Notes under the pieces: model-generated | Databases searched by the model: none | What the model was told of the DNA's origin: nothing | Seen by the model: the letters and a program-made list of their open reading frames with translations, nothing else | Origin: Desulfurella acetivorans A63 | GTDB taxonomy: Bacteria > Campylobacterota_A > Desulfurellia > Desulfurellales > Desulfurellaceae | Direction: 5' to 3' | DNA: 64,000 nucleotides | Assembly: GCA_000517565.1 (NCBI GenBank) | Contig: CP007051.1 | Coordinates: forward strand, 643,039-707,038 | Part shown: one piece after another, positions 1-64,000 of the stretch | Layout: each line of letters begins with the position of its first letter | How positions within the stretch are numbered: position 1 is the stretch's first letter | Made by a program: the position numbers and the translations under genes

Positions 1-282
1 TACATTTTTTTGGCAATATACCTGAAGGGTTCCACTTACATCCTTAAGTTTCAAAAAAGCTGCTTTACCAAAATCTCTAATGGAAATAATTCTTCCTGCA
101 ATTTTAAAATTAGTATTTATACTTTTTAATTTTTCACTATCAATATCTTTGTATTTATTTAAAATGTCATTTAAAAAATATTCTGGCGAAAATCCGTTAT
201 AGTAAGGATCAATACCTAAGGCTTTTATCTCTTCTAATTTTTCTATTCTTCTTTTTATGAGTTTATTTTCTTCTTCAATCAT
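1..282 (-). CDS. lysS: lysine--tRNA ligase, N-terminal part (runs off left edge)
   Basis: The visible 94 codons begin MIEEENKLIKRRIEKLEEIK and continue into an OB-fold-like stretch (GRIISIRDFGKAAFLKLKD). This matches the N-terminal anticodon-binding domain of class II lysyl-tRNA synthetase, which charges tRNA-Lys in the cytoplasm. The ATG at 280-282 has a good Shine-Dalgarno (AAGGAG) 6 bp upstream and overlaps the end of prfB by 8 bp, so the two are probably translationally coupled. prfB followed by lysS is a well-known gene order in bacteria. The catalytic domain lies outside the window, so the call rests on the N-terminus and the context. Confidence 0.88.
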   Translation of the reverse strand, partial: MIEEENKLIKRRIEKLEEIKALGIDPYYNGFSPEYFLNDILNKYKDIDSEKLKSINTNFKIAGRIISIRDFGKAAFLKLKDVSGTLQVYCQKNV

Positions 283-1355
283 TTTCTTCTCCTTTTAAGT
301 ATTTTAAGTCTTCATATAAAAAGTCATTTATATCACCATTTAAAACATTTTCTGCTGCAACATTTGTTTTTTCTAGGTTGGTTCTATGGTCTTTCACCAT
401 TTTATAGGGATGTAGCACATAAGATCTAATTTGACTACCCCACTCAACTTTCTTTTTTTCACCACTTATGTTTTTTAGTTGTTCTGCCTTTTTTTCTTCT
501 TCAAGCTTATATAATTTTGACTTTAGTATTTTCATAGCGGTAGCTTTATTTTTCATCTGGCTGCGTTCTGTCTGGCATGTTACAACTATGCCGGTTGGAA
601 GGTGTGTTATTCTTATAGCAGAATCAGTTTTGTTAACATATTGACCGCCTGCTCCGCTTGCTCTAAATGTATCGATTTTTAAATCTTCCGGCTTTATATC
701 AATATTTATATCATTTTCTATATCTGGTATTACACTTACGGCTGCAAACGAAGTGTGTCTTCTTTTATTTGAATCAAAAGGTGAAATTCTAACCAAGCGA
801 TGTATGCCGTTTTCACCTTTCAAATAACCGTATGGATGATCCCCAGACACAATAAATGTAATACTTTTATAGCCTGCTTGGTCACCTTCTTGCATATCTG
901 CTATTTCAATTTTGTAATTATTGCTTTGAGCCCACATGGCATACATTCTAAAAAGCATGGCAACCCAGTCGCAACTTTCAGTCCCCCCTGCTCCTGAGTG
1001 AATGGTAACAATTGCATCATCTTCATCATGGGGACCTGATAAAAGTGATTGTACTTCAAAGGACTCAACTTTTTTGCTTAATTGTTGTATTTCACTTTCA
1101 AATAAATTTTCATCATTTTCCTGTAGAATCATTTCTTCGATTAAAGTTAGTTCATCATCTAGCTCTTTAACCTGGTTTATAATATTTTGTAAGTTTCTTT
1201 TTTTTCTTTCAAACTGTTGCAAAAGAGCGTAATCATTCCAAACTTCTTTGTCTTGAAGTTTTCCTTCGATTTCTTTTATTGTTTGTAATTTACTTTCTAA
1301 GTCAAAGATACTCCTTTATATTATCTAATTTTTTCCTTAATTCTTTGAGTGTCAT
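275..1355 (-). CDS. prfB: peptide chain release factor 2, expressed by programmed +1 frameshift
   Basis: RF2 terminates translation at UGA and UAA. The zero-frame start is the ATG at 1353-1355, with GGGAG at 1363-1367. It encodes 17 residues (MTLKELRKKLDNIKEYL) and meets an in-frame TGA at 1302-1304. Shifting +1 at CTT-TGA-C continues into DLESKLQ and the long frame, giving about 359 residues, normal for RF2. The anticodon-like tripeptide SPF is near residue 191 and the catalytic GGQ near residue 236 (RASGAGGQYVNKTDSA). The start lies inside the upstream toxin gene and the end overlaps lysS. Reading only the uninterrupted frame (ATG at 1220-1222) would lose 44 N-terminal residues. Confidence 0.95.
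1301..1315 (-). promoter_or_regulatory. RF2 programmed +1 frameshift (recoding) site
   Basis: On the minus strand the order is AGGAG (1311-1315), TAT, CTT (1305-1307), TGA (1302-1304), C (1301). This is the classic autoregulatory element of prfB: an internal Shine-Dalgarno three bases before the slippery CTT, then UGA followed by C. When RF2 is scarce the ribosome pauses at UGA, tRNA-Leu slips +1 and full-length RF2 is made. Spacing equals that of the E. coli element, with AGGAG in place of AGGGGG. Confidence 0.95.
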
Positions 1356-1698
1356 CGTCTTTCTCCCTTTGATTATTTAAAAACATTTTTCTTAAAATTT
1401 TTCGCGCTTTTTTAATTTCTTCTGGTGACAACTCACCTATTTTTTTATACATATCTTTTCGATTCAGTGTTGCTATTTTGTTAAATCTTACATAGCTTGG
1501 CATAAGCAAGCCCTTTTCTCTATAATTTTCTATTTCAAGTTCCATTTCCTCGTTATGTTTGTGTGTTGTTATCCTTGCAACTACAATATCTTCGTCACCA
1601 GTGTCAATAAGTACAAGCGCAGGCCTTCTTATAGTTTTATCTAAATTTGTAAATGGAAATGATACTACAACAACATCACCAAACGCATACTTCGTCAT
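1321..1698 (-). CDS. PemK/MazF-family toxin-like protein
   Basis: The protein of about 125 residues has the PemK/MazF pattern: GDVVVVSFPFTN near the N-terminus, RRPALVL, and GLLMPSYVRFNKIATL, followed by a charged C-terminal tail. Family members are mostly sequence-specific endoribonucleases acting on mRNA or tRNA. The start chosen is MTKYAFGD (ATG 1696-1698), because TGAGGA lies 8 bp upstream; an ATG eight codons earlier has no such site. The gene overlaps the end of the 68-aa ORF by 23 bp, and its last 35 bp contain the start of prfB. Activity is inferred from the family only. It could be a domesticated toxin fold. Confidence 0.82.
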   Translation of the reverse strand: MTKYAFGDVVVVSFPFTNLDKTIRRPALVLIDTGDEDIVVARITTHKHNEEMELEIENYREKGLLMPSYVRFNKIATLNRKDMYKKIGELSPEEIKKARKILRKMFLNNQREKDDDTQRIKEKIR

Positions 1699-1882
1699 AT
1701 ATACTATCCTCAAGTAAGTCATCGAAAAAATAATTGTATGCCAAAAGCATCCATAATTTATCTTCTTCTGCTAAAAAAACGTTACAAACAATATCAAACA
1801 CGCAATAGTTAATAACTTCCGCTTGCTGAAAAAAGTTTATTGCATTTTGTTGTACCTGTATATCCAAGAGATATTTCTCCAT
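1676..1882 (-). CDS. small protein of unknown function, candidate partner (antitoxin position) of the PemK-like protein
   Basis: This 68-residue acidic protein (MEKYLLDIQVQQNA... ending SIYDEVCVW) has a very strong Shine-Dalgarno (GGAGGGG) just upstream that overlaps the end of ubiE, so translation is credible. It is rich in Phe, Tyr, Asp and Glu and shows no recognisable DNA-binding motif. I do not recognise its family. Its position directly before a PemK-like gene, with a 23-bp overlap, is the usual place for an antitoxin, so an antitoxin role is a positional inference only. Confidence 0.6.
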   Translation of the reverse strand: MEKYLLDIQVQQNAINFFQQAEVINYCVFDIVCNVFLAEEDKLWMLLAYNYFFDDLLEDSIYDEVCVW

Positions 1883-1885
1883 AAA

Positions 1886-2575
1886 CTACCCCTCCTTGCA
1901 TGCAACATGCAAACAAGCTATGCCAAAACTCAAAAGATTAAAATTTACTTGTTTGAAACCAACATGCATTATTGCATCTGATAAAAATTCTGGGTTTGGA
2001 AAATACCTTATTGTTTTTGCAAGGTATTTATAGGCGTCTTTGTTGTTTGAGATAATACCAGCTATATTTGGCAAGCAGTAATCTTTATAAAAAATGTAAG
2101 CATAATTTATAATAGGATTTTTTGGTTTTGAAAACTCCAGTATGATTAATTTTCCTGATGGTTTCAAAACCCTTTTAAACTCATATAAAGCTTGTATTTT
2201 ATTTTTTATGTTTCTTATGCCAAAGGATATAATTACATTGTCAAAAAAATTATCTTTAAATGGTAAATATAAAGCATCTGCGCATACAAGCTTTATACTT
2301 GTGTTTTTAGTTTTTTGTTTAGCAATTTCTAACATACCAAAGCTTATATCTGAGCCTATAATATTTTTTTCCGGATCTTTTTTATAAATTGCTAACGCAA
2401 TATCAGCAGTACCTGTTGCAATATCTAAAACATTTTTGCCTTTAATATATGATATAGCAGTTTTTCTCCACGATTTATCTATATTAAAACTCAAAACATG
2501 ATTTAATAAATCGTATGTTTTTGAAATATGTGAAAACATCTGCCCCACGTGCGTCATACGCTTACTTTTTATCAT
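1886..2575 (-). CDS. menG: demethylmenaquinone methyltransferase (UbiE/MenG family)
   Basis: This 229-residue SAM-dependent methyltransferase carries motif I (VLDIATGTADIAL, about residues 49-61), ISFGIRNI and the LLNHVLSFNIDKSWRK N-terminal signature of the UbiE/MenG family. It methylates demethylmenaquinone in the last step of menaquinone synthesis (or the ubiquinone equivalent). Menaquinone is the likelier product if the host is an anaerobe, which is inferred. No Shine-Dalgarno is visible. A TAGAAT box (2583-2588) ends 7 bp before the ATG, which resembles the leaderless promoters elsewhere in the window, but I see no convincing -35. The first gene of the run toward lysS. Confidence 0.92.
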   Translation of the reverse strand: MIKSKRMTHVGQMFSHISKTYDLLNHVLSFNIDKSWRKTAISYIKGKNVLDIATGTADIALAIYKKDPEKNIIGSDISFGMLEIAKQKTKNTSIKLVCADALYLPFKDNFFDNVIISFGIRNIKNKIQALYEFKRVLKPSGKLIILEFSKPKNPIINYAYIFYKDYCLPNIAGIISNNKDAYKYLAKTIRYFPNPEFLSDAIMHVGFKQVNFNLLSFGIACLHVACKEG

Positions 2576-2611
2576 TAATAAGATTCTAAGTCAAATACTT
2601 TAAAACAATAG

Positions 2612-2640
2612 TTGAATTTTTTATTTTTTGCGTGTATTAT
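2612..2640 (+). promoter_or_regulatory. sigma70-type promoter of the M24 peptidase gene
   Basis: TTGAAT (2612-2617), 17-bp spacer, TATTAT (2635-2640). The start codon at 2669 lies downstream with a normal leader and AGGAGGG, unlike the leaderless genes of this window. Confidence 0.6.
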
Positions 2641-2668
2641 TACATAAACTCTTTAAGTAGGAGGGCGA

Positions 2669-3817
2669 TTGAGAACAGAAATTTTCTCAAAAACTTTGAA
2701 AGAAAAAAACATAGACATAGCCATCTTAATGCAGTCAACTGACATTTTTTATTATAGTGGTACGTTTGCTAATGGCGTGCTTATTATAACAAAAGATAAT
2801 GAAAAGTTTTTGTTTGTAAGGCGTGGACTTGATAGAGCGTTAAAAGAGACAAATATAAGCGTTTCTTATATGCATAGTTTTTCAGATATAAAAAAATTTA
2901 TACAGCAAAATGGTTTTAAAAGTGAAACGGTTGGTCTTGAATTTGATGTTTTGCCTGTTAGTTTTTATCAGAAATTTAAGGAAATTTTTGATAGAAGTCA
3001 GTTAATAGATATTTCAAATGATATTAGATGGCAAAGAAGAATAAAAGATTCAATTGAGCTGGAAAACATAACGCAAGCTGCCAAAAGCCTTGATTGTCTA
3101 ATGAGCGATGCAAAAATATACCTAGAAGAAAATAAAAGAGAAATTGATATTAGCGCCAAACTTGAATACTTTGCGCGCCTTAGAGGACATCAGGGCAGAA
3201 ACCGCATGAGAATGTTCAATGGCGAGATATTTATGGGGCATGTTATATGCGGATTTAATGCTGTGGGCTTTTCTGGTTACTCAAAACCACTGACAGGCAA
3301 AGGCATGTATCCTACATACCCAGAAGGTGCAAGCACAGATAGAATTGAAAAAGACAAACCAATTATTGTTGATTTTGTTTTTAATTATAATGGGTATTTG
3401 GCAGATCAAACACGCACTTTCGTAATTGGTGACTTAAATAGCGATCTTTTAAAAGGCTACCAGTTTTGTTTTGATTTAATAAATTGGTTTGAAGATTATG
3501 CAAAACCTGGCACAAAAGCTGTAGACATATATACAAAATCACTTGAAAAAGCGAAAAATGCTGGTTATGAGAATATCTTTATGGGAATTGGAAAAGATAG
3601 GGTAAGTTTTTTGGGTCATGGCCTGGGTCTGGAGCTTGATGAATATCCGTTTATTGCAAAAGGAATGGACTATCCCTTGGAAGAAAATATGGTATTTGCA
3701 TTTGAGCCAAAACTTATCTTTAAAGAAGGCGCAGTGGGTTTGGAAAATACATATGTTGTAAGAAAAGATTGTGTCGAGAGTTTAACCAAATTTCCAAAAC
3801 AACTAGTAAAGTTATGA
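2669..3817 (+). CDS. M24-family metallopeptidase, Xaa-Pro dipeptidase/aminopeptidase type
   Basis: The 382-residue protein has a creatinase-type N-terminal domain and a C-terminal pita-bread domain. The metal ligands can be read as D235 and D246 (VDFVFNYNGYLADQTR), H317 (FLGHGLGLELDE), E346 (FAFEPKL) and E359 (VGLENTY). It is expected to cleave Xaa-Pro peptides with two metal ions in the cytoplasm. The start is TTG at 2669, chosen for the strong AGGAGGG just before it (2659-2665). The stop overlaps the next gene's ATG (ATGA). Substrate preference within family M24 cannot be read from sequence alone. Confidence 0.88.
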   Translation: MRTEIFSKTLKEKNIDIAILMQSTDIFYYSGTFANGVLIITKDNEKFLFVRRGLDRALKETNISVSYMHSFSDIKKFIQQNGFKSETVGLEFDVLPVSFYQKFKEIFDRSQLIDISNDIRWQRRIKDSIELENITQAAKSLDCLMSDAKIYLEENKREIDISAKLEYFARLRGHQGRNRMRMFNGEIFMGHVICGFNAVGFSGYSKPLTGKGMYPTYPEGASTDRIEKDKPIIVDFVFNYNGYLADQTRTFVIGDLNSDLLKGYQFCFDLINWFEDYAKPGTKAVDIYTKSLEKAKNAGYENIFMGIGKDRVSFLGHGLGLELDEYPFIAKGMDYPLEENMVFAFEPKLIFKEGAVGLENTYVVRKDCVESLTKFPKQLVKL

Positions 3818-4158
3818 TATACGATTTTGAATTTAGAAAAAATATTAAAAAAAAGAAACTATACGAAGCCATAGCAAAAGAAATTTTAAATGCATGGGAT
3901 GCAAAAACACCGAGTGAGATAAAAAAACGTTTCTTGCATCTAGCAAAAAAATATCACCCCGACATTAACCATAAAGAATCAGCCAAAAAAAAATTCCACG
4001 ACATATCATTGTCTTATAGAATTTTAACTCAATGGGATGATTCTATTTTAAATGAAAAGTTTTCCACAATTAGTGAGTTTGATGTTAAGATAATCAAAAT
4101 AAAGGCTAATATAAATGATGAAAAATCTCATATTGAAAGATTCAAAAACCTTTATTAA
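3814..4158 (+). CDS. J-domain (DnaJ-like) protein, short
   Basis: The protein of about 114 residues contains a J domain: IKKRFLHLAKKYHPDIN, with the HPD tripeptide that stimulates Hsp70 ATPase, then KKFHDISLSYRIL. There is no Gly/Phe linker, zinc-finger region or C-terminal substrate domain, so it is not DnaJ itself. It more likely directs DnaK to particular clients. The start is the ATG at 3814 in an ATGA overlap with the preceding peptidase. A longer reading from 3769 would lie within the peptidase gene and is less likely. Confidence 0.82.
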   Translation: MIYDFEFRKNIKKKKLYEAIAKEILNAWDAKTPSEIKKRFLHLAKKYHPDINHKESAKKKFHDISLSYRILTQWDDSILNEKFSTISEFDVKIIKIKANINDEKSHIERFKNLY

Positions 4159-4173
4159 AAAAGGAGGTAGCTT

Positions 4174-4482
4174 ATGGCTGTTTGTGGCATTACAGTTATA
4201 CCAATTGGTACATCTTCACCAAGTGCAAGTAGTTATATTGCAAAAGTAGTCTCTTTAATAAAAGAAAGTGGATTTAAAGCTATGCCTACACCTATTGGTA
4301 CAGCAATAGAAGGAGATCTTGAAGAAATTTTAAGTATAATCCCAAAAATCAGAGATGCAATTTATTCTGAAGGATTAAATAGAGTTGTTATGAATGTTTA
4401 TATTGATGATAGAAACGATAAGCAATTAACTTTAAAAGGAAAAATGGAATCACTTGAAAATAAATTAGGAGGGAAGGTTTAA
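4174..4482 (+). CDS. MTH1187-family thiamin-binding protein (DUF77)
   Basis: This 102-residue protein (MAVCGITVIPIGTSSPSASSYI... ending ENKLGGKV) matches the MTH1187/YkoF-like family. Members form ferredoxin-like tetramers, and some bind thiamin or its pyrimidine moiety. The GTSSPSASSYIA and GTAIEGDL segments are typical. The Shine-Dalgarno is AAGGAGGT, and the TAATG junction overlaps the next gene by 1 bp. The physiological role of the family is not well established. Confidence 0.8.
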   Translation: MAVCGITVIPIGTSSPSASSYIAKVVSLIKESGFKAMPTPIGTAIEGDLEEILSIIPKIRDAIYSEGLNRVVMNVYIDDRNDKQLTLKGKMESLENKLGGKV

Positions 4483-4817
4483 TGAAGGTAATGATGCCAT
4501 TAGTTGGCGATATTTTAAGTGAACACTTTGGTAGAGCGCAGAGATTTGTGATTTACGAAATTGAAAATGGTGTTGTAAAAGACAAAAAATTTTACGATGC
4601 AATAGAACACTTTGAAGGTGCTTTTCCTGCGTGGGCAAAATCTCAAGGTGTTGACTTAGTTATACTTTGTGGTGTTGGGCCACGAGCAATAGAATTTTTT
4701 AATAGTTATAGCATAGATGTGATTTCAGGTGTTGCACCACAGGAACACTCAAAAATAATTCAGGATTATTTAGCTGGTACATTAATATATACAAATAAAT
4801 CTGTTTGCGAACATTAA
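4482..4817 (+). CDS. NifX/NafY-like dinitrogenase iron-molybdenum cofactor-type protein
   Basis: The 111-residue single domain starts MKVMMPLVGDILSEHFGRAQ and has SEHFGRAQRFVIYEIENG, the FeMo-co-binding NifX/NifB C-terminal fold signature. No other nitrogen-fixation genes are visible in the window. Stand-alone members are common in anaerobes and are thought to carry iron-sulfur or metal clusters. The gene is coupled to the MTH1187-type gene by a TAATG overlap. A nitrogenase role cannot be assumed. Confidence 0.8.
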   Translation: MKVMMPLVGDILSEHFGRAQRFVIYEIENGVVKDKKFYDAIEHFEGAFPAWAKSQGVDLVILCGVGPRAIEFFNSYSIDVISGVAPQEHSKIIQDYLAGTLIYTNKSVCEH

Positions 4818-4829
4818 TTTGGAGGTTAT

Positions 4830-5327
4830 ATGGAATTTGTTTTTGCTTCAAAAAATATAGAACTTACAGATGCTATAAAAACTTATGTTACAAAAAAATT
4901 AAGTAGATTGGAGAAAATTTACGATATTTTGCAGGCCGAGGTAATGATAAGTGTTGAAAAATACAGACATATTGCTGATGCAAAACTTATAACAAAAAAA
5001 GATGTTATAAAAGCTTCAGAAACATCACATGATCTTTATGCAAGTATTGATTTACTTTACGAAAATCTTGAACGTCAGTTGAAAAAACTTAAAGAAAAGA
5101 AAACTGAAAGAAGAAAGGAAATCAGAGAAAGCCAGGTGGAAAGTGAGTTTGAAGGTGTTGAAATTGTTAGAAAGAAGATTGATGAAAAACCAATTACTTT
5201 AGATGAAGCTATAAACCTAATCCAAAAAAACACAGAAGGTGTTTTAGCTTTTTACAATTCTGAAACAGAAAATGTCAATGTTTTATATAAAAATAGCGAT
5301 GGTAGCTATACATTAATAGAAACCTAA
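4830..5327 (+). CDS. hpf: ribosome hibernation promoting factor, long form
   Basis: The 165-residue protein has an N-terminal S30AE domain (MEFVFASKNIELTDAIKTYV, residues 1-95), a charged linker rich in Lys and Glu, and a C-terminal dimerisation domain (ITLDEAINLIQKNTEGVLAF..., about 115-165). The long form joins two ribosomes into 100S particles in stationary phase. GGAGGT precedes the ATG. It is followed by ptsN and rapZ, the classical arrangement near rpoN in many Gram-negative bacteria, although rpoN itself is not in the window. Confidence 0.93.
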   Translation: MEFVFASKNIELTDAIKTYVTKKLSRLEKIYDILQAEVMISVEKYRHIADAKLITKKDVIKASETSHDLYASIDLLYENLERQLKKLKEKKTERRKEIRESQVESEFEGVEIVRKKIDEKPITLDEAINLIQKNTEGVLAFYNSETENVNVLYKNSDGSYTLIET

Positions 5328-5328
5328 A

Positions 5329-5781
5329 ATGGATTTTAAAGATCTTTTAAGTCAAATAAATGATGTTGAAGTAGACATTTATGCAAAAGATAAATTCGAA
5401 TTATTTCAAAAGATAAGTCAGTATTTAGCTTCTAAAATTAATGTAGATAGCAGTATTATTTATGATTTATTAAGGGAAAGGGAATTGCTTGGGTCTACTG
5501 CAATAGGTAATGGATTTGCCCTGCCCCACTTAAAACTTAAAGGTATAAAACCTTACATTGGTATTTTTGTTTTAAAAACCCCGCTTGATTTTGATTCGAT
5601 TGATAATATGCCAGTAAGCGTAGTGTTTGTTGTATTGTCGCCTTCTGAGAAACCTTCATTGCAATTAAAAACGCTAACTTTGCTTGCCAAAATGCTAAAA
5701 AATGTTGAGGTAGATAGCTTTTTGAATAAAAACCCTCAAGAAATAAAAAATTATCTGAATAATTTTAAAAAAAATGAGTAA
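5329..5781 (+). CDS. ptsN: PTS EIIA-type nitrogen regulatory protein
   Basis: The 150-residue EIIA(fructose/Ntr)-type domain carries ERELLGSTAIGNGFALPHLK, in which the His of ALPH is the phosphorylation site. It is expected to accept phosphate from an HPr-like carrier and to act in regulation rather than in sugar uptake, since no EIIB or EIIC gene is nearby. The start codon follows the hpf stop by one base and the end overlaps rapZ by 8 bp, so hpf, ptsN and rapZ look like one translation-coupled unit. Confidence 0.87.
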   Translation: MDFKDLLSQINDVEVDIYAKDKFELFQKISQYLASKINVDSSIIYDLLRERELLGSTAIGNGFALPHLKLKGIKPYIGIFVLKTPLDFDSIDNMPVSVVFVVLSPSEKPSLQLKTLTLLAKMLKNVEVDSFLNKNPQEIKNYLNNFKKNE

Positions 5782-6643
5782 GATTAATAAGTTTATTTTT
5801 ATTAGTGGTTTGTCTGGCTCTGGCAAAAGCAGTGCCTTAAAAGTTTTTGAAGAACTTAGATTTTTTTGCATGGATAACTTTCCTTTGCAATTAATAAAAA
5901 AATTTATAGATATAGTTGAAGAAGGTACTTTTGCTGTTAAAGATATAGCTGTAGTTTGCGATATAAGAGAAATTGATTTTCAAAAATATTTTTTTGAGTC
6001 AGTTGAGTGGCTCAAAAGTAAAAATATTAATGTCATTATATTGTATCTTCATGCAAGTAAAGAAAAACTGATTACCAGATACCAGGAAACTAGAAGGCAA
6101 CACCCTTTGAGCATAATAAAACAATTATCTTTAACTCAAGCTATAGAAGAAGAAAAAGCAATTATGGAATGTGTTGCTAAAATTTCGGATTTTATTATAG
6201 ACACAACAGATCTCAATGTAAATAACCTCAAAAATTTAATTTTGGCAAAGTTTGGGGATACTCAGGCTTTAAAACCTATCGTACAACTTGAATCATTTGG
6301 TTTTAAGTATGGTTTACCAGCAGAAAGTGATTATGTTTTTGATGCAAGATTTTTGCCAAACCCGTATTTTATTGAATCGCTTAAAAATACAACGGGCTTA
6401 GACGAAGTTACTTATAATTTTGTATTAAATCAGCCTAACGCTAAAGAATTTATTGATAAAATAAAGGATTTTTTGCAATTTGTTTTACCTTTATTTAAAG
6501 AAATGTCAAAAAGCTATATTACGATTTCTATTGGCTGTACTGGTGGCAAACACCGCTCAGTGGCTATTGTTAAACATTTAGAAGGGTTTGTAAAAAGCAT
6601 GGACTATATTGTAAACACAATCCATAGAGATATAGGAAGGTAA
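5774..6643 (+). CDS. rapZ: RNase adapter protein RapZ/YvcJ family nucleotide-binding protein
   Basis: The 289-residue protein has a P-loop (GLSGSGKSSAL, about residues 12-22), FCMDNFPLQL, and the C-terminal signature SIGCTGGKHRSVAIV. The family binds GTP or ATP. In enterobacteria RapZ steers RNase E to the GlmZ small RNA and senses glucosamine-6-phosphate, whereas in other lineages the role is less clear. The start overlaps the end of ptsN by 8 bp. Synteny supports the name. Confidence 0.92.
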   Translation: MSKINKFIFISGLSGSGKSSALKVFEELRFFCMDNFPLQLIKKFIDIVEEGTFAVKDIAVVCDIREIDFQKYFFESVEWLKSKNINVIILYLHASKEKLITRYQETRRQHPLSIIKQLSLTQAIEEEKAIMECVAKISDFIIDTTDLNVNNLKNLILAKFGDTQALKPIVQLESFGFKYGLPAESDYVFDARFLPNPYFIESLKNTTGLDEVTYNFVLNQPNAKEFIDKIKDFLQFVLPLFKEMSKSYITISIGCTGGKHRSVAIVKHLEGFVKSMDYIVNTIHRDIGR

Positions 6644-6647
6644 ATTT

Positions 6648-7511
6648 ATGCATTGTCTGGGTTTAAAATATTTTAATAAAAATCAAGTTGAAAGCATTTT
6701 AGAAAAGGCCGTTTATTTTAAAAGCACTAAAAATTACACTAAAAGTCTACAAGATGCAATTGTTGTAAACATGTTTTTTGAAAATAGCACAAGGACAAAA
6801 ACTTCATTTGAGATTGCCGCGCTAAAGCTTGGCGCAAGGGTTGTAAATTTTGATTATACAAAGTCAAGCTTGCAAAAAGGTGAAAACTGGATAGATACAA
6901 TTACAAACTTAAACGCTATGCACCCAGATTTTTTTGTAACAAGGCATGCTTACTCTGGTTTTGCTTATTATATAAGTCAATTTACTCAAGCTAATGTTAT
7001 CAATGCGGGAGATGGTACAAATGAACATCCTTCTCAGGCATTGCTTGATTTGATGACAATGTATGAGCACAAAAAAGATATAGAAAATCTTAAAGTATGT
7101 ATAATTGGTGATATAATTAATTCACGTGTAGCAAGAAGCCACATGTATTTAGCAAAAATGTTTAACTGGGATTTAAGTTTTTATGGACCTAGCACATTCT
7201 TACCCCAAAATATAGATATAAAAATAGAAAAAGACTTAAAACAAGCAATTTCAAACAAAGATTTTGTTATACTTTTGCGCATACAGCTTGAAAGAAAAAG
7301 TGGTGTAAATATACCATCTCTTGGCGAATATAATAAATTTTTTGGCATAAAAGAGCCCATTGGTGCTTATATTATGCACCCAGGACCGGTAAACAGGGAT
7401 GTCGAGTTAGATTCAACTGTTTATATAGATAGAAACGTACTTATTACAAAACAGGTTGAAAATGGCGTCTTTGTAAGAATGGCAATATTCGACTTTTGTA
7501 TTTCAAATTAA
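6648..7511 (+). CDS. pyrB: aspartate carbamoyltransferase catalytic subunit
   Basis: The 287-residue protein has the carbamoyl-phosphate loop (FFENSTRTKTSFE, residues about 43-55), the HPSQALLDL motif near 127 and MHPGPVNRDVEL near the C-terminus. These are diagnostic of aspartate rather than ornithine carbamoyltransferase, the second step of pyrimidine synthesis. It is slightly shorter than the usual 300-310 residues. The fifth residue of the STRTR loop is Lys. No regulatory subunit gene (pyrI) is adjacent. GGAAGG lies upstream of the ATG. The 3' end overlaps the convergent HD-GYP gene by 4 bp. Confidence 0.92.
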   Translation: MHCLGLKYFNKNQVESILEKAVYFKSTKNYTKSLQDAIVVNMFFENSTRTKTSFEIAALKLGARVVNFDYTKSSLQKGENWIDTITNLNAMHPDFFVTRHAYSGFAYYISQFTQANVINAGDGTNEHPSQALLDLMTMYEHKKDIENLKVCIIGDIINSRVARSHMYLAKMFNWDLSFYGPSTFLPQNIDIKIEKDLKQAISNKDFVILLRIQLERKSGVNIPSLGEYNKFFGIKEPIGAYIMHPGPVNRDVELDSTVYIDRNVLITKQVENGVFVRMAIFDFCISN

Positions 7512-8693
7512 TAACGCCATAATCTTATCGATAAAGGTATTGCATCTATTATAAATTTGGCAATTTTGTCTTTTTTTGCTAAATCGTATAATATTTCTAT
7601 TGCTTGAGCGTGGTCAAACATGTGTTGTCTATATGGCCTATTTTGTCTTAGAGCAGAGTATATATCTGCAACTGCCATTATTTGGTCAAATACAGATAGT
7701 TGAGTTTTATCTAAGCCAAACGGATAGCCGCTGCCATCTAAGTATTCGTGGTGGTGTGAAGCAATATCAATGATTTGTTTATCTAAATTCAGTTTAGTCA
7801 AAAAAGAAAAAGTATAATAAGCATGTGATTTCATTACAAGCCAGTTTATACTTTCAAGTTTGCCATTGAAATCCAAAATAGCGTTTGGTACAAAAAGTTT
7901 ACCGATATCGTGCAAATAACCGGCAGTTAGCAATAATTCGCAATCTTTCTCTGTAAAGCTTAAGTTTCTTGCTATACTTGAAGCTGTGTGTGCTACATCT
8001 ATTGAGTGCGTTAAGGTGAATTTGCTTTTTTTATCTATGAAGTTTTTTGCTATTTCCTTTGCAAGAATCATTAATTGTGCATTATCCAAAACGATAAATC
8101 TGTCTTCAACAAACATAGGCAAAAAGTATCTTATTTCTTCAATATTGTTTAGCATAATCAAAAACGAATCCATCAGTGTCGAGCTAAAGAAAGCATCCAT
8201 TATGGATTTGAAGTGCAACTTATCTTTAAATACAGCAAAAACTTTGGCTTGCAAGTCCTTTGGGTTATAAAACTCTTGTTTTCTTGCAATAACATCAACT
8301 TCGTCAGCAAAGTATATTATACGCGAAAGAAGGCTGGAAGAAGATGCATTGTGGTGGTCTTTTACGATAAGTGCAATATTTTCGCAAAATGGTATTTGGC
8401 TTAGAATTTCATAACCAAGTTGCGCATGTTCTTGAAGATTAATCATATTGCGATTTTCTTCAGACAACAGCTGGCCTTCGATACCAACAGCGCCAACATC
8501 ATGAACCAGACAGGATAAAATATAAATCTATTTTTTCCGTTCTTGTTAAATTTAAAGTATTGGCAATAATTATTGATATAAAGCCAACTCTTATGGCGTG
8601 ATGGCTTGGGTTTTCCCCAAAAGCCATTAGGTCTAAAGAGTTAGAGATGTTTTCAATTAACTTTGTAAAATTTATTTTTCTATTTAAAAACAT
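7508..8693 (-). pseudogene. tandem HD / HD-GYP phosphohydrolase, single-base frameshift
   Basis: Two frames join into one protein of about 394 residues if one base is removed from the A4 run at 8517-8520. The text then reads DLYLSCLVHDVGAVG, the exact spacing of an HD motif. The first HD domain is residues about 1-125. The second is an HD-GYP domain with HDIGK, HHHEYLDGSGYP and ADIYSALRQNRPYRQ, the hallmarks of cyclic-di-GMP phosphodiesterases. The start ATG is at 8691-8693, 2 bp after the aminopeptidase stop. As sequenced, translation stops after 64 codons. It may be a sequencing error, since no other lesion is present. Confidence 0.8.
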
Positions 8694-8695
8694 CT

Positions 8696-10039
8696 CTAAT
8701 AGCTAAAAAAGGCCTTATAAGCTTTATATGTTTCAAAAAGATCCGCTTTAGATGAAATTTCGAATGGTGAATGCATAGAAATTAGAGCTGGACCACAATC
8801 TATGGTTTCTATATTGTGGTTTGCTATATATTTTGCAATTGTACCACCGCCACCTTCATCAACTTTGCCTAACTCGCCCGTTTGCCACACTACATTGTTA
8901 TCGTTGAAAATTTTTCTAATTTTGCCTACAAATTCAGCATTGGCATCGTTTGCCATGTATTTTCCGCCATGACCTGTAAATTTTGTAAGCACAACACCAT
9001 TGTTTATGTAAGAGGCATTGTCTTTTTCATGTACTTCTTTATACATTGGATTTACTGCACCATTTACATCCGCCGATAAACATTCTGAGTGTTTAAAGAA
9101 AGACACGATATTTTCAAATGTTGGTTCAATTTTTTTTGCTTTTAAAATTTCAATAACAACTTCAAACAAAAAACTAGATTGTGCCGATGTATTTCCTTCT
9201 GAGCCGATTTCTTCTTTATCTACCATTAAAACAATTTGAGTTTGGGCTGCTTTTTTTGAATCAAAGAAAGCTTTAAGACTAGTATATGCGCAAATCCTGT
9301 CATCCTGACCGTAACCAGCTATTAAACTTTTATCAAACCCTACATCTTTTGCTTTAAACGCCGGAGTAAGTGTAATTTCGGCTGAGATAAAGTCTTCTTC
9401 ATAAATGCCATAGGTTTCGTTTAAGATTTTTAGTATATTTAGTTTAATCTGGTCTTTTTCTTCTTTGCTAAATGGAATTGAGCCTACAATTAAATTTAAC
9501 TTATCAGCATCAAAAGCTTCTTTTACTGGTTTTTCATCAACAACTTTCTTGGATAGGTGTGGCAGCAAATCTGGTATGACAAATACTGGATCATCTTCAT
9601 TTTCACCTATATTAAATTCTAATGTTTTTAAATCAGATTTAATGATTACACCGTGCAGCGCAAGTGGTATATTTAGCCACTGATATTTTTTTATGCCTCC
9701 GTAGTAGTGAGTGTGAAACATAGCAATATTGGAATCTTCAAAAATTGGATTTTGCTTTAAATCTATGCGAGGTGAATCAATATGACTAGCTATTAGCCTT
9801 GCACCATTTTCTTTTCCAATGCGCACCAACGCAACATTTTTATTTCTGTTTATAAAGATAAGCTCATCTTTTGCATTATTTGAAAAATATTCTTTAACAT
9901 AATTAACCGTTTCACGCTCAGTTTTGCAAACATTTAAAAAATCAATGTAGTTTTTAGCAAATTTAAATATTTCTTCTTTTTTATTTTCTAACCATACATT
10001 TTTTTGAGTTCTAAAGAGCTTTTCTTTGAGATCTTTCAT
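8696..10039 (-). CDS. M18-family zinc aminopeptidase
   Basis: The 447-residue protein fits family M18 (aminopeptidase I/aspartyl aminopeptidase): LIASHIDSPRIDLK with the first metal-binding His/Asp near residue 90, HTHYYGGIKKYQWLN, MVDKEEIGSEGNTSAQ with the catalytic Glu pair, and SMHSPFEISSKAD at the C-terminus. It removes N-terminal residues from peptides in the cytoplasm and usually forms a dodecamer. GGAGGC precedes the ATG, which overlaps the proS stop by 4 bp. The exact substrate class is not settled by sequence. Confidence 0.9.
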   Translation of the reverse strand: MKDLKEKLFRTQKNVWLENKKEEIFKFAKNYIDFLNVCKTERETVNYVKEYFSNNAKDELIFINRNKNVALVRIGKENGARLIASHIDSPRIDLKQNPIFEDSNIAMFHTHYYGGIKKYQWLNIPLALHGVIIKSDLKTLEFNIGENEDDPVFVIPDLLPHLSKKVVDEKPVKEAFDADKLNLIVGSIPFSKEEKDQIKLNILKILNETYGIYEEDFISAEITLTPAFKAKDVGFDKSLIAGYGQDDRICAYTSLKAFFDSKKAAQTQIVLMVDKEEIGSEGNTSAQSSFLFEVVIEILKAKKIEPTFENIVSFFKHSECLSADVNGAVNPMYKEVHEKDNASYINNGVVLTKFTGHGGKYMANDANAEFVGKIRKIFNDNNVVWQTGELGKVDEGGGGTIAKYIANHNIETIDCGPALISMHSPFEISSKADLFETYKAYKAFFSY

Positions 10040-11754
10040 ATTGCCTCCAATTCTTTGTAAAGATTGTTTCTTATATCCATTATTATATTAACAGACTCAT
10101 CAATATTGCAAAGTATTTTTTCTTTAGTTTTTCTTAAACGTATTTCTACTTTGTTATTTTGGAAATTTTTAGACCCTACTATTATACTTATTGGTATACC
10201 TATTAAATCCATATCTTTTAACTTTACACCAGGGCGCTCTAATCTATCGTCATATAAAACTTCTATATTTGAAGCATTTAATTGATTGTATAAATTTTGA
10301 CAATATGAATTAATTTTGTCGTCTTGATCAAGTTGAACTATTTCTACTTCAAAAGGTGCTATCGAAATTGGCCAAATTATTCCATCGCTATCGTGATTTT
10401 GCTCAATGCATGCTTGAGCGCACCTGCCAACGCCAATGCCATAACAACCCATATAAATATATTGTTGTTTGCCATTTTTATCCAGATACACAACATTCAT
10501 TGCTTTTGAGTATTTTAAGCCCAATTTAAAAATGTGGCCCACTTCGATTCCCATATATTTTTTTAACTTACCTTTGCCACAAACTGGGCAGGTTTCTCCT
10601 TCATTTACATTTCTTATATCAAAATATTGAGCATTTGTATTTTTCATAGATACATTCTTTAAATGGTAATCTTTTTCATTAGCTCCAACTATTATATTGT
10701 TTATTTGTTCTAAGCGCTTGTCTGCAACAATGCGTATATCTTTTGGAAGACCAATGGGTCCAACAAAGCCGTTTATCAAGCCTAAGTTTTCAATTTCCTT
10801 GTCTGTTAATGCGAAAAGTTCTATACTTGATGTAGCATTTTTAGCTTTTGTTTCATTTAATGAATCACTTCCTAATAGCATAAAACAAAAGATTTCACCT
10901 TTTTCGTTTTTGTATAACAATGATTTGGCAACTTTAGTGTTATCTATGTTTAAGAACTTACAAATCTCATCAATTGTTTTAATATTAGGCGTATATACTT
11001 TTTCAATTTCACCTGGTATGGTAATGTCTTGTGAGGTTATGCTTTGAGCCTTTTCTGCATTTGCAGCATAATCGCAATTATCGCAAACAAAGATTTCATC
11101 TTCTCCAACATTTGATAAAACCATAAATTCTTCTGAGTCTCTACCGCCAATAGCTCCACTATCAGCTTTTACAATTCTGAAATTTAAACCACAGCGTTTA
11201 AATATTCTGCAGTAGGCATCACGCATTTTCTCATAACTAACATCTAATCCTTCGGGGTTTGCATCAAAACTGTATGCATCTTTCATTATAAACTCTTTTG
11301 CTCTCATAAGGCCATATCTAGGACGTATTTCGTCTCTAAATTTTGTCTGGATCTGATATAGGTTTATAGGAAGCTGTCTGTAGCTGTTTACATATCTTCT
11401 TACAATATCTGATACAACTTCTTCATGTGTAGGACCTATGACAAAATCTCTATCGCTTCTATCTTTAAAACGCAACAATTCTTTGCCATATTGACTCCAT
11501 CTGCCAGATTCAACCCATAACTCAGCTGGTTGAACTGCTGGCATTAAAATTTGTTGAGCTCCTTTTGCGTCCATTTCTTCTTCTATAATTTTTGAAACTT
11601 TTTTGATAACTCTAAGACCAAGTGGCATATATGTATAAATACCGCTGGAAACCTGGCTGATAAAACCACCCCTTATTAGTAATTCATGACTATCAATTGT
11701 AGCATCTTTTGGTTTTTCTTTTAATGTGTAAATTGAACTTTTAGAAAATAGCAT
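10036..11754 (-). CDS. proS: proline--tRNA ligase, bacterial type
   Basis: The 572-residue class II synthetase shows the bacterial-type architecture: a catalytic core starting SHELLIRGGFISQVSSGIYTYMPLG, motif 2 (FRDEIRPRYGLMRAKEFIMKDAYSF), an editing insertion domain at about residues 225-385, motif 3 (GCYGIGVGRCAQACIEQNHD) and a C-terminal anticodon domain. It charges tRNA-Pro and hydrolyses mischarged Ala-tRNA-Pro. AAGGAG lies before the ATG at 11752-11754. It is coupled to the downstream aminopeptidase gene by a 4-bp overlap. Confidence 0.96.
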   Translation of the reverse strand: MLFSKSSIYTLKEKPKDATIDSHELLIRGGFISQVSSGIYTYMPLGLRVIKKVSKIIEEEMDAKGAQQILMPAVQPAELWVESGRWSQYGKELLRFKDRSDRDFVIGPTHEEVVSDIVRRYVNSYRQLPINLYQIQTKFRDEIRPRYGLMRAKEFIMKDAYSFDANPEGLDVSYEKMRDAYCRIFKRCGLNFRIVKADSGAIGGRDSEEFMVLSNVGEDEIFVCDNCDYAANAEKAQSITSQDITIPGEIEKVYTPNIKTIDEICKFLNIDNTKVAKSLLYKNEKGEIFCFMLLGSDSLNETKAKNATSSIELFALTDKEIENLGLINGFVGPIGLPKDIRIVADKRLEQINNIIVGANEKDYHLKNVSMKNTNAQYFDIRNVNEGETCPVCGKGKLKKYMGIEVGHIFKLGLKYSKAMNVVYLDKNGKQQYIYMGCYGIGVGRCAQACIEQNHDSDGIIWPISIAPFEVEIVQLDQDDKINSYCQNLYNQLNASNIEVLYDDRLERPGVKLKDMDLIGIPISIIVGSKNFQNNKVEIRLRKTKEKILCNIDESVNIIMDIRNNLYKELEAI

Positions 11755-11924
11755 TAGCCAACTCCTTTTTGTTTGTCATTATACAAAATGAATATCAAAA
11801 AATCAAAATGTTACAATTTATAATTGAATTTAGTATATTAGTTTATTACTTATTTAAAATCTCTCAAAAAATTTAGATTTTTTGGTGAGAAAAATTATCT
11901 GATTTTTAAAATATGTATTTTTTC

Positions 11925-11953
11925 TTGACAATTTTGTATCTATTTTTTATACT
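11925..11953 (+). promoter_or_regulatory. strong sigma70-type promoter of rlpA, predicted to give a leaderless mRNA
   Basis: TTGACA (11925-11930), exactly 17 bp, TATACT (11948-11953). The predicted transcription start is about 11960, one base before the ATG at 11961. No Shine-Dalgarno is present (CTTGAAAAC precedes the ATG). The position of the promoter also excludes the longer reading frame that would start at 11913. Confidence 0.75.
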
Positions 11954-11960
11954 TGAAAAC

Positions 11961-12461
11961 ATGAAAAGGTTTTGGTTAGTTTTAACGGTGTTATTTTTTG
12001 TTAGTTTTTCACGGGCATTTGCGGGTGAAGCTACAGTTGATGACATTTTAAAATCACTTTCAAACGAAAACAATGCGTGTCAGATTCAAAAAGGTTATGC
12101 CTCATGGTATGGTTTAAGTGATTCTTTAATGCAAACAGCAAATGGCAATGTTTACAACAGTGATGAAATTTTTGCAGCTAGCAAAACTCTACCTTTTGGT
12201 AGTAAGGTGTTGGTAAAAAATCTTTACAATGGTAAAGAGCTGTTTGTAAAAATTGTAGACAGAGGACCATATGTCAAGGGGCGCATACTGGATTTATCAA
12301 GAGGAGCAGCTAAAGAGCTTGGTATGATTAATGCGGGAGTAGTACCAATTAAAATTTATACTTTAGGGTGCGAATACGCATTAAATAAACTTAAAGATAT
12401 GAATTTTTATTCAGATTCAACAGTAACTTCAACCGCTTCTAATTCAACATCACAAAACTAA
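11961..12461 (+). CDS. rlpA: RlpA-like septal ring lytic transglycosylase / rare lipoprotein A family
   Basis: The protein of about 166 residues has an N-terminal signal sequence (MKRFWLVLTVLFFVSFSRAF, cleaved near AFA-GEA). Its double-psi beta-barrel domain reads YASWYGLSDSLMQTANG, FAASKTLPFGSKVLVKN and IVDRGPYVKGRILDLSRGAAKELG. RlpA proteins cleave naked glycan strands at the septum. There is no lipobox and no C-terminal SPOR domain, so this is a minimal exported form. The start at 11961 is chosen because the promoter ends 7 bp before it. A terminator hairpin follows the stop. Confidence 0.87.
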   Translation: MKRFWLVLTVLFFVSFSRAFAGEATVDDILKSLSNENNACQIQKGYASWYGLSDSLMQTANGNVYNSDEIFAASKTLPFGSKVLVKNLYNGKELFVKIVDRGPYVKGRILDLSRGAAKELGMINAGVVPIKIYTLGCEYALNKLKDMNFYSDSTVTSTASNSTSQN

Positions 12462-12471
12462 CAAAAAATTA

Positions 12472-12502
12472 GGGAAGCTTAAAGCTTCCCATTTATTATT
12501 TT
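12472..12502. terminator. bidirectional rho-independent terminator between rlpA and pckA
   Basis: The inverted repeat GGGAAGCTT (12472-12480) / AAGCTTCCC (12482-12490) is followed on the plus strand by a T-rich stretch (ATTTATTATTTTTTT) and on the minus strand by TAATTTTTTG. It can end both convergent transcripts. Confidence 0.8.
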
Positions 12503-12507
12503 TTTAA

Positions 12508-14094
12508 TTAAATTTGAGGACCTGCTTGAATAATATCTTTATCAATTTCGAAGCCAAATGAATCTAGGTTTTTCTTAAAAGCCAGTGCTAATTTTTTCAA
12601 CTGATTATCATAAGCATCTTTATCTTTCCAGCTTTGTCTAGGATTTAAAATGTTTTGAGGTACCTCTGGACAATTTTTTGGAATATGAAGATTAAATATT
12701 GGCAAAACTTCGTACTCTACATCATTTAATTCATTGCTTAGAATAGCTCTAATTATAGCGCGCGTATGTGATATGCTAATACGTTTCCCAATCCCATATG
12801 GACCACCATTTAAACCGGTATTTACAAGCCAGCAATTAACATTGTGTTTTTGTATTTTTTCTCCTAATAGTTTTGCATAAACGGTTGGTGGCAAAACCAT
12901 AAATGGCGCGCCAAAGCATGTAGAAAATACTGCGGTTGGCTCTTCAACACCAGCTTCTGTACCCGCAACTTTTGCAGTATATCCACTAATGAAATGGTAC
13001 ATTGCTTGATTTGTAGTAAGTTTTGATACAGGAGGTAACACCCCAAATGCATCGTATGTTAACATTATTATATTTTTTGGGTGTGGGCCAATACCTTCTT
13101 TTAACGCATTTGGTATGTAAGTTATGGGATAGGATGCCCTTGTATTTTCTGTTATTGAATCATTAAATAGATCAACCCTGCGCGTTTGTTTATCAATTAC
13201 AACATTTTCTAGTATTGTGCCAAATTTTCTGGTTGTTTCATATATTAAAGGTTCGTCATCTTTAGAAAGATTGATAACTTTTGCATAACAACCACCTTCA
13301 AAATTAAACACACCATCATCGCTCCAGCCGTGTTCGTCATCTCCAATCAAAAAACGTTCTGGATCAGAAGACAGTGTCGTTTTACCTGTACCGGATAGTC
13401 CAAAGAAAATTGCCACATCGCCACCTTTTCCTAAATTGGCACTTGCATGCATACTCATTATGCCCTTTAGTGGCATTAAATAGTTCATTACACTAAAAAC
13501 AGATTTTTTAATTTCACCTGAGTAACCACTGCCACCTATTAAAACTATTTTCTTTTCAAAATTTAACAATACAAATACTTCGCTTCGTGTGCCATCAATT
13601 TCAGGTATAGCTTTAAACTCAGGTGCAGCTATTACAGTAAATCCAGGTTCAAAATTTTCAAGTTTTTTTGGATCAAGTTCTCTTATAAACATATTTCTTG
13701 CAAATAGTGATTGCCAGGCAAGTGTAGAAATAACTCTAATTGGTAATCTATATCTTGGATCCGCTCCTGCATAACCATCCATTATATAAATTTCTTTTTG
13801 TTGTAAATAAGCTACTACTTTTTTGTAAAGATTGTCAAAAGCTTGCGGACTAATTTCTTGATTTTCTTTACCCCACCATATATGGTCTTTGCTTGGATCT
13901 TGCTTTACAATAAACTTGTCTTTTGGCGATCTTCCCGTGTATTTTCCGCTTTCTACAACAATAGGTCCCATATGGGCTAAAATGCCTTCTTTATTTTCGA
14001 GAATTTTTTCAACTAATACAGGTGTTGGTAAATTTCGGTAAACCTTTTTGAAGTTTACTATTTGCAAATACTCAAGCTGTTTTTCTAAATTCAT
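12508..14094 (-). CDS. pckA: phosphoenolpyruvate carboxykinase (ATP)
   Basis: The protein of about 528 residues is an ATP-dependent PEP carboxykinase: RSPKDKFIV, the kinase-1a P-loop FGLSGTGKTTLSSDP, the metal-binding IGDDEHGWSDDGVFNFEGGCYAK, and NTGLNGGPYGIGKRI. It interconverts oxaloacetate and PEP, the entry to gluconeogenesis. The start at 14092-14094 (MNLEKQLEY) is chosen for TAAGGAGG upstream. The open frame continues 32 codons further up but has no ribosome site there. A likely promoter on the minus strand is TTACAA (14142-14147), 16 bp, TAAAAT (14120-14125). Confidence 0.96.
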   Translation of the reverse strand: MNLEKQLEYLQIVNFKKVYRNLPTPVLVEKILENKEGILAHMGPIVVESGKYTGRSPKDKFIVKQDPSKDHIWWGKENQEISPQAFDNLYKKVVAYLQQKEIYIMDGYAGADPRYRLPIRVISTLAWQSLFARNMFIRELDPKKLENFEPGFTVIAAPEFKAIPEIDGTRSEVFVLLNFEKKIVLIGGSGYSGEIKKSVFSVMNYLMPLKGIMSMHASANLGKGGDVAIFFGLSGTGKTTLSSDPERFLIGDDEHGWSDDGVFNFEGGCYAKVINLSKDDEPLIYETTRKFGTILENVVIDKQTRRVDLFNDSITENTRASYPITYIPNALKEGIGPHPKNIIMLTYDAFGVLPPVSKLTTNQAMYHFISGYTAKVAGTEAGVEEPTAVFSTCFGAPFMVLPPTVYAKLLGEKIQKHNVNCWLVNTGLNGGPYGIGKRISISHTRAIIRAILSNELNDVEYEVLPIFNLHIPKNCPEVPQNILNPRQSWKDKDAYDNQLKKLALAFKKNLDSFGFEIDKDIIQAGPQI

Positions 14095-14175
14095 AAAAAC
14101 CTCCTTAATTTTTATATGTATTTTAACACAAAGTACATAAGTTGTAAAATTTTTCAAAATAAAAATTTTTACTGT

Positions 14176-14204
14176 TTGACAAAAGCCCAATTAATTAATA
14201 CAAT
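14176..14204 (+). promoter_or_regulatory. tRNA operon promoter
   Basis: TTGACA (14176-14181), 17 bp, TACAAT (14199-14204). The predicted start is near 14211, six bases before the mature tRNA-Gln 5' end. It lies back to back with the pckA promoter. Confidence 0.7.
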
Positions 14205-14216
14205 ATAGCCTGCATT

Positions 14217-14290
14217 TGGGAGATCGTCTAACGGTAGGACCGCGGACTCTGGATCCGCTAGTGGAGGTTCGAATCCTCCTCTCCCAGCCA
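14217..14290 (+). tRNA. tRNA-Gln (anticodon CTG)
   Basis: A cloverleaf can be drawn. The acceptor TGGGAGA pairs with TCTCCCA, discriminator G, then encoded CCA (14288-14290). The D arm is GTCT...AGGAC. The anticodon stem GCGGA/TCCGC encloses the loop CTCTGGA with anticodon CTG, and the T arm is GGAGG-TTCGAAT-CCTCC. It reads CAG codons. The TTG-anticodon isoacceptor is not in the window. Confidence 0.95.
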
Positions 14291-14293
14291 TGT

Positions 14294-14368
14294 GGCCTCA
14301 TCGTCTAGCGGTTAGGACGCCGGCCTCTCACGCCGGTAACGGGGGTTCGATTCCCCCTGAGGCTACCA
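14294..14368 (+). tRNA. tRNA-Glu (anticodon CTC)
   Basis: The acceptor GGCCTCA pairs with TGAGGCT (first pair G-U), discriminator A, encoded CCA. The anticodon stem CCGGC/GCCGG encloses the loop CTCTCAC with anticodon CTC (codon GAG). The T arm is GGGGG-TTCGATT-CCCCC. Only 3 bp separate it from tRNA-Gln, so both are probably cut from one precursor. Confidence 0.95.
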
Positions 14369-14449
14369 TTTTTTTATTTTAAATTAAAAAATTTTTTATT
14401 TTTAGATGTAAGCTAATGGATTATAAAAATCGTATTTAGGAGCTGAATA

Positions 14450-15532
14450 ATGAAAAAACTTAAATTCTTTTTCTTGGGTGTGTTTTTAATCGGTATAAGC
14501 TTTAATTTACAGGGATGTGCGGGATACTCTACCGCTATATTTGCAAGCGCTATAAACAGCAGATACACAGACATTGACTTACAACCTGAAGCAAAAAGAA
14601 ACATTCAGCAAACCTATAACGCAACACTTGATACACAAAAACAATACCCAACTGGAACCGTAGATGTCGTATTTAATGATTTAGCAGTTAGAATGAATCC
14701 GAGAATTACTACGCCTGTAGTTTATCTAAACGGCAGTAAATACCTGTCTGAGCAATACATAGATACGGTTTTAGCATATGCAAAACAAGTGATGCCTAAT
14801 GTAAACTTTGTGGTAAAAAACAAGCCAGATTTCAGCAGCCAGAACCCGCAGTTAGTGTTATTTCCAAGTTATTTTAACCATGCAACAGTTACTTTTTTTA
14901 GTGCTGGGCAGGTTATTTACAACTCAACCTACGCTATTTTTGAGTTAAACGGCAAATACTACGCATTTAACAATGAAATTTACGATAACGGCTATCCGGT
15001 ATTTGCTTTTACTGTTTTTACCAACTACTTTAAAGACTACTACAAATCTGAACTATTGGCATACTATCCTATCTTTCCTGCAATTAAAGCCATTATGCTG
15101 AAAGCACAAAATCAGCCTTTAAGTCCTTATCTTGAGCGATGGCTTAATGCGGTTAAACAGTGGCAGCCAGCCCCTGTAAACAACGACAAGGTAGCCTTTA
15201 GGGTGGTGTCTGATGCCAAACTGCCGTGTGTGTATAATTACAAGTGGACTGAGCACAAAAAGAACGCACAAGGCAAAGAATACGGCAAAACAGAGCCAGA
15301 GTGGTATCAAAACCTAAAAGGCATTGCGCCTTACCTGTTCATGCCAGAAGACAGCGCAGAGTGCCAAAAAATAGAAAAGAAAGTAAAAGACGGCACTGAG
15401 ATTACTCAAGCCATCTTGGAAGTGGTAGGTGAAAACTGGGAAAAAGAAACAAAACCTCTAATGGACAACTGGGACAAAGTGAGCAAATTAACCGTTGGGG
15501 CTGACAATCAGACTTTGACAGCGCAGAAGTGA
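14450..15532 (+). CDS. putative lipoprotein of unknown function
   Basis: The 360-residue protein has a lipoprotein signal: MKKLKFFFLGVFLIGISFNL then QGC, with the lipidated Cys at residue 23. The mature part (GYSTAIFASAINSRYTDIDL...) has no domain I recognise. It is rich in Tyr, Asn and Pro and has a charged C-terminal end. TAGGAG lies before the ATG. The 3' half is clearly richer in G+C (about 45-48% in 15121-15240) than the neighbouring genes, which suggests acquisition from another source. The gene stands alone between the tRNAs and the CRISPR region. Localisation in the envelope is well supported; function is unknown. Confidence 0.75.
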   Translation: MKKLKFFFLGVFLIGISFNLQGCAGYSTAIFASAINSRYTDIDLQPEAKRNIQQTYNATLDTQKQYPTGTVDVVFNDLAVRMNPRITTPVVYLNGSKYLSEQYIDTVLAYAKQVMPNVNFVVKNKPDFSSQNPQLVLFPSYFNHATVTFFSAGQVIYNSTYAIFELNGKYYAFNNEIYDNGYPVFAFTVFTNYFKDYYKSELLAYYPIFPAIKAIMLKAQNQPLSPYLERWLNAVKQWQPAPVNNDKVAFRVVSDAKLPCVYNYKWTEHKKNAQGKEYGKTEPEWYQNLKGIAPYLFMPEDSAECQKIEKKVKDGTEITQAILEVVGENWEKETKPLMDNWDKVSKLTVGADNQTLTAQK

Positions 15533-15622
15533 AAAAAACAAAACAATCAATCTTTAGCCAGTGTAATTCTTAGAAAAAATAGAATTGATTAAGAAAATTG
15601 CTGTAAAAACAAAATGCTACAC

Positions 15623-15653
15623 TCGTAATTCCCAAAGCGGGAAATAATGCAAC
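15623..15653 (+). repeat. isolated degenerate CRISPR repeat
   Basis: TCGTAATTCCC, AAAGCGGG and AAATAATGCAAC match the array repeat that starts at 16135, with a 3-bp deletion in the loop and two substitutions. It lies about 480 bp from the first array repeat, on the side where the array repeats are also degenerate, and has no partner repeat nearby. Confidence 0.7.
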
Positions 15654-15813
15654 AATTATTTTTTTATAAATACTATCGAAAAAATCCATTAAAAATTTAA
15701 AAAAAAGTTTATTTTTTTGCCCCTTAACTAAACCCTTAAAAAAAATGTAATGTGCCATTTTTTATATTCATTTCTTAGAATACTCTCAATATACGTACAA
15801 CCATATTTTAACC

Positions 15814-16110
15814 CTATACTACAGAAAAAGGAATAATTACCGCTAAAGCAATATAAACAAGAAGCAAAAATTTATCTAATGCAGAAATCGACTTGTCCCA
15901 TATAGGTCTTATTGCCACCAAGGGCGTTGTGTATTCTGGTTTGAATTAGCACTATTTTATGGATTACTACTATGGTTTTGATTTTCATTCTTGTTAGCGT
16001 TAGATAAAGGCTTACCATATTTACTACAAAAAATCGCATCGTCTGGATTTGCACTAACACAATAAGGACAAAATAAATAAACATCCAAAAAAATTTGTAT
16101 TGTAATTTTT
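15814..16110 (-). pseudogene. remnant of a zinc-ribbon membrane protein gene
   Basis: Reading leftward from about 16090, the text LFCPYCVSANPDDAIFCSKYGKPL is a zinc ribbon in which the last ligand Cys has become Tyr. It is followed by an Asn/Gln-rich linker with an in-frame stop (SSNP, stop, NSANSNQNTQ), a PWWQ segment ended by another stop, and, in a shifted frame, WDKSISALDKF plus a hydrophobic helix (LLLVYIALAVIIPF). The order zinc ribbon, linker, membrane helix is common in small bacterial membrane proteins. At least two stops and a frame change show that it is no longer functional. The original N-terminus is not recognisable. Confidence 0.5.
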
Positions 16111-16134
16111 AACAAAATACTTTTCTTTATATTT

Positions 16135-16933
16135 GTCGTAATTGTCTTCAAAGCGGGAAAGAACAACAAGCTCTCATCTTGCCAACAAAGTCAATAACTA
16201 GCTTGCGGCAAAACGCCCGTAATTCCCTTCAAAACGGGAAAGAACAACAAGCTCTCATCTTGCCAACAAAGCTAATAACTAGCTTGCGGCAAAACGCCCG
16301 TAATTCCCTTCAAAACGTGAAAGAATGCAACCCAGAACGCATTAAAAAACTGGATAGAATAGCAAACGTCGTAATTCCCTTCAAAACGGGAAAGAATGCA
16401 ACTATAACTACACACAAGAAAAATACATAATTACAACAATTGAGTCGTAATTCCCTTCAAAACGGGAAAGAATGCAACACGAGTTGGCTTCCAAAGAGTA
16501 AAAGTTCCAATATGGGATGATGGTCGTAATTCCCTTCAAAACGGGAAAGAATGCAACCGGATACTTATGATGGTTATTTTGTAAACTTCATCGAGTCGTA
16601 ATTCCCTTCAAAACGGGAAAGAATGCAACCAAATAATCCAGGAGGGTCAAAAATATAAGCCATACTTTTTGTGTCGTAATTCCCTTCAAAACGGGAAAGA
16701 ATGCAACAGGTAATATTGTTAACCATTATGAAGACTTTGGCAAAGACCCGTCGTAATTCCCTTCAAAACGGGAAAGAATGCAACTTTGACAACATTGAAG
16801 ATTGTGAGGCACTGAGTTTACAGTCGTAATTCCCTTCAAAACGGGAAAGAATGCAACAGCCCTTTACCTTCTTTTTTTGTTAGATTTACTTAGCTTTAGT
16901 CGTAATTCCCTTCAAAGCGGGAAAGAATGCAAC
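16135..16933 (+). CRISPR. CRISPR array, 11 repeats and 10 spacers, no cas genes in window
   Basis: The 35-bp repeat begins GTCGTAATTCCC, has TTCAAAAC between TTCCC and GGGAA (a 5-bp hairpin) and ends GAATGCAAC. Repeats start at 16135, 16216, 16297, 16368, 16444, 16523, 16595, 16673, 16750, 16823 and 16899. Spacers are 36-44 bp except the first two, which are 48 bp and near-identical (two differences). The first two repeats lack TG near the 3' end and carry changes, the third has two kinds of change, and the last has one A-to-G. The strand given is the one whose repeat ends in GCAAC; the true transcription direction is uncertain. Open frames across the array are artefacts of the repeats. Confidence 0.97.
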
Positions 16934-17409
16934 AGCCACCTTTTATAAAGGTTATGATAACAGCATTCTTAAATTTGATACTTTTATATTAGACATAACG
17001 ATTCTTTTGTTTTAAAAACATTTTTGTTGCATTCAAATTTGTAGGGGATAGCGCCTATTTTCTTTTAAAAGAGCTTGGTTATTGACAGACTTTTTGACAA
17101 ATCTAAATCCAATATTGCTTACTGTCAAACCGCTAATTTCACTAATACAATAATCTTTTTAATTTGTCAAGTAAAAAAATCATGTAATAAAAATGTTATG
17201 TACAAGGATTAATCGGGTGATTAATATAGCACTATGGTTAAAAAAGCAAGTTTTAATATATTAATACTTTGGTACAAAGAATATTTATATGTTAAAAAAA
17301 TTTATTGTAGTGTTTAGTTATTTAAAAAAATAAAAGGGTTAAAAAGTCAAAAGGTTTGCACTAGAATTTAAACAATCAAAAAATTGTATTAATATTTTAT
17401 TTGGTATTT
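16934..17409. other. gene-free AT-rich region right of the CRISPR array, possible leader
   Basis: I find no convincing gene in these 476 bp. The stretch 17082-17170 holds four TTGACA-type boxes. Two of them form good minus-strand promoters pointing into the array: TTGACA (17165-17170), 17 bp, TATTAG (17142-17147); and TTGACA (17123-17128), 17 bp, TAGATT (17100-17105). On this reading the region could be the CRISPR leader. A GTTGCATTC match to the repeat end lies inverted at 17026-17034 and may be chance. Confidence 0.45.
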
Positions 17410-17943
17410 TTAAAAACCTGATGACATAAATAATTGTTCTCTAATTAGAGATGCCATATCAGATATTGCATACTTTGTTGCTTGAAGTTTTGCTGATTCT
17501 ATAGAACTAATGGTGTTTGTATTTATATTTGGTATACTGTAGCTTCTTGAACTTGTCAATATTTTGTCTGATATAATTTTTTTACCATCTTTTGTTGTTA
17601 AAGAAAGCTTAACAGTAATTGTACAACTATACATGGAAGCAAAGCCGCTTGCCGTATATGCAGTTGGGATTGCTGAGTATGATATGATATCGGTTTTAAG
17701 AAAAGCTTGAGTCTCTGATTTATTTGTTACTACAGAAATATTTGGTTCTAATTTTAAGTCATCTATTATGGCTTTTTTTAAATAAATGCTAATATTTGGC
17801 TCGTATGTAGAATTTTTTGGGTTTTCTATGTAGACATTTCTTATGTTATCTGGCAGATAAATGTAATTTTCACTTAAATGATAGCCGCAGGAAGCAAGTA
17901 AAAAATCAATAATAATAAAAGCTAAAACAAAGCGTAATTTCAT
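17410..17943 (-). CDS. lptE: LptE-like LPS-assembly lipoprotein
   Basis: This 177-residue lipoprotein has a signal ending LLASC followed by GYHL, the usual LptE start after the lipidated Cys (SCGYHL). The middle (SIYLKKAIIDDLKLEPNISVV) and the strand-rich C-terminal half (ITVKLSLTTKDGKKI) fit the LptE/LPS-assembly fold. LptE plugs LptD in the outer membrane and delivers lipopolysaccharide. No leuS or holA, the usual neighbours in many proteobacteria, is adjacent. No Shine-Dalgarno is visible before the ATG. Sequence conservation in this family is low, so the call relies on the N-terminal motif, size and fold pattern. Confidence 0.75.
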   Translation of the reverse strand: MKLRFVLAFIIIDFLLASCGYHLSENYIYLPDNIRNVYIENPKNSTYEPNISIYLKKAIIDDLKLEPNISVVTNKSETQAFLKTDIISYSAIPTAYTASGFASMYSCTITVKLSLTTKDGKKIISDKILTSSRSYSIPNINTNTISSIESAKLQATKYAISDMASLIREQLFMSSGF

Positions 17944-18113
17944 AGTATTATATTTACATATTTAGAACAAAAAGTCCAGCAAAATTTTAGCCAATTCATT
18001 TAAATTACAAAATACATACAAATATATAATTATTTTTAAATTTACTTTAGTATAATATTGTATAAAATTACAATTGCAGTTGCTTTGTATTTGTAAAAAT
18101 AGCATGAGGTTTT

Positions 18114-19336
18114 ATGCAGGATTATTTTATTGTAAGACAGCCTATAGTTAACACAAATCAGGATATTTTTGCATATGAACTTTTATATAGGGATAGTTTA
18201 AAGAATTTTGTTACTGTAAATGATAATAGATTTGCTACATCTCAAACAATCATTAATTTATTTGAAAGATTTGGTATAGAAAATGTTATTGGCGATTACT
18301 TGGGTTTTTTAAATCTAAGTGGTGATTATATTTTAAGCGAGACAATTGAATTAATCCCTAAAGAAAAGTTTGTTATTGAAATTTTGGAAGGTTTTTCAAG
18401 TGTGGATAAATTAATTACAAGAGTATTACAATTAAAAGATAAAGGCTATATATTCTCTTTGGATGATTTTGTATATAAGAAAAGCTACTATATGATTTTA
18501 CTCCCATAATAAACTATATTGATTACATAAAAATTGATGTCAGGCTTGCTGATAGAGTGGAAATTGCAAAAAGAATGGATATACTCTATAAAATTTCAGA
18601 TAAACTTATCGCAGAAAAAGTTGAGACAAAAGAAGATTTCGAATTTTTTAAACACCTGGGGTTTAAGTATTTTCAAGGTTATTTTTTTGAACGCCCAACA
18701 ATTCTCAAAACAAAAGATTTAGAGCCAAATCAAGTAGGCGTTATCAAACTTTTAAACCTGTTAAATTCATACGCTAGCATTAAAAAGGTAAAAGAGCTTT
18801 TTGAAGCCATGCCGGATATTACACTTAGATTAATAAAATTTATAAACTCAGCTGCTTTTGGTTTAAAACAAAAAATTAATTCTATAAATCAAGCTATAAA
18901 CTTAATTGGATATAATAGGCTTAAAATCTGGCTTTTAATTTTGACTTATGCAGACAAACAGAACATTAAAAAATCACCTGTTTTTCAAACAGCTGTTATT
19001 AGAGGAAAGCAATTAGAAATACTGAGTGAAAATTTTAAGGATATTGATAAAGATAGTGCGTTTTTGGTAGGCATATTGTCTTTGATTGATGTTGTTATCC
19101 AGAAACCTAAAGAAGAGTTATTTGAACAAATAAATATTGATGATTTGGTAAAAAATGCTGTTCTTTTTAAAGAAGGAAAAATTGGCACCATGTTGTTTGC
19201 GCTTGAGCTTGATGAAAAAAATGATTATTTGGTTTTAATAGAAACACTTTCAAACCTTGGTATTTCTATGGAAACTTTTGTTGAGTCAAAATTAAAAAGC
19301 TATGCATGGCTTCAAAACCTGTTAAAGGATATTTGA
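18114..19336 (+). pseudogene. EAL-like/HDOD signalling protein (YuxH type), 2-bp frameshift
   Basis: Two open frames combine into one protein of about 406 residues if one TA is removed from the TATAT run near 18489-18494: KKSYYDFTPIINYIDYIKIDVRLADRVE. The N-terminal half is an EAL-related domain lacking the EAL motif (FIVRQPIVNTNQDIFAYELLYRD), as in the YuxH/CdgJ family, so it is not expected to cleave cyclic-di-GMP. The C-terminal half (from about residue 205) is an HDOD domain (LLNSYASIKKVKELFEAMPD, INSAAFGL). Such proteins act in motility and signalling. GAGG precedes the ATG. As sequenced, translation stops at 18507-18509. Confidence 0.82.
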
Positions 19337-19343
19337 TTTTGTC

Positions 19344-19371
19344 TTGAATTAGAAAATAATTCTGTTAATAT
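19344..19371 (+). promoter_or_regulatory. possible leaderless promoter of addA
   Basis: TTGAAT (19344-19349), 16 bp, TAATAT (19366-19371). The predicted start is near 19378, which coincides with an in-frame GTG. No Shine-Dalgarno is present. Confidence 0.5.
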
Positions 19372-22300
19372 ATGTATGTGAATAAACAAAATACAAACGA
19401 AGTATTAAATACACTTTTTGCTTCTGATTTTCCACACATACAGATTGTACAGGCAAGTGCAGGCTCTGGCAAAACATATGTTTTAACTCAAAGAATAGTC
19501 CAATTTTTACTTTCAAAAAATATATTAAATAACAAAATAAACAACATAATTGCCATAACCTTTACAAAAAATGCTACAAATGATATAAAAAATAAAGTTT
19601 TAGAGTGGTTAAAGAAAATATACCTTGATTTGCTTACAAAAGAAGAAAAACAACATTTAATTAACCTTATAGGTATAACAGATTCTGATTTGATAAATCA
19701 AGTTTCAAAAACTATTGAAGAAATTTTAGACAATTACAGCGATCTTGTTTTAACTATAGATAGTTTTATTACAAAAATTATACGTTCAAGTGCAATTGAG
19801 CTTGGCTTGAATCCTGATTTTGATGTTGATGTGGATTCTAAAAGCATAATAGATTATGCTTTTGATGAGTTTTTAGAAAGCACGCCTTCATCAGATTTGA
19901 TTGATTTTTTGAATTTTCTAAATGAAAGCTCTAAATTTGTTGTGGATTTTCAGGTTGTTGAATCGATAAAAACAAGACTGAGTAATTTGCTTGACAAAGA
20001 GTCTGCCCATAAAAGTTTCTTTTATTTTGATAAAAATATGCTTGATAGGCTTAAAACAGAGCTAAACCCTATATTTGATATTATGCTTGACTTACTGGAA
20101 AAGCACTCAATGGAAAAAACTTCAGGAAATGTTGGTTTAAAGAAGATTGAAAATTTAAAACTTGCATTAAAAGAAAAAAATATACTAAGCGTAGTGGATA
20201 ATAAGATAAACTTTCCTTATAAAGATGAAACGGCAAAGAAAATATGGAAAGAATGCCTTGAAAAAATAAATTCAAAATTATATGAAATTGCAAAAATAAA
20301 ACGTTTACCTTATTTGAAATTATTTGTAGACTTTAAAAACCACATTGTAAAAACCTACAATATATTGGGCAAGACATTTTTGCCTGATGTAAATAAACGC
20401 ATTATTAACTTGCTAGAAGAAGGTTATGTGCCCACAATTTACTTCACACTTGGAAGCTATATATATCATTATTTAATAGATGAGTTTCAAGATACATCAA
20501 AAATTCAGTGGGAGATTTTAAAACCTTTGATAGAAGAATCCCTTTCAAAAGGCGGTTCTTTATTCATAGTAGGAGATTTAAAACAATCAATTTATGGTTT
20601 TAGAAAAGCAGATTTTGAAATAATGAAGAATTTAATAGATGAGCCGGTAAGGTTTTTCCCGCAAAGTAAATGCATAAATAAAACGCTTAATTATAATTAC
20701 AGGTCTTTTGGTCATATTGTGGATTACTCTAAAAAAGTTTTTCAAGAATACCTGAAAGATACAATAAGTAAAACTAACGATCCAACGCATTATCTGGATT
20801 TTGAATCAATTTCGCTTGATAAACATTTGTTTAAGGGTTATGTAAAAACTCAGTTGTTTGGTTTTGCAAGCGATGAAGGCATTAAGTGCATAAAAGATAG
20901 TTTACTTAAAACTATCGATGATTTGTTAAATAGCGGTTTTAGACCTGATCAGATTGCAATTTTAGCCCTTACAAACAAAGAAATAAATACTATAAGTGGC
21001 TGGCTTTTAGAAAAAAACTATACAGTGCTATCTCAGAGTGCGAGTGACATAAGGCAAAGAAAAATAATAAACGAAATTATAAGTCTTTTAAAATTCTTTA
21101 ACAATCCGCTTGATAATTTAAGTTTTGCTACTTTTTTAATGGGTGATATATTCAATTTTATTATAGATAGATCAATAATTTTGGATTTTTTAGCTGAAAA
21201 TATAGCTCCAAAGTTTTTATACATAAAATTTAAAGATTCATTTGCTGAAAAATGGAATATGTATTTTAAGGAAATTTTTAACAATGTGGGATATTTACCT
21301 GTTTATGAGTTAGTATTAAACATAATAAAAACATTTAAAATAGATGAAAATTTTCAGCAAGAAAGTCATTACTTAAGTTTTTTGCTTGATAAGATATTGG
21401 AATTTGAATCCGTTGGTATAAGTGATTTAGGTTCTTTTATTGACTATTTTGAAAATAACAAACAGGGTGAATCTAACATATTTTCCTGTGAATTTTCACA
21501 ATCACAAGAAGGTATACAGTTACTTACGATACATAAATCCAAGGGTTTGCAATTTGATGTTGTAATAAATGTACTTAATGCGGATAAAAATTTTGCTTTA
21601 AATCCAAACAAAAGATCAAATGGGCAAAACGAATTTATTTTTGAAACAAAAGACGCGCTTGATTTATTATACATTACAAAAAATCTTACTTCTAATGAAA
21701 ATCTTTGCCAGATTTACAACAAGGATCAATTAAAAAAAAATATAGAAGACTTTAACGTTTTATACGTTGCACTAACAAGAGCAAAAATGCAGATGTATAA
21801 TTTTATATATTACAAAGAAAACGAAACAAAGTGTTCAATAAAAGAAGAAGAGATTGGCACAAAGCTTTCAATTAATAAAGAACAAAGTTTTTATACAGGC
21901 AAAAACCTTGTAAAATTTAAAACAAATTTTAATAAACTTTTATCACAATCTCCAACCTGGACTATAAAACGTATAAAAGATTCAAAAAAAGGTGAAATTT
22001 ATCACAAGATACTTGCACATTTAAAGTATGAGGAAGATTTTTTAAAACTTGATGATTATATTTTAAAATACTCAAAATTTATAGATTTTGATATAAATAA
22101 ACTAAAAAAAGAAATTCTGGACATTCTAAATATAGATGAGCTCAAAATTTTATTTAGCAAAGAAAATAGAGTATTTACAGAAAAAACCTTTATAGACAAA
22201 AAAGGCAATATTTTTAGAATGGATAGAGTGGTAATTGATAAGAATAATAATATATATGTTTTAGATTACAAAACAGGAAAGACGACCAAACAAGAGATTG

Positions 22301-22434
22301 CAAATTATAAGTCACAGGTTTTAAATTATATGAATATTTTAAAAGATGTTTTTGGTCAATGTAATTTATTGGGTTTTTTATATAACGTTAATACAAAAGA
22401 GGTCATTAAAATTGAGCAAAGCTTATTTGATTGA
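19372..22434 (+). CDS. addA: UvrD/AddA-like helicase-nuclease
   Basis: The protein of about 1020 residues is a superfamily 1A helicase. It has Walker A QASAGSGKTYVLTQR (near residue 28), AITFTKNAT, DEFQDTSKIQW (near 369), GDLKQSIYGFRKADFE, LLTIHKSKGLQFDVV and LYVALTRAK. The C-terminal RecB-type nuclease domain shows MDRVVIDKNNNIYVLDYKTGK near residue 960. It works with AddB to resect double-strand ends for recombination. The ATG at 19372 or the GTG at 19378 could be the start; the promoter geometry favours the GTG. The end overlaps addB by 23 bp if addB starts at 22412. Confidence 0.88.
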   Translation: MYVNKQNTNEVLNTLFASDFPHIQIVQASAGSGKTYVLTQRIVQFLLSKNILNNKINNIIAITFTKNATNDIKNKVLEWLKKIYLDLLTKEEKQHLINLIGITDSDLINQVSKTIEEILDNYSDLVLTIDSFITKIIRSSAIELGLNPDFDVDVDSKSIIDYAFDEFLESTPSSDLIDFLNFLNESSKFVVDFQVVESIKTRLSNLLDKESAHKSFFYFDKNMLDRLKTELNPIFDIMLDLLEKHSMEKTSGNVGLKKIENLKLALKEKNILSVVDNKINFPYKDETAKKIWKECLEKINSKLYEIAKIKRLPYLKLFVDFKNHIVKTYNILGKTFLPDVNKRIINLLEEGYVPTIYFTLGSYIYHYLIDEFQDTSKIQWEILKPLIEESLSKGGSLFIVGDLKQSIYGFRKADFEIMKNLIDEPVRFFPQSKCINKTLNYNYRSFGHIVDYSKKVFQEYLKDTISKTNDPTHYLDFESISLDKHLFKGYVKTQLFGFASDEGIKCIKDSLLKTIDDLLNSGFRPDQIAILALTNKEINTISGWLLEKNYTVLSQSASDIRQRKIINEIISLLKFFNNPLDNLSFATFLMGDIFNFIIDRSIILDFLAENIAPKFLYIKFKDSFAEKWNMYFKEIFNNVGYLPVYELVLNIIKTFKIDENFQQESHYLSFLLDKILEFESVGISDLGSFIDYFENNKQGESNIFSCEFSQSQEGIQLLTIHKSKGLQFDVVINVLNADKNFALNPNKRSNGQNEFIFETKDALDLLYITKNLTSNENLCQIYNKDQLKKNIEDFNVLYVALTRAKMQMYNFIYYKENETKCSIKEEEIGTKLSINKEQSFYTGKNLVKFKTNFNKLLSQSPTWTIKRIKDSKKGEIYHKILAHLKYEEDFLKLDDYILKYSKFIDFDINKLKKEILDILNIDELKILFSKENRVFTEKTFIDKKGNIFRMDRVVIDKNNNIYVLDYKTGKTTKQEIANYKSQVLNYMNILKDVFGQCNLLGFLYNVNTKEVIKIEQSLFD

Positions 22435-25177
22435 TAGCTCAAGTAATTTGATAGAAGACTTATCAAATTTAATTTTAAATGAAGAATTAAAGCAAATTAC
22501 CGTAATTTTTCCAAATAGAAGGCCAACTATTTACCTGTCTAAATCGCTTGCAAGCAAAAAAAAGAATGCTTTGAGTTTTATAGAACTCTTTTCAATTGAT
22601 GATTTTGTAGATAGGATTTACGAACTTCATAGCGATATAGTTTATCCTGAAATTTCAACACTCGAAGCTGTTTTTTTACTATATGAGCTTAACCAGAAAG
22701 CTTCTTTTGTAAATACTAAAAGCATTGATTACTTTTGGACCTGGGGTTATAAGTTATACTCTGATTTTGAAGAGCTCTATTTAGAACAAGTTGATATTTC
22801 AAGTATAGATTATTTATTGCAAAGTTATTTACCTGATAACCTGATAAATTTTAATGATAGATTTACAAGATTTTCTTATATTTATAAAACTTTTTATGAA
22901 AAATTAAACGAAAATGGTTTTTGCACAAGATCTGTAAAGTATAAAAAAGCTTCATTGTTTTCAAAGGATTATAAACAAGAAAATACAGAAAGTATAATTT
23001 TTGCCGGATTTTATGATTTAACAAAAACTGAGCAAGAGCTTTTTAAAAATATGCTTGAATCTTTTAATGGTATTTTTATTTCGAAATATGGTCCAAAAAT
23101 AAAAGATTTGTTAATAAAGCTAAACATTAAAAACATTGAAGAAAAAGCATCATACAATAAAAAAACCAGGTATCATTTTATTAAAGCGCCCTATTTGCAT
23201 AACGAGATTTTTAAGTTAAAAGAGCTAAAAGAAGAACTAAATGGTTTTAGAGATGATGATTTAATTGTACTTTCAAGCGAAAATTATCTTTTTGCCTTAC
23301 TTCATAATTGTCTGGATCCAAAATCGGATGTTTTTAACATTTCAATAGGGTATCCTCTATCAAGAACACCAATAATATCGCTTCTTGATAAGCTTTTAAA
23401 CCTCCACAAAAAAGCAACAAGTTCTATATACATAAGCGACTATGTAAATGTAATTTCACATCCTTATATAAAAAGCTTAAGGCTTGGCAGTACAGATATT
23501 GCAGCTAAAATTTATGCTTACAGTATAAAAAGTTTCTTTTTAAATAACGCCAGATCTTTTGTAGAGCGAAAAGACTTAGAAGATAAACAATTGATTTTAG
23601 AATCTATAGACAAGCTTAAACAACAGGGTTTTGAGATTTCATACAGTGAGTTTTTGGATTTTGTAAAACTTATAAATCTCTATATTGTAGATAATTTTTT
23701 AAATATTAAAAATATAGGTGATTTTTTAGATAAAGTTGTTGATTTAATAGATTTTTTACAAAACAACTCCAATGCAGGTCTGCATGCAATTGAATCAAAA
23801 TATATTGAAAGAACTTTAGAAATTCTAGATGAACTTTCAAATTTGAATATAAAAAAATATAAGCTGGATTCTTCTTCGAGCTATTTTAATTTACTTAAAA
23901 ATTTTATCAAAACAAAGAATGTTTCTTTTCCTTCAAGTCCAACTCAGGGTTTTCAAATACTCGGTAGTTTGGAGACCAGAAATTTGACATTCAATCGAGT
24001 TTTTTACCTGGGTGCAAACGAAGGTATAATGCCAAATATACCAAAACAAGACACAATTCTAACTGATAATATCAGGAAATTTCTTGGCCTTTCGACGTCA
24101 AAAGACAGGCTTGATATGCAAAAGTACAATTTTTTTAATCTGATCTATAGCGCAAACGAAGTGTATTTCTTTTACGAAACCGCACAGGATAAAAATAAAT
24201 CAAGGTTTTTAGAAAGCATTTTCTGGGATATACAAAAACAGGAAAAACGTCTGGACCTACCACAAGAAGAGGACGCGTTGATGGAGGTTACATTTGCTCA
24301 AGGAAAACCGCTGATTATAGAAAATTCTCAAAAAGTTAGTCAAATTTTAAATGGAGATAATTTTTATTTTTCTGCTTCAGCTATTGATACTTTTTTAAGC
24401 TGCAAGGCAAAGTTTTATTTTTCACATATTTTAAAATTAAAAGAAACTTCATATGAAGAAAATTTGGATCCAATGTCCATAGGCACTATATCTCATAAAG
24501 TTTTATATGAATATTTTAAGGATTACAAAGGTAAAGAATATAACCCAGGAAATTTACATAGTGAGTTTAAAAAAATAGATGCAATTATAGATAACCATAT
24601 TCAATCACCTTCAAAATATGTATTTTTACAAAAGGAACAGATGAAATATGCAATAAGACGTTTTTTTGAGCGTAATTTTGACAGTATAAAGCAAAGGATT
24701 GTGCTACAATTAGAATTTCCGTTGCACATGAAATTAAATATTAATAACATAAATTATCGCATAACTGGTATACTTGATAAAATAGATAGTATAAATGGCA
24801 CAGTTGTAGTTGTTGATTATAAAACAGGAATGCCAAAAGAACCAAATGTTGATTTTGTGCCAACAAAGGAAAATAGAGACCAATGGTTCAGCAAAATAAA
24901 GTCTTTTCAGCTGCCATTGTATGGACTTTTGATTAAAAAAAATTTTACTGTAGAAAATATTAGATTTGAATTTTGGAGCCTAAAGGAATCAAAAATCATA
25001 TCTTTTGAAATTACCAATAAACAGCTTGAAGTCTACGAAGAAGCTTTAAAAATCATTATAGATGAGATTTTATTTTGCAAGTATTTTGATTGTACAGATG
25101 AAAATATTGAAAGCAAATGCAGTAATTGTCCATACAAAGTAATCTGTTCACGTCAATTTGTTACAAGAAGCTGGTAA
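22412..25177 (+). CDS. addB: AddB-like PD-(D/E)XK exonuclease with Fe-S cysteines
   Basis: The protein of about 921 residues has a helicase-like N-terminal part (VIFPNRRPTIYLSK) without a classic Walker A. The C-terminal nuclease domain reads GILDKIDSINGTVVVVDYKTG, near residue 795. Four Cys (one in DTFLSCKAKFYF near 663 and three in ESKCSNCPYKVICSRQ near 905) fit the 4Fe-4S cluster that locks AddB nuclease domains. The start chosen is TTG at 22412 (LSKAYLID), with AGAGGT about 9 bp upstream. An ATG at 22346 lies deep inside addA and has no ribosome site. Confidence 0.85.
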   Translation: MSKAYLIDSSSNLIEDLSNLILNEELKQITVIFPNRRPTIYLSKSLASKKKNALSFIELFSIDDFVDRIYELHSDIVYPEISTLEAVFLLYELNQKASFVNTKSIDYFWTWGYKLYSDFEELYLEQVDISSIDYLLQSYLPDNLINFNDRFTRFSYIYKTFYEKLNENGFCTRSVKYKKASLFSKDYKQENTESIIFAGFYDLTKTEQELFKNMLESFNGIFISKYGPKIKDLLIKLNIKNIEEKASYNKKTRYHFIKAPYLHNEIFKLKELKEELNGFRDDDLIVLSSENYLFALLHNCLDPKSDVFNISIGYPLSRTPIISLLDKLLNLHKKATSSIYISDYVNVISHPYIKSLRLGSTDIAAKIYAYSIKSFFLNNARSFVERKDLEDKQLILESIDKLKQQGFEISYSEFLDFVKLINLYIVDNFLNIKNIGDFLDKVVDLIDFLQNNSNAGLHAIESKYIERTLEILDELSNLNIKKYKLDSSSSYFNLLKNFIKTKNVSFPSSPTQGFQILGSLETRNLTFNRVFYLGANEGIMPNIPKQDTILTDNIRKFLGLSTSKDRLDMQKYNFFNLIYSANEVYFFYETAQDKNKSRFLESIFWDIQKQEKRLDLPQEEDALMEVTFAQGKPLIIENSQKVSQILNGDNFYFSASAIDTFLSCKAKFYFSHILKLKETSYEENLDPMSIGTISHKVLYEYFKDYKGKEYNPGNLHSEFKKIDAIIDNHIQSPSKYVFLQKEQMKYAIRRFFERNFDSIKQRIVLQLEFPLHMKLNINNINYRITGILDKIDSINGTVVVVDYKTGMPKEPNVDFVPTKENRDQWFSKIKSFQLPLYGLLIKKNFTVENIRFEFWSLKESKIISFEITNKQLEVYEEALKIIIDEILFCKYFDCTDENIESKCSNCPYKVICSRQFVTRSW

Positions 25178-25322
25178 TATTTTTTTGCTATTAACAAAAA
25201 AATGCGTTAGTATGATGAAAGATGATTTCAGTATAACTAAAAAAAGTCAGTTGCAAAATTACCAAATGAAAGCTACTTAACATTATGCTAAGTATGCTAA
25301 AAAGTCAGCAAAGATAGCAAAT

Positions 25323-26057
25323 TTAAGCTTTTTTGCAAAAATTTACCACATATGTTACTTCTATGCCCTTTTGTGTACCAAATAGTTTTTCATACATAGA
25401 ACAAAACTCAAAAAATTTAGATTTTGCACAAAAAGTAGTCTGGTTGGTATATCTAGCTCCACTTTTTTTGTGCGAGTGCAAGAAATCTTTGACGCTTTTA
25501 TAGTAAACTGTATATTGCACAATTTTACAATCAAAGCCTAAGTTTTCGTAAAAAAGCTTATCTTTTAAATCAAGGACGCTGCCAAATCCTGTAATTTTTG
25601 AAATTTCGTGCATTTGCCAAAATGTGCCTTTTGAAAAAACGCTAAAGAACATATTTTTTTTATCTTTCAGTAAATCTAGAAGTTTTGGTATCGAATTTTC
25701 TGGATTTGAAAACCACTGAAAAACAGAAGAGCTTATGATTAAATCAAATGTATTTGAAGCAAATGGCAGATTTTCACCATCAGCTACAATGCTGTATTTT
25801 TTTGGATGATTTTTTTTAAATAGATGAGCCATATTTAAAGATAAATCTATACCGATATAGTTATTATAAGAAAATTTTATTAAATTTGCAAGTTTCCCAT
25901 CGCCTACGCCAATTTCAAGTATATTACCAAAAAAATCACTTTCTATCATAAAAGTGAGACTTTTTGCTATCTCATTTTGAAGCTCACTAAAGCCTGAGTA
26001 TGATTTTGAAGCCTTATCAAATGATCGCTTAATATAGTTTTTTGATAATATGCTCAA
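25323..26057 (-). CDS. bioC: malonyl-ACP O-methyltransferase
   Basis: This 244-residue SAM methyltransferase starts with YIKRSFDKASKSYSGFSELQ, the BioC-type N-terminus. It has motif I ILEIGVGDGKLA (about 46-57), IVADGENLPF and LIISSSVFQWFSNPENS, where VFQW is characteristic. BioC methylates malonyl-ACP so that the fatty-acid machinery can build the pimeloyl chain. It overlaps the upstream esterase gene by 29 bp and is the last gene of the bioF-esterase-bioC unit, so it is placed in biotin synthesis both by sequence and by context. Confidence 0.87.
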   Translation of the reverse strand: MSILSKNYIKRSFDKASKSYSGFSELQNEIAKSLTFMIESDFFGNILEIGVGDGKLANLIKFSYNNYIGIDLSLNMAHLFKKNHPKKYSIVADGENLPFASNTFDLIISSSVFQWFSNPENSIPKLLDLLKDKKNMFFSVFSKGTFWQMHEISKITGFGSVLDLKDKLFYENLGFDCKIVQYTVYYKSVKDFLHSHKKSGARYTNQTTFCAKSKFFEFCSMYEKLFGTQKGIEVTYVVNFCKKA

Positions 26058-26607
26058 TTAAAACCTCACTAAAAAAATGGTTTGAATCCATAATTATTGG
26101 GTTTTTGCAAATATCAAAACAAGCACCAGAAAGCTTCAAAAAATCATGCTTTGCGCATACACAAAAGTAATTTTCTTTTTTCTCAAACTTTTCTACTCTT
26201 GATGTTTTTAAGAATTCCAGGCCTTCTTTTAAACTATCTGGTATGAAACTATCTGGTATGACTTTGGTATAATTAACAGCACCGATATTTTTTAAAAACT
26301 CGCTTACAACTTTTGATTTATCCCTTTCAAAAGCCAAAATCATTCTATCCAGTATTCTTTTGTTAACAAAATCACAAAAATACAAAAAAGGTGCAAGAAG
26401 CAAAACTTTTTTTGCCTTCACATAAAATGAATATTTAAGTATCAGATGGGCACCAAGTGACCAGCCGATTAGCAAATTATCTTCTAAACTTAAAATATCA
26501 GATATTTGATCAGGTCTAAAATCAACAAATGGAATAAAAAACTGTGATTTTTGAGGTATTTTATCAAAAATTTCCCTAAATCCTGCCCATCCAGAAATAA
26601 ATGTCAT
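26029..26607 (-). CDS. small alpha/beta-hydrolase, probable pimeloyl-ACP methyl ester carboxylesterase
   Basis: The 192-residue protein has the nucleophile elbow GWSLGAH (Ser about residue 50), a candidate acid in CAKHDFLKL (near 155) and a His in SNHFF (near 178), so a complete triad can be drawn. It lies between bioF and bioC with a 4-bp overlap to bioF. That is the place of the esterase that removes the methyl group from pimeloyl-ACP methyl ester (BioH, BioG, BioV and other unrelated types). Its small size is closer to BioG or BioV than to BioH. A 15-bp tandem duplication (26231-26260) gives IPDSF-IPDSL. The exact subfamily is unresolved. Confidence 0.75.
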   Translation of the reverse strand: MTFISGWAGFREIFDKIPQKSQFFIPFVDFRPDQISDILSLEDNLLIGWSLGAHLILKYSFYVKAKKVLLLAPFLYFCDFVNKRILDRMILAFERDKSKVVSEFLKNIGAVNYTKVIPDSFIPDSLKEGLEFLKTSRVEKFEKKENYFCVCAKHDFLKLSGACFDICKNPIIMDSNHFFSEVLIEHIIKKLY

Positions 26608-27758
26608 AAAGTATTTCCAAGATAAAAAAATGCATCTTTTATTAGTTCTAAGTCATTATCATCCAAATCTGCTCTTAGTGATATTCTGAGTCTTGAGGTA
26701 TTTTTAGGTACGGTTGGCGGTCTTATTGCACCTACAAATACGCCTTTTTCTAAAAGAATTTTTTGAGCAACCAAAACAGCTTTATTTGTTTTTAAAATTA
26801 CTGGTATTATTTGAGATATTGAATTTCCTACATCAAATCCGAGATTTTTCAAAAAATGTCTTACATTATCAGACATCAAAATTAATTTTTTACCAAGATG
26901 AGGGTTTTTTAAAATGTAATTTATACTTGCGAGATTTGCTCCAATAACAGCTGGTGGCAGTGAAGTTGAAAATATAAAACCTCTTGCAGTGTTTATTAAG
27001 TAATCTATTATATCTTCGCTTGATGCTACATATGCACCAAAACTACCCAGTGCTTTGGAAAATGTACCCATATGGATGTCAATTTCGCCTGACAGGCCTT
27101 CTTTGTAGGCATATCCCCTACCCTCTCCGAAAATGCCCGTTGCATGCGCTTCATCTACAATTGTGAGTGCTTCGTACTGCTTTGAGAGTCTTACTATTTC
27201 TTTTAAGGGAGCAGCATCGCCATCCATGCTAAAAATAGTATCAGTTATTATTATTTTATTTGATGTATCTTTTTTTAGGAGGTTTTCTAACATTTGCATA
27301 TCAAGGTGAGCGTATCTGTAAAATTTTGCACCAGACAGCAACATTCCATCTATAATGCTTGCATGATTAAGTTTGTCACAAAAAATAGTTGCATTTTTTG
27401 CCAATGCTTGAAGAAGTGAAATATTTGCTACATATCCACTGTTTAAAACTAAAGCTTTTTGTGTGTGTTTAAAATTGGCAACCGTTTCCTCCAGTTTTGC
27501 ATATATTTCATAGTTTCCGCTTACAATTCTTGATGCACCAGATGAGCACCCATAATTTTTTATAGATTCAATTGAGTATTGTTTTAAAAAATCATTTTCT
27601 GCAAGACCTAAATAGTTGTTTGATGAGAGATTTAAAACTTTTAGACCATTTAATTCAATGTATTTATTTGCATGATTGCTTATTTTAGGTATTGTGCGAT
27701 ATTGGTCGTTGAATTTTATGTGGTTTAAGTTTTGCTTGACTAAATCCAAAACACTCAT
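26604..27758 (-). CDS. bioF: 8-amino-7-oxononanoate synthase
   Basis: The 384-residue PLP enzyme of the alpha-oxoamine synthase family has VDEAHATGIFGEGRG (D202, H205) and the cofactor Lys in MGTFSKALGSFGAY (K235). In this biotin cluster it is BioF, joining pimeloyl-ACP and alanine. Related enzymes (glycine C-acetyltransferase, ALA synthase) share these motifs, and the neighbours decide the name. It is divergent from bioA. No Shine-Dalgarno is clear before the ATG at 27756-27758. Confidence 0.92.
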   Translation of the reverse strand: MSVLDLVKQNLNHIKFNDQYRTIPKISNHANKYIELNGLKVLNLSSNNYLGLAENDFLKQYSIESIKNYGCSSGASRIVSGNYEIYAKLEETVANFKHTQKALVLNSGYVANISLLQALAKNATIFCDKLNHASIIDGMLLSGAKFYRYAHLDMQMLENLLKKDTSNKIIITDTIFSMDGDAAPLKEIVRLSKQYEALTIVDEAHATGIFGEGRGYAYKEGLSGEIDIHMGTFSKALGSFGAYVASSEDIIDYLINTARGFIFSTSLPPAVIGANLASINYILKNPHLGKKLILMSDNVRHFLKNLGFDVGNSISQIIPVILKTNKAVLVAQKILLEKGVFVGAIRPPTVPKNTSRLRISLRADLDDNDLELIKDAFFYLGNTL

Positions 27759-27854
27759 TTTTTAAATTGTTAAGTTTAATAAATTAACATATTGACAATT
27801 AATTCTTTTACACTAATATATTAGCAATGTCAAGTTTTTAAGGAGGATTAATTC
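27759..27854. promoter_or_regulatory. divergent bioF/bioA promoter region
   Basis: Plus strand: TTGACA (27792-27797), 16 bp, TAATAT (27814-27819), then AAGGAGGA before bioA. Minus strand: TTGACA (27828-27833), 17 bp, TAAAAG (27805-27810). The two promoters overlap. A perfect 12-bp palindrome CTAATATATTAG (27812-27823) sits on the plus -10 and inside the minus spacer, and GTTAA/TTAAC form another inverted repeat near 27770-27790. A repressor such as BirA could act here, but I do not see a standard BirA box. Confidence 0.5.
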
Positions 27855-29189
27855 ATGGATTATCCTATATGGCATCCATGCTCGCAGATGAAAGATCATG
27901 AAGTATACCCAATTATTCATATCAAAAAAGCTAAAGGCGTTTATCTATACGATGAGAAAGGCAATTCTTATATTGATGGGATATCTTCTTGGTGGGTAAA
28001 TTTATTTGGACACTCAAATAAGCGTCTAAATAATGCTATAAAAAAACAGCTTGAAGTTTTAGAACAGGTAATATTCGCAGGATTTACGCATGATAAGGCA
28101 CTTGAGCTTAGCCAAAGATTATTAAAAATTGTCCCTAAAAACCTTAAAAAGATTTTTTTTGCAGAAATTGGTTCATCAGCTGTAGAAATTAGTTTAAAAT
28201 TAAGCTATCATTATTTTAAAAATATTGGAATTAAAGGCAAAAATAAGTTTGTTTATTTGGAAAATGGCTATCATGGTGAAACACTTGGTGCGCTTTCTGT
28301 AATGGGTGAGCCTCTATACAAGAATGCCTACGAAGATATTTTGATAAAAAATATAATGGTTGAGTTTCCAAACTGTTACAGATGCCCATTTGGCAAGACA
28401 AGAAACAATTGCGATGTAGAGTGCTTTAGTTTTATGGAAAAAACACTTTCAAGCAAAGCAGATTGTGTAGCTGGAGTTATTGTTGAACCACTTGTTCAAT
28501 TTGCAGGCGGTTTTAAGATGTATCCTTCAAAATACTTATCAAAGTTAAGAGAGTTAACAAAAAAACTCAATATACATTTGATACTTGATGAGATTGCAAC
28601 AGGTTTTGGAAGGACTGGTACCATGTTTGCACTTGAGCAAGCACAAATTGAACCTGATTTTTTATGTTTATCAAAAGGCATTACTAGCGGTTATTTGCCA
28701 TTATCTGTTGTACTTACTACCGATGAAATATATAATGCTTTTTATGATGATTATAGTAAAGGAAAGAATTTTTTACACTCACACAGTTATGATGGCAATG
28801 CACTTGCATGTGCTTGCGCCTGCGAAACGCTAAATATATTTGAAGATGAAAATGTCCTTGAAAATAATAAAAAGAAATACACCCTAATGAGACAATTAAT
28901 CGAAAATTACTTTAAAGATTTTGATTTTGTAGGTGACATAAGGCATACTGGATTTATTAGCGCTATTGAGTTTGTAAAAGATAAGTACACAAAAATGCCA
29001 ATTGATTCATCAATTAGGTTTGGTTTTAAGATTTATAGAAAAGCACTTGAAAAAGGTGTATTGCTTAGAAACTTAGGTGATTTAATTTACTTTTTACCAC
29101 CTTATGTTATAAGCGATTCTCAAATAGAGCAATTAGTTGAAAGTGCCTATTTTGCAACAAAAGAGGTTATAGATGAAAATTTTTGTTAG
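27855..29189 (+). CDS. bioA: adenosylmethionine--8-amino-7-oxononanoate aminotransferase
   Basis: This 444-residue class III aminotransferase has ISSWWVNLFGHSN (the WW substrate motif of BioA), YLENGYHGETLGALSVMG, ILDEIATGFGRTGTMFA and the PLP Lys in LCLSKGITSGYLPLS (K274). It makes 7,8-diaminononanoate using SAM as amino donor. Four Cys (174, 177, 186, 190) in NCYRCPFGKTRNNCDVEC form a possible metal knuckle seen in some BioA proteins. AAGGAGGA precedes the ATG. It overlaps bioD by 17 bp. Confidence 0.95.
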   Translation: MDYPIWHPCSQMKDHEVYPIIHIKKAKGVYLYDEKGNSYIDGISSWWVNLFGHSNKRLNNAIKKQLEVLEQVIFAGFTHDKALELSQRLLKIVPKNLKKIFFAEIGSSAVEISLKLSYHYFKNIGIKGKNKFVYLENGYHGETLGALSVMGEPLYKNAYEDILIKNIMVEFPNCYRCPFGKTRNNCDVECFSFMEKTLSSKADCVAGVIVEPLVQFAGGFKMYPSKYLSKLRELTKKLNIHLILDEIATGFGRTGTMFALEQAQIEPDFLCLSKGITSGYLPLSVVLTTDEIYNAFYDDYSKGKNFLHSHSYDGNALACACACETLNIFEDENVLENNKKKYTLMRQLIENYFKDFDFVGDIRHTGFISAIEFVKDKYTKMPIDSSIRFGFKIYRKALEKGVLLRNLGDLIYFLPPYVISDSQIEQLVESAYFATKEVIDENFC

Positions 29190-29745
29190 CGGTACAAATA
29201 CAAATGTAGGAAAGACGCATTTTTGCGCTTTGCTTTCTAAATATTACAAAAACATGAAAAAAAGTGTAATTTATATAAAAATTATTCAAACAGGCTACCC
29301 GGATGATGACGATGCAAAATCCGTATATGAAGCCAGTAAAGTTAAAACACAGACCTTGCTATTTGGTAAAGAGCCTGTAGCACCGTATTTTTTGTATGAA
29401 AATTTTCCTATGGATTTTGTAATAGATAAGATAAACAAAAGTAAGGCAGATGTGGTTATAATTGAAGGATCTGGAGGGTTGCTTGTGCCACTTGATAAAT
29501 CTCATACATTTGCAGATCTGGTTAGCTTGCTTAACTTAGAAACAATTATAGTTGTACCAAATAAATTGGGGTGTATTAATGATACACTGCTGAATTTGTA
29601 CTATTGCAAAACAAAAGGTATAAATTTAAAAGGTTTTGCTTTAAATGATTACTTCTTTGATGGCAATGATAATTTTGTTGCGCTTCAAGATTTGACAAAT
29701 TATGCTTTTAGATATAAATTTAAAACTGAACTGGAGGTTTTATGA
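29173..29745 (+). CDS. bioD: ATP-dependent dethiobiotin synthetase
   Basis: The 190-residue protein begins [21 protein letters not shown], the BioD P-loop. It has the substrate segment [20 protein letters not shown] and [10 protein letters not shown]. It closes the ureido ring from diaminononanoate, CO2 and ATP. The start overlaps bioA by 17 bp and the stop overlaps hemB by 4 bp. It is shorter than the usual 220 or so residues. bioB, the last enzyme, is not in this window. Confidence 0.92.
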
Positions 29746-30728
29746 ATTTCCCAAAAATGAGACCCAGAAGACTAAGAAAAAATCAATATATAAGGGATTT
29801 GGTCAGACAAACAAGCTTAAGCGCAGATGATTTTATGTATCCCATTTTCGTTACATACGAAGATCATAAAAGACCCATACAATCAATGCCTGGTATTTTT
29901 CAGTTACCTTTAGAAGAAGCTAAAAAAGAAGCTAAAGAGGCATTTGATATTGGCATAAAATCGGTTATTTTGTTTGGCATACCACAAAAAAAAGATGAGT
30001 TTGGAAGTTGTGCATACGATGAAAATGGCATTATTGTAAAGGCAATTAAAGAAATAAAAGATTTTGTACCAGACCTTATAGTTGCTGCTGATGCGTGTTT
30101 TTGCGAATACACAAGCCATGGTCATTGCGGTGTGATTGATAAAAATGGTTATTTGCTAAACGATGAAACGCTTGAGCTTTTAAAAAAAGAAGCCTATGTA
30201 TATGCTAAGGCAGGCGCAGATATAATAGCGCCATCTGGTATGATAGATGGAATGGTGGGAGCAATTAGAGAAGCTCTTGATGAAAACAACTTTAAAGATA
30301 CAATTATTATGGCATATTCTGCAAAGTACGCTTCAAGCTTTTATGGTCCATTTAGAGAAGCGGCTCAATCAGCTCCTGCTTTTGGAGATAGAAAGTCTTA
30401 TCAGATGGATTATGCAAATGCTTATGAAGCCATTAAAGAAATTGAACTTGATATAGAAGAAGGTGCAGATATTATAATGGTTAAGCCTGCTTTGAGTTAT
30501 CTGGATATTATAAGAATGGTTAAAGATCGTTTTTTTTATATGCCTCTTGCTGGATACAGTGTAAGCGGTGAATATTCTTTAATAAAAGCAGCTGCCCAGA
30601 TGGGCTGGGTTGATGAGCAAAAAATTGTTGATGAAGTATTAACATCCATTAAAAGAGCTGGTTGCGACATTATAATCACATATTTTGCTAAAGAGTGGAT
30701 AAAAAGCAATAGTTTGCTTAAGATATAA
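29742..30728 (+). CDS. hemB: delta-aminolevulinic acid dehydratase (porphobilinogen synthase)
   Basis: The 328-residue protein has the metal region [14 protein letters not shown], the PSGMIDGMV segment, the Schiff-base Lys regions [16 protein letters not shown] and [13 protein letters not shown], and GYSVSGEYS. It joins two aminolevulinate molecules to make porphobilinogen for heme, siroheme or corrinoids. Cys residues at DACFCEY and HCG fit a zinc-type enzyme. It is coupled to bioD by ATGA. Confidence 0.96.
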
Positions 30729-30750
30729 TTTATAAAGGGAGGTTTTAGAA

Positions 30751-32148
30751 ATGAGATTTTTTAAAAAACTGTCATTGTTAATTGTGTTAGCCGTTTTTTT
30801 AAGCGTTAATGCGTATGCTCAAACAATTAGCCTGCCAAATTTTACACCTATTGCTGAAAAAGTTCTACCTGCTGTTGTAAACATCAGTACAACGCAGGTG
30901 GTTAAAGGGAGCGTAAATCCTTTTGGAGAAATGTTTTCTAATAGCCCATTTAATGACTTTTTTAAACATTTTTTTCAAGGATTTCAGCGAAATTACAAAG
31001 CTCACTTTTTAGGTTCTGGTTTTATCATTTCAAGTAATGGGTATATTTTAACAAACTATCATGTAGTAAAAAATGCTACTGATATCAATGTAACATTAAA
31101 CACCAATGAGATATATAAGGCTAAAATTGTAGGTTATGATCCTGAAGTTGATATAGCCCTTTTAAAGATTAACCCAAGAAGGCCATTACCAACGCTTGAA
31201 CTTGGAAATTCAAATAAAATGGAAATCGGTCAATGGGTTTTGGCTGTTGGAAACCCATTCGGTTTAAGTGGTACTGTGACATCAGGTATAATTAGCGCAA
31301 AAGGCAGGGTCATCGGTGAAGGCCCCTTCGATCATTTTATACAGACAGATGCTGCAATAAACCCTGGTAACTCTGGTGGTCCACTTGTAAATATGGATGG
31401 TAAAGTAATAGGTATGAATACAGCTATTATTGCTTCGGGTCAAGGTATTGGTTTTGCTATACCATCCGATACAATAAAGTATGAACTGCCATATTTAATG
31501 AAAGGTGAAGTACCAAAAAGAGGCTGGCTTGGTGTTGGTATACAACTATTAACTCCAGAAGTAGCAGATTTACTGAAACTTAAAAGCTTAAATGGAGCTA
31601 TAGTAAATGAAGTATTTAAGAATTCACCTGCTGCAAAAGCTGGAATTGAGCCAGGTGATGTTATAGTTTCAATGAATGGTAAAAGCATTTATGCACCAGA
31701 CTTACCATATGATATAGCTTTTACAAAACCTGGGACCAAGGTAGAGCTAGGTATCATTAGAAACGGAAAGGAAATAACTAAAACAGTTATTCTGGGTCAG
31801 CGTCCACAAAAAGAAAATCAAGAACAATTAGAAACCCAGCCTAGCGTACAAAGCAGCGCATATAATACACCATATGGTTTTAGCATTGCAGCCATTAATC
31901 CTAATTTAGAGAAAATGTATAACTTAAAACAACAAAAAGGTGTTGTAATAACATCTGTTGATCCAAATTCATTTGCTGCACTTGCTGGAATCAAACCTGG
32001 TGATGTGGTAATTAAAATTGATAATGAAAATGTGTATTCAGTTGAGCAGTTTAAAAACATACTAAAACAAAAACCTAACGAAAATGTTATAAGTATGCTG
32101 TTAAAACGTGGTGAATCTACACTATTTGTAACTATTCAGAAAAGTTAA
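30751..32148 (+). CDS. degP: periplasmic serine protease, Do/HtrA family
   Basis: The 465-residue protein carries a signal peptide (MRFFKKLSLLIVLAVFLSVN, cut near AYA-Q). The trypsin-like triad is H104 (TNYHVVKN), D134 (DIALLKI) and S208 (NPGNSGGPL). Two PDZ domains follow at about residues 245-345 and 375-460. HtrA proteins degrade or refold damaged envelope proteins. GGGAGG precedes the ATG. A strong terminator follows the stop. Confidence 0.94.
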   Translation: MRFFKKLSLLIVLAVFLSVNAYAQTISLPNFTPIAEKVLPAVVNISTTQVVKGSVNPFGEMFSNSPFNDFFKHFFQGFQRNYKAHFLGSGFIISSNGYILTNYHVVKNATDINVTLNTNEIYKAKIVGYDPEVDIALLKINPRRPLPTLELGNSNKMEIGQWVLAVGNPFGLSGTVTSGIISAKGRVIGEGPFDHFIQTDAAINPGNSGGPLVNMDGKVIGMNTAIIASGQGIGFAIPSDTIKYELPYLMKGEVPKRGWLGVGIQLLTPEVADLLKLKSLNGAIVNEVFKNSPAAKAGIEPGDVIVSMNGKSIYAPDLPYDIAFTKPGTKVELGIIRNGKEITKTVILGQRPQKENQEQLETQPSVQSSAYNTPYGFSIAAINPNLEKMYNLKQQKGVVITSVDPNSFAALAGIKPGDVVIKIDNENVYSVEQFKNILKQKPNENVISMLLKRGESTLFVTIQKS

Positions 32149-32152
32149 TTTT

Positions 32153-32186
32153 AAAAGGAGAGTTTTTTAAAGCTCTCCTTTTTTTG
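32153..32186 (+). terminator. rho-independent terminator after the HtrA-family gene
   Basis: A 10-bp stem AAAAGGAGAG (32153-32162) / CTCTCCTTTT (32173-32182) with a 10-base loop is followed by further T. The T-run abuts the GAGG ribosome site of bcp, so any read-through transcript would have that site next to the hairpin. Confidence 0.85.
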
Positions 32187-32194
32187 AGGTATTT

Positions 32195-32647
32195 ATGGAT
32201 ATAAATAATAAAATAGAAAATATAAGTGCTTTGAGTACGGCTGGTGTTATTAGTTTAGATGACTATAAAGGTAAAAAAAATATTGTTTTGTATTTTTATC
32301 CAAAAGACAACACAACAGGTTGCACAAAAGAAGCTATGGATTTTAATGCTCACTTAAGTGAGTTTGAGGCTTTAGATACAGTTGTTATTGGGGTCAGTAT
32401 AGATACTATTGATTCTCATAAAAAATTTGCATCTAAGTACGATTTAAAATTTCCACTCATTACTGATTCTGATAAAAGATTAGTTGAACTATTTGATGTA
32501 ATAAAACCAGAAAGCAAAAGAGGCTCTGCGAGACGAACTACTTTTTTGATTGACAAAAATCTTAATATAGTTTACGTATGGCGTAATGTAAAAGTTTCAA
32601 ATCATGCTCAAGCGGTTATAGACAAAATTAAAGAGCTAAAATTATAA
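32195..32647 (+). CDS. bcp: thioredoxin-dependent peroxiredoxin (BCP/PrxQ type)
   Basis: The 150-residue peroxiredoxin has YFYPKDNTTGCTKEAMDF, with the peroxidatic Cys at residue 43, and RGSARRTTFLIDKN with the conserved Arg. The resolving Cys found five residues later in many PrxQ proteins is replaced by Met, so it probably works as a 1-Cys or partner-resolved enzyme. It reduces hydroperoxides. GAGG lies just before the ATG. The 3' end overlaps the convergent acetyltransferase gene by 6 bp. Confidence 0.92.
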   Translation: MDINNKIENISALSTAGVISLDDYKGKKNIVLYFYPKDNTTGCTKEAMDFNAHLSEFEALDTVVIGVSIDTIDSHKKFASKYDLKFPLITDSDKRLVELFDVIKPESKRGSARRTTFLIDKNLNIVYVWRNVKVSNHAQAVIDKIKELKL

Positions 32648-33100
32648 CTTAATGATTAAAGCCTCTTCATTGCAATCTGGAAATAAAGGACACTTTATAC
32701 AGTCTTCCCATATTTTCTTTAAAGGGAGATCTTTTTTGTTTATAAGCGTAAAACCCATTTTTTTAAAAAATTCAATTTGAGTTGTAAGTGCAAATACTTT
32801 TTCTATACCTAATGCTTTAGCTTCTTCTAGTTCTTTTTCTATTAATTTCCTGCCAAGCCCTTGTTTTTGATAATTTTCATCTATTGTAATAGTGCGAATT
32901 TCTGCTAAATTAGGATAAAAAATACGCAGACTGCTTGTTGCTATTACTTTTGAACCATCTTTTGCAATAAAAAATTCCCTTATGCGTTCAGCTATATCTT
33001 CAATGGGTCTTGGCAAGACTACATGAGTTTTAACAAATTTATCAATTAGATTTTTCATTTGAGCGCAATCAGATATTGTTGGTTTTACTATTTCAATCAT
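32642..33100 (-). CDS. GNAT-family N-acetyltransferase, probable short N-acetylglutamate synthase
   Basis: The 152-residue protein has an acetyl-CoA loop (ENYQKQGLGRKLIEKELEEAK) and the C-terminal text LPLKKIWEDCIKCPLFPDCNEEA. The latter is typical of the short, ArgA-like acetyltransferases that start arginine synthesis in several anaerobic lineages. Three Cys in that tail may bind metal. It is coupled to hisD by a 4-bp overlap, so both could serve amino acid synthesis. No other arg genes are nearby. Confidence 0.78.
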   Translation of the reverse strand: MIEIVKPTISDCAQMKNLIDKFVKTHVVLPRPIEDIAERIREFFIAKDGSKVIATSSLRIFYPNLAEIRTITIDENYQKQGLGRKLIEKELEEAKALGIEKVFALTTQIEFFKKMGFTLINKKDLPLKKIWEDCIKCPLFPDCNEEALIIKL

Positions 33101-34362
33101 AGCCTTACCTTAAGTGCCTGAGCATGCGCAAATAAACCTTCGTATTCAGCAAATTCTATGGCAAATGGTGCGTCTTTTTTCATTGACTCATAGCTGTAAT
33201 GTACTATGCTGCTTTTTTTCAAAAAGGTTTCAGCAGATAAAACGCTTGAGAACTTTGCTGTTTGAGATGTAGGCAATGTATGGTTTGGACCTGCAACATA
33301 ATCTCCTAGCGTTTCACATGAGTAATCTCCAATAAATATTGCACCAGCGTTTTTAAATGAATTCATAAAAATATATGGATCTTTTACTTGAAGTTCTAAG
33401 TGCTCTGGTGCAATTTCATCAATTATGCAACCTGCAAGATCCCTGGTAGATTTAATAAATAGGGCATTTAAAGCAGATTTTGAAGTTATATTGCTTCTAT
33501 TTGTTAATTTTGAAAGCTCAAAAAATTTTTCACTAATTTTTTTTACGCATTCATCATTAAAACTTAAATAATACACTTTTGCGTTTATATCGTGTTCTGC
33601 TTGAGATAATAAATCATATGCAGCGTATAATTTTTCGCAATTATCTGCTACAATCATTACCTCAGATGGTCCCGCAATCGAGTCTATGCCTACTTCTCCA
33701 TAAACCAATTTTTTTGCAAGAGCAACATAAATATTTCCAGGACCAGCTATAACATCCACTTTTGGTATACTTTGCGTACCATATGCTAATGCAGCTATAG
33801 CCTGAGCACCACCAACTTTAAAGACATTTTTAATATCATATAATTTTGCAATATAAAGCAATAACTCATTTATATAACCATCTTGAGCAGGAGTGCAAAT
33901 ATTTATTTCTTCTACGCCAGCCACATATGCAGGTATTATTGTCATAAGCGCAGTTGAGGGATAAAAAGCTTTTCCACCTGGTATATATAGTCCCGCTTTT
34001 TTTACGCTTGTTATTCTTGTACCCAAAATTATACCGTTTTGCTCTATAATACAGGTTTTTGGTAAAAAAGCTCTATGAAAGTTTTCTATTTTTTCTTTTG
34101 CATATAAAATTATATCTTTTTGTTTTTGTGTTATATTATTAATAGCTTGTTCAAATTCATAATCACTGACCTTTATATTATTATGATTTGCATTGAAATT
34201 ATCGAATTTCTGGCAATATTCAAACAAAGCTTCATCTTTTTTTTCTTTAATATCTTTTATAATTTGTCTAACTGTGTTTTCTTGTTCTTCATAATTATTT
34301 TGTTTTAAGTATGATTTAAGTTTGTCAATATCGTCTTTTGTGTTAATTTCAAGATAGTTCAT
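33097..34362 (-). CDS. hisD: histidinol dehydrogenase
   Basis: The 421-residue protein carries VKKAGLYIPGGKAFYPSTALMTIIPA, the signature VIAGPGNIYVALAKKLVYGEVGID, the zinc-site His in LSQAEHD, and PEHLEL followed by GPNHTLPTSQTA. It oxidises histidinol to histidine in two NAD-dependent steps. It lies 9 bp after coaBC and overlaps the acetyltransferase gene. Other his genes are not in this window. Confidence 0.96.
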   Translation of the reverse strand: MNYLEINTKDDIDKLKSYLKQNNYEEQENTVRQIIKDIKEKKDEALFEYCQKFDNFNANHNNIKVSDYEFEQAINNITQKQKDIILYAKEKIENFHRAFLPKTCIIEQNGIILGTRITSVKKAGLYIPGGKAFYPSTALMTIIPAYVAGVEEINICTPAQDGYINELLLYIAKLYDIKNVFKVGGAQAIAALAYGTQSIPKVDVIAGPGNIYVALAKKLVYGEVGIDSIAGPSEVMIVADNCEKLYAAYDLLSQAEHDINAKVYYLSFNDECVKKISEKFFELSKLTNRSNITSKSALNALFIKSTRDLAGCIIDEIAPEHLELQVKDPYIFMNSFKNAGAIFIGDYSCETLGDYVAGPNHTLPTSQTAKFSSVLSAETFLKKSSIVHYSYESMKKDAPFAIEFAEYEGLFAHAQALKVRL

Positions 34363-34371
34363 AATTTGCTC

Positions 34372-35559
34372 CTACAATAGTTTTAAAATATTATATGCAA
34401 TTTCTTTTTTAGTCATAAAAGGTAAATGTTCTATTTTGCCATCCTTAAATATTATTGTTACTTCGTTATTTAAACTCCCAAAACCAATATCTTTTCTGGA
34501 AACATCGTTTAGTACAATAAATTCTAACCCTTTTTTGTCTATTTTTGCTTTTGCATTTTCTATTAAATCATTTGTTTCTGCTGCAAAACCAATTAACTTG
34601 ATATGAGGATACTTTTCTTTTAGGGTTTTTGATATATCAGGATTTTGGATAAGTTCTAATATAAACGTGTCCTTATTTTGTCTTTTAATTTTGTAATTGC
34701 TTGTCTGCTTTGGTTTAAAATCGGAAACAGCGGCAGCCATAATTACATATGTGTCTTGTTTGCTTTTTTGTATTTGAATATCAAGTGCATTTAGCATTTC
34801 TAAGGCAGTTTTTACATTTATGCGGTTAACACCGAAAGGTGTTTCTAAATTAGAAGGGCCGCTTATTAATATGGATTCTGCACCCATATTAAAAGCCATT
34901 TGAGCCAATGCAAAACCCATTTTACCACTTGAATAATTACTAATAAAACGAACAGGATCAATTTCTTCTCTTGTAGCTGAAGCAGTTGTAATAATTGTTT
35001 TTCCCTTAAGCGATTTTTCAAAAAATACTGATTCAATACAATCTTGTATTTCTTCTACTGATGCTATATGACCTCTACCAACACTATTGCAAGCAAGCTC
35101 TCCTACCGTAGGTTCAACAAAAATAAAGCCACGTTTTTTTAGCAAAGCAATATTTTCTTGCGTTGCGGTATTTTCATACATTTTTGTGTTCATAGCTGGT
35201 GCAATAATTTTTGGTTTATCGCTTGCAAGTGTAGCCAGACTTACCGGGCAATCTGCAATTCCGTAGGCAATTTTTGCTATAATATTTGCTGTTGCTGGTA
35301 CAATGGCGATTGCATCTGCCCAATTTGCAAGTTCTATATGAGAAATGCCAAGAAAGCTGTTTTCTTGCAAAACATCAGTGTAAACTTTATTTGAGCTTAA
35401 AGACTCAAAGAGGATGCTTGATATAAATCCTTGAGCTTCTTTTGTCATGGCGACCTTTACTTCAAAGTTCTCTTTTCTTAAAGACCTAATAAGTTCGCAA
35501 GCTTTGTAAATAGCAACTGACGCACTAACGCCAATTAGTATTTTTTTGCCTTCAAACAT
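34372..35559 (-). CDS. coaBC: bifunctional phosphopantothenoylcysteine decarboxylase/phosphopantothenate--cysteine ligase
   Basis: The protein of about 395 residues has an N-terminal flavoprotein domain (ILIGVSASVAIYKACELIRSL, SHIELANWAD, APAMNTKMYEN, ACNSVGRGH) and a C-terminal ligase domain (ITTASATREEIDPVRFISNYSSGKMG, and later GFAAET and LNDVS). It makes 4'-phosphopantetheine for coenzyme A. The start MFEGKKIL (ATG 35557-35559) is chosen because GAGG lies upstream. A longer open frame reaches 35625 but lies inside the preceding gene. Confidence 0.95.
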   Translation of the reverse strand: MFEGKKILIGVSASVAIYKACELIRSLRKENFEVKVAMTKEAQGFISSILFESLSSNKVYTDVLQENSFLGISHIELANWADAIAIVPATANIIAKIAYGIADCPVSLATLASDKPKIIAPAMNTKMYENTATQENIALLKKRGFIFVEPTVGELACNSVGRGHIASVEEIQDCIESVFFEKSLKGKTIITTASATREEIDPVRFISNYSSGKMGFALAQMAFNMGAESILISGPSNLETPFGVNRINVKTALEMLNALDIQIQKSKQDTYVIMAAAVSDFKPKQTSNYKIKRQNKDTFILELIQNPDISKTLKEKYPHIKLIGFAAETNDLIENAKAKIDKKGLEFIVLNDVSRKDIGFGSLNNEVTIIFKDGKIEHLPFMTKKEIAYNILKLL

Positions 35560-37195
35560 TTTTAACCTCGGATTCAAGCAAATTGAGAATTTCTGGGAGT
35601 AATTGCTTTTTTCTGGATAAAACACCTGGCAGGTAATAAACGCCTTCTTCTATTTTTTTGAAAGGCAGTTTTTTTTCTATCGGATGATTCGAAGTAATAA
35701 GTATGCTATTTGCCGATATTATATCGCTAACAAGCAGCATTGTCCAATCAAGATTTTTTTCTTGTTTTTGCAATTGTATCTGACTAATCAATTTTTCTTT
35801 AATTTGATCCAATGCATTTAAATTTGTTGTTTCAACTTGAGATATGCCAAATTTCAAACCAAACTCTTCATATGGTTTAAAATCGCTATCTAAAATATCT
35901 TTTGGGTTTCTTGTAGTTATATCGTCTGATTGGGCAAATAGTGCTTTTGTATAATCTATTGTGTCAACTTGAGCAATCACTGAAAGCTCATCAATAACTC
36001 TTAAATCAATATCAGTGGTTGTTGGTGATTTTCCCCCAACCGTATCTGATAAAATACCAGAAAGCAGCACAATTGCTATTTGTCTTGGTATATCAATATT
36101 GTAAAACTTATAAAGCTCGCTTACAAGTGTGCAGGTTGAGCCAACAGGTTTTGCATAGAAAAATATTGGATAGGTGGTTTTTATGGGTGATAATCTGTGG
36201 TGATCAATAATTTCTAATATCGTTGCAGTCTCAATTCCGTCTACTGCCTGATTTTGTTCGTTGTGATCAACTAAAATGACTTTGTTGGAGAATTTTTTTA
36301 TCACATCAGATCTTGTAATTATGCCAGTCAATTTATTATTATCTACTACGCTTAATGCACGGTTTGTGTCTTCAAGTAATAATTCTTTTGCTTTTTCAAT
36401 ATACTCAGTAGAGTTTACATATTGGGCATTTTTGCTTGCAAAACTGTTTACCGGAACAGACAGTATAATTTTATGTAGTGTTTGAGAAGTGTCTAGAGAA
36501 CTTACATATACATTACCTTTAAAATTAGAAAAATCAATTGCTTCTAACTCACTTTTTGTTTTAATACCAGTTATTACGATTGTATGAGCTTTGTTTTCTA
36601 TAGCGTATTTTAGTATTTTTAGTCTTTTGCCAACAATAAGTACCACTTTGGAAATGTCTAATTTATCAACAAATTCTTTAAAATTTTCAAAAGGCATTGC
36701 ACCAACAACAATTTGAGCTTCAACCGGACCTTTTTTCCCTGTTTTATACAAATAGCCAGGCAAAACTTTTTCAAAATTTTCAATGTTTAGTGTGTATGTG
36801 AGCCTTTGGTTTATTGTGTTCATAAAGAAATTTGAAATTTCAAAAACACTAACTATACCTTTAAAATTGTTTTGTTCATCCACAACAGGCAACACACGTA
36901 TATTTTTATTTTTTATATTATCCATTACTTCAAAAAGCGGTGCATTTTCGTTTACGCTAAAAACATTTTTTGTCATTACATCTTTTACTTTAGGGTATAT
37001 ATCTTTTATTAAAACGGGGGGATTTAAATTAAGGTTTTTAAACACAAACGATGTTTGTTTATTTAAGTTACCGCACCTTGCACTTATATAGTTATTTTGA
37101 TTGTCTATTTGATTTTTTAAATAGGCATAAGCAAAAGCTGCGCAAACACTATCTGTATCTGGATTTTTATGACCTATTACGAAAATATCGCTCAA
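35552..37195 (-). CDS. ppaC: manganese-dependent family II inorganic pyrophosphatase with CBS and DRTGG domains
   Basis: The 547-residue DHH-family protein starts IFVIGHKNPDTDSVCAAFAY (metal ligands H9, D13, D15) and has EIIDHHRLSP and KPVGSTCTLVSELY. Between the two parts of the DHH domain lies a regulatory insert: one CBS repeat (DVMTKNVFSVNENAPLFEV), a DRTGG-like region and a second CBS repeat (ALSVVDNNKLTGIITRSD). Such inserts bind adenine nucleotides and control the enzyme. It hydrolyses pyrophosphate to drive biosynthesis. It overlaps coaBC by 8 bp and is 1 bp from the Nudix gene. Confidence 0.94.
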   Translation of the reverse strand: MSDIFVIGHKNPDTDSVCAAFAYAYLKNQIDNQNNYISARCGNLNKQTSFVFKNLNLNPPVLIKDIYPKVKDVMTKNVFSVNENAPLFEVMDNIKNKNIRVLPVVDEQNNFKGIVSVFEISNFFMNTINQRLTYTLNIENFEKVLPGYLYKTGKKGPVEAQIVVGAMPFENFKEFVDKLDISKVVLIVGKRLKILKYAIENKAHTIVITGIKTKSELEAIDFSNFKGNVYVSSLDTSQTLHKIILSVPVNSFASKNAQYVNSTEYIEKAKELLLEDTNRALSVVDNNKLTGIITRSDVIKKFSNKVILVDHNEQNQAVDGIETATILEIIDHHRLSPIKTTYPIFFYAKPVGSTCTLVSELYKFYNIDIPRQIAIVLLSGILSDTVGGKSPTTTDIDLRVIDELSVIAQVDTIDYTKALFAQSDDITTRNPKDILDSDFKPYEEFGLKFGISQVETTNLNALDQIKEKLISQIQLQKQEKNLDWTMLLVSDIISANSILITSNHPIEKKLPFKKIEEGVYYLPGVLSRKKQLLPEILNLLESEVKNV

Positions 37196-37196
37196 T

Positions 37197-37748
37197 TTAA
37201 CCCCCTCTTAGGATATGCTTTAATAAATTGTTCAATATTCTAGCTGTAGCCCCCCAAATAATTTCGGATTTATATTCTATCAAATATGTAGTAAAAATTC
37301 TACCTTTATATTCGAATTGTTGAAGCTTTAATGGGTATTTATTTATCAAAAAATCTAAAGGTACGCTAAAGACATAATCCACTTCGCTTTTATTTATGCA
37401 AAAATTATTATTTTTTAAAATACCTACAAATGGATAGACAATAAAATTTGAACTAAATGTAACTGTTGGTTCAATCTGACTCACAATTTCAATATTTTTA
37501 TGGTCTATACCTATTTCTTCGCAAGTTTCTCTTATTGCTGTAAATTTGACATTTTTGTCTTGAGGTTCTTTTTTACCTCCAGGGAATGCAACTTGAGCAG
37601 AGTGAATCGACCCATCATCAATGCGTTTTATAAAATATATTTCCCAATTATCTTTTTTGTAAAAAGGTATCAAAACACCTGCTATGATACCGTCAGATTT
37701 TATTTTTTTTACGATTTTTATATTTTTTAGTATATTTATGTCAAACAT
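37197..37748 (-). CDS. Nudix hydrolase, CoA-pyrophosphatase-like
   Basis: The 183-residue protein has QVAFPGGKKEPQDKN followed by FTAIRETCEEIGID. The core REXXEEXG is complete, and the FPGGK arrangement resembles the NudL/CoA diphosphatase group. It likely cleaves a nucleoside-diphosphate-linked substrate, possibly CoA. Its neighbourhood to coaBC is suggestive but not proof. It overlaps the epimerase gene by 8 bp. Confidence 0.83.
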   Translation of the reverse strand: MFDINILKNIKIVKKIKSDGIIAGVLIPFYKKDNWEIYFIKRIDDGSIHSAQVAFPGGKKEPQDKNVKFTAIRETCEEIGIDHKNIEIVSQIEPTVTFSSNFIVYPFVGILKNNNFCINKSEVDYVFSVPLDFLINKYPLKLQQFEYKGRIFTTYLIEYKSEIIWGATARILNNLLKHILRGG

Positions 37749-38646
37749 TTACATAAAGATCTTTTATAGCCTCTTCTAAATAGTTATATTTGAATTTGAA
37801 ACCTGTTGATAAAATTTTACTTATATCTACTCTGCTACCTTCCAAAAGTATGTTGGCCATTTCTCCGTATAAGCTTTTTAATACAAAAGATGGGACATTA
37901 AATGGCCAAAATGGTTTATGAAGCACTTTTGCAATTGTTTGCATGAATTCTTTGTTTGTTTTTTGATCCATACTTGAACAATTGTATGCACCACTTAAAT
38001 TTTCATCTTCAATAGCTTTTAGATAAATGTTTACCAAATCATCAATATGAATCCATGTTACGTATTGTTTGCCACTGCCAAGTGCACTTGCAACACCCAT
38101 TTTTATGGGCTTTATTATTTTACTTAGCGCTCCGCCGTCTTTGTCTAAAACCATAGAGGTTCTTAGTTTAACTACCCTTGTGTTTAATAGTTGAAATTGA
38201 TCGATTGACGATTCCCAGTTTTTACAAACATTTCCTAAAAAATCATCTCCAAAAGGGTCAGTTTCTTTAAATATATGGTTGGATGTCACAGCACCATAAC
38301 AGCCTACAGCAGACGCACTTACTATACATTTAAAACTTTTGTTTATTTTTTTTGCTGTATTAAATAAAAGATTAGCAGAATTTACTCTACTATCTAAAAT
38401 AAGTTGTTTTTGATTTTTGCTCCATGGTTTTTCACCAATATTGGCGCCAGCTAGATGCACAATGCAATCAGATTCTTCTATAGCTTTGATATCAATCTGA
38501 TTTTGCTCTATATTCCATGTATAAACTTTGTAATTTGAATTTTCCTGTTTTCTACTAAGTATAGCAACACTGTGACCTTTTTGATCTAAAATTTTAGATA
38601 ATTTTCTCCCTACAAGACCAGTGCCACCTGTAATTAATATATTCAT
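37741..38646 (-). CDS. TIGR01777-type NAD-dependent epimerase (YfcH-like)
   Basis: The 301-residue extended SDR protein has a GGTGLVGRKL nucleotide-binding loop, IVHLAGANIGEKPWSK, VSASAVGCYG, and the C-terminal PSFVLKSLYGEMANILLEGSRV, the C-terminal DUF1731 pattern. This is the TIGR01777 family, found in most bacteria and of unknown substrate. It lies in a compact minus-strand run with the Nudix, pyrophosphatase and coaBC genes. Confidence 0.88.
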   Translation of the reverse strand: MNILITGGTGLVGRKLSKILDQKGHSVAILSRKQENSNYKVYTWNIEQNQIDIKAIEESDCIVHLAGANIGEKPWSKNQKQLILDSRVNSANLLFNTAKKINKSFKCIVSASAVGCYGAVTSNHIFKETDPFGDDFLGNVCKNWESSIDQFQLLNTRVVKLRTSMVLDKDGGALSKIIKPIKMGVASALGSGKQYVTWIHIDDLVNIYLKAIEDENLSGAYNCSSMDQKTNKEFMQTIAKVLHKPFWPFNVPSFVLKSLYGEMANILLEGSRVDISKILSTGFKFKYNYLEEAIKDLYVNV

Positions 38647-38655
38647 AAATATCCC

Positions 38656-39024
38656 CTATTTTACTAAAATGGGAAGCTCTTTTTCAACTTCAAAATATAC
38701 AAGCGCTTTTTCTTGTGCTAAAACCTCTGGATCATCGTATTTATGACGCAACATTTCGTTAATTTTATTTTGATCTTTTTCTTCTTTTATTTTTTTTAGG
38801 TAAAATCTTTTTCCCTGGTAGTTTTCCTGTAAAAACATATACGCTGCTTTTGGGTTTGATTGAATATTTGCGTAACTGAGTTTATTTAACATAATAAAAG
38901 CAATCGTTTTTTCATCAATTACAAATGGTTTTGCATAAAGTGCTATATCAACATTTCCAGAAGAATCAGCAGTTGCAAGTATACCAGTACCTTTAGCATT
39001 TTCAAAAAACTCTTTTAAATTCAT
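38656..39024 (-). CDS. pyridoxamine 5'-phosphate oxidase-like flavin-binding protein
   Basis: The protein of about 122 residues (MNLKEFFENAKGTGILATAD) is a small split-barrel PNPOx-like domain: ILATADSSGNVDIALYAKPF, TIAFIMLNKLSYANIQSNPKAAYMF. Family members bind FMN, F420 or heme, and the ligand here is unknown. The start is the ATG at 39022-39024, because the GGAGGT ribosome site occupies the first codons of a slightly longer frame beginning at 39036. Confidence 0.82.
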   Translation of the reverse strand: MNLKEFFENAKGTGILATADSSGNVDIALYAKPFVIDEKTIAFIMLNKLSYANIQSNPKAAYMFLQENYQGKRFYLKKIKEEKDQNKINEMLRHKYDDPEVLAQEKALVYFEVEKELPILVK

Positions 39025-39081
39025 AAATACCTCCATCGTTTTAATTATAATTTACAGTCTTAATTTTATAAGTCAAGCTAT

Positions 39082-42000
39082 TCAAGCTTTATTAAATTTT
39101 TTAACAAATCTTATTTGCCAGATGTAATAAATTAGCGGTATAACAATAAGTGTTAATGCAGTTGATATAAACGTACCAAAAACAAGAGATATAGCAAGTC
39201 CTCCAAACACAGGGTCTGTAATCATTATTGCAGAACCAAAAACTATTGCCAGAGCAGTTAATAGAATTGGCCTAAACCTAACAGCTCCTGCTTCGATAAG
39301 AGAATCCTCAAGAGAATTACCTTTTGACATATAATCTAGCATAAAATCTATCAAAAGCAGCGAATTTCGCACAACTATTCCAGCTAAAGCAATGACACCT
39401 ATCATTGAAGTTGCACTAAAATACTGATTTAAAAGCCAGTGGCCCCAGAAAACACCTATAAGTGTCAAAGGAATTGGTATCATAATTATAAAAGGCATCA
39501 TAAATGATTTGTAGTATGCAACTAAAATTAGATAAATAAATAAAAGCGCAACAATAAATGCCCCACCTAAGTCTCTAAATACATCCAGTGTAAGACGCAT
39601 TTCTCCGCCCCAAAGGATTTGATAGTGACTGATATCGTGAGGCTGAGATTGATTTAACCCTAGATTGGCAGTTGTCAATTTTACACCATTTGGCAGTATA
39701 TGGTTATCGAGCCAATTGTTGAGTGTTAATACAGCATAAATTGGGCTTGACCTTAAAAGATCACCTTCAATATAAACTACATTATGCTGATCTTTACTAA
39801 ATATTGGTTTGTTTGCTAGGGTTTTTTCCACATGTGCAATACTTGATAATGGTACACTTTGACTATTTGGAAGTGTAATTTGCAAATCCATAATTTGAGT
39901 AAGGCTTGATCTATCAGATTTTTTTAGTTTGATAATAATATTGTGCGGTTCCTGAGCGGAATTTGAATGTAAGCTCGTTACATCAAGACCATTTACCAAA
40001 GCATTTATTTGGCTTGCTACAGCGTAATCATTCAATCCCATCAATGCAATTTTTTTCTTATCAAGAATAATCTTATACTCGACTACATTTTGGTTAACAG
40101 AATCATCTACGTTAGAGATACCGTAAATTTTTTTAAAATCCTGTTTTATATAATGTGCACTCAAGCGCGCTACATTATAATCAGGTCCATAAAGTTCTGC
40201 AAGTACCTGAGCTTGTACTGGGGGTCCAGGTGGTTCTTCAAAAAGCTTTATACGTGTCCCCTCATATTGCTTTTCAAGAGGTTCAATTTGTTTGTATACT
40301 GCCTGAGCTATCTGGTGAGAAGTTTTGTTGCGTTTTTGTTTAGATATCAAATTTACCCTGATTTGAGCTAAATTACTTGCCTTTCTAAAGGAATCGTTTC
40401 TAACTAATGCAGCAAAATCTGGTGGTGCAGTTTCCCCTAAAAATACTTGATAGTTTGTAATATATGGGTTTTTTGCAAGTTTATCGCATACTGCTTGAGT
40501 TATTTTTTGTGTAAATGCAATTGAAGAGCCATCTTTAGCATCTACTTCTATTAAAAAAGTGTTTGTATTGTCGTTAGGCAACATTTTTACACCGACACCA
40601 AAAGTGCTTAAAGGTCCATTTAATCCTTGAGGTCTTACAAATTGCCAAGCAGGCAAAAGCAAGCTAATAAACAATGCCACAAGAACAATCCCTAAAAATA
40701 TATTTCTTTTTACTCTAGATGTAATTAAAGGTGTGATTGTTTTTACATAAGCTTTATGTAAAAAATTTTTATGTTCTTTTGCTTTTGATGAGTATACTTC
40801 TTTTTTTAAAAAAATATTTGAAGCCCACGGGACAACAATATATGAAATAAGCAAAGATGTAACCATAGCAATCGGTACATTTATAGGGATTGGTCTCATA
40901 AAAGGACCCATCATTCCACCAACAAAAGCCATTGGTACAAATGCTAGAATAACTGCAACTGTAGCAATATTTGTAGGATTTCCTATTTCATTTGTAGCAA
41001 GTATTAAAGATTCCTTGAAGTCTTTTACAGGACAACAGCTTATGTGTCTGTGAATATTTTCTATAACAACAATTGCAGCATCAACAAGTAAACCAAGTGA
41101 TAGTATAAGTGCAAATAATGTAATTCTATTAATGCTTTGTCCTATAAGCCAACCAATACCGAGCACCACAAATACTATTAAAGGTATTGTTACTGTTACA
41201 ATTCCAGCTTCTTTATATCCCAAAAAAAATAACAAAATAACAACGACTACCAAGATTGATATTCCAAGATGCTCAATTAGTGTATTCACGGCATTATTTG
41301 CTTTTTGACCATCATTTTTTGTTATAGTAACGTTTATATTCTCTGGTAGTGCTTCTTTTTCAAATCTATTAAGTTTTTCTTTTATTTGATTTGCAACAAC
41401 CACTGCGTTACTGCCTGCCCTTTTGGCTAAAGCTATTGTAACAGCTGATTGAGGTAAATTTATATTTTTTTTAGCTGCAAGACCATCATAAAATATCGAA
41501 TTTGTATAGGTATGGGCTGGACCTTCAACAATGTCTGCTACATCCTTTAAAAAAATAGGTTTATCATCTTTTGCTCCAATTACAATATTTCCAACATCTT
41601 CTGTATTTGTTAGTTTGCTTTCGATCTTGATTGGTATATTTTTATTATCTGTTAAAATTGAACCAGCACTGAAATTTACATTGCTTGCACCAATTGTGTT
41701 GATTAATTGATTTACGCTTATGCCATAAGAAGACAGTTTTTGAGGGTTAATCCATACAACAATAGATTTTGGAAAACCTCCGTATATATTTGTAAGGCCT
41801 ACATTTGGTACGCTTCTTAACTGTTCAACAAGTCTTAATGCAACTGATCTAAGTTTTTCTTGAGGAAGTGTTTTAGAACTCAGCGTAATTGTCTCTATAG
41901 GAACATCATTTATGCTGATAGATTTAACAAGTGGTTGAAGTGTGCCAGGTGGCATTCTATCCATATTGCGCATAATTTGATTATAAAGCTTCAGCAAGCT

Positions 42001-42330
42001 TTTTTCTTCATCTTGTCCAACATAGAATTGTACAGTTACCATTCCAATATTATCTTGAGCGTAACCGTATGTATGGTCCACTCCAGATGTAGCAGCAACA
42101 ATTGCTTCAAGTGGCTTTACTACCTGGTTGTTCATTTCCTGAGCATTAAAACCAGGTCTTTGAATAATTATTGTTGCAGAGGGAACGACAATTTCTGGGT
42201 TGTACATGCGCGGTGTTTGATAAATTGCTAAAATTCCAAAAATGCTTACCGCTATCATTATTAATAATGTTATTTTAGACTCAAGAAAGCTTTTTGCCAG
42301 TTTGCCAGAAATGTTGAGCTTATCTGTCAT
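39082..42330 (-). CDS. RND-family efflux pump inner-membrane permease
   Basis: The 1082-residue protein has the AcrB-like layout: an N-terminal helix (FLESKITLLIMIAVSIFGILA), a periplasmic loop, helices TM2-6 with SLGLLVDAAIVVIENIHRH, TM7, a second loop and TM8-12 (GVIALAGIVVRNSLLLIDFM). In classical pumps TM4 has two Asp (VDDA), but here the text is VDAA, so one is missing. It expels drugs, metals or lipophilic compounds using the proton gradient. It overlaps the adaptor gene by 11 bp. No outer-membrane channel gene is adjacent. Confidence 0.93.
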   Translation of the reverse strand: MTDKLNISGKLAKSFLESKITLLIMIAVSIFGILAIYQTPRMYNPEIVVPSATIIIQRPGFNAQEMNNQVVKPLEAIVAATSGVDHTYGYAQDNIGMVTVQFYVGQDEEKSLLKLYNQIMRNMDRMPPGTLQPLVKSISINDVPIETITLSSKTLPQEKLRSVALRLVEQLRSVPNVGLTNIYGGFPKSIVVWINPQKLSSYGISVNQLINTIGASNVNFSAGSILTDNKNIPIKIESKLTNTEDVGNIVIGAKDDKPIFLKDVADIVEGPAHTYTNSIFYDGLAAKKNINLPQSAVTIALAKRAGSNAVVVANQIKEKLNRFEKEALPENINVTITKNDGQKANNAVNTLIEHLGISILVVVVILLFFLGYKEAGIVTVTIPLIVFVVLGIGWLIGQSINRITLFALILSLGLLVDAAIVVIENIHRHISCCPVKDFKESLILATNEIGNPTNIATVAVILAFVPMAFVGGMMGPFMRPIPINVPIAMVTSLLISYIVVPWASNIFLKKEVYSSKAKEHKNFLHKAYVKTITPLITSRVKRNIFLGIVLVALFISLLLPAWQFVRPQGLNGPLSTFGVGVKMLPNDNTNTFLIEVDAKDGSSIAFTQKITQAVCDKLAKNPYITNYQVFLGETAPPDFAALVRNDSFRKASNLAQIRVNLISKQKRNKTSHQIAQAVYKQIEPLEKQYEGTRIKLFEEPPGPPVQAQVLAELYGPDYNVARLSAHYIKQDFKKIYGISNVDDSVNQNVVEYKIILDKKKIALMGLNDYAVASQINALVNGLDVTSLHSNSAQEPHNIIIKLKKSDRSSLTQIMDLQITLPNSQSVPLSSIAHVEKTLANKPIFSKDQHNVVYIEGDLLRSSPIYAVLTLNNWLDNHILPNGVKLTTANLGLNQSQPHDISHYQILWGGEMRLTLDVFRDLGGAFIVALLFIYLILVAYYKSFMMPFIIMIPIPLTLIGVFWGHWLLNQYFSATSMIGVIALAGIVVRNSLLLIDFMLDYMSKGNSLEDSLIEAGAVRFRPILLTALAIVFGSAIMITDPVFGGLAISLVFGTFISTALTLIVIPLIYYIWQIRFVKKFNKA

Positions 42331-43387
42331 CTATTACATCACCATTATTAATTGCAGAGAGGTTTGTGGTTGCAATTTTATCATTTGGTTCAAGACCAGA
42401 TAGGATTTCTACAAAGTTGCCTCTTTGGTGACCAGTTTCTACCATCTGGTAATTTGCAATATTGTTTTTTACAACTATTACACCTTCGATGCCAGCTCTT
42501 TTTAAAATACACGATTTAGGTACTAAAATAACTTTTTTATAACCAACAGGAATTAGTGCTATTGCATATTCTCCTGCCTGCACATATTCATTTGGCTCAA
42601 TTTTTGCTTTTACAAGGTAAGTATGTGTAATATTGTCAGCTTTTGGGGAAATAGTGCTTATAGTTGCTTTAAAAGTTTTTTTGTTAATTACTATTGGTAT
42701 TTTTTCTCCAATGGTAATATGCTTTAAAGAATTTTCATCGACATAAAACTTTACCTCCAAATCATTTGGATCAATAAGACTTATAATTGGCTGCATGGGA
42801 GAAACTACCTGTCCTGCATCGACAAATTTATTTGCTACAACGCCATCAAAAGGAGCCCTAATATTAAAATAGCTCATTACGCTACTTGCACCATTGTAAG
42901 CAGCTTTTGCAGAAAGCAATTGAGCTTTAGCAGTTTTGTATTGCATTTGCATTTTTTCAAACTCTTCTTTAGATATCACATTTTCTTTATAAAGATTTGC
43001 GTATCGTTCGTAATTGGCTTTAACAAAATCTAAATTTGCCTGTGCTTGATTAACATTCTGACGCATTTGTTCAATTGTATTTTGGGTTTGTATGGGGTCA
43101 ACTACAACAAGTAACTGCCCTTTTTTGACATGTTCTCCTATATTAACAAGAATTTTATCAACTCTCCCCAGATAAAATGTAAACTGATTAAGAGGACTTG
43201 AAGAAATATTAATATCTTTTTTTGAAATTATCGTAGCAGGAAAACTTGCATAATTAGTAACTTCCGTTTGTTTTACCGTAAAAAGTTTTGATTGTACATG
43301 TTCAATCTTTGGCTCTTGCTTATTATTTGAACAACTCGAAATAAAAATTACAAAAAATAACAATATGAATTGTGCTAGTAGTTTCAC
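42320..43387 (-). CDS. RND periplasmic adaptor (membrane fusion protein), lipoprotein
   Basis: The protein of about 355 residues starts with a lipoprotein signal (VKLLAQFILLFFVIFISSC, Cys at about 19). It has the biotinyl-lipoyl-like hybrid motif GRVDKILVNIGEHVKKGQLLVVVDP, a helical hairpin (about 90-165), and the barrel region IRAPFDGVVANKFVDAGQVVSPMQPI. It links the permease to an outer-membrane channel. The start GTG at 43385-43387 is chosen for the strong GGAGGGGG upstream. A frame reaching 43417 has no ribosome site. Confidence 0.9.
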   Translation of the reverse strand: MKLLAQFILLFFVIFISSCSNNKQEPKIEHVQSKLFTVKQTEVTNYASFPATIISKKDINISSSPLNQFTFYLGRVDKILVNIGEHVKKGQLLVVVDPIQTQNTIEQMRQNVNQAQANLDFVKANYERYANLYKENVISKEEFEKMQMQYKTAKAQLLSAKAAYNGASSVMSYFNIRAPFDGVVANKFVDAGQVVSPMQPIISLIDPNDLEVKFYVDENSLKHITIGEKIPIVINKKTFKATISTISPKADNITHTYLVKAKIEPNEYVQAGEYAIALIPVGYKKVILVPKSCILKRAGIEGVIVVKNNIANYQMVETGHQRGNFVEILSGLEPNDKIATTNLSAINNGDVIDDR

Positions 43388-43460
43388 TGACCCCCTCCAC
43401 GATTCAAATCGTATCAAAAATTAATAAATTTTCAATCTGAGTGTATAATATATTACAAAT

Positions 43461-44239
43461 TTAGTCAACTTTTATATCATTTATATTGCATAATTTTAAA
43501 CTTAATTCCCAGAGTTTTTCTTGAATATGTAAGTTATACGAGATTGCTTTAGACTTTGTAGGAATTGCATTGACAAAGTACATTCCTGTATATAGATTTT
43601 TTTGGATTGTTTGAAGTGTTTTTAAGATATTTTGTGCACCTTTTTCTACACTTTCACCAATAGGTCCCCAGTTATTAATAAGCATTTTTGTATTTATTAC
43701 ACCAGGGTGAGCTGCATTTACTAAAATACCAATATTTTTTAACCTTTGAGCTAAGTAATAGCTGAATAATATGTTGCAAAGTTTTGATACAGAGTAAGCT
43801 TCATTTGGATCATAAGAGCTTGGTTTTTCTAAATCATCAAATTCGATATAATCAGCGTGAATCATAGAGCTAATATTTAAAATAATTTTCGGATAAATCT
43901 TTTTTTCTAAAAGTTTAAGTGTAAGATAAAAATGAGACAGGTAATTCACTGCAAATGTAAGTTCAAATCCGTCACAGCTCAGTTGATAATTTTTACTATA
44001 TATTCCAGCATTGTTTATGAGTATATCAATTGGTTGTTTTTCTATTATATAAACTATATTATCAATTTCTTTTAAGCACGCAAGGTCCGCCACAATACCA
44101 TCGCAACCAATTGTTTTTTTTGTTTCTTCCACTTTTTTGGATTTCTTCCATGAATAATAACTTCGATTCCATTTGTAGCAAAAAGTTGGGCAGTTTTTTT
44201 ACCTATACCATCAGTTGAACCTGTAATTAACGCTTTCAT
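43461..44239 (-). pseudogene. short-chain dehydrogenase/reductase, single-base frameshift
   Basis: One protein of about 259 residues is restored if the A6 run near 44133-44138 (T6 on the plus strand) is read as A7. It then runs MKALITGSTDGIGKKTAQLF (cofactor loop TGSTDGIG), IIHGRNPKKVEETKK, LINNAGIYS, ISSMIH and the catalytic YSVSK (Tyr and Lys). It is a retinol-dehydrogenase-like SDR by its LxxRxx and PGVINTKM segments. The start at 44237-44239 overlaps the CMD-protein stop (ATGA). As sequenced, the N-terminal 35 residues are out of frame. The substrate is unknown. Confidence 0.82.
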
Positions 44240-44541
44240 TTTATAATATCTCTAACCCAGCTAATAGCGGCAGCAACTTTTGGAAACCCAATTGTACTAA
44301 CAAGTGCAATACAAACGCCTATTATTTCATTATTTGTAGCACCTGCTTGAAGTGCTCTTCGTGTATGAGAATGCACTGCACCTTCGCTTCCTATAGCACA
44401 AGCTGCTGCAAGCTGAACCAATTGTATAGTTTTTTCGTCTAAATTTGCTGTTTTTTTTGCAACTTTACCTAAATTTTCAAGTGAATTAATAAATTCGGGA
44501 AAATCTTTTTCTAAATCAATGTAAAAATTAGGCTTATCCAT
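44236..44541 (-). CDS. carboxymuconolactone decarboxylase-family protein without CXXC
   Basis: The 101-residue helical protein (MDKPNFYIDLEKDFPEFINS) has the CMD/AhpD fold pattern ending ACAIGSEGAVHSHTRRALQAGATNNEIIGVCIALV. AhpD-type peroxidases carry CxxC before HxxH, but here the position reads EGAVHSH, so it lacks the redox pair and probably is not a peroxidase. GGAGGT precedes the ATG. It is followed by the SDR gene in an ATGA overlap. Confidence 0.84.
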   Translation of the reverse strand: MDKPNFYIDLEKDFPEFINSLENLGKVAKKTANLDEKTIQLVQLAAACAIGSEGAVHSHTRRALQAGATNNEIIGVCIALVSTIGFPKVAAAISWVRDIIK

Positions 44542-44600
44542 TTTAATACCTCCAGTTTTGTTTTACAATATAAGCGAATTTTTAAACTTTTCAATCTTAC

Positions 44601-44628
44601 TTGAAAAAAAATTATATGTTTTTATATT
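44601..44628 (+). promoter_or_regulatory. promoter of the moaD-like gene, predicted leaderless
   Basis: TTGAAA (44601-44606), 16 bp, TATATT (44623-44628), then AAAAAT and the ATG at 44635, exactly where transcription should begin. There is no Shine-Dalgarno. Confidence 0.7.
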
Positions 44629-44634
44629 AAAAAT

Positions 44635-44886
44635 ATGTTAGTAAGATTTTATTCAACTTTACGTGAAAAAAAAGGAAAAAGCGTAGAAATTAATACAGAG
44701 TATATAAATATAAAATCTCTGATAGATTTACTTGGGATATCAAATTATATATTAGATAATAACAATCTTTTGGCTGGTACCATGATTTTGGTTAATGGCA
44801 AAAATATATCTCACTTAAATGGTTTGGATACTATTGTTCAAAATAGTGATAGTATAGATTTTTTCCCACCTGCTGCAGGCGGATGA
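44635..44886 (+). CDS. MoaD/ThiS-family sulfur-carrier protein
   Basis: This 83-residue beta-grasp protein (MLVRFYSTLREKKGKSVEIN) ends IDFFPPAAGG, the Gly-Gly tail that is adenylated and thiocarboxylated. FFPPAAGG resembles MoaD more than ThiS. It would donate sulfur to molybdopterin or to another acceptor. Its stop overlaps the adenylyltransferase start by 4 bp, so the two form a pair. No other molybdopterin genes are visible here. Confidence 0.87.
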   Translation: MLVRFYSTLREKKGKSVEINTEYINIKSLIDLLGISNYILDNNNLLAGTMILVNGKNISHLNGLDTIVQNSDSIDFFPPAAGG

Positions 44887-45530
44887 GTTTTTTTGACAGA
44901 CAGATCCCGGTTTTAGGCGATATATGCCAGGAAAAGCTTAAAAATTCAAGAGTTTTTGTAGGTGGCGCTGGTGGTTTGGGTTGTATTGTGTGTGAATTAC
45001 TTGTAAGGTCAGGTGTTGGAAAATTGTATATTGCAGATTTTGATGTAATAAGCGAATCCAATATTCATAGACAGTTGTTATATACAACGCAAGATATTGG
45101 AAAACAAAAAAATCTTACAGCAAAAGAAAAATTGGATTCAATTGGGTTCAATTGCCAGGTTGAGATTTTTGGAAAAATTGATGAGGATTTTTTGTTACCT
45201 GATGTTGATGTAATTGTTGATTGTTTTGATAATAAAGATTCAAAGAATTTGCTTAGTAGATTGGCTTTTAAAAATAATATTTATTTCGTTCATGCCGGTG
45301 TATCTGGTTATTTTGGTCAAATATCCACACTTAAAGATAAAAAATTGGAAGATGTTTTTTCATTTGGTGATCAGGAAAATTATATTTTGCCATACACAGT
45401 AGGTGTAGTTGGAAGTATACAGGCAATGGAGGTTGTAAAAATCATCTGTTCACTTAAACCAAACCTGTTGGATAAAATACTCTGTATTGATTTACTAAAT
45501 TATAGTTTTGATACAATAATATTAAATTAA
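44883..45530 (+). CDS. ThiF/MoeB/HesA-type adenylyltransferase
   Basis: The 215-residue protein starts FFDRQIPVLGDICQEKLKNS and has the nucleotide loop VFVGGAGGLGCIVCELL, the RQLLYTTQDIG adenylation segment and VDCFDNKDSKNLL. It should activate the C-terminal Gly of the preceding MoaD-like protein. It is shorter than MoeB (about 250) and lacks the CxxC zinc pairs typical of MoeB and ThiF. It may serve molybdopterin or another sulfur-transfer route. Confidence 0.86.
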   Translation: MSFFDRQIPVLGDICQEKLKNSRVFVGGAGGLGCIVCELLVRSGVGKLYIADFDVISESNIHRQLLYTTQDIGKQKNLTAKEKLDSIGFNCQVEIFGKIDEDFLLPDVDVIVDCFDNKDSKNLLSRLAFKNNIYFVHAGVSGYFGQISTLKDKKLEDVFSFGDQENYILPYTVGVVGSIQAMEVVKIICSLKPNLLDKILCIDLLNYSFDTIILN

Positions 45531-46006
45531 ACGCTAAAATCAATTAAGCTTATATTTATAGTGTCTTTTGAATATTGTTCAATAGCCTTAAAGGCTTGCT
45601 TTTGAAATTTTAAGTTTTCGATTTTTCTCAATATTTCGTCTTTTTGGACAGGATTGTTTGTATATTTTTCTTGTTCTTTTAATTGATTAATCTGATTATT
45701 TATATTGGGTACTAATTGTTTATAATATTTGTTTTCATCTTTTTTGGGACAATAGACAATAACCTGGGATTTTCCGCTTGTTGCAGCTAAATACTCACCT
45801 TGTTTGCTAATATTTAATGATACGCTGCTTGATACAACATAACAGCCTTTTTGAATAGCTTGCTTTTTAAAACGACTGATATTATCGGCCTCATGGGTTG
45901 AGACTCTACCAATTGAAAATGCGGCGCTGGAGGGAGCACTCGAGCCCCACTCACCTGGATCAAGCTTATAATGAAGAATAGGATCTAAATTTGAAAAATT
46001 AATCAT
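45527..46006 (-). CDS. hypothetical protein, cytoplasmic, predicted coiled-coil C-terminal half
   Basis: I do not recognise this protein of about 159 residues (MINFSNLDPILHYKLDPGEW). The N-terminal half has a Gly/Ser-rich stretch (GSSAPSSAAFSIGRVS), then AIQKGCYVVSSSVS. The C-terminal half is charged and helical (INNQINQLKEQEKY..., ILRKIENLKFQKQAFKAIEQ), ending INISLIDFSV. There is no signal peptide. The start at ATG 46004-46006 is chosen because a promoter ends 6 bp before it. The gene overlaps the convergent adenylyltransferase gene by 4 bp. Confidence 0.6.
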   Translation of the reverse strand: MINFSNLDPILHYKLDPGEWGSSAPSSAAFSIGRVSTHEADNISRFKKQAIQKGCYVVSSSVSLNISKQGEYLAATSGKSQVIVYCPKKDENKYYKQLVPNINNQINQLKEQEKYTNNPVQKDEILRKIENLKFQKQAFKAIEQYSKDTINISLIDFSV

Positions 46007-46012
46007 ATTCAA

Positions 46013-46040
46013 AGTATAACTTTAAAATCTAGCTTTTCAA
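46013..46040 (-). promoter_or_regulatory. promoter of the 159-aa hypothetical gene, predicted leaderless
   Basis: On the minus strand TTGAAA (46035-46040), 16 bp, TATACT (46013-46018), then TTGAAT and the ATG at 46006. The promoter overlaps the end of ctpA, so the gene can be expressed separately. No Shine-Dalgarno. Confidence 0.7.
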
Positions 46041-47348
46041 GTAACTATAACACGCTTTGGCACTTTGTGGACACTTTTGAATCTCTTCATTTAATACTTT
46101 TACTGCTTGTTTTATTATAAATTCATTTTTAAGATGTTTGGGTTCTTTTGTATTATTATCAATTAATATTTCTTGAGGTTTTTGTAATATTGCTTTTTTG
46201 CTTGTTAAGTGGTGTAAAAGTTCATTTTCTCTTAACACAAATTCATCTTCATTTTTCTTTTTTATTTCGATATTTGGCACAATACCTTCTGCCTGAATAC
46301 TAAAACCATTAGGTGTATAGTATTTTGCTACTGTTAATATTAGAGCATATCCCCCCTTAAGGGGTATAACATCCTGAACATTACCTTTACCAAAACTTCG
46401 TTGACCTATTACAATTGCTCTATTGTGATCTTTTAAACAACCAGTTACAATTTCTGCAGCAGATGCGGTACCAGAATTAATTAGCACTACGAGTGGTTTT
46501 TTAAAAATTGGCTTATCTTTTGCATAGATTGTCTGGTCATTATCAGGGTTTCTTCCTTTGATTGAAACTATAACACCTTTATTTATAAACATATTTGAAA
46601 CTTTGGCAGCTTCATTGAGAAGTCCGCCAGGATTGTTTCTTAAATCTAAGATTAGACCTTTAATGTGTTTTTTTTCTAATTTTGATAATGCATTGTTTAA
46701 TTCGCTTGCAGTGTGGTCTCTAAATTGTATTATTTTAATATAGCCAATCTCGCCAAAAAGTTTTGTGTCAATATTTTTAATATGTATTATTGCCCTTTTT
46801 AACTTAAAAATTAAGGGTTGACCTACGCCTTTTCTTGCTATAGTGAGCTTAATGTATGTGCCTGGCTTACCTCTCATTAACTTAACAGCTTTTTCTAAAC
46901 TCATTCTAAATATAGAAATATTATTTATTTTGAGAATTACATCGTTTGCTTTTATGCCTGCTTTATATGCTGGTGTGCCGGGTAAAGGAGACACTACAGT
47001 CAAAAAATTATCTTTTTTGTCTATCACTATTCCAATTCCACCAAAGTGGCCTTTCATTGTTGTTTGCATATTTTTGTATTCCTGAGGTGTTAAAAATTCT
47101 GAGTGTGGATCAAGTGAGCTAACCATGCCTTTTATTGCATCAATAATTAGCTTAGAAGTAGGTATTTTTTCAACATAATCTGATTGTACAATATTTAATA
47201 CCTCACTGAATATTTTAATTTGTTTTTGAGGTAGATTGCTATTTTGGTTAGCAACTGCCTTTGATGTAACACTAAACCCAAAGTATAAGAAAACAACCAG
47301 TATCAAACAAATAAACAATAAAGTGAAAAACTGTAATTTTTTAGACAT
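46029..47348 (-). CDS. ctpA: carboxyl-terminal processing protease (S41)
   Basis: The 439-residue protein has a signal anchor (LQFFTLLFICLILVVFLYFG), the segment SSLDPHSEFLTPQEYKNM, a PDZ domain (FGGIGIVIDKKDN..., LPGTPAYKAGIKANDVI; about 95-185) and the catalytic Ser/Lys pair in INSGTASAAEIV (Ser near 295) and RSFGKGNVQ (Lys near 320). It trims periplasmic proteins, often peptidoglycan enzymes. GGGGG lies 5 bp before the ATG. It begins directly after the penicillin-binding protein. Confidence 0.93.
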   Translation of the reverse strand: MSKKLQFFTLLFICLILVVFLYFGFSVTSKAVANQNSNLPQKQIKIFSEVLNIVQSDYVEKIPTSKLIIDAIKGMVSSLDPHSEFLTPQEYKNMQTTMKGHFGGIGIVIDKKDNFLTVVSPLPGTPAYKAGIKANDVILKINNISIFRMSLEKAVKLMRGKPGTYIKLTIARKGVGQPLIFKLKRAIIHIKNIDTKLFGEIGYIKIIQFRDHTASELNNALSKLEKKHIKGLILDLRNNPGGLLNEAAKVSNMFINKGVIVSIKGRNPDNDQTIYAKDKPIFKKPLVVLINSGTASAAEIVTGCLKDHNRAIVIGQRSFGKGNVQDVIPLKGGYALILTVAKYYTPNGFSIQAEGIVPNIEIKKKNEDEFVLRENELLHHLTSKKAILQKPQEILIDNNTKEPKHLKNEFIIKQAVKVLNEEIQKCPQSAKACYSYLKS

Positions 47349-49048
47349 TTATTGCCCCCAAGCTATTTTTTTTATATTATTATTTATAGTATTGTTTCCA
47401 GGTATTTTATAATATGCAGCCAAAAATGACGCCATTTTTGCTACGTAAGGTGCTGCTACAACTCCACCGTAATTTACTCCTTTTGGGTCAACAACTGTTA
47501 TCAATATAACAAATCTCGGTTTGTTTAGTGGAAATATAGCTACAAATGATCCGATATATTTTTTTTGCTGTAACCACCGTGACCATTTGCTACTTGAGCA
47601 GTACCTGTTTTGCCACCTATTGAATAATTTTTTAATTGAGCATAAATTCCTGTACCGTATTTAACAACATCGGCTAGTATGTGTTTAACTTTTTTTACAG
47701 TTTGAGGTTTTAGTATTTTTACGAAGTGTTCTTTATATTTATATATTATTTTGTGGTTTTTTGATATATAGTTTAATACATGTGGTGTAATAAGATATCC
47801 TCCATTTGCAATTGCACAGTATGCCCTTGCAAGCTGAATTTGTGTTACACTTATTCCTTGTCCAAAAGCCATTGTTGCTAAATCAAAGGGATGTAGGTCC
47901 ACATAATCTTTAACAATACCACTTTCTTCACCTGGCAAGTCTATGCCTGTTTTTTTTCCAAAACCAAATCTCCATAGGTATTTATAAAAGATTTTTTTAT
48001 TTTCTTTAAAAGCAATTTTTGCAGAGCATACATTACTTGAGTATGCAAATACCTGATCGAACCTTAAGTGCTTATTATCTTCAACATCTTCTATAACATG
48101 TCCAAATACTGGCCAATACCCGTTGTCGCACCACAAAGTTTCATGACCATTGAAGATACCTGAATTTAGTGCACTACTCATTGTGACGATTTTAAATACA
48201 CTTCCTGGTTCAAATAAAAAATTAATTGGCATATCTTTTATACGAGAGTAGTTTGTGTAATCATAATATTTATTATCATTGTAACCTGGAACATCATCCA
48301 TAGCTAGAATTGCTCCATCTGGCTTCATTACTATACCCATAGCCATTTTTGCTTTATGTTTTTTTAGAGTTGATTTGAGTAGATAATGAAGGTAGCTTTG
48401 AACAGTTTCATTTATGGTAAGATGAATATTGTCACCATTTTGAGGTATTTTAGTATAATTCAAATTTCCATAAGGTGTTAGATAAACTTTTTCAAAAATT
48501 TTTTGACCTTCTAAATACATATTGTATTGCTTTTCAACACCTATAACACCGTTTCCATTTTCATCAACAAAGCCAATTATATGAGAAACTGTATTTTCGT
48601 ATGGGTAGTAACGTTCCTGTAGTTTTTGCAAGCCAAAACCAAGCGGTATATTTATTTTAACATAGTGGTAATACTTTATTGGCAATATACCGATATTTAT
48701 ATATTGTTTTTTAGGATTTTCTTGAATTATATCTTGTATGTTGATATTAAATACTTTATCAACAAAATTCAAAAATTTAGTATTATCAATTTTTTTTTGG
48801 TTTTTTAAGTAATATTTTGGATCAATAAATAAATCATACAAAAATAGATTTGTTGCCAAAATCTTACCTTTTGAATCAAATATCAAGCCTCTTTTGCCTT
48901 GTACTTGAACTGTTGGGTCCACATCATTTGTATAGATTTGTTTATAACGTTTTGCGCTTAAAAACTCTATACAAAAAGCCCTCACAATACTTATTAAAAA
49001 ACACGCTATTATTACAAAAAAAATTGTCTTGAACCTAATAATTTTCAT
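47349..49048 (-). pseudogene. ftsI: FtsI/PBP2-like peptidoglycan transpeptidase, single-base frameshift near the 3' end
   Basis: The class B penicillin-binding protein has a single N-terminal helix (IIRFKTIFFVIIACFLISIV), the RGLIFDSKGKILATN dimer motif, the catalytic SxxK (FEPGSVFKIVT, Ser about 282), SSNVC and KTGTAQ. The A8 run at 47559-47566 shifts the frame and stops it at NISDHL. With nine A the text continues GYSKKKYIGSFVAIFPL to AWGQ and gives about 566 residues, the usual size. Because such a gene is expected to be essential, an error or A-run slippage is likelier than loss. FtsI and elongation PBP2 are not fully separable here. Confidence 0.85.
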
Positions 49049-49055
49049 AAAAATT

Positions 49056-49145
49056 TTATAGTTTTACAAAAAGTATCCTTAAAAGTAGTTCCATAAATGT
49101 TGACAAAAAAGCAATAGTACTTAATAGGATAATTAGTATTTTCAT
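49056..49145 (-). CDS. 29-residue hydrophobic peptide between amidase and penicillin-binding protein genes
   Basis: ATG at 49143-49145 overlaps the amidase stop (ATGA) with AGGTAAG upstream. The product MKILIILLSTIAFLSTFMEL plus nine more residues is one transmembrane helix ending Arg-Ile-Leu-Phe-Val-Lys-Leu. It stops 7 bp before the ATG of the penicillin-binding protein. The place is where ftsL often lies, but the peptide is much shorter than FtsL, so the role is unknown. Confidence 0.5.
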   Translation of the reverse strand: MKILIILLSTIAFLSTFMELLLRILFVKL

Positions 49146-50143
49146 TTTCTTACCTCATTTTTCGCAATTTGAGTTTTCTTTAAAATAAAATAGTTATAAA
49201 TAGCATTTGCTAAATCATGCGAAAGTATATTTCTAAAACCCGCTGAACCAAGTAAACTTTCTTCATAATAATTTGATATATAGGCATATTCTATTAAAAC
49301 TGCTGGCATTGCCGTAGTATATCTTATAACATACAAATTATCTTTTACGGTACCATCATCTTTTAAGCCCAGTTTTTCAGATATGTAATTTTCTAAGTAT
49401 TTTGCAAAAGGATAGGAATCCTCGTGCCAATAATACGTTGTTGTTCCATGCATGTTGGGATCTGTGGAAGCATTACAATATAAACCTATAAATAAATTTG
49501 CACCACTTTCATTTGCCAGTTGTGTCCTGGTAGAAAGTGGTACAAAGACATTTGAGGTTCTATCTAGTTCTACAGAGATACCTTTTTCTTTAAGGTATTT
49601 TGCTAATTTTAAAGCTACAGAAAGATTAACAAATGATTCGGGTAAACCAGCTGGTCCAACACCACCTGGATCGTAACCCCCATGACCTACATCTATAAAA
49701 ACTTTAAACCTTTTTGCTTGTTGAATTTGGGCTGGTGTTGAACAAATTTGAGTTTGTGTTGGTTCGCTAACATTTGGGCTGATAATGGTTACCATTTTTT
49801 GGGGATTAATTTGAACTGTTTGAACAAAAAATGATTGGTTTTGCTCTGTTTGAATAGTGCATCTAACAATATTTGGATTTAAGCTATATTGAACAAGCGT
49901 AATACTATCTATACCTGGTATTTTGTTATATAAAACTTCACTTTTACCAGTCAAAATAGCGTTTTTAAAGGATACGACAAAATAATGTTTATTATTCAAA
50001 GTAAAACTTGATTTTGTATATTTTGGTTCTGAGTTTGAACTTATTAAAATTGTTTGATTAGCAACATCAATAGATGTTAATTCTACAGCATATGAAGTTT
50101 TTACAAATATGAGAATGCAAAAAATGGCAATAATAAGTTTCAT
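49142..50143 (-). CDS. N-acetylmuramoyl-L-alanine amidase (Amidase_3) with N-terminal AMIN-like domain
   Basis: The protein of about 333 residues has a signal (MKLIIAIFCILIFVKTSYA), an AMIN-like region (about 20-135) and a catalytic domain: FIDVGHGGYDPG with the first zinc His, PESFVNLSVALKLAKYL with the Glu, and PAVLIEYAYISN with the general-base Glu. The third zinc His, in the usual SIHANA, is replaced by Tyr (GLYCNA). It cleaves, or once cleaved, peptide stems from murein. The start ATG 50141-50143 has GGGG upstream. It heads an amidase, peptide, penicillin-binding protein, ctpA run. Confidence 0.88.
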   Translation of the reverse strand: MKLIIAIFCILIFVKTSYAVELTSIDVANQTILISSNSEPKYTKSSFTLNNKHYFVVSFKNAILTGKSEVLYNKIPGIDSITLVQYSLNPNIVRCTIQTEQNQSFFVQTVQINPQKMVTIISPNVSEPTQTQICSTPAQIQQAKRFKVFIDVGHGGYDPGGVGPAGLPESFVNLSVALKLAKYLKEKGISVELDRTSNVFVPLSTRTQLANESGANLFIGLYCNASTDPNMHGTTTYYWHEDSYPFAKYLENYISEKLGLKDDGTVKDNLYVIRYTTAMPAVLIEYAYISNYYEESLLGSAGFRNILSHDLANAIYNYFILKKTQIAKNEVRK

Positions 50144-50242
50144 AATCACCCCAAGAACTAATAAATTCTTAGCAGATAACTATTATATTGAGCTTGAAAA
50201 AAACTTGCATATTTATGAAAAACCAAGCGTATTGGATTTGAA

Positions 50243-52795
50243 TTATTTTGTAATAAAATTTTGCAGGTAAAAATTATCAAATTGCTTATTTAAAAGCATA
50301 ATTTTGTATTTTAAGCTATTAAATAAAAAATTAAGTTTTTCTTCGTTTTTTTCTAAAAATATTTTTTTTGCAGTTTTATGTATATCTATATGTAAATACT
50401 CAATACTTTTAAAAGATTTAATTCGTCCATAAAGCGGGTAGACCGAGTAATACCATTTGCCAAAATCGCATTTTTTATGGTCAAATTCAATAATTTTTGA
50501 TAAATCGTTTAGTTGTTTGTCTGAATCATTGTTTTGCAAAATGTTTCTTATTATTTTAAAATACTTATAAATAAAATACTTTACTTGAGCTATTTTTAAA
50601 TCCAGTATTTTTGAATTATTTTGCTGAAATTCTATGAATGTGCTATCTGGTTTGAAATTTTTTACAAAATTTATGAATTCATGGTATGGTATTGGTTTTG
50701 AAATAAAATAACCCTGAAGTAAGTCGCAGGGCAGGTAGTTAAAAAGAAAGAAAAGATACTCGTTTTCTATGCCTTCTGCGGTTGTTTCAAAATTTAATTC
50801 ATTTAGCATGCTAAGCATATGAGAGCTTATGATAGCAGATTCCTGATTATTTTGCAGATCCATAATATAATTTTGGTCTAGTTTTATGTTAGAAAAAGGG
50901 AATTTTTTTAAACTCAAGATAGAAGAGTATCCTGTTCCAAAATCATCCATTGAAAAGTTTATACCGAGGTTTCTTAGAGCCTGCATTTTTTGTATTGTTT
51001 TGTTTTCATCGCTTAGGGCTATAGATTCTGTAAGCTCTATTTTTATAAAGCCTGGGTCTGTTTTGTATTTATCGATAAGCACAATAAAGGTATCCAAAAA
51101 GTTATCTGTCAGAAATGTTCTGCCTGTTATATTTACAGATATTATTATTTTTAAGCCTTCTTTTATTATTTCATTTATACTTTCTAATGCTTTTTCTAAA
51201 ACATAAAAATCAAGTTTTTCAATAAGATCTGAGCTTTCTGCAAAAGGAATAAAATAAAATGGAGAAAGTAAACCTTTTTCTGGATGATTCCATCTGATTA
51301 AGGCTTCTGCATGAGTTATAGCTTTTGAGTGTGTATTGTATATTGGCTGGAAGTAAAGCTCAAACTCTTCAAATTCTATTCCATGTATTATTTCATTTGT
51401 TAGCATAAAGCCATTTATAAATTCTTCATATATAGAGTTATTAAAAAACACGCACTGATTTTTACCAAGTTGTTTTGCTTTCCTACATGAAGCATGAGCG
51501 TAGTTTACGAGTGTATTTATATTATCTGAATCTTTTGGATAAAGCACAATGCCAGCACTAACTTTTAAGAAAATTTCCTGACCATCAATTTTGAAACTTT
51601 TTTGCCTTATTTTTTCAATAGTGTTTCTTGTAAATTTTACGATATTTTGTTCTATAATAGAGCGCTTTAGAAAAATAAATTCATCTGATCCAAACCTGCT
51701 TACTATGTCTTTTGGATCAGCTAACTGTAATCGTAGAAAATCAGCAAATTCCTTTAGCAATTGATCGGTTTTTTCAATGCCAAATTTTGTATTTATTGTA
51801 GAAAAGTTGTCTAAATCAATGTAGACTATAGCAAACGATTCATTTTTTTCGATGATTCTTTGAGCTTGCTCAAAAAAGCCAACCTGGTTTATAAGCTTTG
51901 TTAAAGGATCGTGATATATGTTATAGCTAGCCTGCTCTTGTGCTTTTTTTAATTCTGTTAGATCTGTGAAAAAGCTAAAATAATACGATATATTTCCGTT
52001 TTCATCTTTAATTGTTTTTATAAAAATAATCTCTTCGTAGATCTCGCCATTTTTTCTTTTATTATAAATCTTACCTTCAAAATGACCATTATGGATTAAT
52101 TTGTGCCACATGTCTTCATAGAAATCTTTTGAATGATAGTTAGATTTAAGAATCGAAGGATTTTTGCCTTTTGCTTCTTCAAAACTATATCCTGTAATCT
52201 TACTGAAAGCTTTGTTTGTATAAATTATCTCATTTTTGCTGTTTGTTATTACCACACCCTGGTAACTGTTTTCAACTATGTCTTTTGAAAGGATTAAATC
52301 TTTTTCTTTTTTAGAAATAAGTATTGCTGCTTTAATTGCGTAGGAAAAGTTGATTAAAATTTCTGAAGTGCGTTTGTCAAAATAGTTTTTGTATTTTGAG
52401 TATAACAGTATAAATCCGCAATCAAAGTCATTTATTTGAAAAATAAACCCAAATATTGAATTAAAACCATAAGTTGTGGCAGCGTTTTTTAGATAAGACA
52501 GTCTTTGATCTTCTAAAACATCATTTGATACAAATGCATTATTTGAGTATTTTTTTAGTATGTTTACCTGGTAGTTTCTTAAGGTTTCATCTTTTGTGTA
52601 TTGAGTGGCTTTGCCTTTTGCTTTACTTAAAGTTAAGTGCTTATCGCTGAATATACCAATCCATGCAAGCTCTAAATCTAAATAATCAAAAACTAAATCA
52701 AGAAGAATATCAAAATTTAGCTTTTCAAAGTCTTTAATTAAAATAGAATAGGTTTTATAGATTATATCATCGAGGTTGTTTTTGGTTTGATTCAT
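50243..52795 (-). CDS. GAF/PAS-GGDEF-EAL protein with C-terminal CZB zinc-sensor domain
   Basis: The protein of about 850 residues has a GAF-like N-terminal region (30-165), a PAS domain (170-290; GVVITNSKNEIIYTNKAF), GGDEF (295-455; active-site text RFGSDEF), EAL (470-710; HAEALIRW, KIELTES, DDFGTGYSSI) and a C-terminal CZB-type domain (DHKKCDFGKWYYSVYP, then LHIDIH). It should both make and break cyclic-di-GMP, and GSDEF is a workable variant of GGDEF. CZB domains sense zinc or hypochlorous acid through the Cys. The start at ATG 52793-52795 is set by the promoter. Confidence 0.87.
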   Translation of the reverse strand: MNQTKNNLDDIIYKTYSILIKDFEKLNFDILLDLVFDYLDLELAWIGIFSDKHLTLSKAKGKATQYTKDETLRNYQVNILKKYSNNAFVSNDVLEDQRLSYLKNAATTYGFNSIFGFIFQINDFDCGFILLYSKYKNYFDKRTSEILINFSYAIKAAILISKKEKDLILSKDIVENSYQGVVITNSKNEIIYTNKAFSKITGYSFEEAKGKNPSILKSNYHSKDFYEDMWHKLIHNGHFEGKIYNKRKNGEIYEEIIFIKTIKDENGNISYYFSFFTDLTELKKAQEQASYNIYHDPLTKLINQVGFFEQAQRIIEKNESFAIVYIDLDNFSTINTKFGIEKTDQLLKEFADFLRLQLADPKDIVSRFGSDEFIFLKRSIIEQNIVKFTRNTIEKIRQKSFKIDGQEIFLKVSAGIVLYPKDSDNINTLVNYAHASCRKAKQLGKNQCVFFNNSIYEEFINGFMLTNEIIHGIEFEEFELYFQPIYNTHSKAITHAEALIRWNHPEKGLLSPFYFIPFAESSDLIEKLDFYVLEKALESINEIIKEGLKIIISVNITGRTFLTDNFLDTFIVLIDKYKTDPGFIKIELTESIALSDENKTIQKMQALRNLGINFSMDDFGTGYSSILSLKKFPFSNIKLDQNYIMDLQNNQESAIISSHMLSMLNELNFETTAEGIENEYLFFLFNYLPCDLLQGYFISKPIPYHEFINFVKNFKPDSTFIEFQQNNSKILDLKIAQVKYFIYKYFKIIRNILQNNDSDKQLNDLSKIIEFDHKKCDFGKWYYSVYPLYGRIKSFKSIEYLHIDIHKTAKKIFLEKNEEKLNFLFNSLKYKIMLLNKQFDNFYLQNFITK

Positions 52796-52802
52796 AAATA
52801 AC

Positions 52803-52830
52803 ATTATACAAAAACTAATTTTTAAATCAA
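52803..52830 (-). promoter_or_regulatory. promoter of the GGDEF-EAL-CZB gene, predicted leaderless
   Basis: Minus strand: TTGATT (52825-52830), 16 bp, TATAAT (52803-52808), then GTTATTT and the ATG at 52795. The upstream ATG lies inside the -10 box and cannot be the start of this transcript. Confidence 0.7.
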
Positions 52831-52847
52831 ATTATTTATGTAAAATA

Positions 52848-52876
52848 TTGAATATATAATTGAATTATATTATAAT
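52848..52876 (+). promoter_or_regulatory. promoter of the SCP2/PhnD-like gene pair
   Basis: TTGAAT (52848-52853), 17 bp, TATAAT (52871-52876). The predicted start near 52883 leaves a 24-base leader with a GGGGG site before the ATG at 52907. It is divergent from the GGDEF-EAL gene. Confidence 0.65.
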
Positions 52877-52906
52877 TAGTTAACTTAAAAAGATGTAGGG
52901 GGTTAT

Positions 52907-53302
52907 ATGTCTGTTTTGTTTATGAGCGAGGGTTGGATAAAATTGGTTGCAAATCAATGGAATACAAATAATCAAATTATACAGCAAGATTTAAGAAATT
53001 TTACTGCAAGCTGGGAATACTATATTGAAGACAGGCCTAATTTGCCACATTTAATGATGGTATGTGAAAAAGGAAAAATTGTTTTTGCAGGTAAAAAAGA
53101 TGAGAGAATATGTGATTTTGAGATGTGGACTTTACTGGAAAACTGGAAAAAAATCTTAAATAAAGAAATATCGCCCAAAATGGCATTAATGAGCAGAAAA
53201 CTAAAATTTAAAGGTTCAATGATGACAGCTTTAAAATACATGAAAGCATTTGAAATTCATTTAAATATATTGGGAGAAATTGAAGCAGATTTTGATATTT
53301 AG
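52907..53302 (+). CDS. SCP2-like sterol-carrier-fold protein
   Basis: The 131-residue protein (MSVLFMSEGWIKLVANQWNT) has the SCP2 pattern MVCEKGKIVFAGKKDERICDFEMWTLLENWKKILN and MSRKLKFKGSMMTALKYMKAFEIHLNILGEI, a lipid-binding fold in which KLKFKGSMM is the common core. It has no signal peptide and no dehydrogenase fused. The next gene follows after 9 bp, so they form a pair. Ligand and role are unknown. Confidence 0.8.
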   Translation: MSVLFMSEGWIKLVANQWNTNNQIIQQDLRNFTASWEYYIEDRPNLPHLMMVCEKGKIVFAGKKDERICDFEMWTLLENWKKILNKEISPKMALMSRKLKFKGSMMTALKYMKAFEIHLNILGEIEADFDI

Positions 53303-53311
53303 GGGTTTTAT

Positions 53312-54056
53312 ATGATTAGATTTAGTGTTGATCCTAATTATGCTGGTAAAAATTTACCCGGATGGTTTATGGTTGCCTCATATTTACAAAAAAGCATAGG
53401 CCAAAGGGTTAAGTTTATACCGTATAAAGATTTCGATGAGGCACGAAATGCAGTGCATTCTGGCGAAATTGATATAGTTTATGCAAACCCATTTGATTGG
53501 GTTTTTTTTATGAATGAAATAGGTTTTTTGCCTATCGCAAAACCTCGCGATCACTTTGATGAAGTTATTGTTTGTTCAAAAAAAATATAAAAGTTATTTA
53601 GAACTTACAAAGCCAATAAATATAATATCTGCTCACAAAAAAACATTTGTGCATATGGTGGGTTTGTTTTTGCTTGAGAAAGCCGAAATTGATTTAGATA
53701 GTTGCAAATTTAATTTTTCTGGTAGCTATCAAAGTGTAATAAAAAATGTTTTGCAATCAGAGTACGATATAGGATTTGTTTTAAGCGAAGTTTATGAAAA
53801 ATCATCAGTTATTATTAAAAATCAACTTAATATTTTAGATGTTTCAAACGATGGTTTTGTTTTTCATGCGTTTTGTATATCACCACGTTTAATTGAATTA
53901 CAAAAAAGCATTACTGAGTCAATTTTGAATTTTAATAGTAAATTATTAGATGATATTGGTTTTGAAGGTTTTGAAACAATTAGCGAAGATGAAATTTTTA
54001 CAATATCTAGTCTTGCAAATGAATATATTGGAAGTTTAAATCGAGAGGTTTCTTAA
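53312..54056 (+). pseudogene. PhnD-like substrate-binding-domain protein without signal peptide, single-base frameshift
   Basis: The frame breaks at the A8 run 53578-53585. With seven A the text reads VCSKKYKSYLELTKPINIISA and gives one protein of about 247 residues. N-terminal RFSVDPNYAGKNLPGWFMVASYL and NAVHSGEIDIVYANPFDWVFF are typical of PhnD-type (phosphate/phosphonate) binding proteins, but a signal sequence and transporter genes are absent. A cytoplasmic ligand sensor working with the SCP2-like partner is my inference. The 3' end overlaps convergent sucD by 21 bp. Confidence 0.75.
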
Positions 54057-54896
54057 AAAATAGTTAATTTCAAATGGGTTTTTAGCTACAAGACAAACAT
54101 TAGATAACGCTTCAATTTTTGCCTGAGCAGATTCGTCTTTTATAGATACAATTGCTCCAGCATGACCCATCTTTTTTTGTTTTGGTGCATTTTTGCCAGC
54201 AATATATGCAATAACTTTTTTTGACATGCTTTTTATTGTATCTAGGGCTTTAATTTCTAAATTTCCGCCAATTTCGCCAATCACAATAACGCATTTAGTT
54301 TGGGGATCGTTTTCAAAAAGGCTCAATATTTCAGCAAAACTCATACCCAAAACTGCATCACCACCAATACCTAAAGCTGTCGAAATACCATAACCTGCTT
54401 CTTTTAACTGCAAGGCAATCTCATACATAAGCGTACCTGACCTTGAAACCAGGCCAATATTGCCTTTGTTAAATATTTGCTCTGGCATGATACCAAGCTT
54501 GCACTCATTTGGTGATATTATACCTGGTGTATTTGGACCAATGATTTTCATGTCACTTTTTTGCGCAAATGCTTTGACTTTTAACATATCTTGCAAGGGT
54601 ATGCCTTCTGTTATTACAATCGCTAGTTTTATACCCGCATCTTGGGCTTCTAATATGGCATCTGCAGCACTATTTGCAGGCACAAATATCAAGCTTGTAT
54701 CTGCCTGCACATGCTGTAGAGCTTGATTGGCACAATTAAAAACAGGAATATCAAGTCCTTCAACGTATGATTTACCAAAACTAACACCTGCTACAATTTT
54801 TGTACCGTATTGCAAGCAAAGTTTTGTATGCAATATACCTTGCTTGCCAAGACCCTGTACTATTGCTTTAGTTGATGTGTTAATTAATATACTCAA
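54036..54896 (-). CDS. sucD: succinate--CoA ligase (ADP-forming) alpha subunit
   Basis: The 286-residue protein has the CoA-binding Rossmann start (VQGLGKQGILHTKLCLQYGTKIVAG), GPNTPGIISPNECKLGIMP and the phospho-His segment KKMGHAGAIVS (His about 243). With SucC it interconverts succinyl-CoA and succinate with substrate-level phosphorylation. The start overlaps sucC by 4 bp. The C-terminus converges on the PhnD-like gene. Confidence 0.95.
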   Translation of the reverse strand: MSILINTSTKAIVQGLGKQGILHTKLCLQYGTKIVAGVSFGKSYVEGLDIPVFNCANQALQHVQADTSLIFVPANSAADAILEAQDAGIKLAIVITEGIPLQDMLKVKAFAQKSDMKIIGPNTPGIISPNECKLGIMPEQIFNKGNIGLVSRSGTLMYEIALQLKEAGYGISTALGIGGDAVLGMSFAEILSLFENDPQTKCVIVIGEIGGNLEIKALDTIKSMSKKVIAYIAGKNAPKQKKMGHAGAIVSIKDESAQAKIEALSNVCLVAKNPFEINYFLRNLSI

Positions 54897-56053
54897 TTTT
54901 TTTCTCCAGCAAGAAGTATGGTTTTTTCAATGCCTTCTCTTAAGTTTTTTGCCATACTGATGTTGCTTTTTTTGTAAGCATTTAAAATATCAATTGCTTC
55001 TTTTTTGTTTGCGCCTTCAAGTCTAGCAACAATCGGCAAATTAAAGCTATAGGCATCGCAGAAATCTACCAAAGCTTGTGCAACTATATCGCATCTTACA
55101 ATGCCTCCAATAATATTGACAAATATAACTTTTACCCTTGTATCCTGGTGGATAATCTCTAACGCTTTAAAAATTGATTCTTTGGTAGCACTGCCTTTTA
55201 TATCCAAAAAATTTGCACATTTGCCACCGAAGTCTTCTATTGTATCCAAACAAGCCATTGCAAGCCCTGCCCCATTAACCACCATAGCAATATTTCCATC
55301 TAGCCTTACATAATTTAAGTTATTTTGGCTTGCTTGAAACTCAAGGGGCTCTTGTTGTAATATGTCTGTATATGATAGGATTTTTTCCTGTCTAAAAAGT
55401 GCGTTATCATCTATTACAATTTTTGCATCAAGTGCAAAAAAATCACTACCGGTATCAAGCAAAGGGTTTATTTCTAAAAGCTCTGCATCGATATCTTTGT
55501 AAAGCATAAAAAGTTTTGATATTAAAATTACAAAATTATTTGCTTTATCTTTTTCAAAATTAAAAGCGCATGCCGCTTTTTTTGCGTAAAATTTGGAAAA
55601 ACCCAGAAGTGGATCTATACAGACCGTATTGCTTTTGTTTACTTTGAAGGTTTCTTGAATATCTACTCCACCTTCTTTTGAAACAAGTATAGTATTGCAT
55701 TGATTGTTTCTATCCGCAAAAATGCTTACATATAGCTCTTGATTACCCAGTAGAGCTTCTTCAATATAGACAGCAGATACAATTTTTCCTTCTTTTGGCG
55801 TTTGTGGCGTTATTATGCGTTTGCCTAAGAATTTTTTACAGAAGCTAATAGCTTCTTGCTTATTATAAATTTTTTGAATGCCACCAGCTTTGTTTCTTGC
55901 TCCCGCGTGAATCTGCACTTTTGCAATGTAGGTTTTACCTGTTTCAAATGGTATGCTATCTATTTGTTTCGTATTTGTTACGACAAAACCTTTAGGTATA
56001 TTTACACCATATCTTACTAATAATTCTTTTGCTTGATATTCGTGTATATTCAT
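54893..56053 (-). CDS. sucC: succinate--CoA ligase (ADP-forming) beta subunit
   Basis: The 386-residue ATP-grasp protein starts MNIHEYQAKELLVRYGVNIP, with KVQIHAGARNKAGGI, LEINPLL and GIVRCDIVAQALVDF. It binds nucleotide and forms the dimer interface with SucD. It lies 46 bp after rimO with its own likely promoter: TTGAAA (56086-56091), 17 bp, TAATGT (56063-56068), about 9 bp before the ATG and without a Shine-Dalgarno, hence a leader of only about 3 bases. Confidence 0.95.
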   Translation of the reverse strand: MNIHEYQAKELLVRYGVNIPKGFVVTNTKQIDSIPFETGKTYIAKVQIHAGARNKAGGIQKIYNKQEAISFCKKFLGKRIITPQTPKEGKIVSAVYIEEALLGNQELYVSIFADRNNQCNTILVSKEGGVDIQETFKVNKSNTVCIDPLLGFSKFYAKKAACAFNFEKDKANNFVILISKLFMLYKDIDAELLEINPLLDTGSDFFALDAKIVIDDNALFRQEKILSYTDILQQEPLEFQASQNNLNYVRLDGNIAMVVNGAGLAMACLDTIEDFGGKCANFLDIKGSATKESIFKALEIIHQDTRVKVIFVNIIGGIVRCDIVAQALVDFCDAYSFNLPIVARLEGANKKEAIDILNAYKKSNISMAKNLREGIEKTILLAGEKN

Positions 56054-56099
56054 TTGTAAACTACATTAGCATACTTTAAACTTTTTTTCAAATACAAGT

Positions 56100-57332
56100 T
56101 TACTCATAGAGGTCGTAGAAGCTTGACTTTGATATTACTATATCTTCAAAATCTCCTACTTGCCTTTCTCTTTTTAGTTTAACTAAACCGTCTATTTCTG
56201 GGGCATCTAAAAAGCTTCTTGCTATTTTTGGACCATCTATAATCACTTTTAATTTTTTGCCAATAAATCGTTCTAAGTTTTTTTTGCTTAATCTTTTTTG
56301 TGTATCAAGCAATAGTGCTTTTCTTTTTCTTTTTGTATTATAGGCAACAACATTACCATAAGTGGCACTTTTTGTATTTTCTTCTTTTGAGTATTCAAAT
56401 GCTCCAAGCCTATCAATCCTGTAATTGTTTATAAAATCCAAAATCTCGTTAAAATCTTTTTCCTCTTCGAAAGGGAAACCTACTATAAAAGTTGATCGTA
56501 TGGCAACATCGTACTTTAAAAGCTTATCAAATAAATTGCATATAAATTTCTTATCATAGTTTCTTTGCATGAGTTTTAGTATTTTATTACTTACATGCTG
56601 AAGTGGTATATCAAAATATGGCACAATTCTGGGTGTTGAGGCAATTGTTTCTATTAAATCATCAGTTATAGAAGTTGGGTATAAATAAAGCACCCTTATC
56701 CAATAATTGCCTTCAATTTTTGATAAATCATTTAAAAGGCTTGAGAGATTATTATTGTTATAGCAAGATGTATCTTGAGCTATAAGAATAATTTCTCTTA
56801 CGCCTTTTTCAAGCAATTGGATAAATTCGCTTTTTATATATTCTGGATTTTTTTGTCTGTATGGACCTCTTATTTGAGGTATTGTACAAAAACTGCAATT
56901 ATGATGGCAACCATCGGATATACGTAAATACGCATAAGGATACGTTGTTACAATTCTTTTTTCAATTTCAAAAGGTTTGGCAAAATCGCAGTAATTAAAT
57001 TTTTTGTTTAAATTAACAAAATTTGCACTGTTTGTATCTATAAACACATCAATTTCTGGGATTTGCGATTCAATTTGATTTTTAAACCTGCTAATAAGAC
57101 AGCCTGCTACTACAAGTTTTTGGTTTTCTTTTTTGTTTTGAGCGATTTCTAAAATTGTATTTATAGACTCTTTAATTGCTTTTTGAATAAAAGCGCACGT
57201 ATTTATAAATAATATGTCGGCTTTTTCTGGATCGTATACAAATTCAATATTTTGTTTTGAAAAGATATAAAGTATATTTTCAGTGTCAACCAAATTTTTT
57301 GGACACCCTAAACTTATCACATAGCATTTCAT
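56100..57332 (-). CDS. rimO: ribosomal protein S12 methylthiotransferase
   Basis: The 410-residue radical-SAM enzyme has an N-terminal MTTase domain with cluster Cys at 10, 46 and 78 (SLGCPKN, FINTCAF, VAGCLIS), the radical cluster Cys at 142, 146 and 149 (SDGCHHNCSFCTIP) and a C-terminal TRAM domain (KLKVIIDGPKIARS). SLGCPKNLVDTE marks RimO rather than MiaB. It methylthiolates Asp-89 of protein S12 (E. coli numbering). The start overlaps purL by 4 bp. Confidence 0.95.
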   Translation of the reverse strand: MKCYVISLGCPKNLVDTENILYIFSKQNIEFVYDPEKADILFINTCAFIQKAIKESINTILEIAQNKKENQKLVVAGCLISRFKNQIESQIPEIDVFIDTNSANFVNLNKKFNYCDFAKPFEIEKRIVTTYPYAYLRISDGCHHNCSFCTIPQIRGPYRQKNPEYIKSEFIQLLEKGVREIILIAQDTSCYNNNNLSSLLNDLSKIEGNYWIRVLYLYPTSITDDLIETIASTPRIVPYFDIPLQHVSNKILKLMQRNYDKKFICNLFDKLLKYDVAIRSTFIVGFPFEEEKDFNEILDFINNYRIDRLGAFEYSKEENTKSATYGNVVAYNTKRKRKALLLDTQKRLSKKNLERFIGKKLKVIIDGPKIARSFLDAPEIDGLVKLKRERQVGDFEDIVISKSSFYDLYE

Positions 57333-59485
57333 GAGAGTATTTTTCTAAGTGTTGAGCTTTTAGCTTTTTTTATATCATCAATGGATACATTTATTAAATT
57401 GTTTATCTTTAGAGTCTGTTCTTGTGTGGTAAAGCCTAATCTGTAAGCATTTATGCCACTTTCGTAAGCAATGGATTCTATAGCGTCAAAATCTTGATTT
57501 TTAATTTCGATGATAATATTTGCTTGCGATTCGCTAAATAAGAATTCGTGTGGATTAGAATTTATGTTTATTTTAATATCGCACCCAATATTGTTTTCGC
57601 ACATAGAAGCCAGACAACATGCAAGCCCACCCATTGAAATATCTTTTGCACTTATAATAAGCCTATGTTTTTTGTGTGCAATATCAAAAAATTTTTTTAA
57701 AGATAAATGCTGTTTGACTCTTGGGTCTGGAATTTTACCATCTATTTTATTATAGAACCAGTAAAGATACTGGCTTGCACCTAGGTTTAATTCAATATCA
57801 TTAAGTAAGACTATAGTATTATTAGCAAATTGAAATTGGCTTTTAAGCACATCTTGCATATTTGAGACACCAACCATTGCAATTGTAGGCGTTGGAAATA
57901 TGTTTTGTGAGGTTGTTTCGTTATATAAACTTACATTTCCGCTTACAACAGGTGTATTTAATTTAGCACATGTGTCTTTTATACCTTCAATGGATTGCAC
58001 AAACTGCCACATAATTTCTGGGTTTTGTGGGTTTCCGAAATTAAGACAATCTGTAATTGCTATTGGATCTCCGCCGCTTGCAATTATATTTCTATAACTT
58101 TCCAGCACAGCTATAGCAGACCCATTATAAGGGTCAAGATAACAATATATGGGGTTTACGCTTGTGCTTGCAAAAACAGCCATACCTGTTTGCTTTACAG
58201 CTATTGCGCATGCATCGCCTTCTGGCCCCTTTAGTGTATTTGTTTGGACTGTTGAGTCATATTGCTCAAAAATTGGCGATTTATCGCATAAATTTGGGCT
58301 TGAAATCAACGACAAAAGCTTGCTTGATAAGTCATCAGGTGCTTCAAGTTCAATTTCTTTGTTTATTTTATCGATGTAAGCAGGTTTTTTATATTTTCTA
58401 TCATAAACAGGTGCTTCGATTAAGTCTAACTCAAACTCCCCTACAATATCATTTTTGTAGTAAAGAACGACTTTTTTGTCTTTTATTACTTTTCCTATAA
58501 TAGTTGCATCTAAACTCCATTTTTTAAATATATCTAAAATCTCTTTACTATTTTTAGGCTCAGCTATTATAAGCATTCGCTCCTGGCTTTCAGACAACAT
58601 TATTTCAAGTGGTGTCATTGATTCTCTCAAAGGCACATTATCAAGATACAATTCAACACCTAAGCCACCTTTTTCAACCATCTCAAATGCACTGGAAGTA
58701 AGGCCTGCTGCACCCATATCTTGTATTGCTTCAATTAAAGATTTGTCCATTACTTCCAAACAGGCTTCTATTAAAAGCTTTTCTGTAAAAGGGTCCCCAA
58801 TTTGGACTGTTGGTCGGTTTTTTATTGATTCTTCGTCAAACGAACTTGAAGCCATAGTGGCACCGTGTATCCCATCTTTGCCAGTTTTTGATCCCACGTA
58901 TATCACATCTGCGCCAACTGTTTTTGCTATGCTTAAAAAAATCTTTTCTTTTTTTGCTATACCTAAAGTAAATGCATTAACTAGAATATTGTTGTTATAG
59001 CAATCCAAAAACATAGTTTGACCGCTTGCAGTGGGAACTCCAACGCAATTGCCATAATCACCAACACCTCTTACTACACCGTCAAGCAAATATGGTGTTT
59101 TTGGGTGATTCAGTGTACCAAAAAATAACGCATCCATATTAAGTACTGGTCTTGCACCCATAGTAAAGACATCTCTTAATATACCTCCAACGCCAGTTGC
59201 AGCACCGTTATATGGGTCAATGTATGATGGGTGATTATGAGATTCCATTTTAAAAACAGCTACATAACCATCTCCAATATCGATTACACCTGCATTTTCC
59301 CCAGGACCTATGACAACCTTATCAGATTTTGTTGGGAGTTTTTTTAAATGAATTTTTGATGATTTGTAACTGCAATGTTCGCTCCATAATGAAAAAATTA
59401 TGGCTTCTTCAATCTCAGTTGGTTTTCTTTTAAGTCTACTTTCAAGTAAAGCTAATTCTTCTGGTTCAAGAAAATGTTTTGTCAT
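57329..59485 (-). CDS. purL: phosphoribosylformylglycinamidine synthase subunit PurL (small form)
   Basis: The 718-residue PurL of the small type (without the glutaminase, which is PurQ) shows LWSEHCSYKSSKIHLK, GIGDG-type loops, FKMESHNHPSYIDPYNGAATG, ASGQTMFLDCYN and VSGNVSLYNE. With PurQ and PurS it makes FGAM in purine synthesis. It lies between rpe and rimO with 4-bp overlaps on both sides, so translation is coupled. Confidence 0.96.
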   Translation of the reverse strand: MTKHFLEPEELALLESRLKRKPTEIEEAIIFSLWSEHCSYKSSKIHLKKLPTKSDKVVIGPGENAGVIDIGDGYVAVFKMESHNHPSYIDPYNGAATGVGGILRDVFTMGARPVLNMDALFFGTLNHPKTPYLLDGVVRGVGDYGNCVGVPTASGQTMFLDCYNNNILVNAFTLGIAKKEKIFLSIAKTVGADVIYVGSKTGKDGIHGATMASSSFDEESIKNRPTVQIGDPFTEKLLIEACLEVMDKSLIEAIQDMGAAGLTSSAFEMVEKGGLGVELYLDNVPLRESMTPLEIMLSESQERMLIIAEPKNSKEILDIFKKWSLDATIIGKVIKDKKVVLYYKNDIVGEFELDLIEAPVYDRKYKKPAYIDKINKEIELEAPDDLSSKLLSLISSPNLCDKSPIFEQYDSTVQTNTLKGPEGDACAIAVKQTGMAVFASTSVNPIYCYLDPYNGSAIAVLESYRNIIASGGDPIAITDCLNFGNPQNPEIMWQFVQSIEGIKDTCAKLNTPVVSGNVSLYNETTSQNIFPTPTIAMVGVSNMQDVLKSQFQFANNTIVLLNDIELNLGASQYLYWFYNKIDGKIPDPRVKQHLSLKKFFDIAHKKHRLIISAKDISMGGLACCLASMCENNIGCDIKININSNPHEFLFSESQANIIIEIKNQDFDAIESIAYESGINAYRLGFTTQEQTLKINNLINVSIDDIKKAKSSTLRKILS

Positions 59486-60144
59486 ACTACAATCCTCGTT
59501 AATTCTTTAAATTTTCTAACAAATTCATGTATATTTTTAAATAATGCACTTCCTACAATAATTTCGTTTGCTCCTGCATCTATTAAATTTTTAATATTAT
59601 TTAAATTTACACCACCATCAACCTGTATAACATAATCAAGGTTGTTTGTGTATTTATATTTTGCTAAATACTCTATTTTTCTTAAGCTATTTTCAATAAA
59701 TATCTGACCGCCAAATCCTGGATTTACAGACATAACAAGCACACCATCAACATAATCTAAAATGTAATCTAAAACAATAGGAGAAGTTGCTGGATTTATG
59801 GAAACTAAAGCTCTTATTTTTTTTTCTTTAATGGTGTTAATAAGTCTATTTAAATGAATATCTGCTTCTTGATGCACGCTTATAGAATAAGCGCCTGCAT
59901 TTGCAAATTTTTCTATCCAAAAAGAGGGATTTTCTACCATAAGGTGGACATCTAGAGCTAGATTTGAGATCGAGTGAATTTGCTTTACAATATCGGGACC
60001 TATTGTTATGTTTGGTACGAAATGACCATCCATGATATCTAAATGTAACATGTCGCAACCTGAATCTTGAATCTCTTTAATTTCGTTTTCAAGTCTTAAA
60101 AAATTGCATGATAAAATTGAAGCTAAAAGTTTAATTTGTATCAT
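59482..60144 (-). CDS. rpe: ribulose-phosphate 3-epimerase
   Basis: The protein of about 220 residues is a TIM barrel with ASILSCNFLRLENEIKEI, DMLHLDIMDGHFVPNITIGP, HLMVENP, MSVNPGFGGQIF and VDGGVNLNNI. It interconverts ribulose-5-phosphate and xylulose-5-phosphate. The start ATG 60142-60144 has GGAG 9 bp upstream. A TTG two codons earlier is possible. The start lies within the end of the CNNM gene. Confidence 0.95.
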   Translation of the reverse strand: MIQIKLLASILSCNFLRLENEIKEIQDSGCDMLHLDIMDGHFVPNITIGPDIVKQIHSISNLALDVHLMVENPSFWIEKFANAGAYSISVHQEADIHLNRLINTIKEKKIRALVSINPATSPIVLDYILDYVDGVLVMSVNPGFGGQIFIENSLRKIEYLAKYKYTNNLDYVIQVDGGVNLNNIKNLIDAGANEIIVGSALFKNIHEFVRKFKELTRIVV

Positions 60145-61138
60145 TTTCAATTTCTCCTACTATTTCTTCTATTATATCTTGTAAACTTACGACACCAATA
60201 CTTGATCTGTGATCATCAACTACAATAAGCAAATGACTTTTTCGCTTTATCATAAATTTAAATGCTCTATCGATTTTTATATTATAGTTAATAAATATCG
60301 GTTTTCTAGCTAGTGATAGGATTGTTTGATTTTCGTCAATATCAAATGCCCATTTTTTCTTTATTAAATCTTTTACATACAAAACGCCAACAATATTATT
60401 TCGTTTTTGCTTGTATATTGGTATTCTGTTGTATTTTAGGTTACTTAAATGTTTTATGAAGGAATCAACTTTTGTGTTCGCTTCAAACATTAGTACCTTC
60501 CTCAGTGGTATCATTATATCTTTTATTTGTTTTTCTTCAAACTCAAAAACATTTTCTATCATTTGTTGTTCTTGTTTATCAAAAATATTTTTTGAGTTTG
60601 CTACAATATTTTTAAACTCTTTTTCTGTTATAGTTAAAACATTTTCTTGTTTTAGGTTTTTAAATAAAAACCTTTTAAAAAAATTTATTATACTAGTGAA
60701 AATACTAACGATAGGCGAAGTAATTTTAAATAAAATGTAAAGAGGCCTGGCAAATAATGTAGATATAAAAATATTGTTTTTAACAGCTATGCTTTTTGGT
60801 GTAATTTCACCAAAAAGAAGCAACAAAAAGACAACAATTCCGCTTGATATGGCAAGATATTTATTTCCAAATAACGCTTGAAATATATTTGCAAATAAAA
60901 TAGATGCAAATATATTTACAAATTCATTTAATATAAGCAACATCGTTATAAAGCTTTCAGAATTTGATAAAAGATTAGTTATTATTTCGTAAGTTTTTTG
61001 ATTTTTATATCTAATATGGAAAAGATGCTTAGCTTTTAGCGAAAAGATAGCAGTTTCAGACGAAGATAAAAAAGCACTTAAAGCTAATGTTATAATAAAA
61101 AGTAAAATTTTAAATAAATCAGAAATGTTTAAATCCAT
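60131..61138 (-). CDS. CNNM/DUF21 transmembrane protein with two CBS domains
   Basis: The 335-residue protein has a DUF21 membrane domain with about four helices (LFIITLALSAFLSSSETAIFSL, FITMLLILNEFVNIFASILF, ISSGIVVFLLLLFGEITPKSIA), then CBS repeats (IKDIMIPLRKVLMFEANTKV, VVDDHRSSIGVVSLQDIIEEIVGEI). GEITPKS is a family hallmark. It stops after the CBS pair, with no C-terminal CorC/HlyC domain. Members are linked to magnesium or cobalt export. It overlaps thiL by 20 bp. Confidence 0.88.
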   Translation of the reverse strand: MDLNISDLFKILLFIITLALSAFLSSSETAIFSLKAKHLFHIRYKNQKTYEIITNLLSNSESFITMLLILNEFVNIFASILFANIFQALFGNKYLAISSGIVVFLLLLFGEITPKSIAVKNNIFISTLFARPLYILFKITSPIVSIFTSIINFFKRFLFKNLKQENVLTITEKEFKNIVANSKNIFDKQEQQMIENVFEFEEKQIKDIMIPLRKVLMFEANTKVDSFIKHLSNLKYNRIPIYKQKRNNIVGVLYVKDLIKKKWAFDIDENQTILSLARKPIFINYNIKIDRAFKFMIKRKSHLLIVVDDHRSSIGVVSLQDIIEEIVGEIENDTN

Positions 61139-62039
61139 ATTTTTGTGGTATAATGATTTCGCCTTTATTATAGATTATTATTTTTTTACTATTATTTGTG
61201 TATCCGATTAATTTTATATCGTTAATTTCAAGCAATGAATTTCTATGTTTTTTATCAGCGCAAAACAATAGCTCGTAATCTTCACCGAATGTAATTTTGT
61301 CAATATTGCTTAAATGTTTGCTTTCGCACAAATTTATGTTTTCTAAAAAGATATCCATACCTATATTGCTTGATGTGCAAATGTGCATAGCATCTTGCAA
61401 AAGTCCATCACTTATATCTATCATAGCAGTTGCGTAAGGTTTTATTTTGTCAATTAAATCTATTCTTGCTTGTGGGGCCAAAAATTTTTCAAGACACTCG
61501 TTGCTTTCTGTAACATTATTTTTTAGCGCAAAAAAACCGCATGCAGCGCAACCAATTTTACCAGTTACATAAACATCCTGGTTTGCTTTTGCGCTTGAGC
61601 GCAAAATAGGTTTATCGGTTTCTCCTATCAAAGTTATGTTTATAGATAGTTTGTCATCTTTTGTTGTGTTGCCGCCAAGTAAAAATATGTTGTTTTTTGA
61701 AAAGTTTTTTTGTAGGCTATCCAAAAACATTTCTAAACTAGAAGTCTTCATTTCTGGGTTTAAAGATAAAGATAAAAAAGCCCATTTTGGATAGCCGCCG
61801 CAGGCTACTATATCACTTATATTAATATTTATTGCTTTTATTGCAAGCTTATCCATCGGGTGATTGCTAAAAAAATGTACATTTTCTATTAATGTATCAA
61901 CGGTTACAAGCAAGTTGGTTTTGTCAAAAGGTAAAACTGCGCAATCATCGCCAATACCTATAGCATTTTCGGGATTATCAAAAAGCTTTTTTATTTTTTC
62001 TATAAGGCCAAATTCGCCTAAGTCTTTTATTGTATTCAT
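61119..62039 (-). CDS. thiL: thiamine-monophosphate kinase
   Basis: The 306-residue protein starts KDLGEFGLIEKIKKLF, with IGIGDDCAVL, VTVDTLIENVHFF, GYPKWAFLSLSL, MIDISDGLLQDAMHI and GEDYELLF, as in ThiL (AIR-synthase fold). It makes thiamine diphosphate from thiamine monophosphate using ATP and magnesium. It follows rarA directly and overlaps the CNNM gene. It is shorter than average at its C-terminus. Confidence 0.94.
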   Translation of the reverse strand: MNTIKDLGEFGLIEKIKKLFDNPENAIGIGDDCAVLPFDKTNLLVTVDTLIENVHFFSNHPMDKLAIKAININISDIVACGGYPKWAFLSLSLNPEMKTSSLEMFLDSLQKNFSKNNIFLLGGNTTKDDKLSINITLIGETDKPILRSSAKANQDVYVTGKIGCAACGFFALKNNVTESNECLEKFLAPQARIDLIDKIKPYATAMIDISDGLLQDAMHICTSSNIGMDIFLENINLCESKHLSNIDKITFGEDYELLFCADKKHRNSLLEINDIKLIGYTNNSKKIIIYNKGEIIIPQKYGFKHF

Positions 62040-63176
62040 TTACTCTATTTTATCGTTTTCTTTTTTGTAGAAATATTTTAATTTTTTTTCTAAATACTCT
62101 TGTGTTACAAAACTGCCTTTAAAATTATGCGGATATAAGTAATCTTTCGAATTTGTTTTTAAATGTTTTGGGACATTAAGTAACAAACCATTTTTAACAT
62201 CAGCTTGTGCTTTATTTATAGCTATATATGCTGAATTAGATTTTTTGGCTAAAGCCAGATAAATTGTGCAAAATGCTAAATTGATTCTTGCTTCTGGCAT
62301 TCCAATATTTTGAACGATAAAAAGCGTGCTTGCAGCAATATTAACAGCATCTTTATCAGCAAGGCCGATATCTTCGCTTGATAATATGCACAGCCTTCTT
62401 GCTATAAATTCTGGATCTTCTCCACCTTCTAACATTCTTGCAAGGTAATATATAGCTGCATCTGGATCTGAGCCCCTTATGCTTTTAATAAATGCCGAAA
62501 TAAAATCATAGTGATCCTGTAGATTATCATATGACAGATCTATATTAAAGAGATTTTCTACATCTTTTTTTGTAATGCGTTTCAAATTTAGAGCAAGGAG
62601 TATATTCATTAATTTCCTTGCATCGTGATTTGACTGCTTGATTATTATGAAACGCGCATCATTATCTATCTTAATGCCATGCAAGCAAACTCTATCTAAA
62701 AGTATTGATAGATCTTTTTCACTTAAACCTTTAAATTCATAAACAAACAATCTTGAACGCAATGCTTTGTTTAACCTAAAATATGGATTGTGAAATGATG
62801 TCCCAATAAGTATAACATTGTTTTCAAGGAAAGATAGCAAATAATCTTGTTGTTTTTGATCTAGTCTATGTATTTCATCTATTAGCAAAAGTGTTGGTTT
62901 ATCTGTTAAAGATGATTTTATATCTTTAAGAGTTGAAATTGAAGCATTTAAGTATATATAGTCTAAATTTTTTTTCTTTGCTATAAGTTTTGCGTATGTG
63001 GTTTTTCCACTGCCTGGTGGCCCAAACAATATTAAAGATGGAAAGTATGTATTATTATGGTAAAAATTATAAAGAGGTTTTCCTTTAGAAAAAAGGTGAT
63101 CTTGACCAACTAACTGATCAAAAGTTTCAATTTCAAAAGCACTTTTGACGATGTTTTCTATTGTTTCGTCTTCCAT
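62040..63176 (-). CDS. rarA: replication-associated recombination protein A (MgsA/RarA AAA+ ATPase)
   Basis: The 378-residue AAA+ protein has DQLVGQDHLFSKGKPLYNFY, Walker A LFGPPGSGKTTYAKLI, Walker B TLLLIDEIHRLDQKQQDYLL, and the RarA C-terminal text IRGSDPDAAIYYLARMLEGG and EFIARRLCILSSEDIG. It acts at stalled forks with single-strand-binding protein. It is shorter than E. coli RarA (447). Its promoter and start suggest a leaderless mRNA. It is the first gene of a long minus-strand run. Confidence 0.93.
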   Translation of the reverse strand: MEDETIENIVKSAFEIETFDQLVGQDHLFSKGKPLYNFYHNNTYFPSLILFGPPGSGKTTYAKLIAKKKNLDYIYLNASISTLKDIKSSLTDKPTLLLIDEIHRLDQKQQDYLLSFLENNVILIGTSFHNPYFRLNKALRSRLFVYEFKGLSEKDLSILLDRVCLHGIKIDNDARFIIIKQSNHDARKLMNILLALNLKRITKKDVENLFNIDLSYDNLQDHYDFISAFIKSIRGSDPDAAIYYLARMLEGGEDPEFIARRLCILSSEDIGLADKDAVNIAASTLFIVQNIGMPEARINLAFCTIYLALAKKSNSAYIAINKAQADVKNGLLLNVPKHLKTNSKDYLYPHNFKGSFVTQEYLEKKLKYFYKKENDKIE

Positions 63177-63183
63177 TGTTTAA

Positions 63184-63211
63184 ATTTTACCAATTTTAAC
63201 AGAAAAATCAA
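63184..63211 (-). promoter_or_regulatory. promoter of rarA, predicted leaderless
   Basis: Minus strand TTGATT (63206-63211), 16 bp, TAAAAT (63184-63189), then TTAAACA and the ATG at 63176. No Shine-Dalgarno. Confidence 0.65.
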
Positions 63212-63218
63212 ATTTTTA

Positions 63219-63246
63219 TTGAAAATTTATAAAAACATTATATAAT
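63219..63246 (+). promoter_or_regulatory. promoter of the Rrf2-family gene, predicted leaderless
   Basis: TTGAAA (63219-63224), 16 bp, TATAAT (63241-63246), then CCAAAT and the ATG at 63253. Transcription should begin at the A of the ATG. The -35 box is 7 bp from the -35 of the divergent rarA promoter. Confidence 0.75.
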
Positions 63247-63252
63247 CCAAAT

Positions 63253-63633
63253 ATGTTTTTGCCAACAAATGTAAGGTACAGTTTAAGATTTTTAATAGAA
63301 CTCAAAAAAAGCGATAAACCTTTGAGCCTTAAAAATATTTCTCAAACAACAAAAATTAGTGAAAATTATCTAAAGCAGCTTGCTGCCAAATTGGAAAAAC
63401 ATGATATAGTAAAAGGCAAAAAAGGCCATCATGGTGGCTATAAGATTTTAAAAACTGATGTATCGCTCAAGGATTTAATAGATATTTTTACTGAGGGTAT
63501 TAAATTAGCTCCTTGTGTACAGGATGGCTTTGTTTGCACACTTATCGAAAATTGCCCCTCTACAAAAATGTGGCAAGAAACAAACAAAGCCATAGAAAAG
63601 CTTTTTGAAGATATCAAATTAGAAAATTTTTAG
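63253..63633 (+). CDS. Rrf2-family transcriptional regulator with three Fe-S type cysteines
   Basis: The 126-residue protein has a winged helix (VRYSLRFLIELKKSDKPLSL, ISENYLKQLAAKLEKHDIVKGKKGHHGGYKI), with recognition helix about 35-47. Three Cys (88, 95, 101) lie in APCVQDGFVCTLIENCPS, the Fe-S ligand region of IscR, NsrR and RsrR types. It likely senses iron-sulfur status, nitric oxide or redox. Its target genes are unknown. It may control its own promoter and the back-to-back rarA promoter. Confidence 0.9.
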   Translation: MFLPTNVRYSLRFLIELKKSDKPLSLKNISQTTKISENYLKQLAAKLEKHDIVKGKKGHHGGYKILKTDVSLKDLIDIFTEGIKLAPCVQDGFVCTLIENCPSTKMWQETNKAIEKLFEDIKLENF

Positions 63634-64000
63634 CTATTTAAAGCTTCATATATTGCACACATGTCAATTTTTGAATAATTTGCAAGACCTTTTTTGTAAG
63701 TTTCGTTAACTATAGATAAAGCCGGGCAGAAAGCTTTTTTATCTTCTGCTAATTTTACAGCGAATCCTAAATCCTTTTGCATGTGTTCGTACGGAAAGTG
63801 AGCTTCGTAATTGTTTGACAAAATATTTTTGCCTTTTAGTTCAAACATTGAATTTGCAAAAGCACCGGAGTTTAATAAATCAAGCACTACATTCAAGTCC
63901 AAATTAAGTTTTTTTGCTAGCTGAAGACCTTCTGCTAAAGCTTGCATTGTGATACCCATCACCTGATTGTTTACAATTTTTAAGTAAGAAGCGTTTGGTA
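63630..64000 (-). CDS. beta-hydroxyacid dehydrogenase (HIBADH/GLYR family), C-terminal part, runs off right edge
   Basis: The visible part of about 122 residues contains PNASYLKIVNNQVMG with the conserved catalytic Lys of the family, followed by the C-terminal helical domain (GLQLAKKLNLDLNVVLDLL, NYEAHFPYEHMQKDLGFAVKLA). The NAD(P)-binding part lies outside the window. Substrates in the family include 3-hydroxyisobutyrate, glyoxylate and succinic semialdehyde. It overlaps the Rrf2 gene by 4 bp at the 3' ends. Confidence 0.87.
   Translation of the reverse strand, partial: PNASYLKIVNNQVMGITMQALAEGLQLAKKLNLDLNVVLDLLNSGAFANSMFELKGKNILSNNYEAHFPYEHMQKDLGFAVKLAEDKKAFCPALSIVNETYKKGLANYSKIDMCAIYEALNS

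Follow-up and report, generated by a model that had tools for sequence, protein, structure and literature searches.

The placement of a -10 box directly before a start codon is already known from other bacteria. Of 471 primary starts mapped in Campylobacter jejuni by differential RNA-seq, 12 coincide with the start codon and follow a TAnAaT box, and 19 of 471 5' UTRs were shorter than 10 nt (PMC3847290). The promoters of Desulfurella acetivorans A63 described here resemble those of C. jejuni and Helicobacter pylori in that a sigma-70 TAnAaT box directly precedes the ATG, a Shine-Dalgarno (SD) sequence is missing, and a minority of genes is involved, but they differ from the C. jejuni cases, all of which are ATG, in using both ATG and GTG (PMC3847290). 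Leaderless status was little conserved between species in that study, whereas here the arrangement is kept among congeners and, in the case of folE2, extends through the order and into part of the class; the C. jejuni starts were mapped by RNA data, while those of Desulfurella are predicted from DNA sequence. The '-10 region adjacent to ORF' of Deinococcus-Thermus likewise lies about 6-7 bp before the ORF without a ribosome binding site, with GTG starts occurring, and the ORF-adjacent motif of Deinococcus functions as a promoter; it is found at nearly a third of genes as a TANNNT motif, however, compared with about 9% of first genes and an evident TTGA -35 box here (PMC12340547). A survey of 1025 genomes (Zheng et al., 2011) predicted TA-led genes in about a fifth of bacterial genomes, including 8 of 33 delta- and 2 of 26 epsilon-proteobacterial genomes, and these genes share with the present ones a TA-like signal about 10 bp upstream, the leaderless reading, and a negative correlation with operon-distal genes (PMC3160421). 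A literature search for Desulfurella and leaderless genes, and for a delta-proteobacterial dRNA-seq study, returned nothing usable.

The D. acetivorans A63 genome has 1.82 Mb in two contigs at 31-32% GC, and the window, meaning the whole stretch of 64,000 nucleotides that was analysed, covers positions 643039-707038 of contig C1. Two congeners (G001 and G002, 1.9-2.0 Mb) and genomes of the sister family (1.7 Mb) served for comparison, and a scan of a genome collection for rarA relatives brought up no useful one; a 16S rRNA gene was sought in the assembly and was not readable. Very probably, sigma-70 promoters whose -10 box ends 6-7 bp before the start codon give rise to leaderless mRNAs in this organism, mostly of first genes. 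RNA polymerase usually starts about 7 bp past the -10 box, and a transcript from such an ordinary housekeeping promoter would begin on the A or G of the ATG or GTG, with its start predicted to lie no more than about 3 nt from the start codon. Leaderless mRNAs need no SD sequence, and the expected route of initiation would be start-codon-dependent, using either the 70S ribosome or the 30S subunit with IF2 and initiator tRNA. The design would serve first genes above all in short divergent intergenic regions, where two back-to-back core promoters would leave scant room for a leader. The leaderless reading, in which the transcript 5' end is a prediction, is supported by an excess of promoters at 6-7 bp, by their conservation in relatives, and by protein-type conservation from the ATG onwards.

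Six promoters that the initial annotation had singled out as leaderless were all confirmed at their positions in the window, each with a TTGAxx -35 box, a spacer of 16-17 bp, 6-7 bp between the -10 box and the ATG, and no SD sequence. The rlpA promoter (11925-11963, + strand) consists of TTGACA (11925-11930), a 17-bp spacer, and TATACT (11948-11953), followed after 7 bp by the ATG at 11961, which forms the opening of a signal peptide (MKRFWLVLTVLFF). This design is kept in both congeners, at 7 bp in G002 and 6 bp in G001, and outside the genus the N-termini of the rlpA orthologs have diverged too far to be compared. The promoter of a moaD/ThiS-like gene (44601-44637, + strand) has TTGAAA (44601-44606), 16 bp, TATATT (44623-44628), and 6 bp to the ATG at 44635; the ThiS family model (PF02597) matches the protein from residue 3, and G001 has TTGAAA and TATATT with 7 bp before the ATG. 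On the - strand, the GGDEF-EAL gene promoter (52793-52830) reads TTGATT (52830-52825), 16 bp, TATAAT (52808-52803), and 7 bp to the ATG at 52795, with TTGACT, TATAAT, and an ATG at 9 bp in G001. The rarA promoter (63174-63211, - strand) comprises TTGATT (63211-63206), 16 bp, TAAAAT (63189-63184), and 7 bp to the ATG at 63176, and the 7 bp are retained in G001 (TAGAAT) and G002 (TATAAT); in the second family of the order rarA is mixed, several members looking leaderless by eye and others not. Its divergent neighbour rrf2 is preceded by TTGAAA (63219-63224), 16 bp, TATAAT (63241-63246), and 6 bp to the ATG at 63253 (promoter 63219-63255, + strand), with identical geometry across the three species, and the Rrf2 family model matches from residue 1.

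The sixth promoter, that of a hypothetical gene starting at 46006 (46004-46040, - strand), has TTGAAA (46040-46035), 16 bp, TATACT (46018-46013), and 6 bp to the ATG. An S41 protease gene on the same strand (stop near 46029) lies 22 bp upstream of the gene start, and the -35 box sits within the 3' end of this protease gene. The 46006 gene is thus not a free-standing first gene, and represents a second context in which the promoter overlaps the 3' end of the preceding gene. In G001 the boxes are TTGAAA and TATATT, again at 6 bp, and the start codon is GTG.

Of three further genes, addA and ubiE had been described as partial fits. The addA promoter (19344-19380, + strand) is a full fit, with TTGAAT (19344-19349), 16 bp, TAATAT (19366-19371), and 6 bp to the GTG at 19378, and G001 has TTGAAT, TAATAT, and 6 bp to an ATG at the homologous codon. 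For sucC (56051-56091, - strand), to which only about 3 bases had been ascribed, TTGAAA (56091-56086) and a 17-bp spacer lead to the -10-like TAATGT (56068-56063), which lies 9 bp before the ATG at 56053; the promoter is better called near-leaderless, with a predicted leader of about 2-3 nt, and G001 has TAACAT at 9 bp, also without an SD sequence. The fit of ubiE is weak, with about 8 bp and a poor -10 box.

Whether such arrangements exceed what composition alone would yield was assessed in a sample of 864 kb (the window and 40 stretches of 20 kb), or 47% of the genome, in which genes and starts were called by my own coding-potential method, which is blind to upstream signals. A first gene was defined as divergent with a gap of at least 50 bp or on the same strand with a gap of at least 100 bp, an operon-internal gene as on the same strand with a gap of at most 25 bp, and the remainder as intermediate. 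Genes with an SD-like 4-mer at -20 to -4 formed the SD class, and a strict promoter required TTGA, a spacer of 16-18 bp, and TATAAT with at most one mismatch, with 300 dinucleotide-preserving shuffles as the control. The sharp peak at 6-7 bp that had been anticipated for genes lacking an SD sequence was found: among 104 SD-less first genes, strict promoters occurred four times at 6 bp and six times at 7 bp, and none at 0-5 or 8-9 bp, so that ten matches stood against a shuffled mean of 0.06 and a maximum of 2 in 300. As the window supplied four of these ten matches from about 8% of the genes, the test without it matters, and here six strict matches remained against 0.05 expected (P about 2e-11). 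The window is also denser in strict leaderless promoters (4 of 13 SD-less first genes) than the rest of the sample (6 of 91), which may be due to chance or to how the window was selected.

The 102 SD-led first genes had no strict match at 6-7 bp, a split that is partly built in where an SD-like 4-mer and a -10 box contend for the same bases, and their strict sites were spread over 18-37 bp, as expected of short leaders. Circularity was avoided by training a position weight matrix on the SD-led first genes only; run on the SD-less ones, it placed 14 best sites at 6-7 bp compared with 0.3 in shuffled sequence. A pattern search of the whole genome with N6-7 before RTG gave 35 matches, and 18 of the 30 loci examined lay at an ORF-start-like RTG (an ORF of at least 60 aa with little open frame upstream, a crude criterion), while the same pattern with N12-13 gave 16 matches, two of them ORF-start-like. 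Several of the 18 loci fall in stretches outside the sample.

At 31% GC, strings resembling TATAAT and TTGA are common, and some would lie 6-7 bp before an ATG by accident. In line with this, scanning for the bare -10 hexamer showed a weak excess, with 8 and 10 matches at 6-7 bp against about 5 expected, and it was dropped as a scan criterion because it is too weak in an AT-rich genome. Chance is nevertheless refuted by the shuffled control and by conservation, and has next to no probability as an explanation: both boxes with their spacing occur ten times against 0.06, they are seen outside the window and conserved between species, and a member of the order with 39% GC shows five strict promoters at 5-7 bp and two at 9 bp in 40 SD-less first genes, at a shuffled rate of 0.002 per position. 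Stretches of two unrelated control genomes, G034 and G060, showed no strict peak; loose matches at 6-7 bp in their SD-less first genes numbered three and four, and these genomes may hold a few leaderless genes.

The association with first genes that the initial annotation had proposed held up, with strict promoters at 10 of 206 first genes and 1 of 451 internal genes (Fisher P=6e-5), and the 46006 gene is the one exception among those it listed. At a loose threshold, the counts were 18 of 206 first genes (shuffle 1.2), 2 of 124 intermediate genes (0.6), and 3 of 451 internal genes (0.7). The design is real but belongs to a minority, about 9% of first genes; there are about 20 genes of this kind in the 864-kb sample and, by simple scaling, perhaps 40 genome-wide. 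Their start codons are ATG in 16 cases and GTG in 4, with no TTG. SD-led initiation is the main mode, and the companion claim that genes inside operons do have SD sites holds as a tendency: an SD-like 4-mer precedes 52% of the internal genes, compared with 14% in mononucleotide shuffles, and 45% of the first genes, compared with 8%. Among the leaderless genes that could be given a name are two Rrf2-type regulators, a Fur-family regulator, rarA, addA, rlmD, and miaA, ispH, and folE2 (the last three names assigned by eye from sequence), as well as an MscS-type channel, a cation/proton antiporter, an RssA-like patatin, and a multidrug-resistance-type transporter; by inspection, roles in regulation, RNA modification, DNA repair, and transport stand out.

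Both congeners keep the promoters of rarA, rrf2, and rlpA, and G001 additionally keeps those of moaD, addA, the GGDEF-EAL gene, and the 46006 gene. The distance from the -10 box to the start is mostly 6-8 bp in the congeners, while the start codon (ATG or GTG), the spacer, and the discriminator vary. Real promoters of this kind could also belong to genes whose translation begins further downstream, behind a normal short leader with an SD sequence, and the start codons were indeed called from DNA alone. Yet ATG and GTG swap at the same place between species (addA, ispH, folE2, and the 46006 gene), and codons 2-20 of eight leaderless genes differ between D. acetivorans and G001 at 20, 11, and 50 sites for codon positions 1, 2, and 3, respectively, a pattern which indicates that coding constraint starts at the proposed start codon. 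With this protein-type conservation from the first codon, the signal peptide opened by the rlpA ATG, and the Rrf2 and ThiS models matching from residues 1-3, a downstream start is very unlikely, and initiation at the proposed codon is the preferred reading.

Beyond the genus, individual genes behave differently. Members of the second family of the order carry a -10-like box 6-10 bp ahead of the folE2 start, commonly at 9 bp (the 8-10 bp cases were judged by eye), and three genomes from a third family of the class have TATTTT 7 bp before the ATG. The 9-bp placement of folE2 in the sister family suggests leaders of 1-4 nt instead of strict leaderlessness there. The distance is accordingly not always 6-7 bp (9 bp for sucC and for the GGDEF-EAL gene of G001, 8-10 bp for many folE2 relatives), and at 8-10 bp some transcripts would carry 1-4 nt. 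The ispH gene has the leaderless arrangement in the genus, where it stands first in its unit; in the second family such a promoter is missing and the sequence upstream of ispH resembles the end of a coding region. It thus looks operon-internal in the sister family, and leaderless status seems to follow gene order. For miaA, the leaderless arrangement is seen in the genus; most members of the other family do not visibly have it, and several upstream regions there look coding.

Within divergent pairs, spacers of at most 95 bp had a leaderless gene in 9 of 12 cases compared with 6 of 47 wider pairs (P=6e-5), an association that was found after looking. Two pairs are leaderless on both sides, namely rarA/rrf2 with a 76-bp spacer (63176-63253) and a SAM hydrolase-like gene/ispH with a 90-bp spacer (L026:3236-3327). 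Both spacers hold little besides two back-to-back core promoters, and in the case of rarA/rrf2 the two -35 boxes are 7 bp apart and the core promoters fill the 76 bp. A second promoter further upstream might make the main, leadered mRNA and leave the close promoter a minor role, and in the loose scan some genes do also score at a position 35-67 bp upstream. In the divergent spacers of 76-93 bp, however, such a promoter would fall in the promoter or coding region of the partner gene, and among SD-less genes the strict scan turns up few other sites, which makes this alternative very unlikely relative to transcription from the close promoter. The saving of space in divergent spacers is proposed as the cause of leaderless placement. 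A joint reading, which I offer tentatively as possible rather than probable, is that leaderless starts are largely an architectural result of squeezing divergent pairs into 76-93 bp; genes would acquire and lose leaderless status as gene order changes, as suggested by ispH, yet retain it at fixed loci such as folE2 throughout a class, and the paired promoters would be mutually exclusive on the DNA, coupling the expression of both genes.

The general picture of bacterial leaderless genes is unchanged by these findings, which add well-supported leaderless promoters from a lineage whose start sites were not found to have been mapped. The start codons listed here may be misplaced by gene callers that rely on SD sequences. 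Loci at which the arrangement is conserved or switched, such as folE2 and ispH, lend themselves to a natural test of why a gene is leaderless, and the link to short divergent spacers would supply a simple, testable cause.
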